DNA of 43,235 bases. Source: Clostridia bacterium. Lineage in GTDB: Bacteria > Bacillota > Clostridia > Oscillospirales > CAG-272. The first letter of the stretch is position 1, and the number at the start of each line of letters is the position of its first letter. The notes under the pieces were generated by a model, which was not told where the DNA came from, made no database searches, and was given only the letters and a program-made list of their open reading frames with translations. Below are positions 1-43,235 of this stretch, piece by piece. The stretch covers positions 1 to 43,235 of the forward strand of contig JAFYOX010000081.1 of the NCBI GenBank assembly GCA_017547755.1, read 5' to 3'. Position numbers and translations under genes: made by a program.

Positions 1-186
1 CAAAGGCCGAGTCACCCGAACGTCGGGGTATCCAAAGGGGTGTCCCCTTTGGTCGGGGTGATTCACAAGAGGGCATCGACATGCCCTCTTGTGCGCCGTC
101 CGCGCAGGACATTAATTGAAAATCGACACGTAGGGTCGTTTTTCTTCCTTCCCCGACCGAAGGTCGGCTCCGAAGGTCGGCGCCAG
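1..186 (+). repeat. R1 element, copy a (3' part, cut by the window start)
   Basis: This is the right end of the large hairpin-chain repeat. It contains the CCAAAGGGGTGTCCCCTTTGG hairpin split as an inverted repeat near 34-54, the CAAGAGGGC...GCCCTCTTG hairpin (67-92), a CGTCCGCGCAGGACATTAAT module, and a terminator-like stem ending in TTTTTC. The outermost hairpin is CCGACC-GAA-GGTCGG. No gene is seen here; the ORFs in it are low-quality products of the palindromes. Confidence 0.85.
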
Positions 187-227
187 AAAAAATCTTTTAT
201 TTTTTCAAAAAAACTTTCAAAAACCTA

Positions 228-256
228 TTGACAAATCGCTTCGCCGGTGATATAAT
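228..256 (+). promoter_or_regulatory. SigA promoter of tRNA-Ser
   Basis: A perfect TTGACA (228-233) and a perfect TATAAT (251-256) are separated by 17 bp, with an extended -10 TG. The tRNA starts about 64 bp downstream, so the primary transcript has a 5' leader to be removed by RNase P. Confidence 0.9.
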
Positions 257-319
257 ATAGAAGCTGAATGAAACAGCAACAACTTAAAAATGTGTCTGAT
301 AGACACAGCACACCGATAC

Positions 320-409
320 GCAAAGGTGGCTGAGCTGGTCTAAGGCGCACGACTGGAAATCGTGTGTTCGGCTAATAACCGACCGAGAGTTCGAATCTCT
401 CCCTTTGCG
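320..409 (+). tRNA. tRNA-Ser (anticodon GGA)
   Basis: This is a class II tRNA of 90 nt. The acceptor stem pairs GCAAAGG with CCTTTGC. The anticodon stem CACGA/TCGTG encloses CTGGAAA, giving anticodon GGA, which reads UCC/UCU. The long variable arm is typical of serine tRNAs. The T arm is GAGAG-TTCGAAT-CTCTC and the discriminator base is G. CCA is not encoded. Confidence 0.95.
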
Positions 410-411
410 TC

Positions 412-447
412 AAACCTAACGAGAAATCGTTAGGTTTTTCTTTTTTT
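412..447 (+). terminator. Rho-independent terminator after tRNA-Ser
   Basis: An 11-bp stem AAACCTAACGA/TCGTTAGGTTT with a GAAA tetraloop is followed by an interrupted T-run. It starts 3 nt after the tRNA. Confidence 0.9.
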
Positions 448-511
448 CTGTGGATTTTTCCGATGGTTTATGATACAATGACGACAGAATGTATCCGAAA
501 GGAGACTGCCC

Positions 512-850
512 GTGAAGAAAACCGTTTTTCTTACCTGCGGCGTGATCGCCGCCGTCATGCTCGGTCTGCCGTGGCTCTCCGTCCGGCTGATTCAGGGAAT
601 GGAAGCGCTGGCGGTCTGCATGATGCTGTTCTTCTGCGTCGATCCGCTGTGCGCGGTCTTCACCGGCGTGACCGCCGGGAAGCATCTCCGGAAACTGTGG
701 TGGATCCCCACCGTCAATGCGCTCGCGTTCCTCGCGGGAACGTGGATCTGCTTCGAACCCGGCGAAACGGCATTTCTGCTGTATGCGCTCATCTATCTGG
801 CACTGGGGACGTTCGCCATGCTCGTCAGTGCGCGGATCTATTTCCGATAA
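512..850 (+). CDS. small integral membrane protein, unknown function
   Basis: The 112-aa product has three to four hydrophobic segments (about residues 5-30, 32-55, 65-82 and 88-108) with short polar turns, so it is probably an inner-membrane protein. The GTG start is chosen because AAAGGAG lies 7 nt upstream; no later Met has such a site. It stands alone, between the tRNA-Ser terminator and an R2 palindrome that may end its transcript. I recognise no family. An antisense frame of similar length over the same DNA is Glu/Arg/His-rich and is judged a shadow. Confidence 0.7.
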   Translation: MKKTVFLTCGVIAAVMLGLPWLSVRLIQGMEALAVCMMLFFCVDPLCAVFTGVTAGKHLRKLWWIPTVNALAFLAGTWICFEPGETAFLLYALIYLALGTFAMLVSARIYFR

Positions 851-879
851 CCTGCACAAACTCTATTCATATTCTGTCT

Positions 880-968
880 GAAAGTTTTTGAAAAGGGGTC
901 CGGGGGAAAACTTTTTTCAGAGGTTCACGAAGTGAAACTCAATTTTCCCCGGAAACTCCATTTTACAT
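880..968. repeat. R2 palindromic repeat, copy 1 (interrupted)
   Basis: It begins with the R2 border TGAAAGTTTTTGAAAAGGGG, then CCGGGGGAAAACTTTTTTC. The palindrome is interrupted by a small GGTTCACGAAGTGAAAC hairpin before the second arm TTTTCCCCGG. The same small hairpin motif occurs inside R1 copies d to g. Confidence 0.7.
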
Positions 969-980
969 AGGAGGTTCCAC

Positions 981-2186
981 ATGAATCGATTCGACATTAC
1001 CTATTTCCATGGTCCGTTCCGCGAGTTCATCACGAAGCCGGAGGTCATCGCGGACATTGCCGCGTCCGGGATCACGCTCGTTCCGCTCGGCTCCGACACG
1101 GAGACCAACAAGACCGCGCTGAAGCTCCTCCGCCGCTACGGTCTGCGCGGGGAAGTACATGATCCCCGTCTCAGCGGTCTGTATCATACGGAAAACATTG
1201 CCGCCGCCGACGAAGTCGTCCGCGAGATCGTCGAAGATTACGCGGAATTCGAAAATCTCGTCGGATGGGACATCACCGATGAGCCGAACGCGGACAAATT
1301 CCCGATCCTTGCCGCGATCGTCAACGCGTTCCGCCGCTATTCGCCCGACAAGGAGACCGTCATCAACCTCTTCCCGAACTATGCGTCCCCCGAACAGCTC
1401 GGCAATCCCGACTATATCTCCCATCTCGAGGAATTCGTCAACGTCGTCCGTCCGCATTTCATCAGCTACGACCACTACCACTTCCTCGGCCGCGAAAAGC
1501 GTCAGGCGACCATTGACAGCTGCCTTACGGTGGACGAACGCGAACGCCTCATCCGTCTCTCCGCGGAAACGACCGTCAACCGCGGCGGATTCTTCGAAAA
1601 TATCGAGGATATCCGCAATGTTTCCCTCAAATACGGCCTTGACGCGATGCTGATCGTCCTGCTGACCGAGCATGGCCCGTACCGCAACCTGACCTACGGC
1701 GAGCTCCTGTGGGAAGTCAACATGAGCCTTGCCTACGGCATGAAGCGCGTGTCCTACTTCACCTACTGGGAACCCGGTCACGACGATCACTGGCAGTGGA
1801 CGAACGCGATGTGCGACACCGTCGGCAGCAAGATGCAGCATTATTACGATGTGCAGGATATCAACAAGTCCATCCGTCCGGTTGGGGAATACCTCTTCGG
1901 ACGCACTTCCACGGGAGTTTTCCACATCGGCGATACCCCGGAAAAGGGAACGACAATATTCACATCCTGTGGAAAAGTGCAGGAAATCGACGGGGACTGC
2001 GGCGTGATCGGCGTATTCGACGACGGCAGTATGTACCTCGTCAACCGCGACTTCCTCGCACCGCGCACGTTCGTGATCCACACCGATGCCGCGCTGACCG
2101 CGATGAAGAACGGCGTGTTCGCGGATCTGGAAACGAACGAGATCACCCTTGCGGCAGGCGAAGGTGTGCTCATCAAGGCGGAATAA
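981..2186 (+). CDS. putative TIM-barrel glycosidase-like protein (clan GH-A type)
   Basis: The 401-aa protein has no signal peptide and is probably cytoplasmic. The pattern of a barrel protein is visible: WDITDEPN (about residues 94-101) sits where clan GH-A glycosidases carry the acid/base Asn-Glu-Pro, here Asp-Glu-Pro. It is followed by PHFISYDHYHF and then SLAYGMKRVSYFTYWEP, the latter typical of beta-galactosidase/cellulase-like barrels in which a strand ends near the nucleophile. The C-terminal ~90 residues look like a small beta domain (VGVFDDGSMYLVNRD-like). AGGAGGTT lies just before the ATG. It stands alone between R2-1 and a shared terminator. Substrate is unknown and activity is not certain because of the Asn-to-Asp change. 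Confidence 0.6.
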   Translation: MNRFDITYFHGPFREFITKPEVIADIAASGITLVPLGSDTETNKTALKLLRRYGLRGEVHDPRLSGLYHTENIAAADEVVREIVEDYAEFENLVGWDITDEPNADKFPILAAIVNAFRRYSPDKETVINLFPNYASPEQLGNPDYISHLEEFVNVVRPHFISYDHYHFLGREKRQATIDSCLTVDERERLIRLSAETTVNRGGFFENIEDIRNVSLKYGLDAMLIVLLTEHGPYRNLTYGELLWEVNMSLAYGMKRVSYFTYWEPGHDDHWQWTNAMCDTVGSKMQHYYDVQDINKSIRPVGEYLFGRTSTGVFHIGDTPEKGTTIFTSCGKVQEIDGDCGVIGVFDDGSMYLVNRDFLAPRTFVIHTDAALTAMKNGVFADLETNEITLAAGEGVLIKAE

Positions 2187-2215
2187 TATCCTGTGGAAAA
2201 ACGCAGGGTTCTCCC

Positions 2216-2246
2216 ATAAAAAATCCCCCGATTGGGGGATTTTTTC
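2216..2246. terminator. bidirectional rho-independent terminator
   Basis: AAAAAATCCCCC-GATT-GGGGGATTTTTT is a nearly perfect palindrome flanked by A and T runs. It can end both the rightward glycosidase-like gene and the leftward XRE regulator, whose stop codon begins in its T-run. Confidence 0.9.
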
Positions 2247-3006
2247 ACGCTTCCGGGAATTTTTCCTTCACCATACGGTCGATGGTCGTGTACAGCGTTT
2301 CCAGCGTCCGCTTTTCGTCCGGCGGCAGAGGCGCATGGGTCTCGTACGCCCAGATGTCCCATGTGAGCGCGCGGAGATCGTCCGCGATCCTCTCGCGCAG
2401 GTACGAAAGCCGGTCTTCGCCGTCGAGGACCCAGTAGATGTTCCGTTCCACGCACGTTTCGATCTCCGGCATTTCCCCGGCGATCTTCAGCGCTTCCGCC
2501 TTCCGTCCGGTGTCACAGCAGTGGCGGAAGAGCAGACGGCGCGCTTCGTTCCGGCAGTCGTCGTCCTGCGAATAGTCGAAAATCCGGTCGGCGATCGCGA
2601 GAATCTCCGCGTCGTGCGCCTTACAGAAGTCCTCGTCTTCACTCGCGGCGTAGAGGGCGTACATGAGCGTGCAGAGCAGACGATCGTTGTTCGGGTACTT
2701 TTTCAGCGTTTCCCGGAGAATGCGGATGGGTTCTCCGGTGATATTTTTGTCGATCATGGCGGAGGTTTCCGCGACGACGGTGCCTATTTCGCGGCGTTTT
2801 TCGGCCTCGTTCACGCCGAGCAGCTCGTCGACGGTGATTTCAAACAGAGCTGCGATCTGCGGAAGCAGGGAAATGTCGGGACAGGATGCGCCGGTCTCCC
2901 AGCGCGAGACCGCCTGCGGCGATACGTCAAGGTATCCGGCAAGCTGTTCCTGCGTGATATTCCGCGATTTGCGGAGCGATTTGATTCTGCGGTCAAATTC
3001 GAGCAT
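2245..3006 (-). CDS. XRE-family transcriptional regulator with a C-terminal helical domain
   Basis: The 253-aa protein has an N-terminal helix-turn-helix of the Cro/C1/XRE type. Residues about 6-62 contain IKSLRKSRNITQEQLA, then VSPQAVSRWETG and CPDISLLPQIAALFEITVDELL, the classic order. The rest is a Leu/Arg/Glu-rich helical region resembling TPR-like sensor domains of multi-domain XRE regulators. AAAGGAG lies 10 nt before the ATG. It is transcribed divergently from the phosphodiesterase gene at 3189 and could regulate it, but no operator palindrome is obvious in the short intergenic space. Ligand and targets are unknown. Confidence 0.88.
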   Translation of the reverse strand: MLEFDRRIKSLRKSRNITQEQLAGYLDVSPQAVSRWETGASCPDISLLPQIAALFEITVDELLGVNEAEKRREIGTVVAETSAMIDKNITGEPIRILRETLKKYPNNDRLLCTLMYALYAASEDEDFCKAHDAEILAIADRIFDYSQDDDCRNEARRLLFRHCCDTGRKAEALKIAGEMPEIETCVERNIYWVLDGEDRLSYLRERIADDLRALTWDIWAYETHAPLPPDEKRTLETLYTTIDRMVKEKFPEA

Positions 3007-3044
3007 ATGTGGACTCCTTTGAATGGATTCAGGTTTGTAAAAAT

Positions 3045-3073
3045 ATTATACACGACCGACTGACCGATGTACA
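3045..3073 (-). promoter_or_regulatory. probable promoter of the XRE regulator
   Basis: Read on the minus strand, TGTACA (4 of 6 matches to TTGACA) and a perfect TATAAT are 17 bp apart, about 40 bp upstream of the start codon. Confidence 0.6.
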
Positions 3074-3122
3074 GCAAGCATTTCAATAGAGTTCCCCAAC
3101 CAAAGCGGGAGTTTGTACCGTC

Positions 3123-3151
3123 TTGACAATCCCGCACGGCTGTGCTACAAT
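3123..3151 (+). promoter_or_regulatory. SigA promoter of the phosphodiesterase gene
   Basis: TTGACA (3123-3128) and TACAAT (3146-3151) have a 17-bp spacer, 38 bp before the start codon. Confidence 0.85.
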
Positions 3152-3188
3152 GGCGGTACCGAAATTTGATCGTACGGAGGTTCTTTTT

Positions 3189-3956
3189 ATGAACAAAGTT
3201 GTACTTATTCTTCTTGACGGGATGCGTCCGGACGCCCTTGACGGAATCCCGCTCGTCGAAGAGCTCAGGAAAACGGCATCGTATACCCTTGATGCGGAAA
3301 CCGTGTTTCCGTCCGTGACCCTGCCGTGCCATATGTCCCTGTTCCACAGCGTCGATCCCGGACGCCACGGCATCACGACAAATACCTATATGCCGCAGGT
3401 ACGCCCGATCCGCGGCCTGTGCGAAGTCCTGCAGCAGGGCAAGAAGAAGAACGCCATGTTCTATACCTGGGAAGAACTGCGTGACCTCGCGCGTCCCGAC
3501 TCCATCGCGTTCGGCTGCTACTGTGCCGGCCACTACGAAACCTACGAGGACGCCGACCTGCACGCCGTCGAACTCTTCTGCGACTACGTCCCGAAGTATC
3601 AGCCCGACTTCACCTTCCTCTACTTCGGCCTCACCGACGCCGTCGGTCACGGCAGCGGCTGGATGTCCGAACACTATATGAGCGCCATGAAGGAATCCTG
3701 GGAAAAGGCAGCAAAAGCCATCGCCGCTCTCCCCGAAGACTGGACCGTCATCATCACCGCCGACCACGGCGGCCACGACCGCAGCCACGGCTCCACCATG
3801 CCCGAAGACATGAAGATCCCCGTCTTCTTCCGCGGCCCCGCCTTTGAACCCGGCAAAATCCTCAATAACGTCAACATCAAAGACATCGCACCCACCATCA
3901 CCGCCCTTCTCGGCGTCGATCCCGACGAAGAATGGGAAGGCAAGTCTGTTTTATAA
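3189..3956 (+). CDS. alkaline phosphatase superfamily protein / type I phosphodiesterase
   Basis: The 255-aa protein belongs to the nucleotide pyrophosphatase/phosphodiesterase type of metal-dependent hydrolases. The metal-binding site is visible: LLDGMRPDAL near the N-terminus (first Asp), VFPSVTLPCH with the probable Thr nucleophile, FGLTDAVGHG (Asp and His) and ITADHGGHDRSHG (Asp-His plus His). No signal peptide is seen, so it is probably cytoplasmic. The start at 3189 is chosen because CGGAGG lies upstream, the SigA promoter lies outside it, and the family begins with this strand; a longer reading frame would run through the promoter. It is compact for the family. The substrate (nucleotide, phosphodiester or phosphonate) cannot be told from sequence. 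Confidence 0.88.
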   Translation: MNKVVLILLDGMRPDALDGIPLVEELRKTASYTLDAETVFPSVTLPCHMSLFHSVDPGRHGITTNTYMPQVRPIRGLCEVLQQGKKKNAMFYTWEELRDLARPDSIAFGCYCAGHYETYEDADLHAVELFCDYVPKYQPDFTFLYFGLTDAVGHGSGWMSEHYMSAMKESWEKAAKAIAALPEDWTVIITADHGGHDRSHGSTMPEDMKIPVFFRGPAFEPGKILNNVNIKDIAPTITALLGVDPDEEWEGKSVL

Positions 3957-4024
3957 AATGGAGTTTCCGGGGGAAAACTTTTTAAAAAAAGTTTTCCCCC
4001 GGACCCCTTTTCAAAAATTTTTAA
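3957..4024. repeat. R2 palindromic repeat, copy 2
   Basis: A long near-perfect palindrome (CCGGGGGAAAACTTTTT / AAAAAGTTTTCCCCCGG) lies directly after the phosphodiesterase stop codon, followed by the R2 border ACCCCTTTTCAAAAATTTTTAAAC. Position and shape suggest it also works as a terminator. Confidence 0.85.
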
Positions 4025-4059
4025 ACAAAAAAGAGGGACAAAGTTTGTGCAGAGCGGAG

Positions 4060-4290
4060 AAAAACAAAGGAAAGCACGGACGGCGGCATAGCCAGGCCGT
4101 GCGGATGCTGACTTGCCGTAGCTGAATTCTACATTTCGCACGATATCAAGGTTATCCCATACGGCGTGGGAAGTCAGGGTCTCGGTGGTCCCTGACTTCC
4201 GTCTCCACTACTCCATAGAATTTGGATCGCACCCACTTTGTCAGCTGGGATATACAAAATGTCAGCGCACAAATCCAATCCTCCCCAGTC
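4060..4290 (+). repeat. R3 repeat, copy a
   Basis: This ~230-bp element matches 34600-34860 (inverted) and 34860-35095. Shared landmarks are a GCACGGACGGCGG...GCCGTGC hairpin, GGATGCTGAC, GGTTATCCCATACGGCGTGG, the hairpin GGAAGTCAGGG...CCCTGACTTCC, and a right end GTCAGCGCACAAATCCAA. It has no credible ORF. Confidence 0.8.
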
Positions 4291-4330
4291 CAAAAGTTTT
4301 TGCGGAGCTTTTTTCAAAAAGCGACCGTAT
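4289..4330 (+). repeat. R4 short repeat, copy a
   Basis: A TTTTTGCGGAGC...AAAAAGCGACCGTA segment with an internal GCTTTTTTCAAAAAGC palindrome. It occurs again, inverted, at 20011-20052. Confidence 0.6.
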
Positions 4331-4346
4331 CCCCCACACAAAAAAC

Positions 4347-4375
4347 TTGCAATCTCTCCCGACCTGTGCTATAAT
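4347..4375 (+). promoter_or_regulatory. SigA promoter of the first Gfo/Idh/MocA gene
   Basis: TTGCAA and a perfect TATAAT with an extended -10 TG are separated by 17 bp, 37 bp before the start codon. Confidence 0.85.
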
Positions 4376-4412
4376 AAACGCAATCATAAATTCCGAAAAG
4401 GAGAATTTAAAA

Positions 4413-5492
4413 ATGGCTGACAAATTAAGAGTAGGTATCATCGGTACCGGCGGCATTGCGCACGCACACGCAAACGCTTACAAGCAGTTCGACGACGTGG
4501 AAATCGTTGCAGGCGCGGACATTATTCCGGGCAAGGCAAGAAAGTTCCTTGACGAATTCGGCTGGACGGAAGCAACCGCATACGAAACCCACGAAGAGCT
4601 CTGCGCACGCAAGGACATCGACGCGGTTTCCATCTGCACTTACAACTCCCAGCACGCGGCACCGTGTATCTGCGCGCTCACTTCCGGCAAGAACGTTATG
4701 CTGGAAAAGCCGCTCTGCGTAACTCTCGACGAAGCAAAGGCGATCCGTGCCGTTGAACAGGCGACCGGCAAGTTCGTAACCGTAGGCTTCCAGCCCCGTT
4801 ACGGCGCAAACGTAAAGAAGGTCAAGGAAGTCATCGACTCCGGCGTTCTCGGTCAGATCTACTACGTTGTAGTCGGCGGCGGCCGCGTTAAGGGTATCCC
4901 GGGCCGTACCTTCATCGAAAAGGATAAGGCTGCTGTCGGTGCAGTCGGCGATATCGGCTGCTACGGCCTCGACTTCGCGCTCAACTCCATCGGCTATCCG
5001 AAGCCGCTCACCGTTTCCGCCAAGCAGTTCGCTCACTTCGGCAAGAACCCGAAGAAGTACGCGGAAGCTGACCGCTTCACCGTTGACGACGACTTCGCTG
5101 TTGCTATGATCCGCTGCGAAGGCGACATCGTTATCGACTACCGTGCATCCTGGGCTATGAACATGGATACCACCGGCGACTCCCTCTTCTTCGGTACCGA
5201 CGCAGGTCTGAAGGTCAAGGCTCCCGTTGGCTGCTGCTGGGACGGCGCGGCAGGCGATCTCCTCCTCTACAAGGACGACGAAGACGGCAAGCAGGTTGCT
5301 ACCCAGATCGAAGTCGAAGGCAACAACGTCAAGATGGGTATGTTCGAATCCAAGATCCGTGCGTTCGTAGACGCTTGCTTCACGAACGGTCCGGCTCCGA
5401 TCCCGACCTCCCAGATCATCTACAACCAGGCAATCATCGACGGTATCATCCGCTCCAACGCGTGCGGCCACGAAGTTACCATTGATCTTTAA
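4413..5492 (+). CDS. Gfo/Idh/MocA family NAD(P)-dependent oxidoreductase
   Basis: The 359-aa protein begins with a Rossmann fold (VGIIGTGGIAHAHA, residues ~7-20). AVSICTYN and GKNVMLEKPLC follow; the latter carries the family's conserved Glu-Lys-Pro with the catalytic Lys. The C-terminal alpha/beta substrate domain contains GAVGDIGCYGLD, where most members have Asp-x-Gly-x-His-x-x-Asp; here the His position is Tyr. The start at 4413 has AAAAGGAG nearby and lies after a strong promoter. The gene uses GTT, CGT and GAA heavily, as does the large surface protein, suggesting high expression. It stands alone, so the sugar or inositol substrate cannot be inferred. Confidence 0.92.
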   Translation: MADKLRVGIIGTGGIAHAHANAYKQFDDVEIVAGADIIPGKARKFLDEFGWTEATAYETHEELCARKDIDAVSICTYNSQHAAPCICALTSGKNVMLEKPLCVTLDEAKAIRAVEQATGKFVTVGFQPRYGANVKKVKEVIDSGVLGQIYYVVVGGGRVKGIPGRTFIEKDKAAVGAVGDIGCYGLDFALNSIGYPKPLTVSAKQFAHFGKNPKKYAEADRFTVDDDFAVAMIRCEGDIVIDYRASWAMNMDTTGDSLFFGTDAGLKVKAPVGCCWDGAAGDLLLYKDDEDGKQVATQIEVEGNNVKMGMFESKIRAFVDACFTNGPAPIPTSQIIYNQAIIDGIIRSNACGHEVTIDL

Positions 5493-5504
5493 TTGAAGAT
5501 TTTT

Positions 5505-5573
5505 CCCGGGGAAACCTTTTTTGAGGAAAAAGGTTTCCCCGGACCCCTTCCAAAAACCTTTTTGAAAGGGGAT
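5505..5573. repeat. R2 palindromic repeat, copy 3
   Basis: The palindrome CCGGGGAAACCTTTTTT / AAAAAGGTTTCCCCGG lies 13 bp after the oxidoreductase stop codon, followed by the border ACCCCTTCCAAAAACC. The stem differs from copy 2 at positions that remain paired. Probable terminator role. Confidence 0.85.
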
Positions 5574-5603
5574 AAATATAGGTTTTCTTTAAATTTATAG
5601 TTT

Positions 5604-5680
5604 CTGCCACCGGGCAGAGAGTGCAAAAGCACTTATGACGCATCGTTAGGTCTTTGAAGATGCGCCGTAAGTGCTTTTTT
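5604..5680 (+). promoter_or_regulatory. structured leader with attenuator-like hairpin upstream of pnuC
   Basis: A small hairpin TCTGCC-ACC-GGGCAGA is followed by a long hairpin: AAAGCACTTA pairs with TAAGTGCTTT and an inner GCATC pairs with GATGC. Six T follow at 5675-5680, just before the pnuC ribosome site. A competing hairpin GTGC-AAAA-GCAC uses the same left arm. This layout fits a transcription attenuator, as expected for a vitamin-precursor transporter. I cannot match it to a named riboswitch class. Confidence 0.5.
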
Positions 5681-5694
5681 ACGGAGGTTTTCTG

Positions 5695-6384
5695 ATGTAT
5701 ATTGTTCGTAAAATCCGGAGTTTGTCCGGATTTGAACTGGGATTATGGCTGTTTTCACTCATCGGCGTAACGCTGTCGTCCGTATTTTCGCCGGTATTTG
5801 ATCCGCTGTCGCTGACCGCGTCTCTCATCGGCGTGACCGCGCTGATTTTTGTCGCCAAAGGAGATCCGCTCGGGCAAGTGCTGACCGTTGTTTTCAGTAT
5901 GTTCTACGGGATCATTGCGTGGACGTTCCGCTATTACGGCGAAATGATCACCTACCTCGGAATGAGCGCGCCGATGGCGGCTCTGGCGGTCATTTCGTGG
6001 GTACGGAATCCGTACGAACAGGGAAAAGCGGAAGTCCGGGTAAACCGGCTGAAACCGCCGGAAGTGCTGTTTCTCGCCGTACTGACGATCCTTGTGACGG
6101 TGCTGTTTTACTTCATCCTGAAATTTTTCGGTACCGCCAATCTTCTGCCCAGCACGCTCTCCGTCACGACAAGTTTCCTCGCATCGTATCTCACGTTCCG
6201 CCGGAGTCCGTTTTATGCTCTCGCGTACGCGGCAAATGATCTTGTGCTGATCGTATTATGGATCCTCGCCGCCCTCGAAGACCCGTCGTACCTCCCGATG
6301 ATCCTCTGCTTTGCGATGTTCTTCCTCAACGATACCTACGGCTTCATCAACTGGCAGCGGATGCAGAAACGGCAGAAAATATAA
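5695..6384 (+). CDS. pnuC: nicotinamide riboside transporter PnuC family
   Basis: The 229-aa integral membrane protein has about seven hydrophobic helices. PnuC proteins are SWEET-like facilitators that import nicotinamide riboside, with trapping by cytoplasmic phosphorylation. Family signatures are visible: FYGIIAWTFRYYGEM in the middle helices and LNDTYGFINWQRMQKRQ at the C-terminus (the family's N-D-x-x-G-x-x-N-W). The ATG at 5695 is chosen because ACGGAGG lies 7 nt before it; a GTG at 5671 lies inside the T-run of the leader hairpin. A structured leader precedes it. Relatives carry riboflavin, thiamine or deoxynucleosides, so substrate is likely but not proven. Confidence 0.88.
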   Translation: MYIVRKIRSLSGFELGLWLFSLIGVTLSSVFSPVFDPLSLTASLIGVTALIFVAKGDPLGQVLTVVFSMFYGIIAWTFRYYGEMITYLGMSAPMAALAVISWVRNPYEQGKAEVRVNRLKPPEVLFLAVLTILVTVLFYFILKFFGTANLLPSTLSVTTSFLASYLTFRRSPFYALAYAANDLVLIVLWILAALEDPSYLPMILCFAMFFLNDTYGFINWQRMQKRQKI

Positions 6385-6389
6385 AAAAC

Positions 6390-6641
6390 ATGGGTTCTGC
6401 GGGGAGAAACTTTTTGAAAAAAGTTTCTCCCCGCACCCTACTTCAAAAACTTTCAAACGAAAAAGTCAGACAAAGAAAATGCAGATTTGAAGTTATAAAA
6501 CGGCAGTACGGTGTACGGACGTTTTACAAGTTCAAATCTGCACTTTCTCTGTTATCCCCCTCTTTTCAAAAGGTTTTGAAGAAGGGGTTCGGGGAAGGAA
6601 CTTTTCCTCAAAAAGTTCCTTTCCCGATTCATTATTTTCAA
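6390..6641. repeat. composite palindrome of two inverted R2 repeats (copies 4 and 5)
   Basis: R2-4 (6390-6462) and R2-5 (6566-6641) are in opposite orientation. Between them is an inverted repeat, AGAAAATGCAGATTTGAA (about 6474) against TTCAAATCTGCACTTTCT (about 6532), with extra pairing of ATAAAACG/CGTTTTAC. The whole interval between the convergent pnuC and synthase genes is therefore one large palindrome, able to terminate both transcripts. Confidence 0.85.
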
Positions 6642-8093
6642 TTATTCAGCCTGTGCCGCGAGGGTTGCGCGGGAGGTTTCCATGATCTGGGTAAGTTCGT
6701 CGTCGCTGAGAGTGGTCGTACGGCCCGCTTCGTATTCGTAATCCACGAATTCCTTCATGAGCGTGATGAGCGGGGAACGCTTGTCGATCTTGTCGGTCAG
6801 GATGCCCTGGCTTGCAAGCTTGCGGTTAACCCAGTGAGCGAGACCTGCCGCGCCGCTGTGTGCGTCGATCGCTACCTGCGGAGGACGGTTCAGGATCTTT
6901 TCCGTATTGAAGATGTTGTAGATCTCTTCGTCCTTCAGCAGACCGTCCGCGTGGATGCCGGCTTTGGTGATGTTGAAGTCACGTCCGACAAACGGGGTGC
7001 GCGGCGGGATGTCGTAGCCCATTTCGTTCTTGAAATAGTCGCCGATCTCCGTGATAACGGTCGTGTCCATACCGTCGGTCGTGCCGCGGAGAGACGCGTA
7101 TTCCATGACCATCGCTTCGAGCGGGCAGTTGCCGCAGCGTTCGCCGATGCCGAGAAGGGAACAGTTGACGGACGATGCGCCGTAGAGCCATGCGGTCGCG
7201 CTGTTGGTAACGACCTTGTAGAAGTCGTTGTGGCCGTGCCATTCGAGCATTTCGGACGGTACGCCCGCGTAGTGCGTCAGACCGTACATGATGCCCTGTA
7301 CCGAACGGGGAAGAGCCGCACCGGGATAGGATACGCCGTAGCCCATCGTATCGCACGCACGGATCTTGACCGGAATGCCGTATTCTTCGGACAGATGCTG
7401 GAGCGCTTCCGCGAAGGGTACGACGAAGCCGTAGAAGTCCGCACGGGTAATATCTTCAAAGTGGCAGCGCGGGGAAATGCCCATATCCATGATTTCCTTG
7501 ATAACGCCGAGGTACTTGTCCAGCGCGGAGCGGCGGGTCAGGCCCATCTTGTTGTAGATATGGTAGTCGGAGCAGCTGACAAGAACGCCGGTTTCGCGGA
7601 TACCGAGGGACTTGACGAGTTCGAAGTCCTTGGTAGCGGCGCGGATCCACGTGGTGATTTCGGGAAATTCGTAGCCGAGTGCCTGGCATTCGTGCAGGGC
7701 TTCGCGGTCCTTTTCGGAGTACACGAAGAATTCGGACTGACGGATCAGCCCCTTGGGACCGCCGAGACGGTGCATCATTTTATAGAGATCCACGATCTGC
7801 TTCGTGGTAAAAGGCTTCATTGCCTGCTGACCGTCACGGAAGGTGGTATCGGTGATCCAGATTTCCGCAGGCATCTGCACCGGAACGAAACGGTGGTTGA
7901 AGGAGACCTTCGGGACGGACTGATAGTCATACAGACGGCGGTAGAGGTTGGGCGTCGTGCGTTCCTGCAGGGAATAGCGGTACGCGGACTGCTCGATCAG
8001 GTGGGTCTGCTCGGAATACTCGATCTTCGTATCGTGTTCACGGATTTCCGTATTCAGCGCAGGTGTATTTACAAAATTGTCATTATTCTGCAT
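6642..8093 (-). CDS. (Re)-citrate synthase / homocitrate-isopropylmalate synthase family protein
   Basis: The 483-aa protein belongs to the DRE-TIM metallolyase family, which condenses acetyl-CoA with 2-oxo acids. Visible motifs are DTTFRDGQQ (about residue 82; metal Asp and catalytic Arg), CHFEDITRADF, ACDTMGYG, EWHGHNDFYK (metal-binding His-x-His) and GIGERCGNCPLE. The long N-terminal extension and single-copy placement away from leu or nif genes resemble the clostridial enzymes shown to be (Re)-citrate synthases, which supply citrate for glutamate synthesis where the Si-type enzyme is absent. There is no LeuA C-terminal allosteric domain. Family is certain; the citrate assignment is an inference. 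A promoter lies about 55 bp upstream; the ribosome site (GAAGGAAG) is rather distant. Confidence 0.82.
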   Translation of the reverse strand: MQNNDNFVNTPALNTEIREHDTKIEYSEQTHLIEQSAYRYSLQERTTPNLYRRLYDYQSVPKVSFNHRFVPVQMPAEIWITDTTFRDGQQAMKPFTTKQIVDLYKMMHRLGGPKGLIRQSEFFVYSEKDREALHECQALGYEFPEITTWIRAATKDFELVKSLGIRETGVLVSCSDYHIYNKMGLTRRSALDKYLGVIKEIMDMGISPRCHFEDITRADFYGFVVPFAEALQHLSEEYGIPVKIRACDTMGYGVSYPGAALPRSVQGIMYGLTHYAGVPSEMLEWHGHNDFYKVVTNSATAWLYGASSVNCSLLGIGERCGNCPLEAMVMEYASLRGTTDGMDTTVITEIGDYFKNEMGYDIPPRTPFVGRDFNITKAGIHADGLLKDEEIYNIFNTEKILNRPPQVAIDAHSGAAGLAHWVNRKLASQGILTDKIDKRSPLITLMKEFVDYEYEAGRTTTLSDDELTQIMETSRATLAAQAE

Positions 8094-8146
8094 AATTCAA
8101 CAACACTTCCTTCATAAATCGGGGGTAATTGGGATGGAATGTGGTA

Positions 8147-8175
8147 AGTATACCACAGAGAATGAAATCTGTCAA
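8147..8175 (-). promoter_or_regulatory. SigA promoter of the citrate/homocitrate-synthase-type gene
   Basis: On the minus strand a perfect TTGACA and TATACT have a 17-bp spacer. The -10 region overlaps GTGGTA...TACCAC (8141-8156), a short inverted repeat that could be an operator. Confidence 0.85.
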
Positions 8176-8203
8176 TAGGGGGATTGCATTTTTAGCGTTT
8201 GGC

Positions 8204-8760
8204 ACGCCTTCGGCGCGGAAGGTGGAAAAACGACCTGGCGGTCGTTTTTCTTGGATTTATGCCACTGCGCGTGGCAGGCGCATAAGAGGTCTCCGGCGCG
8301 AGACCTCTTATGAATCTCCCGCGCTGGAGACCCAAAGGGTCTCCGGAAGCCCTTCGGGCGGATTATCATCGTTCAGTTGTGGGGTGGAGAATACGAACGG
8401 GACTTTTATACCGTCCGTATGGGAAGTTGATTCTGGCTGACCGCCGGGGGCTAAGGGTGGCGGTTACCGCTGTATCTGAAGGCGACCTTCACCGCTGTTT
8501 ATACTGAACGTGCGATTTGGACAGCTCTGCACCCGACTTCGTAACTTCCAAACGGTCTGCCGCATGAAAACCGCTGTCTGTCCGAGCGCTCAAGCGCGAG
8601 TCACCCGTGCGCACGGGGTATCCAAAGGGGTGTCCCCTTTGGTCGGGGTGATTCACAAGAGGGCATCGACATGCCCTCTTGTGCGCCGCCCCGCGCAGGG
8701 GCATTATTCAAGAAAAACGACCGCAGGGAGTTTTTCCACCTTCCGCGGCGAAGCCGCGCC
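8204..8760 (+). repeat. R1 element, copy b (complete)
   Basis: This copy shows the full layout. The left end has hairpin ACGCC-TTCG-GCG, then GGAAGGTGGAAAAACGACC with its partner GGTCGTTTTTC, CCACTGCGCGTGG, and CATAAGAGGTC...GACCTCTTATG. Next come GGAGACCC-AAA-GGGTCTCC, AGCCCTTCGGGC and a conserved core (GAATACGAACGGGAC...CCGTCCGTATGGG, CTGGCTGACCGCCGGGGG). The right end mirrors the left and finishes with GCGGC-GAA-GCCGC, 6 bp from the mnmE stop codon. The two ends are inverted repeats of about 100 bp. Confidence 0.9.
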
Positions 8761-8766
8761 GCAATA

Positions 8767-10161
8767 TCACTTCCCGACACAGAACCGGGCAAAAATTTCG
8801 TTTACGATCTCTTCGTTGACCCCGCGTCCGTCGGTCTCCGACAAAGCCGCCATCGCTTCTTCCACCGTCGTGCAGACCGCATCCAGCGGATCCCCGTACG
8901 TCAGTCCGGCAACCGCCGAATCCAGCGCCGCGTCCGCACGCATCAGCTGCGTCCGCTGACGGACATCCCAGATCACCGCGTCGTGCCGCAGGTCGAGCTT
9001 GTCACTGCCGAAAATCTTCGCAACGGCGGATGCCAGATCCGCAATACCGTCTTCCGTCTCGCAGCTCACGCGGATCACATCTCCCGATACCGCCGATACC
9101 GCCGCTTCGTCTTCGTCCGTCAGTCCGCGCGGCAGATCTGTCTTGTTCAGCACCGTGATCACCGGCGCGGATGCGTTTTTCAGTCGTCCGATCAGTTCGC
9201 GGTCGTGCTCCGTCAGCGCTTCCGATGCGTTCCAGACCGCGAGGATCAGTTCCGCACCTTCGATTTCGTCCACGGCGCGCGTGATCCCGATCTGTTCCAC
9301 GGCGTCTCCCGACGTATGGATCCCCGCCGTGTCCGACAGGCGGAGCGTTACGCCGCCGAACGAGACCGTTTCACGGAGAACGTCGCGCGTCGTTCCCGCG
9401 ATGCTCGTGACGATCGCGGATTCTTCACCGACCATGCGGTTGAACAGGGACGATTTTCCCACGTTCGGACGTCCGCAGATGACGCATTTCACGCCCGACT
9501 GGACGGCGCGTCCGGTTTTGTACGTCGACAGAAGACGCTTTACGCCGCCGGAGACCGTACGCAGAACTTCTCCGATGTGCGTTTCGCCTTCGTCACCTAC
9601 ATCCTCTTCCGGATAGTCGATCGCGGCGTACAGCGCCGTCATGACGTCGAGAAGGGAATCGGAGAGCCTTCCTATCTCCCGGCTGACGTTGCCGCGCACC
9701 GCACCGCCGGAGAGCTTCATCTTTTCCGTGGTGTCCGCGTCGATCAGTCCGCCGACCGCTTCGGCTTCGGTGAGCGATAATTTGCCGTTCAGAAAGGCGC
9801 GTTTGGTGAATTCCCCGGCGTCCGCCATGACCGCACCGTGCGCGATCGCGGACAAAAGGACGGTCTCGGTCACGGAGATCCCTCCGTGGCAGGAGATCTC
9901 GACCATATTCTCGCCGGTGAAGGATCTCGGCGCACGGAACACCGTGCAGATGCCGGTATCACAGGGAACGCCGTCCGGATCGAGAATATCGCCGAACGCG
10001 GCATAGCGTTCGGAAAGCTCCGGGACGGTCTTTTTTCCTGCGGGGACGAACATCCGTCCCGCCACGGAAACAGCATCGTTCCCGGAAATGCGGATCACGG
10101 CGATCCCGCCGCGTCCGCGCGGCGTCGATACGGCGGCAATGGTAGAGGATAAAGGATTCAT
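8767..10161 (-). CDS. mnmE: tRNA modification GTPase MnmE
   Basis: The 464-aa protein has the family's full length. With MnmG it makes the (carboxymethyl)aminomethyl group on wobble uridine 34 of certain tRNAs, using FAD and methylene-tetrahydrofolate. The N-terminal folate-binding domain starts TIAAVSTPRGRGGIAVIRISG. A GTPase domain is inserted in the helical domain: GRPNVGKSSLFN (P-loop), TTRDV, DTAGIH and NKTD. The C-terminus FCVGK keeps the conserved cysteine. It lies downstream of jag but has its own promoter at 10298-10327. No good ribosome site is seen at the ATG; an R2 palindrome begins 4 bp upstream. mnmG, usually next to it, is not in the window. Confidence 0.97.
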   Translation of the reverse strand: MNPLSSTIAAVSTPRGRGGIAVIRISGNDAVSVAGRMFVPAGKKTVPELSERYAAFGDILDPDGVPCDTGICTVFRAPRSFTGENMVEISCHGGISVTETVLLSAIAHGAVMADAGEFTKRAFLNGKLSLTEAEAVGGLIDADTTEKMKLSGGAVRGNVSREIGRLSDSLLDVMTALYAAIDYPEEDVGDEGETHIGEVLRTVSGGVKRLLSTYKTGRAVQSGVKCVICGRPNVGKSSLFNRMVGEESAIVTSIAGTTRDVLRETVSFGGVTLRLSDTAGIHTSGDAVEQIGITRAVDEIEGAELILAVWNASEALTEHDRELIGRLKNASAPVITVLNKTDLPRGLTDEDEAAVSAVSGDVIRVSCETEDGIADLASAVAKIFGSDKLDLRHDAVIWDVRQRTQLMRADAALDSAVAGLTYGDPLDAVCTTVEEAMAALSETDGRGVNEEIVNEIFARFCVGK

Positions 10162-10164
10162 AGC

Positions 10165-10236
10165 AATTTATTTTTGCGGGGAAAAACTTTTTTCAAAAAG
10201 TTTTTCCCCGCACCCCTTTTCAAAAACTTTTAAACG
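10165..10236. repeat. R2 palindromic repeat, copy 6
   Basis: GCGGGGAAAAACTTTTTT / AAAAAGTTTTTCCCCGC plus the border ACCCCTTTTCAAAAACTTTTAAACG. It lies in the mnmE 5' leader between its promoter and start codon, so it cannot be a simple terminator there without blocking mnmE. Confidence 0.85.
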
Positions 10237-10297
10237 TAGGAATATATAAAGTATGGTGCAGAATTATTGGAATAAAAACATAGGCAACTATTGTTTT

Positions 10298-10327
10298 ATT
10301 GTAACATAAACCGCCGTATCCTGTCAA
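10298..10327 (-). promoter_or_regulatory. SigA promoter of mnmE
   Basis: On the minus strand TTGACA and TACAAT have an 18-bp spacer. It lies between the jag terminator-like repeat and mnmE, which separates mnmE from the rpmH-jag unit. Confidence 0.75.
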
Positions 10328-10397
10328 TCTCCGCAGACAAAACAAAAAAATGCAGACCCGCGTTCACGGTCTGCACATCCTCCGTCCTGTTCCCCGT

Positions 10398-10464
10398 ATA
10401 AAGTTTTTTGGAAAAGGGTTCGGGGAAAACCTTTTTGCAAAAAGGTTTTCCCCGATTCTTTTTT
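10398..10464. repeat. R2 palindromic repeat, copy 7 (probable jag terminator)
   Basis: Border AAAGTTTTTTGGAAAAGGG followed by the palindrome TCGGGGAAAACCTTTTT / AAAAAGGTTTTCCCCGA, 2 bp from the jag stop codon. On the minus strand it reads as stem-loop plus T-rich tract. Confidence 0.85.
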
Positions 10465-10466
10465 CA

Positions 10467-12461
10467 TCAGTCTTCGATTTCCACGAAACGGTCGTTTTCT
10501 TCGACGGTGCCGGAAGCGAGGAAGTCCGGAAGCTTTTCGATGGGCATCTTCTGGATCTTCTTCGGACGGCGGTTTTCGTTTCTGCGGTTTCCGGAACCGG
10601 CGGATCCGCCGGTTCTGGATTCCTGCTTGTTTTCGCGCTTGTCACCGCGTTCTTCCTTTTCACGGCGGGGCTGCTGCGGTGCCTTGTCGGGACCTTCGTA
10701 GGTGATGATGATCTTGCGGTTCTTGTCCGCGCCTACGCTGTGGGTCGATACGTTTTCAAAGCTGTGCAGTTCGCTGTGGATGATGCGGCGTTCGTATGCG
10801 TTCATGGGTTCGAGGAAGACGTTTCTCTTGTACTTGACTGCACGGGCTGCCATGCGGCGTGCGAGGGAACGGAGGGTTTCTTCGCGCTTTGCACGGTAGT
10901 TTTCGATGTCGACCACGATCTTCACGTAGTCGCCGCCCTTCTGCTTGGACTGGCGGAGTGCCGCGAGATTTACAAGATACTGTACCGCGTCGAGGGTTTC
11001 GCCGTGGTGACCGATCAGGATGCCGGTGCCGTCGCCGTCGATGTTGATCTTCGGGTAGACGTTCGCGTCGCCTTCGATGACGTATTCCTCGCCTTCGGGG
11101 CATTCCACGCGGCTTGCGGTCGCGCCGATCGCCATGTTCTTCAGGAGCGTGTTGGTGAAGTCGAGTGCATACTGCATTTCCGCTTCGGTCACGCCGACCT
11201 TCAGACGGTCTTCTTCAACTGCGGGAGCTTCGGATGCTTCGCTTTCCGCGGATTCCGCGATTTCTGCGGATTCGGCAACGGACAGTTCGGTGAGAACTTC
11301 CGCGATCTCTTCGTTCGCGTCAAGCGCGGGAAGGACTGCTTCTTCGATCTCGGGACGTACTTCCTTGTATTCCTTGGCTTCCTTGATGTTTTCCGCGATC
11401 TGTTCGGGCTGGATCGCCTGCTTCGGATGACGCGGCTTCTTGCGGATGTCGTTGCTCATGCGTCCGCCGGAAGAAGATTCGCTGCCGAACGAGGAAGCGT
11501 TTTCTTCACGGGTAAAATCGGTGAGACCCATCGGCGCGGAGATGATCGCTTCTGCACCCGGAACTGCATCTGCGGCTGCGGACTTCGGCGTCTTCTGTCT
11601 GCGCTGGGGCTTTGCCTGATTGCGGAGGCTGGACTTGTATTCGGTCTTTGCCGGTTCCGCTGCGGTTTCCACCGGGATTTCCGCGGTCACCGGTTCTGCC
11701 GGCTTGGATTCCTTCGGTTCTTTCGGTTCCTTGGGCATCTTGGGTTCCTTGGGTTCCTTGGGTTCCTTCGGCATCTTCGGTTCTGCGGGCTTTTCTGCCT
11801 TTGCTTCGGGCTTGGGCTGACGTTCCGGCTTGGGTTCCGCGGACTTTTTCGGTTCTGCGGCAGCCTTGGGTTCCTGCTTGACTTCCGGCTTGGGTTCTGC
11901 CGGCTTCTGCGGTTTTGCTTCGGACTTCGGCTGACCTTCCGCCTTCGGTTTCTGTACCTGCGGCTTCTTTGCTTCCTGCGGCTTGTCCTTTTTCGGTTCC
12001 GCGGGCTTTTCCGCCGGTTTTGCCTGCTGAGGCTTTGCTTCTGCCTTCGGCTGTGCGGGCTTCTGCGCGTTCTGCTTCGGAGTCTGACCGTTCTGCGCCT
12101 GCTTTTCGGCGGGCTTCTTCTGACCCTGCTGACCCTGCTGCGGAGCGTTCGGCTTCTTCTGGTTCGGAGCGGACTGCTTCTTCGGCTTTTCTTCGCCTTC
12201 GCTGCCGCCGCGGTTGGTGTGTACCTTCATGCCGCGCAGGTCTGCGACGAGGGAGCTGAGCTCGGAACCGATCTTGCTGGATTCGGATTCGGAAACGGTG
12301 ATCTTGATCTTCGCGTCACGCGCGCCGATGCCGAGGAAGCCCTTCTTGGGCATTTCGAGAATTTCGTAGGTGACTTCCTTGCCGTCCTTGGCGTATTCGC
12401 GGTTTGCGATCGCGATCGCCTCTTCGACGGTTTTGGCCATAATGAGATAAGTTTCGTTCAT
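10467..12461 (-). CDS. jag: Jag/KhpB family RNA-binding protein (SpoIIIJ-associated) with a long linker
   Basis: The 664-aa protein has the Jag order: an N-terminal Jag_N domain (residues ~1-55, with KTVEEAIAIANREY and PKKGFLGIG), a KH domain (about 420-505, GILIGHHGETLDAVQYLVN) and an R3H domain (about 510-570, ERRIIHSELH, then THSVG). It binds RNA and works near the YidC insertase; in relatives it affects cell division and competence. Most family members are 200-300 aa. Here a ~330-residue Lys/Pro/Glu/Ala-rich disordered linker, with runs of Lys-Glu-Pro, separates Jag_N from KH, and the tail is Arg/Glu/Gly-rich. The start at 12461 fits the domain; a GTG at 12482 is possible. No clear ribosome site. 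Confidence 0.93.
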   Translation of the reverse strand: MNETYLIMAKTVEEAIAIANREYAKDGKEVTYEILEMPKKGFLGIGARDAKIKITVSESESSKIGSELSSLVADLRGMKVHTNRGGSEGEEKPKKQSAPNQKKPNAPQQGQQGQKKPAEKQAQNGQTPKQNAQKPAQPKAEAKPQQAKPAEKPAEPKKDKPQEAKKPQVQKPKAEGQPKSEAKPQKPAEPKPEVKQEPKAAAEPKKSAEPKPERQPKPEAKAEKPAEPKMPKEPKEPKEPKMPKEPKEPKESKPAEPVTAEIPVETAAEPAKTEYKSSLRNQAKPQRRQKTPKSAAADAVPGAEAIISAPMGLTDFTREENASSFGSESSSGGRMSNDIRKKPRHPKQAIQPEQIAENIKEAKEYKEVRPEIEEAVLPALDANEEIAEVLTELSVAESAEIAESAESEASEAPAVEEDRLKVGVTEAEMQYALDFTNTLLKNMAIGATASRVECPEGEEYVIEGDANVYPKINIDGDGTGILIGHHGETLDAVQYLVNLAALRQSKQKGGDYVKIVVDIENYRAKREETLRSLARRMAARAVKYKRNVFLEPMNAYERRIIHSELHSFENVSTHSVGADKNRKIIITYEGPDKAPQQPRREKEERGDKRENKQESRTGGSAGSGNRRNENRRPKKIQKMPIEKLPDFLASGTVEENDRFVEIED

Positions 12462-12531
12462 GTCGATGCTTGAATCACACACGGCGGAGAAATCCTGCCG
12501 TCTGTTTTCTCCTTAGATTTGGATTGCGGAA

Positions 12532-13662
12532 TCAGTCTTTCTTGTTTTTGTAGGCCGACTTGTCGTCATTCTTGATGGGAGCGGCCTTTTCGTTCCCCGA
12601 TTCGGTGGTTTCCCCGGCTGCGGCACGTGCTGCGGCTTCTTCCGCTTCGAGCGCCTTTGCCTTTTCTTCCTGACGGGCGATGTATTCTTCGTCGTCGATG
12701 TGATGGAGGCTGCGTACGGGGGCCTTGTTTTCCTTCTTCGCGGGCTTCTTTTCCTTCACGTTGGCTTCGCGTTCCGCTGCCTTGAAGTCTTCTTCGGTGA
12801 ACTTCGGAACGGGGATGAGCTTACTGAAGATAATGCGCTGGAGCGTGGAGATCACACTGCGGAAGATCCAGTACACGCCGATCGCCGCTGCCATCTGGAA
12901 TTCGATGTACACGGAGAGAAGGGGCATGGTCCACATCATGATCTTCATGGACGCATTGTTCTGCGCGTCCGCGGTTTCGGGAGACTGATAGGTGAACTTC
13001 TGGGTGATCTTCTGGGAGAGGATCATGACGACGAAGGTCACAACGGGGATGAGCATCAGCCAGTTGAAGGGGCTGAAGGAGATTTCGGGGATCTGGGAAA
13101 GGTCAAACGGACCTACGGTGAAATCCGGGATGACCGCGGTTTCGAGGGAAGGAGCGATGCTGGTGAAGCTCTGTACGTTGTCACGGATGTGATTGATGAT
13201 GCCGATTTCCTGGTTGCGGATATCGAGGGTCACACCGGACTCGGTAAGGAAGGTCTTGAGGGCTTCGACTTCCGCCTTCGGGACATTACAGATATAGCGG
13301 AGGGGATTGATAACGACGTTGTAAAGGCAGATGATGATCGGGAACTGGATCAGGAGCGTACCGCAGCCGCCGGCCGGGTTGTAATTCTCCTGCTTGTACA
13401 TATCCATGAGTTCGTTCTGCATCTTCTGCTGGGTTGCCTGGTCGTTGCGTCCGGCGTATTTCTTGCGGATCGCAGCGATCTTGGGAGCGAGGGAAGCCTG
13501 CTTGACCTGATTTTTCTGCTGTTTGATGCCGAACGGGGAAAGAACGATTTCCATGACCAGCGTAAACAGGAGGATGGCAAGCAGATAGTTGTCGGTCAGC
13601 GAATACGCCAGCCGGAGCAGATACCCCATCGGGATATACAGAATATCAAAAATACTTTCCAT
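12532..13662 (-). CDS. yidC: membrane protein insertase YidC/Oxa1/SpoIIIJ
   Basis: The 376-aa insertase places and folds membrane proteins, with or after SecYEG. The N-terminal helix lacks a lipobox. The first core helix is followed by the cytoplasmic hairpin with GIKQQKNQVKQASLAPKI and KYAGRNDQATQQKMQ. The remaining helices include GCGTLLIQFPIIICLYNVV and FNWLMLIPVVTFVVM, and the final one has AAAIGVYWIFRSVISTLQRI. A ~90-residue charged Lys/Glu/Ala tail is probably for ribosome or Jag contact. The ATG at 13662 is chosen because TTGGAGAACC lies directly before it; an upstream TTG is less likely. It lies between yidD and jag, as in Bacillus. Confidence 0.96.
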   Translation of the reverse strand: MESIFDILYIPMGYLLRLAYSLTDNYLLAILLFTLVMEIVLSPFGIKQQKNQVKQASLAPKIAAIRKKYAGRNDQATQQKMQNELMDMYKQENYNPAGGCGTLLIQFPIIICLYNVVINPLRYICNVPKAEVEALKTFLTESGVTLDIRNQEIGIINHIRDNVQSFTSIAPSLETAVIPDFTVGPFDLSQIPEISFSPFNWLMLIPVVTFVVMILSQKITQKFTYQSPETADAQNNASMKIMMWTMPLLSVYIEFQMAAAIGVYWIFRSVISTLQRIIFSKLIPVPKFTEEDFKAAEREANVKEKKPAKKENKAPVRSLHHIDDEEYIARQEEKAKALEAEEAAARAAAGETTESGNEKAAPIKNDDKSAYKNKKD

Positions 13663-13685
13663 GTGGTTCTCCAAGGGAATGGTGT

Positions 13686-13748
13686 TTCTCGGGGAAAACT
13701 TTTTGAAAAAAGTTTTTCCCCGAACCCCTTTTCAAAAACTTTCAGACA
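13686..13748. repeat. R2 palindromic repeat, copy 8
   Basis: CTCGGGGAAAACTTTTT / AAAAAGTTTTTCCCCGA with border ACCCCTTTTCAAAAACTTTCAGAC. It lies inside the rpmH-jag cluster, between yidD and yidC, so it may cause partial termination or act in mRNA processing. Confidence 0.85.
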
Positions 13749-13809
13749 AATATAATCATAAAGTTTGTCCGAAATCGTTCGGGGTAACGGGTTTACAAAC
13801 GGTTTCAGC

Positions 13810-14139
13810 TCAGTCAAACCGTTTGCAGAATATCCGCCGGATTTTGTCCCAGACCTCACGTCGTGCAGGCACGGGATCATTTCCGCCGGCGGAAAAGGGA
13901 TTGCACCGCATCACGCGCCACACCGCCATCAGCGTACCGATCACGATCCCCCATTCCATAACGGCATCCAGCGCATAGCGCGAGCAGGTCGGCGTAAAGC
14001 GGCAGGACGACACGGGCTTGAGCGGGGAAAGGAACTTCCGGTAAAAATGAACGGGAAGCAGGTACACGCGCCTCAGAGAAACGACGGCGCGTGAAAAGAC
14101 ACGCCGGACGCGCGCGAAAAAATCACGCATGGTCATCAT
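13810..14139 (-). CDS. yidD: membrane protein insertion efficiency factor YidD
   Basis: The 109-aa membrane-associated protein assists YidC. The family core is clear: [28 protein letters not shown] with its paired cysteines, then [24 protein letters not shown]. Most members are 70-90 aa; this one has about 20 extra basic N-terminal residues. The start overlaps the end of rnpA by 17 bp (ATG at 14139, 14136 or 14130 all possible), which suggests translational coupling. It sits in the conserved rpmH-rnpA-yidD-yidC order. Confidence 0.95.
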
Positions 14140-14590
14140 GCGTTTCGGGCACGGCAGGTGTGTCGGCGGTATGAGGTGCTGGGGAAGAACCGCTGTTTTT
14201 TCCGGATTTCTCGGACTTCACGAGCAGTTCGGATTTCGCAAGGGCATAGTGCAGGTCGCGTTTTACATCCTGCATTTTCAGGACTGTACATTCAGTGCGG
14301 GGAACGATGACGATGAGATAACCTGTGCGTATACCGGTTTCTTTGTCTATCTGGCGGTAGGCTTCTCTGATGACACGTTTCGCACGGTTGCGCTGTACAG
14401 CGCCTCCGATTTTCTTTGAGGCTGAGATCCCGATCCGGTTAAGAGTTTTCTTCTCGGGATTCTGTTTTTTGAGGAGAGCGGCATGCCGGTCGCGCAGCAC
14501 ATACACAGAGATGCTGCGTGCGGAGGCGCGCTTTCCGTTTTTATACGCCTTGCGGTAAAGATGATTTTCGGTAATTGCGTAGAATTTCAT
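14123..14590 (-). CDS. rnpA: ribonuclease P protein component
   Basis: The 155-aa protein binds the catalytic RNase P RNA and helps recognise the 5' leader of precursor tRNAs. The signature RNR motif is visible in [17 protein letters not shown] (about residues 81-97), preceded by [12 protein letters not shown]. The typical length is 110-125 aa; an extra ~35 residues rich in Ser, Pro, His and Asp form a C-terminal tail. It overlaps yidD and follows rpmH after an inverted repeat that may adjust the rpmH:rnpA ratio. The ribosome site is weak. Confidence 0.95.
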
Positions 14591-14656
14591 TGGTTAAAAA
14601 TTCCGTAAAAGCCCCTTTTCTGACCGCGGACTGCGGAAAAAGGGGAAAATAAAACG

Positions 14657-14713
14657 ATAACCTCCGGTTTTCCCGAAAAGCAAACGGTGTTTGCTTAAGA
14701 AAGCGGAGGTTAT
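14657..14713 (-). terminator. inverted repeat between rpmH and rnpA, possible attenuator
   Basis: ATAACCTCCG (14657-14666) pairs with CGGAGGTTAT (14704-14713), with a second hairpin GCAAAC/GTTTGC inside. On the minus strand it is followed by CGTTTTATTTT. It may partly stop transcription after rpmH, because ribosomal protein L34 is needed in far larger amount than RnpA. Confidence 0.5.
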
Positions 14714-14738
14714 GGGTATAGGCCGGACACTCGGAGAC

Positions 14739-14873
14739 TCAGTGAGTGAGGCGAGCGCGACCCTTATCGCGTCTTCTCTTGAGAACCTTTCTGCCGTTAG
14801 CAGTTGCCATTCTCTTTCTGAAACCGTGTTCCTTGCTTCTCTGTCTCTTCTTGGGCTGATATGTTCTGAGCAT
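14739..14873 (-). CDS. rpmH: 50S ribosomal protein L34
   Basis: The frame encodes 44 residues beginning [20 protein letters not shown] and ending [12 protein letters not shown], the complete and highly conserved L34 sequence (full family length 44-46). GGAGG lies 7 nt before the ATG. It is the first gene of the leftward unit and is driven by the promoter at 14948-14977, divergent from dnaA, the classic bacterial origin arrangement. Confidence 0.98.
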
Positions 14874-14947
14874 GTGAAAACCTCCTTATCGTTGTTAAGA
14901 AAAATTGTTTTACCAATTTACGCTCAATGCGCAGATAGACAACGGTA

Positions 14948-14977
14948 ATTATACAACAATCCTGCGGGGGTTGTCAA
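14948..14977 (-). promoter_or_regulatory. SigA promoter of rpmH
   Basis: On the minus strand a perfect TTGACA and a perfect TATAAT are separated by 18 bp, about 75 bp upstream of the rpmH start codon. Confidence 0.88.
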
Positions 14978-15055
14978 GAGATTTCGGGAATTTTATTCAC
15001 AATATTTTTGTGTTTTTTCTTAAATATAAAGGAAGGGCGCGACTGTATAAAGAAA

Positions 15056-15615
15056 GGGCGCGACTGCGTCGCGGAAGGAAGAAAAACGACCTGGCGGTCG
15101 TTTTTCCGGATTAATGTCCCTGCGCGGGACGGGCGCCTAAGAGGATCGGTCGCGATCCTCTTAGGAATCTCCACGACCAAAGGGGACACCCCTTTGGATA
15201 CCCCGTGCGCACGGGTGACTCGCGCTTGAGCGCTCGGACAGACAGCGGTTTTCACGCGGCAGATTTTTCGGAAGTGACAGAGTTGGGTGCAGATCTGTCC
15301 AAGACGCACGTTCAGTAGAAACAGCGGTGAAGGGTATCCTTCAGATAAAGCAGTAAACGCCACCCTCAGCCCCCGGCGGTCAGCCAAAATCTTCTTCCCA
15401 TACGGACGGCATATCCGTCTCGTTCGTATTCTCCACCTTACAACAGAACGATAACAATCCGCCCGAAGGGCTTCCGGAGACCCACAGGGTCTCCCATAGC
15501 CGGCAATTCACAAAGGGGCGGCGCCTGAGCCCCTTTGTGCGCCGTCCGCGCAGGACATTAATCCAAGAAAAACGACCGCCAGGTCGTTTTTCCACCTTCC
15601 ACGCCGAAGGCGTGC
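15056..15615 (-). repeat. R1 element, copy c (complete), between rpmH and dnaA
   Basis: This is a complete inverted copy of R1, bounded by hairpins GCGAC-TGC-GTCGC and ACGCC-GAA-GGCGT. It contains the same module series in reverse order (CCAAAGGGGACACCCCTTTGG, the core with CCATACGGACGG, GGAGACCC-ACA-GGGTCTCC and CACAAAGGGGC...GCCCCTTTGTG). It fills most of the rpmH-dnaA gap, the site where other Firmicutes keep the upstream (incA/B) DnaA boxes, and ends 16 bp before the dnaA -35 box. No gene is credible in 14978-15630. Confidence 0.9.
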
Positions 15616-15631
15616 CTTTCCCCCAAACACC

Positions 15632-15660
15632 TTGACAAAATCGCAAAAATATGATATAAT
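15632..15660 (+). promoter_or_regulatory. SigA promoter of dnaA
   Basis: A perfect TTGACA (15632-15637) and a perfect TATAAT (15655-15660) with a 17-bp spacer, 47 bp before the start codon. No DnaA box overlaps it, so autoregulation is not evident. Confidence 0.9.
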
Positions 15661-15707
15661 AAAACGGTATATATTTTAATGTATAAAACGATAAATCCGG
15701 AGGCAGT

Positions 15708-17270
15708 ATGGAATTCCAGAACGACGTTGCCCTGTCCTCGATCTGGCAGATGGTCAGTGAGATCATGCGGGGAAAGTTCAAACGGGAAGAATCGTACCAG
15801 CTCTGGTTCGGACGGGTATATCTTGCCTATCTCGACGCGGAACGCGCCCTGTTTATGTGTGAAAACAAACTCAAGCGCGATATCCTCGAGAAACAGTACC
15901 GCGAGGCTCTTACCGAAGCCCTCGCAGAAGCAATCGGCTACGAACCCGTCGTTGAAATCCAGGTGGACGAGTCCCTCGCTCCCGAAATCCCCGATGACGG
16001 CTCGGTCGTCTCCCCCCTCAAAATCGTGCGTGAGCGCGAAAAAGAAAAAACTCCCGAAAAAGAAAAAACCCGCAGAAATACCGCGGAACAGCTCCCCCTG
16101 ACCGCATTCAGCCCCAGTCAGGCAGAACTCAAGCCCGCACGCGAAAAATCCACGGATACCGCGTCCGTCTTCACCGATGCGCCCGATATCTCCGAGGTCG
16201 AATTCGCCGAATTCGCCGAATCTTCCGACGAATCCCGCGGCGAACGCCGGCTGACCTACAACGAAGACTATACCTTCGAAAATTTCATCGTCGGCAACTC
16301 CAACCGCTTTGCCCACGCCGCCGCCCTCAATGTCGCCGACAACGTCGGCATGAAGATCAATCCGCTCTTCATCTACGGTCCGTCCGGCCTCGGCAAGACC
16401 CACCTCATGTACGCCATTGCCAACCGCGCTCTCAAGCGCAAGCCCGGCATGAAGGTCATCTATGTCAAAGGCGAAGAATTCCTCAATCAGCTCGTTCTCG
16501 CCATCCAGCGCGGCTGGAATCAGGCGTTCCGCCAGAAATACCGCAGCGCCGATATGCTCCTCATCGATGACATCCAGTTCATCGCCGGAAAAGAGGGAAC
16601 TCAGATGGAATTCTTCCATACGTTCGACGCCCTCTATGAAGACCACAAGCAGATCATCCTGACCTCCGACCGTCCGCCCAGAGAACTGACTTCTCTCGAG
16701 GAACGGATCCGCAGCCGCTTCGAAGCGGGTCTCCTTGCGGATATCCAGCCCCCGGACTATGAGCTCCGTCTGGCGATCCTGAAAAACAAGATCAGCCAGA
16801 ACCATATCGAAGTCCCCACCGATGTCGTCGACTTCCTCGCACGCAACCTGCAGGAAAACATCCGTCAGCTGGAAGGCGTCATCAAGAAGCTCGCCGTTAC
16901 GAATCTGCTCAACGGACAGCCCGTGACGATGGAAATGGTCATCCAGACCGTTCCCGAATACTTACGCGACGCCGAACCCGTTTCCGACACCGTCAGCCGC
17001 ATCATTGACTGCGTGGCTAAGCACTACAGCGTCAAAGTGGAAGACATCCTCGGCACCTCGCGCGTCAAGAAGATCAAGACCGCACGCAATGTGGCGATGT
17101 ACATCGTCCGTTCCCTGACCAGCATGTCCCTTCCCCAGATGGGTGTCGTCTTCTGCCGCGACCACAGCACCATCCACTCCAACATCAATGCCGTGGAAAC
17201 CGAGCTGTCCACCGATCCCATCCTCGACGCGACCATCAACGAGATCATGAAGGAAATCAAGCGGGGCTGA
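15708..17270 (+). CDS. dnaA: chromosomal replication initiator protein DnaA
   Basis: The 520-aa initiator is longer than most (about 450 aa) because of a ~100-residue charged domain II. Domain I is residues ~1-85 (FKREESYQLWFGRVYLAYLD). The AAA+ domain starts at YTFENFIVGNSNRFAHAAAL, with Walker A GPSGLGKTH (about 224), Walker B LLIDDIQF (about 284) and the arginine-finger region ERIRSRFEAGLLADIQPPD. Domain IV ends with FCRDHSTIHSNINAVE, the DnaA-box-binding signature; the usual Gly-Gly-Arg-Asp-His is Phe-Cys-Arg-Asp-His here. CCGGAGG precedes the ATG. It is followed directly by the oriC region. Confidence 0.98.
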   Translation: MEFQNDVALSSIWQMVSEIMRGKFKREESYQLWFGRVYLAYLDAERALFMCENKLKRDILEKQYREALTEALAEAIGYEPVVEIQVDESLAPEIPDDGSVVSPLKIVREREKEKTPEKEKTRRNTAEQLPLTAFSPSQAELKPAREKSTDTASVFTDAPDISEVEFAEFAESSDESRGERRLTYNEDYTFENFIVGNSNRFAHAAALNVADNVGMKINPLFIYGPSGLGKTHLMYAIANRALKRKPGMKVIYVKGEEFLNQLVLAIQRGWNQAFRQKYRSADMLLIDDIQFIAGKEGTQMEFFHTFDALYEDHKQIILTSDRPPRELTSLEERIRSRFEAGLLADIQPPDYELRLAILKNKISQNHIEVPTDVVDFLARNLQENIRQLEGVIKKLAVTNLLNGQPVTMEMVIQTVPEYLRDAEPVSDTVSRIIDCVAKHYSVKVEDILGTSRVKKIKTARNVAMYIVRSLTSMSLPQMGVVFCRDHSTIHSNINAVETELSTDPILDATINEIMKEIKRG

Positions 17271-18340
17271 TCCTGACCTCCCAAAGGAAAAACGGTCACT
17301 TTTCCCCTTGTGGATTTCTTTGAATTTTTGTGGAAAAACTCCCCAAAATATGCGTTTGCCGGCGCACCGGCTGTTTTTTTGCCTCTCCGCCGGGTTTTCC
17401 AACACCGGAATCACGCTTTCCACAGGAGTTTTCAAAACGCTTTGGATATCCAGATATTACCTGTTTGACCGGTGGAAAGTTTTCAAATCAGTTTTCCACA
17501 GGTTGTTGAAAACCCATGTGGATTCGCGGAAAAAAATCGTTTTTTTCGACGAAAATCTGCGTTTTTTCCGTTTTTTTACCGAAATCCTCTTCAAAACTGC
17601 CGTTTTTCCACGGCAATATCGCCCGAACTTCCGGATTGCCGATGCTTCCGCGTTTTTTCAACAGCTTTTGGAAAACATCCTTCAAAACACGGAAGTTTTC
17701 CAAACACGACACCGCAGAATCCGAACAGCACAGCGTTCCCGGAATTCCGGAAAAAGGGTTTTCAACTTCTCTGAAGAGATGAAAAATCGTTTGGATTCCG
17801 CTTCGGAAAAATCCGAAAAATCGAAAAATGGTAAAATACGATCGGTTTTTCGCAAAAAACGGCCATTTTTATAGAATTTCACACCCGTTTCCGGCAACAG
17901 CGAAAAACAGTTTCCCAAAAGACTCCACAAAAATACCCGAAACAAAAAGAAAGAAAATTTTCGCGCCTGAAACGGGAAAATCGCCGTTCCAGCGCGAATT
18001 TCTGCCGCCGAAGACGAAAAACAGGTATTTTTCCATCGAAAAACCGTTTTTCCACAAAATCCACACCCCCTACTACTGCTACTACTGAAAACTTATACTA
18101 TAAATAACCTTTACTCTTTTTCTTTTTAAAGAAATCCCCATACCACCCACCCGGACAGCCGGATCCCAGAAAGTTCAGCCGAAACACAGCCCAAAAAAGC
18201 AAATACAAGATCCGGAACCGACGTCCGCCGAAAAAAATTGCGTTCTGCACAAAGCCTCCCACCCGAATTTCAGAATGCACCCGTTGTTTGTGAATATTGC
18301 TACATTAATTAAATTAATGTATATGTATGCGAAAATGCAC
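17271..18340. other. oriC: replication origin region oriC (dnaA-dnaN intergenic)
   Basis: About 1.18 kb without a gene lies between dnaA and dnaN, rich in A and T runs and in DnaA-box-like nonamers around the core TTNTCCACA. Clear ones are TGTGGATTT (17309), TGTGGAAAA (17329), CTTTCCACA (17416), TTTTCCACA (17492), TGTGGATTC (17517) and TTTTCCACG (17604), plus the pair at 18048-18065. The Phe/Lys-rich reading frames across 17300-18080 come from the T and A runs and are not genes. The unwinding site is at its right end. Confidence 0.92.
18048..18115 (+). other. oriC basal unwinding system: two DnaA boxes, C-run, DnaA-trio, AT-rich stretch
   Basis: Adjacent boxes TTTTCCACA (18048-18056) and AAATCCACA (18057-18065) are followed by a C-run and then six trinucleotides CTA CTA CTG CTA CTA CTG (18070-18087). 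An AT-rich segment (AAAACTTATACTATAAATAAC) comes next. This is the order known for the Bacillus subtilis origin, where DnaA spreads from the boxes along the trio strand (5'-TAG repeats on the other strand) to melt DNA. Confidence 0.85.
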
Positions 18341-18415
18341 TCAAAAGACACTCACTCAAGGGAATTCCGGATGTGACGGCAATGAAACGCCATTTTATAA
18401 TTGTAAATCTAAAAA

Positions 18416-18431
18416 TGTTTCACGTGAAACA
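18416..18431. other. parS: parS centromere site
   Basis: TGTTTCACGTGAAACA is a perfect 16-bp palindrome identical to the consensus parS bound by ParB/Spo0J for origin segregation and SMC loading. It lies 19 bp before the dnaN start. parA and parB are not in the window. Confidence 0.95.
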
Positions 18432-18449
18432 TTTCATGGAGAAAATATT

Positions 18450-19715
18450 ATGAGAGCTACTTTTGATAAACAGAAACTGCTTGCCGCACTGACTCCCGCG
18501 GCAGGCATTTCCCAGACCAAGAACACACTGGTGTCGGTTGACGGCCTGCTGTTCGAATGCCCGCCGGATCCGAAGTTCGGCGATATCGACGACAGCAATC
18601 CGGATTTCTGCCGGATATCCGCCTTTGACCTGGAAAAGGGTCTTCGCACTACGGTGGAATGCCGTGTGGAAGAAAAAGGCCTGTTCGTTATCAACACCGT
18701 GAAGATCCTGCAGATCATCCGCGCGATGCCGGACGGAAACATCACCATCGAGATCGATGACAAGTGCCGCGTCCGGATCACAGGCGGGCAGTCCTCGTTC
18801 GACATCACGGCGACGCCCGGCGAAGAATTCCCGTCGATGCCGCTGTTCGTCGGCGAACAGACCTACCGGATCCCGCAGTATCTGATCAAGCAAATGATCA
18901 GCCGTACGGTTTACGCGGTCGCGCAGAATGACCAGCGCGCGGCATTCAACGGCGCGTTTTTCCGTATCCGGAATGGTGAGCTGACGGTTGTCGGCTGTGA
19001 CGGAAACCGTCTTGCGGCGGCAAAATGCACGCTTCCGGACGGTGCGGCGGACGCACAGATGCTGATCCCGGGAAAATTCCTCGGCGAACTGATGAAGATG
19101 CTGCGGGATACGGAAGATGAACTGACGATGATCCTTGGCCGCAAGCACATCATTTTCAAGATCGATTCAATCTACTTCTTCACGCGGATGCTGGATATGG
19201 ATTACATCGACTACGAAAAGCTTCTTCCCGATTCCTACAAGACAGAAGTTTATGTTTCCGCGGACGGGCTGCGCTGTGCGGTGGACCGCGCGTCCATCGT
19301 GACGGAAGACAAGCTGGGCGGCTCGGGCAAGTCCCCGATCAAGCTGGATATCATGGACGATGCGGTCACGCTGTCCTCGGTTTCCGCGGGCGGCTCGGTA
19401 CACGAACGGGTTCCGGCGGCCATCGGCGGTGCGGACATCTCGATCGGTTTCAACTGCCGCTATCTGCTGGACGCGCTTCGGGCAGTTCCCACGGAGTGTG
19501 AGACTCTGCGCATCCGTCTGAACGATGCGTTCAAGGGCATCATGGTCGAGCCGGCAGGCGGCACGGACTTCAAGGCGGCGCATCCGGACGAATCGGTCTT
19601 CGGAGAACGCAAGTTCGATGCGGCGGCGGATTATCTGAACAAAGGTTCGGACGAGGATGGAAACAAAAATTCCATGTTCATGAGTTTCATCATGCCGATC
19701 CGCATGAATCGATAA
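18450..19715 (+). CDS. dnaN: DNA polymerase III beta sliding clamp
   Basis: The 421-aa processivity clamp encircles DNA and tethers the replicative polymerase. It begins MRATFDKQKLLAALTPAAGIS, a normal family start, and a ribosome site GGAG lies 10 nt upstream; longer frames would run through parS. Family landmarks are RITGGQSSFDITATPGEEFPSMP, then TVYAVAQNDQRAAFNGAFFRI and VGCDGNRLAAAK at the first/second domain. The C-terminus MSFIMPIRMNR corresponds to the usual Met-Pro-x-Arg end that lines the partner-binding pocket. It is longer than the standard ~370 aa, with an Asp/Asn-rich insert near residues 380-410. dnaN and remB are 12 bp apart. Confidence 0.97.
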   Translation: MRATFDKQKLLAALTPAAGISQTKNTLVSVDGLLFECPPDPKFGDIDDSNPDFCRISAFDLEKGLRTTVECRVEEKGLFVINTVKILQIIRAMPDGNITIEIDDKCRVRITGGQSSFDITATPGEEFPSMPLFVGEQTYRIPQYLIKQMISRTVYAVAQNDQRAAFNGAFFRIRNGELTVVGCDGNRLAAAKCTLPDGAADAQMLIPGKFLGELMKMLRDTEDELTMILGRKHIIFKIDSIYFFTRMLDMDYIDYEKLLPDSYKTEVYVSADGLRCAVDRASIVTEDKLGGSGKSPIKLDIMDDAVTLSSVSAGGSVHERVPAAIGGADISIGFNCRYLLDALRAVPTECETLRIRLNDAFKGIMVEPAGGTDFKAAHPDESVFGERKFDAAADYLNKGSDEDGNKNSMFMSFIMPIRMNR

Positions 19716-19727
19716 AGGAATAAAAGA

Positions 19728-19970
19728 ATGTTTATACACATCGGTGCGGGAAGTCTCATCCGCGGCCGCGACGTGATCGGCTTCTTCGACATGGACGGCA
19801 AGTGGGACTCCCAGATCACCAAAGACTTTCTCAAACGCTATGACCGCGGCGGAAAAACTCTGACCGCCGGCGACGACCTCCCCCGTTCTTTCGTTCTGAC
19901 GGATTCCGGGGTGGTCTTTACCCACATCTCCACCTCCGCTCTGAAATCCCGGGCGGAAGACGGGGAGTGA
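19728..19970 (+). CDS. remB: extracellular matrix regulatory protein RemB-like (DUF370)
   Basis: The 80-aa protein starts MFIHIGAGSLIRGRDVIGFFDMD, characteristic of the DUF370/YaaB family. In B. subtilis yaaB (remB) lies between recF and gyrB and contributes to matrix gene activation; its paralogue RemA is a DNA-binding ring. Position between dnaN and gyrB is conserved here, but recF is missing. AAGGAA lies 8 nt before the ATG. The last ~10 residues are poorly conserved. A role in biofilm regulation is inferred only from the family. Confidence 0.88.
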   Translation: MFIHIGAGSLIRGRDVIGFFDMDGKWDSQITKDFLKRYDRGGKTLTAGDDLPRSFVLTDSGVVFTHISTSALKSRAEDGE

Positions 19971-20010
19971 GTGCGGATTGTTCGGGAAGGGGACGCGGGG
20001 ATACAGGGTT

Positions 20011-20052
20011 ACGGTCGCTTTTTGAAAAAAGCTCCGCAAAAACTTCAGTCTG
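20011..20052 (-). repeat. R4 short repeat, copy b
   Basis: This is the inverted counterpart of 4289-4330: TACGGTCGCTTTTTGAAAAAAGCTCCGCAAAAAC. It lies in the 262-bp remB-gyrB gap. Confidence 0.6.
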
Positions 20053-20118
20053 CTGCTGACGGTTTGTTTGGCGGATATATCCTCTTCTTTTCCTCTCTGC
20101 ATCATATTAACCGCATAA

Positions 20119-22368
<2,250 letters not shown>

Positions 22369-22373
22369 TTTAA

Positions 22374-22482
22374 CTAAGAACTAAGAACTAAGAACTAATA
22401 GTGAATAGCTATGCTGAATTTTTCGGCTTCCGGCTGACGGGCGATTTGTTCAGCTATTCACTATTCACTCTTAGCTGTTAGC
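22374..22482. repeat. R5 inverted repeat with CTAAGAA tandem start
   Basis: Three CTAAGAA units are followed by CTAATAGTGAATAGCT, and about 45 bp later AGCTATTCACTATTCACTCTTAGCTGTTAGC gives the opposite arm (split here: AGCTATTCACTATTC and ACTCTTAGC). The right arm recurs at 40663-40697. It fills the gyrB-kinase gap. Confidence 0.75.
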
Positions 22483-22508
22483 TGTAGGGAGACTGAAAAT
22501 TTAGATAT

Positions 22509-23396
22509 ATGAAAATTATTACCGTTACTCTTGCGCCGGCGATCGACGTGACTTATGCGCTTGAAAAGCCTGTTTCCGACGGGCTGAACCGGGCGAAGGC
22601 GTTTGTACTGATGGCGGGCGGAAAGGGGATCAATGTATCCCGTGCGATCCTGCATGCGGCGGACGGCTCCGCTGTGCCGCTGATGACCGTGGCTGCCGCC
22701 GGCGGTGCGTCCGGCGGAATGTTCTGCGATATGCTGGCGTCCGAAGGCATGGACATTACGCGGATCCCGATCGCGGCTCCGCTGCGCATCAACGTGTCCG
22801 CGATCCCGGACGAAGGCGAGGACTGCGAAATCAACGCGCCCGGCGCGGAAATGACCGCGGACGACCTTCTCTCCGCGGAAGCGCTGATCCTTGACGCGGC
22901 GGAAGCGGGCGACGTGGTCTGCATCTGCGGAAGCTGCCCGAAAGGGGTGGCGAAGTCCTATCCGGCGAAGCTCTGCGCGATGGTGAAGGAAAAAGGTGCG
23001 GTCTGCGTGATCGACTGCGACGGTGAGGCGCTGAAGCTTGCCGCCGAAAGCGATTGTCCGCCCGATTATATCAAGCCGAACGCCGGAGAACTTGCGAAGC
23101 TCTGCGCCGATCTGGGCATCCCCTGCGGCACGCCGGCGGAAAACGCACGCGCGGTCTGTCAGAAGACGGGCGGCGTGAGCACGGTCATCACGACCCTCGG
23201 CGGCGACGGCTCCATGATCACATGGAACGGCGGACAGTTCACGGCAAGATCCCGCAAAGTGAAGCCGGTGCGCATCAAGGGTGCGGGAGACACCTTCCTC
23301 GGCACGTTCGTCCACGCGAAGTTCATCGCGGGCATGACGAATGAGGATGCCGTACAGGCGGCGTCCGACGCCGCAACGGCGTACGTGGAAGGGTAA
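22509..23396 (+). CDS. PfkB-family sugar kinase, probable 1-phosphofructokinase
   Basis: The 295-aa cytoplasmic kinase starts MKIITVTLAPAIDVTY. The first PfkB signature is GGKGINVSRA (about residues 38-47). The second is VRIKGAGDTFLGTFVHA (about 255-271), with the catalytic Asp in Gly-Ala-Gly-Asp. IKPNAGELAKL is the Asn-x-x-Glu Mg/phosphate motif. This pattern, with an opening T-L-N/A-P-A-I-D, is that of the FruK/LacC/PfkB branch acting on phosphorylated sugars, so fructose-1-phosphate or tagatose-6-phosphate is likely. No PTS or DeoR regulator gene is adjacent. It is placed unusually between gyrB and gyrA, separated by repeats on both sides. Confidence 0.88.
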   Translation: MKIITVTLAPAIDVTYALEKPVSDGLNRAKAFVLMAGGKGINVSRAILHAADGSAVPLMTVAAAGGASGGMFCDMLASEGMDITRIPIAAPLRINVSAIPDEGEDCEINAPGAEMTADDLLSAEALILDAAEAGDVVCICGSCPKGVAKSYPAKLCAMVKEKGAVCVIDCDGEALKLAAESDCPPDYIKPNAGELAKLCADLGIPCGTPAENARAVCQKTGGVSTVITTLGGDGSMITWNGGQFTARSRKVKPVRIKGAGDTFLGTFVHAKFIAGMTNEDAVQAASDAATAYVEG

Positions 23397-23448
23397 ACGC
23401 CGGAACAGAACTGCTCGATAATCTGACGCGCAATAAATTCAGAGGAAC

Positions 23449-23622
23449 AAAATTTTATTTGATTTTTGTAGGGGGCGATTCACGAATCGCCTGTTTAACG
23501 AAAAGAACAGGCAAAATTTTGTCAGCAAATTCTTCGTTCTGACTGCAAAAATAAGGTTCCGTTTGATTTTATCGACGGGCGATTCATGAATCGCTCCTAC
23601 AGATGTATGATAAAATTTTATC
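23449..23622. mobile_element. MITE-like element with inverted ends
   Basis: The left end AAAATTTTATTTGATTTTTG plus TAGGGGGCGATTCACGAATCGCC matches, inverted, GGCGATTCATGAATCGCTCCTA plus the AT-rich end near 23600-23620. The ~174-bp body has no ORF. Non-coding elements with a GTAGGGGCGATTC-type end occur widely in bacteria. No transposase is nearby and target duplication is unclear. The element occupies most of the 350-bp kinase-gyrA gap. Confidence 0.7.
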
Positions 23623-23747
23623 TGTACAGGGTTATCGGACACGTCGGATATGTCTAATATAGAAATACGTAAAAAATTCAGAATGCGATAATATGCTCTC
23701 TTCTGACAAAGTTCGTGCAGATTTGAAGAGAGAAGAAAGATTTTAAT

Positions 23748-26372
23748 ATGGCTAAGAAACAGAACGATCAGAATATAGAATTTCCGGAGCAGAAAATACT
23801 CCCGATCGGCATGGAAAAGGAAGTGCGCAAGTCCTTCATCGAATATTCCATGTCCGTTATCGTGGCGCGTGCGCTTCCGGATGCCAGGGACGGCATGAAG
23901 CCCGGTCAGCGGAGAATCCTCTACGCAATGTACGAGGACAACCTCACCTACGACCGCGGTTTCCGCAAGTCCGCGACGACCGTAGGTAACGTGCTCGGTC
24001 GGTACCATCCGCACGGCGACACCGCCGTTTACCTCACGATGGTACGTATGGCACAGCCCTTCTCCTACCGTTATATGCTCGTGGAAGGGCACGGCAACTT
24101 CGGTTCCATCGACGGCGACGGCCCCGCTGCTTACCGTTATACCGAAGCGAGAATGTCAAAGCTCGCCAACGAAATGATGCGCGACATCGAAAAGGACGTC
24201 GTAAAGTGGGATATGAACTTCGACAGCACCCGCAAGGAGCCTGCCGTTCTTCCCGCGCGCATCCCGAACCTGCTCGTCAACGGTGCGATCGGCATCGCGG
24301 TCGGTATGGCGACCAACATTCCGCCGCACAACCTCACCGAAGTCATTGACGGCACCATTTATTTCATGGATCATCCCGAAGCGGGCGTCTCCGAGCTGAT
24401 GCAGTTCATCAAGGGTCCCGACTTCCCGACCGGCGCCACCATTTACGGCACCGCGGGCATCTATGAAGCCTACTCCACCGGCCGCGGCAAGATCATGGTC
24501 CGCGCAAAGGCGACCGTGGAAGAGGAAAACCACCGCATCATCATCACCGAGATCCCCTACATGGTTCAGAAATCCGAACTTCTCAAGTCCATGGCGGAAC
24601 AGGTACGCGAAAAGAAGACCATCGAAGGCGTTACCGCGATCCGCGATGAATCCGGACGTGCAGGCATGCGCATCGTTATCGAATACCGCCGCGACGCGAA
24701 CGGACAGATCATTCTGAATCAGTTCTACAAATACACCCAGCTCCAGGATACCTGCTCCGCGATCATGCTCGCGCTCGTGAACGGCGAACCGAAGATCATG
24801 AACCTGCGCCAGATCCTGAACGTATACGTAAAGCACCAGGAAGAGGTCATCACCAACCGCGTGAAGTACGATCTCGCCAAGGCGCAGCACGAAGCACATA
24901 TCAACGAAGGCTACAAGATCGCCATCGACCACATCGACGAAGTGATCTCCATCATCCGCGCATCCGCCGACCAGCCCACGGCAAGAGAAAATCTCCGCGT
25001 CCGCTTTGACCTGTCCGAAGAACAGGCGCAGGCGATCGTTGCGATGACCCTCGGCCGTCTCTCCGGCATGGAACGTCAGCGCGTGGAAGCAAAGCTCGTC
25101 GAACTGTATGCGGCGATCAGCGAATACCGCGCGATCCTTGCGGACAAGGCGCGCATCAAGCAGATCATCCGCGAAGAACTGCTTGAAATCAAGGCAAAAT
25201 TCGGCGACGCACGCCGTACCGGCATCGAAGAAGTCGAAAACGAAATCATGATCGAAGACCTCATCGAACGCCACAACGCGGTCATCACCCTGACCCACGC
25301 GGGCTACATCAAGCGTCAGCCGTCCGATGTATATTCGGCACAGCGGCGCGGCGGACGCGGCATCATCGGCATGGCGACGAAGGAAGAAGACTACATCGAA
25401 CGCGTGGTCGTGGCGGATTCGCACTCCTATCTGATGCTCTTCACCGACACGGGCCGCGTGCATTCCATGAAGGCATACCGGATCCCGGAAGCCGGACGTA
25501 CGTCGAAGGGCTCGAACATTGTCAACATCATCGACATCGCGGAAGGCGAAAAGATCACGGCGATGCTGTCCGTACCCGACCTGGAAAGCGAAATGGATTC
25601 CGACGACTGCGGCTACCTCGTCATGGTGACGGAACGCGGCGTCGTCAAGCGTACGAAGCTGTCCGAATTCCGCATCCAGAGAAAGGGCGGCAAGATCGCG
25701 CTGACCCTCGACGACGGCGACCGTCTGAAGTTCGTAGCGCACACGAAGGGCAGTTCCGACGTGATGATCGCCACGAGAAACGGCTACGCGGCACGCTTCA
25801 CGGAAGATCAGGTGCGCAGCATGGGACGCTCGGCGACCGGTGTGCGCGGCATCTCCCTGCGTGACGGCGACCTTGTCGCAGGCGCGTGCATTCTCGAACG
25901 CGACGAAGCGTGGGCAGCGGAAAACAAGCTGATCACGATCACGGAAGGCGGCTTCGGCAAGCGGATGGAACCGTCCGAATTCGAAGCAAAGGGACGCGGC
26001 ATCATGGGCGTGATCGCACAGAAGATCACGGACAAGACGGGCGCGCTCTGCGGTATTTCCGTAGTCAAGGCGGACGAAGACATCATGATGATCACGAACG
26101 ACGGCACGATCATCCGTACGCCGGCGGACGGAATCCCGCTGTACGGCAGACCGGCGGCAGGCGTTATCGTGATGAAGCTGTATGACGGTGCGAAGCTCGT
26201 GAACTTTGCCCTGACCGAAAAGGAAAAGGAAGAAGACGAAGCGGCACCGGCGGAATCCGACGTGATCGAAGGCGAAGCCGTGGAGATCACGGACGAAGCG
26301 GAAGCGGAAGAAATTCCGGCGGATGCTGAAGAAGCGGAAACCGCGGAATCCGATACCGATACGGACGAATAA
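23748..26372 (+). CDS. gyrA: DNA gyrase subunit A
   Basis: The 874-aa subunit cuts and rejoins DNA in the A2B2 gyrase. [21 protein letters not shown] opens the winged-helix region. The active-site Tyr is in [12 protein letters not shown] (about residue 131). The C-terminal wrapping domain carries the gyrase-specific GyrA box QRRGGRGI (about 532), which separates it from topoisomerase IV. The acidic Glu/Ala/Asp tail (last ~55 residues) is common in Gram-positives. In the quinolone region, [20 protein letters not shown] has Thr92 and Leu96 at the positions of E. coli Ser83 and Asp87. The ATG is preceded by AGAAAG. Confidence 0.98.
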
Positions 26373-26395
26373 ACTTTATATTTGATGGATTGCTT

Positions 26396-27106
26396 ATGAA
26401 AAAACACATCCTTCCCATTCTTCTGACGCTCGGTGCGCTGCTTGTTTCCTGCGGCGGCGCAAAGCACGATCCGGCGGAAGTGAAAGCCGCGCTGGATACG
26501 CTTCTTCCGCCGTCGTTTGAACTGAACGAGATCTACTTCGGCGAAGGACTTCCGGCGACGGAGGATCAGGCGCTGATCGACAAGCTCTACGGTGCCTTTG
26601 CGGCGAACGTGAAGTCGCTCAGGTACCGTCCGGTCGCTGAGGACTGCGGCTACGCAAGCATTGCGGAGATCAAGACCGCTACCGAAGAAGTCTTCACGCA
26701 GGATTATTCCGCGTATCTCTATGAACTTGCGTTCTCCGGCATTTCTTCCGACAGCATCGCGGAAGAGACCGAAGCGGAAGAGACCGAGCTTGGCGAAGGC
26801 GAAGTCATCGAATCCGGCGGGGAGATCACCGGTTCGTACGTTGCGCCCGTCGCGCTGGATGTGACGGCGTCGTACGCACGCTATCTCGAGCAGAACGGCA
26901 TGCTGACCGTGCGCATTGACCTCGCGGAAGACGCATACCCCCTCGGACGCGAATACAAAACGGACGAAATGAAGATCACCGAGCAGAAGCCGGACTCCGT
27001 CACCGTCACCGTTCCGACCTACGTGGACGGCGAATACGACTGCGACGTCCGCCTCAAGCTCGTCCTCACCGACGCCGGCTGGCGTCTGGACACACCGACG
27101 TATTGA
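26396..27106 (+). CDS. predicted lipoprotein, unknown function
   Basis: The 236-aa product starts MKKHILPILLTLGALLVSCGG. The hydrophobic signal ends in a lipobox (Leu-Val-Ser-Cys), so it should be lipidated at Cys19 and held on the outer face of the membrane. The mature part is acidic, with a Glu/Thr/Ala-rich low-complexity stretch near residues 120-145 and a C-terminal beta-rich region (VTVPTYVDGEYDCDVRLKL). ATG at 26396 is preferred over an in-frame TTG two codons upstream. It starts 23 bp after gyrA and may share its transcript. I recognise no family. Confidence 0.75.
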   Translation: MKKHILPILLTLGALLVSCGGAKHDPAEVKAALDTLLPPSFELNEIYFGEGLPATEDQALIDKLYGAFAANVKSLRYRPVAEDCGYASIAEIKTATEEVFTQDYSAYLYELAFSGISSDSIAEETEAEETELGEGEVIESGGEITGSYVAPVALDVTASYARYLEQNGMLTVRIDLAEDAYPLGREYKTDEMKITEQKPDSVTVTVPTYVDGEYDCDVRLKLVLTDAGWRLDTPTY

Positions 27107-27116
27107 TTTTTGGATC

Positions 27117-27182
27117 ATTTCTTGGGGAAACCCTTTTTGCAAAAAGGGTTTCCCCAAACCCCTTCCCAAAAATCTTCAGACA
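27117..27182. repeat. R2 palindromic repeat, copy 10
   Basis: TTGGGGAAACCCTTTTT / AAAAAGGGTTTCCCCAA with border ACCCCTTCCCAAAAATCTTCAGAC. Lies just after the lipoprotein stop codon; the arms differ from other copies but remain perfectly paired. Confidence 0.85.
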
Positions 27183-27255
27183 AAGGAATTGATAAAGTAC
27201 GGCTGAAAATTTTTGGAAAGGGGATATCGAACTCCGAAGGAAGGGAGGTTGCTTT

Positions 27256-27465
27256 ATGGGAAGAATCTGGCCTTACGCGTGGGCGTTTGCGATCATGTGC
27301 ATTATTTACACGGTCTGCAAGATCCTCGGGCTGGAATGGGCGGCGGAACGTGCGTGGCTCGAAGTCCTTCTGTTCGACGTTGTGGCAGTCGGCATCATCA
27401 CATCGTTCTTCATGCGGAAGAAGATCGTTGCACTCTATTACAAGATCAAGAAGAAATTATCATAA
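27256..27465 (+). CDS. small two-helix membrane protein, unknown function
   Basis: The 69-aa product has two hydrophobic segments (about residues 6-24 and 36-54) and a basic end (KIKKKLS), predicting a hairpin in the membrane with a cytoplasmic tail. A strong ribosome site, GGGAGG, lies 7 nt before the ATG. It is flanked by R2-10 and the PHP gene and may share a transcript with the latter. No family is recognised. Confidence 0.75.
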   Translation: MGRIWPYAWAFAIMCIIYTVCKILGLEWAAERAWLEVLLFDVVAVGIITSFFMRKKIVALYYKIKKKLS

Positions 27466-27556
27466 ATACGCACATACATAATTCATCTTTCACCGATTGA
27501 AGTTTTTTGAAAGGGGATCGGCTCTGTCCGTCAGTGCCGGTCGAGGAAACCAAATC

Positions 27557-28444
27557 ATGTACATTGATTCTCAGGGCAGAAAGTGGTTCAAGGGAAATCT
27601 GCATACGCATACGACGATGTCGGACGGGCAGAGAACGCCGGAAGAAGCGGCGGCGCTCTACCGTGCGGCGGGATATGATTTTCTGGTGGTCACCGATCAC
27701 TGGAAGGTATCGGAAACGTTTGTGAACGAAGACGGACTGCTTCTTGTTGCCGGATGTGAATACGACGTCGGGAGAAATGTCCGCGACGGTATCTTCCACA
27801 TCACGTCGTTCGGCTGCACGGAAACGCCGGTCTGCGACCGGAGCATGACGCCCGACGCCATCATCGACGAGATCCACCGCTGCGGCGGCATTGCCAACCT
27901 CGCGCATCCCGCGTGGTCGATGAACACCTGCGAACAGCTCCTTCCCGTGATCGACGGGGAAGTGAAGCCGCTGTTCGGTGCGGACGTGACGGAGATCTAC
28001 AATTCCGTTTCCGGTCTGCCGCGCAACTGCCGTCCCTATTCGGGCATCGTGCTCGACCTGATGGCGGCACGCGGATACTTCACCATGCCGGTCGCCGATG
28101 ACGACACGCACTGGTACGGCGCCGAAACCTGCCTCAGCTATATCATGGTGCAGGCGGAAGAATGCACGCGCGAAGCCCTCATCGAAGCCATCCGCGCAGG
28201 CCGTTTCTACGCGACGCAGGGTCCGGAGATCAGCGTCACGAAGGACGGCGACACGATCAGAGTGACCTGTTCCCCGGCGGAATCCGTGGTCTATTTCACG
28301 GATACGGCGTGGTGTCCTACCCGCGCGGACGTCGGACACGGTCTTACGGAATCGAGCTTCCGGATGACAAACGAAACGTTTGTCCGCGTCGAAGTCACCG
28401 ATGCCGACGGAAAAACCGCATGGAGCGGATATTTCGGAAAATAA
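27557..28444 (+). CDS. PHP-domain phosphoesterase-like protein
   Basis: The 295-aa protein has the polymerase-and-histidinol-phosphatase fold. Motif I GNLHTHTTMSDG supplies His-x-His, motif II FLVVTDHW supplies Asp-His, and NLAHPAW and DDDTHW supply further metal His/Asp residues. Relatives hydrolyse small phosphoesters or nucleotides with two or three metal ions. The last ~85 residues (EISVTKDGDTIRVTC...) form a beta-rich extension. The ATG at 27557 is chosen because GAGGAAAC precedes it and the family begins with YIDSQGRKWFKGNLHTHT. No signal peptide is seen. Substrate is unknown; the 26-codon frame after it may be in the same transcript. Confidence 0.85.
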   Translation: MYIDSQGRKWFKGNLHTHTTMSDGQRTPEEAAALYRAAGYDFLVVTDHWKVSETFVNEDGLLLVAGCEYDVGRNVRDGIFHITSFGCTETPVCDRSMTPDAIIDEIHRCGGIANLAHPAWSMNTCEQLLPVIDGEVKPLFGADVTEIYNSVSGLPRNCRPYSGIVLDLMAARGYFTMPVADDDTHWYGAETCLSYIMVQAEECTREALIEAIRAGRFYATQGPEISVTKDGDTIRVTCSPAESVVYFTDTAWCPTRADVGHGLTESSFRMTNETFVRVEVTDADGKTAWSGYFGK

Positions 28445-28459
28445 AGGACAGCATACACC

Positions 28460-28540
28460 ATGATTTTTGACATTACCATGATCGCGGCGGTCATTACGGT
28501 CTTTTCCGCAATGGGACTGGCCCTGATCCGCAAAAACTGA
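28460..28540 (+). CDS. candidate 26-aa single-helix membrane microprotein
   Basis: This short frame encodes MIFDITMIAAVITVFSAMGL followed by ALIRKN, one hydrophobic helix with a basic end, the usual orientation for small inner-membrane proteins. AAAGGA lies 11 nt before the ATG, it follows the PHP gene by 15 bp, and a strong terminator begins 10 bp after its stop codon, so it closes the transcript. Similar tiny proteins regulate transporters or kinases in other bacteria, but no function can be assigned here. It is too short for normal gene finders. Confidence 0.5.
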   Translation: MIFDITMIAAVITVFSAMGLALIRKN

Positions 28541-28550
28541 AAACAGCTGA

Positions 28551-28576
28551 AAAAGGACGCGTCTGCGTCCTTTTTT
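28551..28576 (+). terminator. rho-independent terminator after the PHP operon
   Basis: AAAAGGACGC-GTCT-GCGTCCTTTTTT: an 8 to 10-bp GC-rich stem with a T-run. Confidence 0.92.
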
Positions 28577-28718
28577 GATGGGATAATGAAAGTTGTAGTT
28601 AATTGATTGTTCACGATGTTTGTGTCGGGAATTGTATTATTTAAATGAATTTAAATATATAATTCGGAAAAAATGTACATTTTATACGAAAAAAACGAAT
28701 GATTTTTTTCTGCGGCTC

Positions 28719-28747
28719 TTGCAATTATTTCCCATTTGTTATATAAT
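28719..28747 (+). promoter_or_regulatory. SigA promoter of the large surface protein
   Basis: TTGCAA and a perfect TATAAT with a 17-bp spacer, 59 bp before the start codon. The upstream 28640-28718 is very AT-rich with A and T runs, resembling an UP element, consistent with strong expression. Confidence 0.85.
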
Positions 28748-28806
28748 ATCATATATCTACTTTGTACGCTTTCCCGAAAAGCAAATTCAGAAAAGGAGAA
28801 AACTTT

Positions 28807-31800
28807 ATGAAGAAACTGTTCAGCGTCCTGCTCGCGGCCGTTCTTGCGGCAGGTACCATGGTTCTTCCGACCGCAGCGGCGGACGGCGATATCGTCTATC
28901 TTCAGACATTTGACGATGTAGCTTCCTATGATGACCTCGGCTGGGAGATCGTCGAAACCCTTACCACCAACACCTCCACCTACACCATCGAAAACGGTGC
29001 TCTCACCGTTGACAACCTCGGCGGCAACGACTCCTATACCGTTGTTGTTCCGGCATCCGTGATGGACGAAGTCAACGAAGGCGACTATACCGTCGGCTAC
29101 GACTTTACCCTTCTCGAATCCGGTGACACCGCACGTTACCTCGCAATGCTCCTCAATTATGACCGTGAAGTGGGCAACACCTACAACTCCCTCCACATGC
29201 GTATGAAGGGTTATGCTGACTGGCAGAACCGTTTCGTAGGTACATGGAGCTCCAACATGGACACCGCCGGCGGTTATCAGGGCCTCCCGCTCTTTACCGA
29301 CCAGACCGCTGACAATTCCATCTCCGCACGTCTCTTCGGTCTCCCGTTCGATGCGGCACAGAACGTTATCGCAGGCAAGACCATCCGTTACGAAATGCGC
29401 GTATCCAACAGCGGCGGATACGTTGAAGTTTACATGAACGGCGTTCTGATCTCCGGTACCGACGAAGCCGGCTGGGATCAGTTCACCTGGGCATCCGAAG
29501 ACTACTCCGAAATCTGCCTCAAGTCCGGCGGTTCCATCCTCGGTACCGTTGACAACATCGTTGTTGCAAAGGGCCTCGGCATTCCGGAAGGCACCATTCC
29601 CGCAATGGGCGGCGCATCTGCGTCCGGTCTCCCGGCAACCGAATATGACTCCATCGCCAACTACGCAGGCATCAAGCCCGTGATCGACGGTAAGATCGAT
29701 GCGATCTGGGACGCAACCGCGGCTCAGGAATCCACCTGGCCCGGCGACCGTGACGGCGAAGGCATCTCCGGTTACACCAAGATCCTCTGGGACGAAGATT
29801 ATCTCTACCTCCTCGGCGTTGTAAATGACCCCACCACGCTTCAGGAAGCAAACCCCACCACCACCGACTCCATCGACTTCTGGATCTCCGAAACCTATTC
29901 CGATGACATGGGTTATCCGAATGCAGGGGACTATCAGGTAACTCTCAGCCCGTACGACACGCTCGGCGGCTACTACATCGGCAACGAAAAGGCTCCCGAA
30001 TCCGTTGCGGAACATGCAGCGGTTATCAACGGCGACGGCACTTACGTTCTTGAAATCGTAATGCCGTGGATGGATCCCGAATTCAAGCCCGAAGCAGGCA
30101 AGGTATTCGGCTACAACGCATCCTTCAATAATGACATCGACGGCGACGGCGCCCGTGACTCCTGGACTTCCTGGGTAGAATGGAACGGCATGCCCTACTG
30201 GTCTGACTGCATGTGGCTCAACCAGGTAGAACTCGTCAAGGCAGACGTTGCTGTAGCAGCTGACGAAGCTCCCGCAGCGGAAGCACCGGCAGCAGAAGCA
30301 GCAGCTCCCGCAGCAGATGCAGGTCTCCCGGCAGCATACCCGGCATCCGGAACCGCAATTCCGGACGGCTCCGTTCTCATCGCAGGTGAACTCATCGGTT
30401 CCGAAAACGGCTGGGACGGCACTGCAGGCTCCGGCCGTGCATCCGCATTCGACGGCAACATCGAAACCTTCTTCGACCCCGCAACCGCATCCGTTGACTA
30501 CTGCGGTATCGACGCAGGCGAAGAAATGATCCTCACCAAGATCATGATCCACCCCAGAACCACCTTCCTTGACAGATTCAACGGTGCTACCATCGAAGCA
30601 TCCAACGATCCGGAATTCGAAGAATCCGTAGAACTCTTCTTCAGCGTTGAACAGGCAGCAGAAGTTGCATTCGTAGACTGCACCGCTGAAATGGAAACCG
30701 CTGAAAACACCGGTTACCGTTACTTCCGTTACATCAACTACATGAGCCACGGCGACGTAGCCGAAGTTGAACTTTACGGTTACGCAAAGGACGGCTCCAA
30801 TCCGACTTACGGCGCAGCAGAAGCACCGGCAGCAGAAGCTCCCGCGGCTGAAGCAGCTCCCGCAGCGGCTGAATTTGTAACCTACACCGCATATCCGGAA
30901 ATGACCGGCGAAGAACTCGTATACGCGACCGGTGACATGGACATGATGTCCGGTTACGACGCAAAGGGCGGTATCGGCGTTGACCTGTTCAACCTCGCTT
31001 CCGGCGGTACTTCCTACTGCCTCAAGAGAGATACCTCCGCATGGTACGATTTCGAAGTTGCTGAAAAGACCGACGTAACCTTCTATGTAGGCTACATCGC
31101 ACGTGACGGCTCCAACCGTGGTCTCGACTATGCGGTTGACGGCGGCGCACGTATCTTCATGGACCTTGTTGAAAGCGCAGAACAGCAGTGGGTATCCGCT
31201 ACCTTCACCGTTGACGCAGGCAAGCACTCCTTCTACCTCTACGCTCCGACCGGTATGGATGACAGCACTCTGAAGTCCTGTGACATCTACACCATCGAAC
31301 TCTACGGTACTCCCGCAGCAGCTGCTGCTGAAGAAGCTTCCGCGGCAGGCTGGATCACCAGGGATGTCATTTCCAAGTACGATGAAGCTCCCGACTGGTA
31401 CGTGGAAGACGACGCAGTCGAACTGGAAGTATGGGATATGGGCGATACCAACGCCAACAGCAGTGCGACCGGCGCGGACGGTATATATCCCTCCGGTTAT
31501 GTATTCCTGAAGGCAAAGGGGCTCGGCAATTTTGAAGTTCCGTTCGACGTCAGCGAATCCGGCAACTACAACATCGGTTTTGTTCTCATGGCATGGAAGA
31601 AGTCCGTTCCGCGTTCCACCATGTTCTCCGTGGACGGCGCTGAACCGATCTATGTATGCTACGACTATGCGGACGAAGATCAGTATTCCGAACAGTTCCT
31701 GACCGGTCCGACGATGTATCTCGAAAAGGGCGAACACACCCTGACTCTCGCTCTGGCAGACGATTTCGACGACAGCACTGTGAAGTCCCTGTACTTCGAT

Positions 31801-32133
31801 AAGTTCATTTATGCTCCGGCGGCAGACGATTCCGCGGCAGAAGCAGAAGCGGCGGCAAAGGCAGAAGCAGAAGCTCAGGCAGCGGCAGAAGCGGCGGCAA
31901 AGGCAGAAGCAGAAGCTCAGGCGGCGGCAGAAGCAGCGGCAAAGGCAGAAGCAGAAGCTCAGGCGGCGGCAGAAGCGGCAAAGGCAGAAGCAGAAGCTCA
32001 GGCAGCGGCAGAAGCGGCTGAAAAGGCAGCAGAAGTTGTTGAAGAAGCTCCTCAGACCTTCGACTTCGGCGTGATCGCAGCGATCTCCGCACTCGTATCT
32101 CTCGCAGGCTTCAGCCTCACCAAGAAGAGATAA
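28807..32133 (+). CDS. large secreted multi-module carbohydrate-binding-like surface protein
   Basis: The 1108-aa protein has a signal peptide (MKKLFSVLLAAVLAAGTMVL, cleavage near TAAA-DG). A beta-sandwich follows (about 25-265, LamG/concanavalin-like). Next is a CBM9/DOMON-like module (about 280-477, KPVIDGKIDAIWD, then YLLGVVNDPT) and a discoidin (F5/8 type C)-like module (about 512-661). Two further CBM6/35-like sandwiches (about 692-833 and 847-1003) follow, joined by Ala/Pro/Glu linkers. A 14-residue Ala/Glu/Lys/Gln repeat precedes a C-terminal PQTFD motif, one hydrophobic helix and KKR. No catalytic module is apparent, so it is probably a polysaccharide-binding or scaffold protein held on the cell surface. 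AAAAGGAG precedes the start; codon use suggests high expression. Module names are by pattern only. Confidence 0.8.
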   Translation: MKKLFSVLLAAVLAAGTMVLPTAAADGDIVYLQTFDDVASYDDLGWEIVETLTTNTSTYTIENGALTVDNLGGNDSYTVVVPASVMDEVNEGDYTVGYDFTLLESGDTARYLAMLLNYDREVGNTYNSLHMRMKGYADWQNRFVGTWSSNMDTAGGYQGLPLFTDQTADNSISARLFGLPFDAAQNVIAGKTIRYEMRVSNSGGYVEVYMNGVLISGTDEAGWDQFTWASEDYSEICLKSGGSILGTVDNIVVAKGLGIPEGTIPAMGGASASGLPATEYDSIANYAGIKPVIDGKIDAIWDATAAQESTWPGDRDGEGISGYTKILWDEDYLYLLGVVNDPTTLQEANPTTTDSIDFWISETYSDDMGYPNAGDYQVTLSPYDTLGGYYIGNEKAPESVAEHAAVINGDGTYVLEIVMPWMDPEFKPEAGKVFGYNASFNNDIDGDGARDSWTSWVEWNGMPYWSDCMWLNQVELVKADVAVAADEAPAAEAPAAEAAAPAADAGLPAAYPASGTAIPDGSVLIAGELIGSENGWDGTAGSGRASAFDGNIETFFDPATASVDYCGIDAGEEMILTKIMIHPRTTFLDRFNGATIEASNDPEFEESVELFFSVEQAAEVAFVDCTAEMETAENTGYRYFRYINYMSHGDVAEVELYGYAKDGSNPTYGAAEAPAAEAPAAEAAPAAAEFVTYTAYPEMTGEELVYATGDMDMMSGYDAKGGIGVDLFNLASGGTSYCLKRDTSAWYDFEVAEKTDVTFYVGYIARDGSNRGLDYAVDGGARIFMDLVESAEQQWVSATFTVDAGKHSFYLYAPTGMDDSTLKSCDIYTIELYGTPAAAAAEEASAAGWITRDVISKYDEAPDWYVEDDAVELEVWDMGDTNANSSATGADGIYPSGYVFLKAKGLGNFEVPFDVSESGNYNIGFVLMAWKKSVPRSTMFSVDGAEPIYVCYDYADEDQYSEQFLTGPTMYLEKGEHTLTLALADDFDDSTVKSLYFDKFIYAPAADDSAAEAEAAAKAEAEAQAAAEAAAKAEAEAQAAAEAAAKAEAEAQAAAEAAKAEAEAQAAAEAAEKAAEVVEEAPQTFDFGVIAAISALVSLAGFSLTKKR
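31837..32034 (+). repeat. in-frame tandem repeat, about 42-bp unit
   Basis: Four to five units encode KAEAEAQAAAEAAA. One unit is 39 bp, lacking one Ala codon, so repeats vary by whole codons. Predicted product is a long Ala/Glu/Lys alpha-helix or stalk placed before the membrane anchor. Copies are nearly identical in DNA, so length is likely to vary by slippage. Confidence 0.9.
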
Positions 32134-32151
32134 ATCTCCGTAAATCAAATG

Positions 32152-32184
32152 TCCGGCATACCGCATGGTATGCCGGATTTTTTA
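32152..32184 (+). terminator. rho-independent terminator after the surface protein
   Basis: TCCGGCATACC-GCA-TGGTATGCCGGA followed by six T; a 12-bp stem. The next gene's -35 box starts 3 bp later. Confidence 0.93.
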
Positions 32185-32186
32185 TA

Positions 32187-32215
32187 TTGACAATGCCCCG
32201 AAAATATTGTACAAT
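32187..32215 (+). promoter_or_regulatory. SigA promoter of the second Gfo/Idh/MocA gene
   Basis: A perfect TTGACA (32187-32192) and TACAAT (32210-32215) with a 17-bp spacer, 39 bp before the start codon. Confidence 0.88.
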
Positions 32216-32254
32216 GAAACCAACAAAAATACGTCCATCAAAGGAGTAATTATC

Positions 32255-33319
32255 ATGGCTAAAATCAAAGTCGGCGTGATCGGCTGCGGTACCATCGCAA
32301 ATTCCGCGCACATCCCGTCCTATCTCAATTGTGAAGATGCGGAAATCAAGTATTTCTGCGACATCATCCCGGAACGCGCGGAAGCGGCAGTAGAAAAGTA
32401 CGGCTGCGGTATCGCTGTTACCGACTATCATGAAGTTCTGGCTGACCCGGAAATCACCGCGGTTTCCGTCTGCACCCCGAACAAGATGCACCCGATCATC
32501 TCCATCGACGCTCTCCACGCAGGCAAGCACGTTCTCTGCGAAAAGCCGGCGGCTCGTACCTATGCGGAAGCAAAGACCATGCAGGCTGCACAGCATGAAA
32601 CCGGTCTGACCCTGAACATCGGCGTTGTAAACCGCTTCAACACCGCGGTCAACGAAATCAAGAAGCTCATCGACGCAGGCGAACTCGGCGAAGTATACCA
32701 CGTATACGTATCCTTCCGTGCGCACCGTTCCATCCCGGGTCTCGGCGGCGCATTCACCACCAAGGAAATCGCAGGCGGCGGCGCGCTCATCGACTGGGGC
32801 GTACACTTCCTCGACATCGTTATGTACTGCACGGGCGACCCGGCACCGAAGACCGTATCCGGCAAGGCGTTCAGCAAGCTCGGCGTTGACATGCCCAACT
32901 ATGTATACGAATCCATGTGGGCGGAAAACACCAAGGACCTGAACGGTACCTACGACGTTGACGACTCCGTCACCGCATTCGTACGCACCGAAGGTCCGAC
33001 CATCACCCTCAACGGCGCATGGGCGCAGAACATCGGCGTCGGCGAAATGTTCATCGACTTCCTCGGCACCAAGGGCGGTATCCGTCTCCAGTACGGCGGA
33101 GACTTCAAGGTATACACCACGAAGGACGGCAAGCTCTACGACTACACTCCCGAATACGAAAGCACTCCCATGTTCCAGAACGAAATCAACGCGTTCGTAG
33201 CATGCGTACAGTCCGGCGAAAAGCTTGCGAGCCACATTGACCGCAACATTCTGACCTCCAAGCTGATGCAGGGTATTTACGACTCCAGCGACACCGGCCG
33301 CGAAGTTGTGATCGACTGA
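32255..33319 (+). CDS. Gfo/Idh/MocA family oxidoreductase
   Basis: The 354-aa protein has a Rossmann motif VGVIGCGTIANSAH, then VSVCTPNKMHP and GKHVLCEKPAARTYAEA with the catalytic Lys of Glu-Lys-Pro. The motif GGALIDWGVHFLDIV keeps the canonical Asp-x-Gly-x-His-x-x-Asp. It therefore looks like an active NAD(P)-dependent sugar or inositol dehydrogenase. AAAGGAG lies 8 nt before the ATG. It has its own promoter directly after the surface-protein terminator and is followed 11 bp later by R1 copy d. Only about family-level similarity to the protein at 4413 is visible. Substrate unknown. Confidence 0.93.
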   Translation: MAKIKVGVIGCGTIANSAHIPSYLNCEDAEIKYFCDIIPERAEAAVEKYGCGIAVTDYHEVLADPEITAVSVCTPNKMHPIISIDALHAGKHVLCEKPAARTYAEAKTMQAAQHETGLTLNIGVVNRFNTAVNEIKKLIDAGELGEVYHVYVSFRAHRSIPGLGGAFTTKEIAGGGALIDWGVHFLDIVMYCTGDPAPKTVSGKAFSKLGVDMPNYVYESMWAENTKDLNGTYDVDDSVTAFVRTEGPTITLNGAWAQNIGVGEMFIDFLGTKGGIRLQYGGDFKVYTTKDGKLYDYTPEYESTPMFQNEINAFVACVQSGEKLASHIDRNILTSKLMQGIYDSSDTGREVVID

Positions 33320-33330
33320 ATTTGATTTGA

Positions 33331-33560
33331 CGCGGCTTCGCCGCGGAAGGAAGAAAACCGCCGGAAGGCGGTTTTCTGGATTAATGCCACTGCGCGTGGC
33401 AGGCTGCATAATGGAGTTTCACTTCGTGAACCTCCGGGCTCAGGCGCCGCCCCTTTGTGAATACCGGCTGGGAGACCCGCAGGGTCTCCGAAGGCACTGC
33501 GTGCCGGGGTAGGAGTGACGTACTGTCAGAAAAATAACGCTGCTCTCAGCCCTGCAGAGG
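33331..33560 (+). repeat. R1 element, copy d (short, second subtype)
   Basis: It starts with hairpin GCGGC-TTC-GCCGC and the stem GAAAACCGCC/GGCGGTTTTC, then CCACTGCGCGTGG, GGTTCACGAAGTGAAAC-type and GGAGACCC-GCA-GGGTCTCC. After GGCACTGCGTGCC it diverges from the b/c/e/h core into a different tail (GTACTGTCAGAAAAATAACGC...CAGCCC) shared with copy g. It fills the 275 bp between the oxidoreductase and esterase genes. Confidence 0.85.
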
Positions 33561-33594
33561 CAAAATGTGATATATTGTATCAAGAGGATAAAAT

Positions 33595-34458
33595 ATGTTG
33601 AACGTAAAAAGAACCACTCCGTACAACGTACAGGAAGTTTTCCGGAAGTGCGAATACACTTCCAACGGCTACACGCTTCCGTACCGTCTGTACATTCCGA
33701 AGAATTACGACTGCGGCGAACGCTATCCGCTCGTACTCTTCCTGCATGGTGCCGGTGAACGCGGCACCGACAACGAAGCGCAGATCAACGTCGGCATTGC
33801 GAAGGCATTTGAAGACGTGAACAGCCCGATCTACGACGCGATCGTGGTCGCGCCGCAGTGTCCGGTCGGCTCCCAGTGGGTACTGACCCCGTGGGAAAAG
33901 GGCAACTACATCGTTGACAACGTTCCGGAATCGCGCGAACTGGAATGCGTCTGCGGCATCCTCGACGAGTGCCGCGACTTCTACAACATTGACGAAGACC
34001 GCGTCTACGTGACCGGTCTGTCGATGGGCGGCTTCGGCACATGGGATATGCTGGCGCGTCACGGTTCCCGTTTCGCGGCAGGTCTCCCGATCTGCGGCGG
34101 CGGCGACGCATCTCGCGCGAAGTCCCTGAAGCGCATCCCGATCTGGACCTTCCATGGCTCCGACGACGGTGCCGTTCCGGTTGCGGGCACCCGCGCGATG
34201 TTCTCCTCCATCAAGAAGGAAGGCGGCGAAGAGATCGGCTACACCGAATTCGACGGTGCCGGTCACAACGTCTGGGACGCCGTCTACACCGACCGCCAGA
34301 TCATCGACTGGCTCTTCGCTCAGTCCCGCGAAAAACGCCGCAAAAAGGCAGAACTCCGCTCCAAAATCACCAAGGCCGCTGCAGTTGCCGGCGGCGGTGC
34401 GCTCTCTCTCGCTCTCATTATTCTCAACATCAGCAAGAGCAAGAAGAAAAAGAAGTGA
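33595..34458 (+). CDS. alpha/beta-hydrolase (esterase-like) with C-terminal membrane anchor
   Basis: The 287-aa protein has the fold of prolyl-oligopeptidase/esterase-like hydrolases. PLVLFLHGAGERG carries the oxyanion-hole HG, VTGLSMGGFGTW the nucleophile Ser, FHGSDDGAVP the Asp and FDGAGHNVWD the His, so the triad is complete. Relatives act as feruloyl/acetyl esterases or peptidases. There is no signal peptide, but residues ~262-280 form a hydrophobic helix followed by SKSKKKKK, predicting tail-anchoring with the catalytic domain in the cytoplasm. The ATG is preceded by AGAGGAT. It follows R1 copy d and is convergent with the permease gene. Confidence 0.85.
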   Translation: MLNVKRTTPYNVQEVFRKCEYTSNGYTLPYRLYIPKNYDCGERYPLVLFLHGAGERGTDNEAQINVGIAKAFEDVNSPIYDAIVVAPQCPVGSQWVLTPWEKGNYIVDNVPESRELECVCGILDECRDFYNIDEDRVYVTGLSMGGFGTWDMLARHGSRFAAGLPICGGGDASRAKSLKRIPIWTFHGSDDGAVPVAGTRAMFSSIKKEGGEEIGYTEFDGAGHNVWDAVYTDRQIIDWLFAQSREKRRKKAELRSKITKAAAVAGGGALSLALIILNISKSKKKKK

Positions 34459-34483
34459 CGGTTTATCAAATATAGTTTGTTTT

Positions 34484-35190
34484 TCTTGAGGGGAACCTTT
34501 TCAGAGGAAAGGTTCCCCCGCGACTTTCTCCGAAAGTCGCAGAAACTCCCTTCCAAACCTCTTTAGGCTGTTACAGCCGGTTTGTGTATTGCAAATTTGA
34601 GGTTTGGAGGGGGTTTTTATTGGGTTTGTGCGTAGCCATATAGTTCGTCCCAGCTGACAAAATGGGAGCGATCCTGATTCTGAGAAAGGGTATAGACGGA
34701 AGTCAGGGGCCACCGAGACCCTGACTTCCCACGCCGGTTTTTGAAGCGGTGATATTGTGCAATCGATTGAAATCCTTCTACATTTTATCAGCATCCGCAC
34801 TCCTTGGCTGCCGCCGTTCGTGCTTTGTGATAGTGCGAACGATACGTCAGCCTTCCAAACGAACGAAAAGCGCGGACGGCGGTATAGCCAAGCCGCGCGG
34901 ATGCTGACGTATCCGTAGAAGAATTTCTATATTCCGCACGAAATCCCGGTTATCCCATACGGCGTGGGAAATCAGGGTCTCGGCGGCCCCTGATTTCCGT
35001 CTCCACCCTTCCTTAGGCTTTGGATCGCTCCACCCCTGTCGGCTGGGAAATCCTATATGTCAGCGTACAAACCCATAAAAAAATCCCCTCCAACCTCAAA
35101 TCTGCACAGACACATCGATCTGTAACCGTATAAAGAGGTTTGGAAGGGAGTTTGAGGGAAACCTTTCCTCTGAAAAGGTTTCCCTCAAGA
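34484..35190. repeat. ~700-bp composite palindrome: R2-11, R3c (inverted), R3b, R2-12 (inverted)
   Basis: The left arm starts CTTGAGGGGAACCTTTTCAGAGG, continues AACTCCCTTCCAAACCTCTTT, then R3 in minus orientation (34600-34860). The right arm has R3 in plus orientation (34860-35095) and ends with the reverse complement of the same R2 border (CCTTTCCTCTGAAAAGG). Arms are roughly 350 bp. It fills the entire 746-bp space between the convergent esterase and permease genes; no ORF is credible. Confidence 0.85.
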
Positions 35191-35204
35191 ATCAAAACAA
35201 AACT

Positions 35205-36374
35205 TTATTTGATAATAAAACAGAAAGCCAGCAGAAGACCGAAGAAGGCGAAGTTCATCACACTGAAGAGAACGATGTACTTTTTGGCGCAGCCGGGGTT
35301 GTGGGAGAGGTATTCGCGGAAGGTGATGAGGCTGGCGAGGGAAGCAATCAACGTGCCGCAGCCGCCGATGTTCACGCCGTAGAGGAGTTCGGAGTAGTTG
35401 GTGGTGAACTTGGAGAGGAGGACGGCGGAAGGGACGTTGCTGATGAACTGGCAGGAGAGGGCGGAGAAGAGGAGCGTGGACTTGTTGAGGAGCGTTTCCA
35501 TGATCACGCGGACGGCATCCATGCGGGAGACGTTGCCGGAGAAGATGAAGAAGCAGACGAAGGTGCCGAGAAGGGCGTAGTCCACGTCCGCGAGGGACTT
35601 GCGGTCGGCGAAGATCATGACCGCGGGGATCAGGATCAGTCCGATCTGGTAGGGGATCACGCGGAAGACGACGATGATCGCCAGCGCGAACAGCGCGAGG
35701 TAGAGCGAGAGACGTGCCTTCGGCATCACGTGCGTTTCGCCGTCATAGACCAGCGCGGTCTTCGGAACGGCGAAGCAGCAGGCGGTGATGAGCGTTACCG
35801 CGAGAACGAACGGGGGAAGCATCGTCAGCATGAATTCGCCCGTCGGAATGTTGAAGTAGGAGTAGAGATAGAGGTTCTGCGGGTTCCCGAACGGCGTGAC
35901 CATGCCGCCGAGGTTTGCCGCGATATTCTGAAGAATGAACACGTACGCCATGTATTTCTGATTGTTCGTCCGTTCCAGCACGATGAAGCCGAGCGGAAGG
36001 AACGTGATCAGCGCCATGTCGTTGGCTATCAGCATCGAGCCGATGAACGTGATGTAGACCAGCGCGATGACCGAGTTGCGGAGATTGCTCGTCAGGCTGA
36101 TGATCTTTTCCGCCGCCGCGCTGAAGAAGTGGATCCGGCGCAGCGCGCAGATCACCGCGAGCGTGCAGAACAGGCACGTCAGCGTGCGCGGGTCAAAGTA
36201 GGAGATGTATTCCGCGTCCGGCGGGACGATGATGGAGGTGACCGCCGCCGCAAAAAGCGCGATGACGAATACGGTGTTTTTCCGGAGGAATGCGGCGGTG
36301 ACTTCCGCAATTGCATGCAGATTCAGCCGCTGATCGGAGACGGGGCGCGTCCGGCGTCTTGTCGTTCTGTTCAT
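35205..36374 (-). CDS. ArsB/CitT-type (SLC13/DASS-like) anion permease
   Basis: The 389-aa membrane protein has about ten hydrophobic helices in the ion-transporter superfamily pattern with two inverted halves. The first half has LIANDMALITFLPLGF and ANLGGMVTPFGNPQNLYLY; the second has QFISNVPSAVLLSKF and GVNIGGCGTLIASLASLI. Asn/Pro re-entrant hairpins of this kind bind anions or Na+. Relatives carry citrate, dicarboxylates, sulfate, arsenite or Na+/H+. The N-terminal ~30 residues are strongly basic (MNRTTRRRTRPVSDQ). It is short of the usual ~430 aa but both halves are present. It has its own promoter. Substrate cannot be told from sequence. Confidence 0.85.
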   Translation of the reverse strand: MNRTTRRRTRPVSDQRLNLHAIAEVTAAFLRKNTVFVIALFAAAVTSIIVPPDAEYISYFDPRTLTCLFCTLAVICALRRIHFFSAAAEKIISLTSNLRNSVIALVYITFIGSMLIANDMALITFLPLGFIVLERTNNQKYMAYVFILQNIAANLGGMVTPFGNPQNLYLYSYFNIPTGEFMLTMLPPFVLAVTLITACCFAVPKTALVYDGETHVMPKARLSLYLALFALAIIVVFRVIPYQIGLILIPAVMIFADRKSLADVDYALLGTFVCFFIFSGNVSRMDAVRVIMETLLNKSTLLFSALSCQFISNVPSAVLLSKFTTNYSELLYGVNIGGCGTLIASLASLITFREYLSHNPGCAKKYIVLFSVMNFAFFGLLLAFCFIIK

Positions 36375-36436
36375 TCGTGTTTACTGCCTTTCCAATGGTT
36401 GGGGATAGGGTACGCGGAAAGCCGCGCACGATTGCT

Positions 36437-36465
36437 ATTATAGCGCAACCAGGTTGTAAAGTCAA
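36437..36465 (-). promoter_or_regulatory. SigA promoter of the anion permease gene
   Basis: On the minus strand TTGACT and a perfect TATAAT have a 17-bp spacer and extended -10 TG, about 63 bp before the start codon. Confidence 0.85.
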
Positions 36466-36581
36466 TATGAAATATTGGTAAATCACCTAAAATGCACGGG
36501 TGTGACTTGTGCAGGATGCACATGGATTTGGAGCGCCGGAGCGTTCGTTTGGATCATAAGGAGGAAAAATGACCGCAGGAA

Positions 36582-36615
36582 GAAAAAAAGATCAGGATAC
36601 ATAGTATCCTGATCT
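36582..36615 (-). terminator. rho-independent terminator after tRNA(CAT)
   Basis: On the minus strand AGATCAGGATA-CTATG-TATCCTGATCT is followed by seven T; the stem starts 5 nt after the tRNA. The remaining 36466-36581 holds no clear feature apart from an 11-codon frame. Confidence 0.93.
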
Positions 36616-36619
36616 TAAG

Positions 36620-36693
36620 TGGACCATCGGGGACTCGAACCCAGGACCGACCGGTTATGAGCCGGGAGCTCTAACCAACTGAGCTAATGGTCC
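36620..36693 (-). tRNA. tRNA with anticodon CAT (probably tRNA-Ile2, else elongator tRNA-Met)
   Basis: The acceptor stem pairs GGACCAT with ATGGTCC and the discriminator is A. The D arm is AGCTCAGTTGGTTAGAGCT, the anticodon loop CTCATAA, and the T loop TTCGAGT. The sequence GGACC...GGCTCATAACC closely resembles Bacillus tRNA-Ile2, whose C34 is changed to lysidine by TilS to read AUA, more than elongator tRNA-Met, which usually starts GGCGG. CCA is not encoded. Confidence 0.9.
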
Positions 36694-36728
36694 GTTCAGA
36701 AGTATAGTATTCACCATACCATTGTGTT

Positions 36729-36757
36729 ATTATAGCACAAACACAAATTTTTGTCAA
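36729..36757 (-). promoter_or_regulatory. SigA promoter of tRNA(CAT)
   Basis: On the minus strand a perfect TTGACA, a 17-bp spacer and a perfect TATAAT with extended TG lie about 36 bp before the tRNA. Confidence 0.92.
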
Positions 36758-36762
36758 GTGCC

Positions 36763-36833
36763 TGAAAGTTTTTGAAAAGGGGTACGGGGAAAAACTTTTT
36801 GAAAAAAGTTTTTCCCCGCAAAACTCCATTTTC
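36763..36833. repeat. R2 palindromic repeat, copy 13
   Basis: Border TGAAAGTTTTTGAAAAGGGG then ACGGGGAAAAACTTTTT / AAAAAGTTTTTCCCCGC, directly after the stop codon of the leftward RACo-like gene, where it can act as its terminator. Confidence 0.85.
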
Positions 36834-38732
36834 TTAAAACATCATTCCGCCGACGAAGGCATCCGTGAAGCCCTTGTCGGACGAGAGTTCCGTGTAGCGT
36901 GCGTTTTCCATGATGATGCGGAGGTTTTCGCGCACCTTTTCGTCGAACAGGTACGCCGCCGCACCGGCGAGGGAGGTGTTGCCCGCCGCCTGTACGATAC
37001 CGCGCCGGACGCACGATTTCGGGAGGATCCCGATCTCTGCCGCCGAATTGACGTCGATGCCGCCGCCGAACGAACCCGCGAGATATACCGCGTCAAGGTC
37101 GTCCGCCGTGATGCCCGCCGTACGCAGGAGAACTTCGATCCCCGCGGAGATCGCCGCTTTCGCCGTCTGGACGGCGCGGATGTCACGGCCCGTCAGCTTT
37201 ACGTTTTCCGTGAAATAGATGCAGTCGTCGTCTTCGTCCGCGCAGTTTACGAGGGCTTCGAACAGGTCTTCGTCGTATTCGCGCGCTTCTGCATCGTCGA
37301 ACATATCCGCATAATCCTGCAGTTCCTCGAAATCCGTGCAGATCGAGCCGGTCGGCGCGATCAGACCCGCACACACCGCCGCCGCCGCCGCATCGATGAT
37401 GCCGCTGCCGCAGATGCCGACGGCTTCGCCGTTTCCGACAACGCTGACGTCGAATCCGCCGTTTTCCGCGTTCGCGCGGACTTTGCAGACCGCGCCGGGC
37501 GTTGCGCTCATGCCCATTTCGATTTCCGCACCTTCCAGAGCCGGACCTGCCGCCGTTGCCGCGAAGTAGTATTTTCCGTCCGCGATCACGCACAGCTCGC
37601 CGTTGGTGCCGAGGTCAAGGAACAGGGCGTTTCTGTCTTTGATTTCCGGATGTTTTTCGAGGATGTATGCCAGTCCTGCGGTGATATCCCCGCCGACATA
37701 GGACGCCGCGAGCGGTGCGAGGCAGACCAGACCGTCCGCGTTCATGAAGGTATCCGCGCCGCAGAGCGGATCGTGCGCGCGCATTTCCCAGCCGAATTTT
37801 GTCTGCATAAAGAAGGGAGAAACTGCAATCGGTGCGGTGTCAAGACCCGCGTACAGGTGTTCCATGACGGAATTTCCGGCGATCGAGGTGAAGAGGATGT
37901 CGTTTTTGTCAATGCCCGCACGGCGGCAGAGCGCATCCGCGTGTTCCGCAATGGCGGTGCGGATGGAGTTTTTCAGGATCTCCGCGTCACCCGATGCCGC
38001 GTGGGACATCCGGGAGATGACATCGCCGCCGAAGCTGCGCTGAGGATTGCCGAACACGTCGCCGGCGAGTTCCGCGCCGGTTTGCAGATCACGCAGGGAG
38101 AGGGCAACGGTCGTCGTACCGATATCGGCGGCGAGGAATGCGTACGGACGCATTTCCGTGACCGCGTCGATCACGCGCTTGCCGCAGACGAGGGCGGTGA
38201 AGTCCGTTTTTCCCTGAGCAAGTGCCGCGGAAACGCGGCAGACGGCGGAGAAGGGGATGTCCGCGTCGGAAATACCGAGTGCGGAGCGGAGATTTTCGAG
38301 GGTATCGATGGGATTTTCAAGGGTCGGCAGGGTCAGCGTGACGGCTTTTGCGGTCACGACGGGAGAGACTGCCGCGACGGTTTCGCTGAACACCGCGCCG
38401 GTGAGTTCGTCCGAACCGGGGAGATAGACGTCCGTAATGCCGTCCGCGGGACAGAGGCAGAGATAGCGGAGCACGGCATCCGCGCGTTTGTCCGCGGGAA
38501 CGCCGCAGCGGTCCAGGCAGGCGTCACGGTCGATGCCGGCGAGGAACGCGGTTTCGGCGGGAGTGGGCGTACTGTCTCCGAGGACGGCGCAGATGCATTT
38601 GCCGCATTTGCCGTGACCGCCGCAGGGGGTATGCGGGGTTACGCCGGGGACGGCGGAGACGAGGTCAAAGAGGGTACGGGTGTTTTCTCCTGTGGAGAGA
38701 GGGTAGGTTTTCTGCGAAGCGTGAAGGAACAT
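36834..38732 (-). CDS. RACo-like ATP-dependent reductive activator ([2Fe-2S] ferredoxin + ASKHA, DUF4445)
   Basis: The 632-aa protein fits the reductive activators of corrinoid enzymes. The N-terminal ~105 residues form a ferredoxin domain: CGGHGKCGKCICAVLG, then YLCLCPADGI, giving the four Cys ligands of a [2Fe-2S] cluster. A middle domain leads into the actin/Hsp70-like ATPase: FLAADIGTTTVALSLRDL (phosphate 1), NPQRSFGGDVISRM, FLDLGTNGELCVIADG (phosphate 2) and YLAGSFGGGID. Such proteins use ATP hydrolysis to push an electron onto Co(II) of a methyltransferase or corrinoid protein. No corrinoid protein or methyltransferase is nearby. GGAGG lies 7 nt before the ATG; R1 copy e begins 24 bp upstream. 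Confidence 0.9.
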   Translation of the reverse strand: MFLHASQKTYPLSTGENTRTLFDLVSAVPGVTPHTPCGGHGKCGKCICAVLGDSTPTPAETAFLAGIDRDACLDRCGVPADKRADAVLRYLCLCPADGITDVYLPGSDELTGAVFSETVAAVSPVVTAKAVTLTLPTLENPIDTLENLRSALGISDADIPFSAVCRVSAALAQGKTDFTALVCGKRVIDAVTEMRPYAFLAADIGTTTVALSLRDLQTGAELAGDVFGNPQRSFGGDVISRMSHAASGDAEILKNSIRTAIAEHADALCRRAGIDKNDILFTSIAGNSVMEHLYAGLDTAPIAVSPFFMQTKFGWEMRAHDPLCGADTFMNADGLVCLAPLAASYVGGDITAGLAYILEKHPEIKDRNALFLDLGTNGELCVIADGKYYFAATAAGPALEGAEIEMGMSATPGAVCKVRANAENGGFDVSVVGNGEAVGICGSGIIDAAAAAVCAGLIAPTGSICTDFEELQDYADMFDDAEAREYDEDLFEALVNCADEDDDCIYFTENVKLTGRDIRAVQTAKAAISAGIEVLLRTAGITADDLDAVYLAGSFGGGIDVNSAAEIGILPKSCVRRGIVQAAGNTSLAGAAAYLFDEKVRENLRIIMENARYTELSSDKGFTDAFVGGMMF

Positions 38733-38756
38733 GGTGAGACCTCCGTTAATAGAAAA

Positions 38757-39372
38757 GCACCCTTCGGGTGCAAGGTGGAAAAACTCCCTGCGGTCGTTTT
38801 TCTTGAATAATGCGCCTGCGCGGCGCAGGCTGCATAATGGAGTTTCACTTCGTGAACCTCCGGGCTCAGGCGCCGCCCCTTTATGAATACCGGCTGGGAG
38901 ACCCTGTGGGTCTCCGGAAGCCCTTCGGGCGGGTTGTTTATTTCAGTTATGGGGTAGAGAATACGAACGGGACGGATGTGCCGTCCGTATGGGAAGTTGA
39001 TTCTGGCTGACCGCCGGGGGTTAAGGGTGGCGTTTGCCGCTTTATCTGAAGGTGAATCTGAAGGAGAATCTGAAGATACCCTTCACCGCTGTTTCTACTG
39101 AACGTGCGATTTGGACAGCTCTGCACCCAACCTTGTCACTTCCGAACGGTCTGCCGCATGAAAACCGCTGTCTGTCCGAGGCTCAAAGGCCGAGTCTCCC
39201 GAACATCGGGGTATCCAAAGGGGTGTCCCCTTTGGTCGGGATGATTCACAAGAGGGCATCGACATGCCCTCTTGTGCGCCGTCCGCGCAGGACAAAGAAA
39301 AAATTTGCAGATACAAAATTTAATAAGTGCGCCGTCCGCTTGCGGACATCTGCCGCTGTCCGCGCAGGACAG
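38757..39372 (+). repeat. R1 element, copy e (complete, with a doubled right end)
   Basis: It opens with GCACCC-TTC-GGGTGC, then the stem pair GAAAAACTCCC...GGTCGTTTTTC (mismatched here), CGCCTGCGCGGCG, GGAGACCC-TGT-GGGTCTCC, AGCCCTTCGGGC and the conserved core. GAATCTGAAG is duplicated (39053-39078). The right part shows CTCAAAGGCCGAG, CCAAAGGGGTGTCCCCTTTGG and CAAGAGGGC...GCCCTCTTG. After GCGCCGTCCGCGCAGGAC a further GTGCGCCGTCCGCTTGCGGAC...CGCGCAGGAC segment ends 4 bp from the metA stop codon. Confidence 0.88.
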
Positions 39373-39376
39373 AGAA

Positions 39377-40303
39377 TCAGTCGATCGATTCGATTTCGTC
39401 AAGATTATACGGCGTTCCCTGATAAACGAAATAGTTCAGCCAGTTGGAGAACAGCAGATGCGCATGACCGCGCCATACATTCGGCGGGATGTTCTTCGGA
39501 TCGTCGCCCGGGAAGTAGTGCTTCGGGATCTCGATGTCCAGCCCGCGGTTCACGTCACGGAAATATTCGGCGGCGAGCGTCGTGTTGTCGTACTCGCTGT
39601 GACCGGTGACGTAGAAGAGACGGCGCTTGCGGGATGCAATGATGTATACGCCCGCTTCGTCGGATTCCGCGAGGATCTCCAGCTTCGGGCAGGCGTCAAT
39701 GTCTTCGCGGCGGACTTCCGTGTGACGGGAGTGCGGTGCCTTGAACGTTTCGTCGAAGCCGCGGAGAAGCGGATGGTTGGGTTCAAGATTCTTGTGTTCG
39801 AATACGCCGAACATTTTTGCGGAAAGCGGATACTTCGGGATACCGTAGTGGAAATTCAGCGCTGCCTGTGCCGCCCAGCAGATGTGGAGCGTGGAGTAGA
39901 CGTTGGTTTTCGACCAGCGCATGATGTCACAGAGCTCGTCCCAGTAGTCGACGTCGCGGAACTCCAGGTTTTCCACCGGTGCGCCGGTGATGATGAGACC
40001 GTCAAACTTTTCGTTGCGGACTTCTTCGTAGGTACGGTAGAAGGTTTCCATATGCTTCGGGCTGACGTTCGCGGAAACGTGGGACGCCACGCGGAGCAGG
40101 GTCAGCTCGATCTGGAGGGGAGAATTGGAGAGCAGACGGATGATCTGGTTTTCGGTGGTGATCTTCGTCGGCATGAGGTTGAGGATGGCGATACGGAGAG
40201 GACGGATGTCCTGCGCGGTGGCGCGGAGCTCGTCCATGACGAAGATATTTTCGGACTGGAGGACTTCCGCTGCGGGAAGACCGGAGGGGATCTTGATCGG
40301 CAT
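39377..40303 (-). CDS. metA: homoserine O-acetyltransferase (MetA family)
   Basis: The 308-aa enzyme makes O-acyl-L-homoserine, the first committed step to methionine. The family length is right. The acyl-enzyme Cys is in [11 protein letters not shown] (about residue 142), with catalytic His and Glu in VTGHSEYD (about 235-242). The specificity motif reads [11 protein letters not shown]; Glu at the position of E. coli Gly111 is reported for acetyl-CoA users, so acetyl transfer is expected. ATG at 40303 is chosen by family fit; AAGGAG is 13 nt upstream, rather far. It is flanked on both sides by R1. No SAM riboswitch or S-box is seen upstream. Confidence 0.95.
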
Positions 40304-40355
40304 AGATGTTTTTGTACTCCTTACAGAAGTTTTGAATACCAAATTATTTATTTGT

Positions 40356-40628
40356 GTCCGACCTGCGGTCGGGAAGGATGAAAAATGACCGTTGGTCATT
40401 TTTCTTGGATTAATGTCCTGCGCGGCGCAGGCTGCATAATGGAGTTTCACTTCGTGAACCTCCGGTCTCCGGCGCGAGACCTCTTATGAATCACCCGCGC
40501 TGGGAGACCCTGTGGGTCTCCGGAAGCCCTTCGGGCGGGTTGTTTATTTCAGTTTTGGGGTAGAGAATACGAACGGGACGGATGTGCCGTCCGTATGGGA
40601 AGTTGATTCTGGCTGACCGCCGGGGACT
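40356..40628 (+). repeat. R1 element, copy f (left half only)
   Basis: It starts GTCCGACC-TGC-GGTCGGGA, then AAAAATGACC-GTT-GGTCATTTTT, CCTGCGCGG, GGTCTCCGGCGCGAGACC, GGAGACCC-TGT-GGGTCTCC and the core up to CTGGCTGACCGCCGGGG. There it breaks off and R5-type sequence follows. It starts 53 bp upstream of the metA start codon. Confidence 0.88.
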
Positions 40629-40662
40629 GATTTTTTCGTTCTGTCCGCTGACGGAAAATTAT

Positions 40663-40697
40663 AGATAGTTATTCACTATTCACTCTTAGCTATTAGC
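40663..40697. repeat. R5 right arm, copy b
   Basis: AGTTATTCACTATTCACTCT plus TAGCTATTAGC matches the right arm of the inverted repeat at 22452-22482. It lies 5 bp after the rnz stop codon (downstream side). Confidence 0.7.
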
Positions 40698-40702
40698 TTT
40701 TT

Positions 40703-41599
40703 TTATTCTTCGTCTTCGAAGCGGATGGTTTTTGTCTGGGCGTCGCGGGAGACGACGGTATTCGGGAAGACGGAGGTCGCTTCGTTTGCGAATTCGTCGG
40801 GATCGGTGAGTGCGGGGCTGTAGTGGGTAAGCCAGAGTTCGGAGCATTCCGCTTCGCGGGCAAGTTTTGCCGCGTCGGCCATGGTCATATGGCTCGATTC
40901 TCTGGCGCGGTCGTTTTTCGCGCGTTCGAACATACCTTCGCAGATGAAGAGATCCGCTTCCGCCGCCATCATGCCGATGATGCCGACCGGGCGGGTATCC
41001 GTCGTATAGGTGACATGGATACCGCGGCGCGCTTCGCCGAGGACCATATCGGGGGTATAGCCGTCCACGGATTCGCCCTTCTGGAGCTTCGACCAGAGCT
41101 TGATCGGAACGCCGTTTGCTTCGGCCTTGGCGCGGTCGAACTTGCCGCCGCGTGCGATGCGGATATCATAGCCGAGGCAGGGGCAGGAATGGCGCACTTC
41201 GAAGGAAGTGATGCCGAAACCGTGGCGGTTGAGAGTGGAGAAATCGCCGAGTTCGACGGTATTGACGCGGAAGGGAAGATCGGGCGCGATGATGGTGAGC
41301 GCCTTGACGATCTCGCCGATGCCGCGCGGGCCTGCGATGGTGAGGGGTTCGGTATGACCTTCGTTGCCCATGGAAAGAAGGAGACCGGGGAGACCGCTGA
41401 TATGATCGGCATGGAAATGCGTAATCAAGATGGTACCGATTTTTCCGAGGGAGAAACCGGCATTTTTGACGGCGAGCTGAGTACCTTCGCCGCAGTCGAT
41501 AAGGAGACCGACGCCGTTGTAGCGCATATAGCAGCAGCAAAGGAACCGGTCGAGGCGCGGGACGGAGCCGCCCGTGCCGGGGAGAGAAACGTCTAACAT
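40703..41599 (-). CDS. rnz: ribonuclease Z
   Basis: The 298-aa metallo-beta-lactamase-fold nuclease removes the 3' trailer of precursor tRNAs, matching the CCA-less tRNA genes in this window. It begins MLDVSLPGTGGSVPRLDRFL, has LLIDCGEGTQLAVKNAGF and the His motif LITHFHADHISGLPGLL for the two Zn ions. SSHMTMADAAKLAREA and LWLTHYSP supply the later conserved His residues. GAGGT lies 8 nt before the ATG; an upstream in-frame extension runs through R1 copy g and is rejected. R1 copy g begins 20 bp upstream of the start codon. Confidence 0.95.
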   Translation of the reverse strand: MLDVSLPGTGGSVPRLDRFLCCCYMRYNGVGLLIDCGEGTQLAVKNAGFSLGKIGTILITHFHADHISGLPGLLLSMGNEGHTEPLTIAGPRGIGEIVKALTIIAPDLPFRVNTVELGDFSTLNRHGFGITSFEVRHSCPCLGYDIRIARGGKFDRAKAEANGVPIKLWSKLQKGESVDGYTPDMVLGEARRGIHVTYTTDTRPVGIIGMMAAEADLFICEGMFERAKNDRARESSHMTMADAAKLAREAECSELWLTHYSPALTDPDEFANEATSVFPNTVVSRDAQTKTIRFEDEE

Positions 41600-41618
41600 T
41601 TTATGTACCTCAAAATTT

Positions 41619-42024
41619 GGAAGGAAGAAAAACGCCTGAAGGCGTTTTTCAATTTTATGCCACTGCGCGTGGCGGGCTGCATAATGGAGTTTCACTTCGT
41701 GAACCTCCGGGCTCAGGCGCCGCCCCCTTATGAATACCGGCTGGGAGACCCGTTGGGTCTCCGGGGGCACTGCGTGCCGAAAATTGGACTGACGTACTGT
41801 CAACAAAATAACGCTATTTTCAGCCCCCGCGGTCAGCAATAATAAAAAACGTACGATTTCAGCCGTACAAAATGTCTGTACGGGGTATCCAGAGGGGTGT
41901 CCCCTCTGGTCGGGGAGATTCACAAGAGGGCGACGACTCGTCCTCTTGTGCGCCCGCCGCGCAGGCGATTAATTGAAAATCGACCCGAAGGGTCGTTTTT
42001 CCACCATCCCGACGCAGTCGGGCA
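41619..42024 (+). repeat. R1 element, copy g (second subtype, both ends present)
   Basis: The left end has AAAAACGCC-TGAA-GGCGTTTTT, CCACTGCGCGTGG, GGAGACCC-GTT-GGGTCTCC and GGCACTGCGTGCC, then the shorter subtype-2 core GACGTACTGTCAACAAAATAACGC. The right end has CCAGAGGGGTGTCCCCTCTGG (one A:T pair changed to G:C against other copies), CAAGAGGGCGACGACTCGTCCTCTTG as a variant hairpin, and the final CCCGAC-GCA-GTCGGG. About 400 bp in total. Confidence 0.88.
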
Positions 42025-42094
42025 TTAAAAACAATTTATATTATACTATATTTTGTCAGCATAGAAAAGGGGTATTTCCAAAATAATTTTGCAA

Positions 42095-42330
42095 TAAAAA
42101 AGAGTCTCCCGCTGTGGCGTTTTGCAACAAGCGTATAGAAACCCTGCTCTCGCAAGGACGGTGCCCTCCCGACCGGTTCGTGCTCCCAGCGTCCTGTCGC
42201 TGCGGCTGCGCGGAATGCGCAAGCGGGCAGCGGAGGGAGGTCTGCATACCTCTCGGACGGAGTCCGGGCTCCTTTTTACTCTTTGTGGGTTTTTACGCTC
42301 ATTGTTATCTCGCTTACAGCAGGAGACAGA
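42095..42330 (-). ncRNA. candidate structured RNA, about 230 nt, family not identified
   Basis: On the minus strand GTCTCCTGCTGT (42327-42316) pairs over 12 bp with ACAGCGGGAGAC (42115-42104), followed at once by TCTTTTTTATT, a terminator-like tail. Inside, AACAA-TG-AGCGTA pairs with TACGCT-TGTT and AAACCC with GGGTTT, extending the closing helix through small loops. The interior holds further hairpins: GAGGT/ACCTC, CGCTGC...GCAGCG and AGGAC/GTCCT. It lies 20 nt after the DUF1292 stop codon and no separate promoter is obvious. Nested helices plus a 3' T-run favour a real RNA. 6S RNA is one possibility; RNase P, SRP and tmRNA motifs are absent. Confidence 0.55.
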
Positions 42331-42349
42331 TGTTACGCAATGCGTTGAC

Positions 42350-42688
42350 TCAATCTACATCATCGTAGAGGATGTCGGAGAATTCGTCATCGAAAATGTC
42401 CGCGATGCGGTCGAATTCTTCGTCGTCTTCGATCGTTTCGAGGATATCTTCGCCGTCTTCGTCTACTCCGCACTTGAGGATCACGTATTCTTCGCTTTCT
42501 TCTTCGCCGTCTTCGTTGACGGGTACGAGTGCCTTATAGACGGCACCTTCGTGTTCCAGCGTGCCGAGCAGGGCAAAATGAAGCTCGTTGCCGTCCTCGT
42601 CGGTCAGAGTGTAGATTTCCGGATCGTACTCTTCGACAGATTCAATGTTTTCGTTTTCCGCATTAAAGAGTCCGTCTTTCTTATCCAT
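42350..42688 (-). CDS. DUF1292 domain-containing protein
   Basis: The 112-aa acidic protein has the DUF1292 (YrzB-like) pattern: IYTLTDEDGNELHFALLGTLEHEGAVYKALVPV, then EEYVILKCGVDEDGEDILETIEDDEEFDRIADIF. Family members are small cytoplasmic proteins of unknown role, often near ruvX/yqgF or alaS in Firmicutes; neither neighbour is here. AAAGG lies 11 nt before the ATG, and the SigA promoter at 42751-42779 drives it. The transcript may read on into the candidate structured RNA. Confidence 0.88.
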   Translation of the reverse strand: MDKKDGLFNAENENIESVEEYDPEIYTLTDEDGNELHFALLGTLEHEGAVYKALVPVNEDGEEESEEYVILKCGVDEDGEDILETIEDDEEFDRIADIFDDEFSDILYDDVD

Positions 42689-42750
42689 TGTTATTCTTAC
42701 CTTTCCGCAGTGATATATGCACGGCGTTGGATGCTGCCGTCTGCATCCTT

Positions 42751-42779
42751 ATTGTACCGCGAAAGCGGCATTTTGTCAA
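42751..42779 (-). promoter_or_regulatory. SigA promoter of the DUF1292 gene
   Basis: On the minus strand a perfect TTGACA and TACAAT with a 17-bp spacer. The spacer includes GCCGC-TTTC-GCGG, a small inverted repeat. Confidence 0.88.
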
Positions 42780-42816
42780 GGGGGTGTTTTTTTATTTCCC
42801 GCTGGGGTGGGGGATG

Positions 42817-43235
42817 GGCGCGACTTCGTCGCGGAAGGTAGAAAAACTCCCTGCGGTCGTTTTTCTTGGATTAATGTCCTGCGCGGACGGCGCACAAAGG
42901 GGCTCAGGCGCCGCCCCTTTGTGAATTGCCGGCTGGGAGACCCGGAAGGGTCTCCGGAAGCCCTTCGGGCGGATTGTTATCGTTCAGTTGTGGGGTAGAG
43001 AATACGACAAGCCGAACGTACCGTCCGTATGGGAAGTTGATTCTGGCTGACCGCCGGGGGTTGGGGGTGACGTTTACCGCTTTATCTGAAGACAACCTCC
43101 ACCGCTGTTTCTACTGAACGTATGTTTTGGACAGATTTGCACCCGACTTCGTAACTTCCGAGCGGTCTGCCGCATGAAAACCGCTGTCTGTCCGAGCGCT
43201 CAAGCGCGAGTCACACAAACGTCGGGGTATCCAAA
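42817..43235 (+). repeat. R1 element, copy h (left part, cut by the window end)
   Basis: It begins GCGAC-TTC-GTCGC, then GTCCTGCGCGGAC, CACAAAGGGGC...GCCCCTTTGTG, GGAGACCC-GGAA-GGGTCTCC, AGCCCTTCGGGC, the conserved core and CTCAAGCGCGAG. It stops at AACGTCGGGGTATCCAAA, a string also present at the window start (about 19-36). Confidence 0.88.

Follow-up and report, generated by a model that had tools for sequence, protein, structure and literature searches.

What is a structured sequence of about 560 nt that recurs between the genes of a gut Clostridia bacterium, and why does it stand where it does? We addressed this question in the window, by which we mean the whole 43,235-nt stretch that was analysed. 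The window is the whole of one contig (C75) in an assembly of 3.05 Mb and 117 contigs that is 74.8% complete (genome G000), and it carries mnmE, yidC, dnaA, dnaN and gyrA.

A composite repeat between genes

An earlier note on this DNA had described eight copies or parts of an intergenic element with inverted ends, and self-comparison of the window recovered a repeat at all eight places. Two copies, 2 and 3, are complete and run in opposite directions, as inverted matches of 202 nt (87%) and 162 nt (86%) show, and the two ends of copy 3 are inverted to each other over 74 nt (77%), in agreement with that description. Copies outside the window, on which the earlier note had made its proposal depend, proved abundant in the genome and in the genus. 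Copy 2 has at least 92 BLAST matches in its own genome (40 of 65 candidates scored; self and opposite-arm matches counted), and a search with an arm covariance model (R1) gave 76 matches at E ≤ 1e-3, which merging of opposite-strand overlaps and pairs reduces to 68 distinct arms and about 45 elements. The density stressed earlier, eight in 43 kb, holds for the window but is not typical of the genome, with its roughly 45 elements in 3.05 Mb. Arm matches are clustered: 31 of the 76 lie within 150 of 3046 kb (contigs C75, C10 and C23). One SIG618 contig joins orthologs of both C75, which has dnaA, and C10, so C10 is probably also near the origin.

No credible protein is encoded, as had been claimed. 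Twelve ORFs of at least 120 aa overlap copies, 11 of which overlap or extend neighbouring called genes; the single ORF overlapping none is at 14974-15387. The 10 ORFs that are not called genes had no Pfam match at E ≤ 0.01. The element is an intergenic, non-coding composite repeat family.

Its architecture consists of two inverted arms that read outward and flank a species-specific core of about 150-380 nt. Most ends begin with a short hairpin at the very terminus, followed inward by a terminator-type A5/T5 hairpin and by the arm. Read outward, from core to end, the arm runs through a short strand, GGNGATTC, hairpin H4, GCGCC and hairpin H3 (loop CGCGYAG), and the loop of H4 pairs with the leading strand ahead of H4 as a pseudoknot. 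Among two-armed elements of the sampled loci, the core measures 206-380 nt in G000 (25 elements), 175-211 nt in SIG618 (28) and 150-217 nt in RGIG1778 (20). Single arms were found at a further 12, 11 and 9 places, respectively, some of them at locus ends.

Copy 2 (8204-8760, + strand), established from its sequence, self-comparison and BLAST, displays each of these parts. On the left, a terminal hairpin (CGCC-TTC-GGCG, 8205-8215; read from the sequence and folded) is followed by the A5/T5 hairpin with an 11-bp stem (8225-8250; 8204-8256 folds at -22.2 kcal/mol) and by the left arm, comprising pseudoknot strand, H4 and H3 (8257-8325, - strand, outward being leftward; R1 match of 67.4 bits), which folds with z -4.4 against shuffles (8257-8328). 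The core spans 8326-8640, and its right-hand domain (8487-8606) also occurs in SIG618. The right arm (8641-8706, + strand; R1 match of 82.7 bits, with covariation) starts with the pseudoknot strand at 8641-8645, then GGTGATTC to 8654, H4 at 8654-8683, GCGCC, and H3 at 8688-8702 with loop CGCGCAG; its fold has z -6.5 against shuffles (8636-8705), and the predicted fold draws an alternative outer pairing. An imperfect A5/T5 hairpin (8712-8736) and a terminal hairpin (8744-8758), both from sequence and fold, close the element.

Copy 3 (15056-15615, - strand) is the reversed complete copy, with arms at 15112-15178 (-) and 15496-15561 (+), and lies upstream of dnaA, whose product was identified with NCBIfam. 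All other copies were assigned to the + strand. The contig start cuts copy 1 (1-186), a right half whose arm is at 51-115 (+; R1 match and self-comparison), and the contig end cuts copy 8 (42817-43235), which retains its left arm (42871-42936, -) and core. Copy 5 (38757-39372) has arms at 38808-38898 (-) and 39234-39298 (+), and its right end is without the standard terminal module; the truncated copy 6 (40356-40628), consisting of a left arm and the start of a core, has 127 nt in common with it at 99%. Copies 4 and 7 have the same arm kind and a different, alternative core. Copy 4 (33331-33560) has the left arm only and was found with nhmmer (33330-33465), being absent from the R1 list at E ≤ 1e-3, and copy 7 (41619-42024) has two arms, at 41655-41745 (-) and 41908-41972 (+).

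The arms are conserved as structure

We aligned 33 arms, obtained by clustering 164 unique arms at below 84% identity. Across this alignment, 91.6% of cells were paired, and the covariation score was 0.609 as against at most 0.117 for slid structures. The pseudoknot helix had changes on both sides in all five of its pairs, with 74.8% of cells paired. The earlier note had quoted a stem in the core instead; in copy 2 this stem folds more convincingly from the - strand (z -3.9) than from the + strand, where its fold is modest (z -1.5), and the best-supported conserved structure is that of the arms.

Mismatches within the stems point to the strand that is read. Among 195 unique arms read outward and collected with a pattern neutral to G-U and A-C, the degenerate outer positions held 11 G-U and no A-C, the first three inner positions held 43 G-U or U-G and no A-C, and the fourth inner position, which is mostly loop, held 10 A-C or C-A and no G-U. 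We also split 77 oriented two-armed elements by side, leaving out four that could not be oriented; 58 of the left and 67 of the right halves had a recognisable arm. Read outward, the H4 stem had 11 G-U and no A-C in the left arm and 16 and none in the right, with three other mismatches. Since G-U and never A-C occurs in both arms, each arm seems to be under selection as a single strand in its outward reading. Such a wobble bias fits RNA and may also fit single-stranded DNA, in which G-T wobble is tolerated as well. Covariation and the G-U bias suggest a structured RNA, one of the earlier readings, for the arms but not for the cores.

These observations bear on the possibility that the copies are dispersed genes for structured RNAs, each RNA beginning in the core, crossing the arm in the outward direction and ending at the terminator hairpin, either alone or with a divergent partner. 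The covarying arms with their pseudoknot and the outward wobble bias in both arms would be expected of such genes. Some one-armed units combine a core with an arm and a terminator hairpin, and unique full-length copies of core domain 8487-8606 number 27 in G000 and 37 in SIG618. The same domain covaries little, however (2 of 18 pairs), and has no full-length match in RGIG1778. When whole halves were folded in tiles, those of G000 favoured the reverse strand (left halves in 23 of 24 copies, right halves in 20 of 24), opposite to outward, and those of SIG618 leaned the same way less clearly (23/33 and 26/33); only in RGIG1778 was the preference outward (15/20 and 16/20). An outward polarity of whole halves is therefore unsupported. 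Copy 2 contains no promoter-like site. A search of the window and 18 loci against Rfam, which the earlier note had proposed, returned only tRNAs at gathering thresholds; a permissive search gave six matches up to E 10, the best at E 0.4, all under threshold. We regard RNA genes of this kind as rather doubtful. UUCG tetraloops in the outer hairpins were considered as an argument for RNA and dropped, as the count of C(TTCG)G loops was 0.

Elements stand near gene ends

We examined the placement of 125 elements in sampled loci of G000, SIG618, RGIG1778 and Agathobaculum, with genes called by a simple codon-usage caller. A called gene lay within 900 nt on both sides of 89 elements; 34 of the remainder were at locus edges and two had distant genes. 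The 89 gaps were tandem in 63 cases, convergent in 14 and divergent in 12. Elements lie close behind genes, at a median of 31 nt from a neighbour's 3' end (n = 91), as compared with 104 nt from a neighbour's 5' end (n = 87).

Terminator-like hairpins, by a criterion of our own that allows the T-run to pair within the stem, were present at 131 of 176 outer element ends. In three species, 87 gene 3' ends faced an element: the first such hairpin behind the gene belonged to the element in 61 cases and preceded it in 11, and 15 gene ends had none within 220 nt. Gene ends in element-free gaps had a hairpin of their own in 50 of 70 cases. Element ends facing 3' ends carried a terminator-like hairpin in 70 of 87 cases, only slightly more often than those facing 5' ends (61 of 89; p = 0.085), which counts against a boundary role. 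A consensus terminator scan of copy 2 gave no hit; the T-run there is paired inside the stem. Copy 2 itself lies between the end of mnmE and the promoter-like site of the next gene (TTGACA-17-TATACT, 11/12 matches), which is just outside the element.

These data fit best with a giant REPIN/MITE-like repeat that is kept as a bidirectional transcription boundary, a reading to which we give a probability of about one half. A non-autonomous element of REPIN or MITE type would have spread within each lineage. Its ends, with their predicted hairpins, could stop transcription both ways, so copies landing just behind stop codons may have replaced the gene's own terminator and would have been retained there as boundaries between transcription units. 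The likeness of copies within a species would come from recombination among them or from renewed insertion. Mobility, termination and the homogenising agent are the parts of this account that we infer. Taken together, two suggestions of the earlier note, a non-autonomous element and terminators at its two ends, agree with these observations. Elements in divergent gaps (12 of 89) count against a boundary, because no terminator is needed there.

One-armed copies were oriented without evident regard to the flanking gene: 19 had the same direction and 14 the opposite (p = 0.49), and 15 were in convergent or divergent gaps. We therefore rejected the idea that single arms follow the gene beside them, and the result makes it less likely that they act within the mRNA of the neighbour.

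The window contains a second repeat family, of GGGGAAAAACTTTTT...AAAAAGTTTTTCCCC terminator hairpins that stand alone and have a tail in common (3957-4029, 6389-6461, 10166-10238, 10405-10475, 13678-13750, 27112-27184 and 36769-36839). Six of the seven are in gaps free of the element; the hairpin at 13678-13750 is in a called gap that also contains copy 3, about 1.3 kb apart.

Positions are conserved and cores change in concert

Orthologous places were collected regardless of elements, starting from 61 gaps of G000 that measured 100 nt or more, 24 of them with an element. The syntenic gap was located for 38 of the 61 in SIG618 and for 42 in RGIG1778. In SIG618 an element was present at 8 of 14 element gaps and 2 of 24 controls (p = 0.0019), and in RGIG1778 at 12 of 19 and 0 of 23 (p = 4.6e-6). 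A looser test, with loci partly chosen for elements, gave 9/15 versus 2/24 and 12/19 versus 0/23. In an earlier comparison, a flanking gene was found in common with SIG618 elements in 21 of 37 cases and both flanks in 9 of 37, as against 8/26 and 2/26 for control gaps, a weak control taken from gaps near elements.

Within a species the cores are alike (identity 0.83-0.87), and between species (0.66-0.71) they approach the level of shuffles (0.65), as measured on the first 14 elements in each of three species with 130 nt trimmed off each end. Cores at the same place were no more alike than other cross-species pairs in either of two comparisons (0.720 versus 0.723, from 7 pairs, and 0.691 versus 0.695, from 6 pairs). 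Either the copies stay put and are homogenised, or each lineage's own family re-occupies the same places.

One possibility is that boundary elements were inherited vertically, homogenised by gene conversion and long immobile. Conserved positions and homogenised cores would follow from it, and tracts shared between copies exceeded all 100 permutations in each of three species, a signal that uneven rates confound and that we set aside. The gap between pflB and pflA is occupied by an element with both arms in G000 and in Agathobaculum G425, and by a single arm in A. desmolans. SIG618 and RGIG1778, both nearer relatives of G000 than Agathobaculum, have no element there, however, so the case does not show continuous inheritance. 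Moreover, elements were absent from the other species at 6 of 14 (SIG618) and 7 of 19 (RGIG1778) syntenic gaps, where the intergenic DNA is too diverged for a footprint, and outer ends at the same place were only slightly and not significantly more alike (p = 0.07 and 0.21). Long immobility with gene conversion therefore seems unlikely to us.

It is possible, and we suggest it tentatively, that the family is a dispersed multicopy structured RNA or boundary element with fixed places between species and a set rewritten in concert in each species, similar to rDNA but scattered, with an arm motif that extends across families of one order. To our knowledge, it is unusual in bacteria that non-coding repeats so large, numerous and structurally complex tend to stay at their places across species and yet evolve together. 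Such a family would lend itself to testing how selfish repeats turn into transcription boundaries, and to the study of concerted evolution beyond rRNA operons.

Relation to known repeats

REPINs are about 100 bp long, REP and BIME sequences are smaller than this element, and REPs are more conserved within one genome than its arms. The earlier note had held that the element exceeds REP/BIME sequences; this is so for size, but its layout, an inverted doublet with a spacer, is that of REPINs. According to the REPIN study (PMC3116915), a REPIN is an inverted doublet of a structured unit with a spacer, present in many intergenic copies as doublets and singlets, as is the element here, and a RAYT is the driver proposed. 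The element differs in its length of about 560 bp, in its arms, which are pseudoknotted double hairpins with terminator-type hairpins mostly outside them and which vary by compensatory change within a genome, and in the lack of any link to a RAYT that we could see.

If the element were a true REPIN, a RAYT (Y1_Tnp) would move it by way of single-stranded DNA. The intergenic doublet with its spacer agrees with this, and the wobble bias may fit hairpins of single-stranded DNA. The one Y1_Tnp (RAYT-like) gene of G000 (locus L172, contig C89) is flanked by its own palindrome, GTAGGGGCGATTCACGAATCGCCC, which contains GGGGCGATTCAC, close to GGGGTGATTCAC of the arm. Nevertheless, no arm was found in the 3.3-kb locus of this gene. 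Among genomes of the genus, in assemblies 66-94% complete, Y1_Tnp was found in 5 of 12 arm-rich (at least 24 matches) and 3 of 13 arm-poor genomes, and in neither of the two arm-richest. The arms within one genome are also far more divergent than REPs are. A RAYT as driver is unsupported, since Y1_Tnp does not track the arms and the G000 gene is flanked by a different palindrome, and we consider a true REPIN quite improbable. Because the link to a RAYT was tested and not found, we class the element as a structured intergenic inverted-doublet repeat and not as a REPIN. The RAYT-like gene's flank in L172 and the R1 arms have GGGGYGATTCAC in common, perhaps by chance.

Bacterial MITEs are short, non-coding, multicopy sequences with inverted ends and an interior that differs between families. 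The element resembles them in its terminal inverted repeats, non-coding nature and many copies, but its outermost hairpins vary in sequence and no autonomous partner was found in G000: among the R1 matches of this 75%-complete assembly, no outward arm pair stood at a gene-wide distance of 0.8-4 kb. One arm pair at such a distance occurs in Agathobaculum G425 (contig C27; L215 15-1280, and L203), where an IS110-family transposase gene separates the core from the left arm, apparently as an insertion into the repeat.

Bidirectional intrinsic terminators share the A-tract/T-tract hairpins that occur near stop codons at most outer ends of the element. Here, in contrast, the hairpins cap a composite of 0.5 kb whose inner arms are conserved also in Agathobaculum, where the copies examined had no T-run hairpin adjoining the arm. 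Stem-loop repeat families of bacteria are likewise intergenic, structured and repeated, and the sections consulted of a survey of 40 genomes, most of medical interest by its own account, present no comparable composite (PMC2267715). Our search of the open-access literature found no description of this repeat.

Another repeat in the window, of about 120-150 nt and 81-82% alike, has GTCAGGG...CCCTGAC hairpins (4127-4277, 34925-35075 and, inverted, 34619-34736), and low-complexity direct repeats at 31810-32047 lie inside a long called gene (28807-32133).

Distribution

Arms were found in 16 of 25 genomes of the genus (E ≤ 1e-5; 2 to 104 matches each), in 20 of 394 genomes of the order (E ≤ 1e-4) and in 2 of 398 genomes of the phylum (E ≤ 1e-5), one of which is G000. 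Searches with copy 2 of 50,697 phage and 72,556 plasmid records, and of viral contigs with the exact arm pattern, returned nothing. A scan of named genomes with a DNA pattern of the arm gave, among the matches listed, ruminant-gut assemblies (goat, sheep, buffalo and others) and three Agathobaculum species, including A. desmolans ATCC 43058. The latter has 12 arm matches, 10 of which form five inverted pairs about 300 nt apart, around cores that look different by eye. It is an isolate genome, which argues against a binning artefact, and as a cultured gut isolate that bears related arms it makes the element amenable to study.

Weakly related arms, with GGGGATTC, a stem and then another long hairpin, occur in other genera and families of the order at 2 to 9 matches per genome (L183, L184, L188, L189 and L191). 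A contig labelled Methanocorpusculum (L106), probably mis-binned, carries an arm resembling the SIG618 type.
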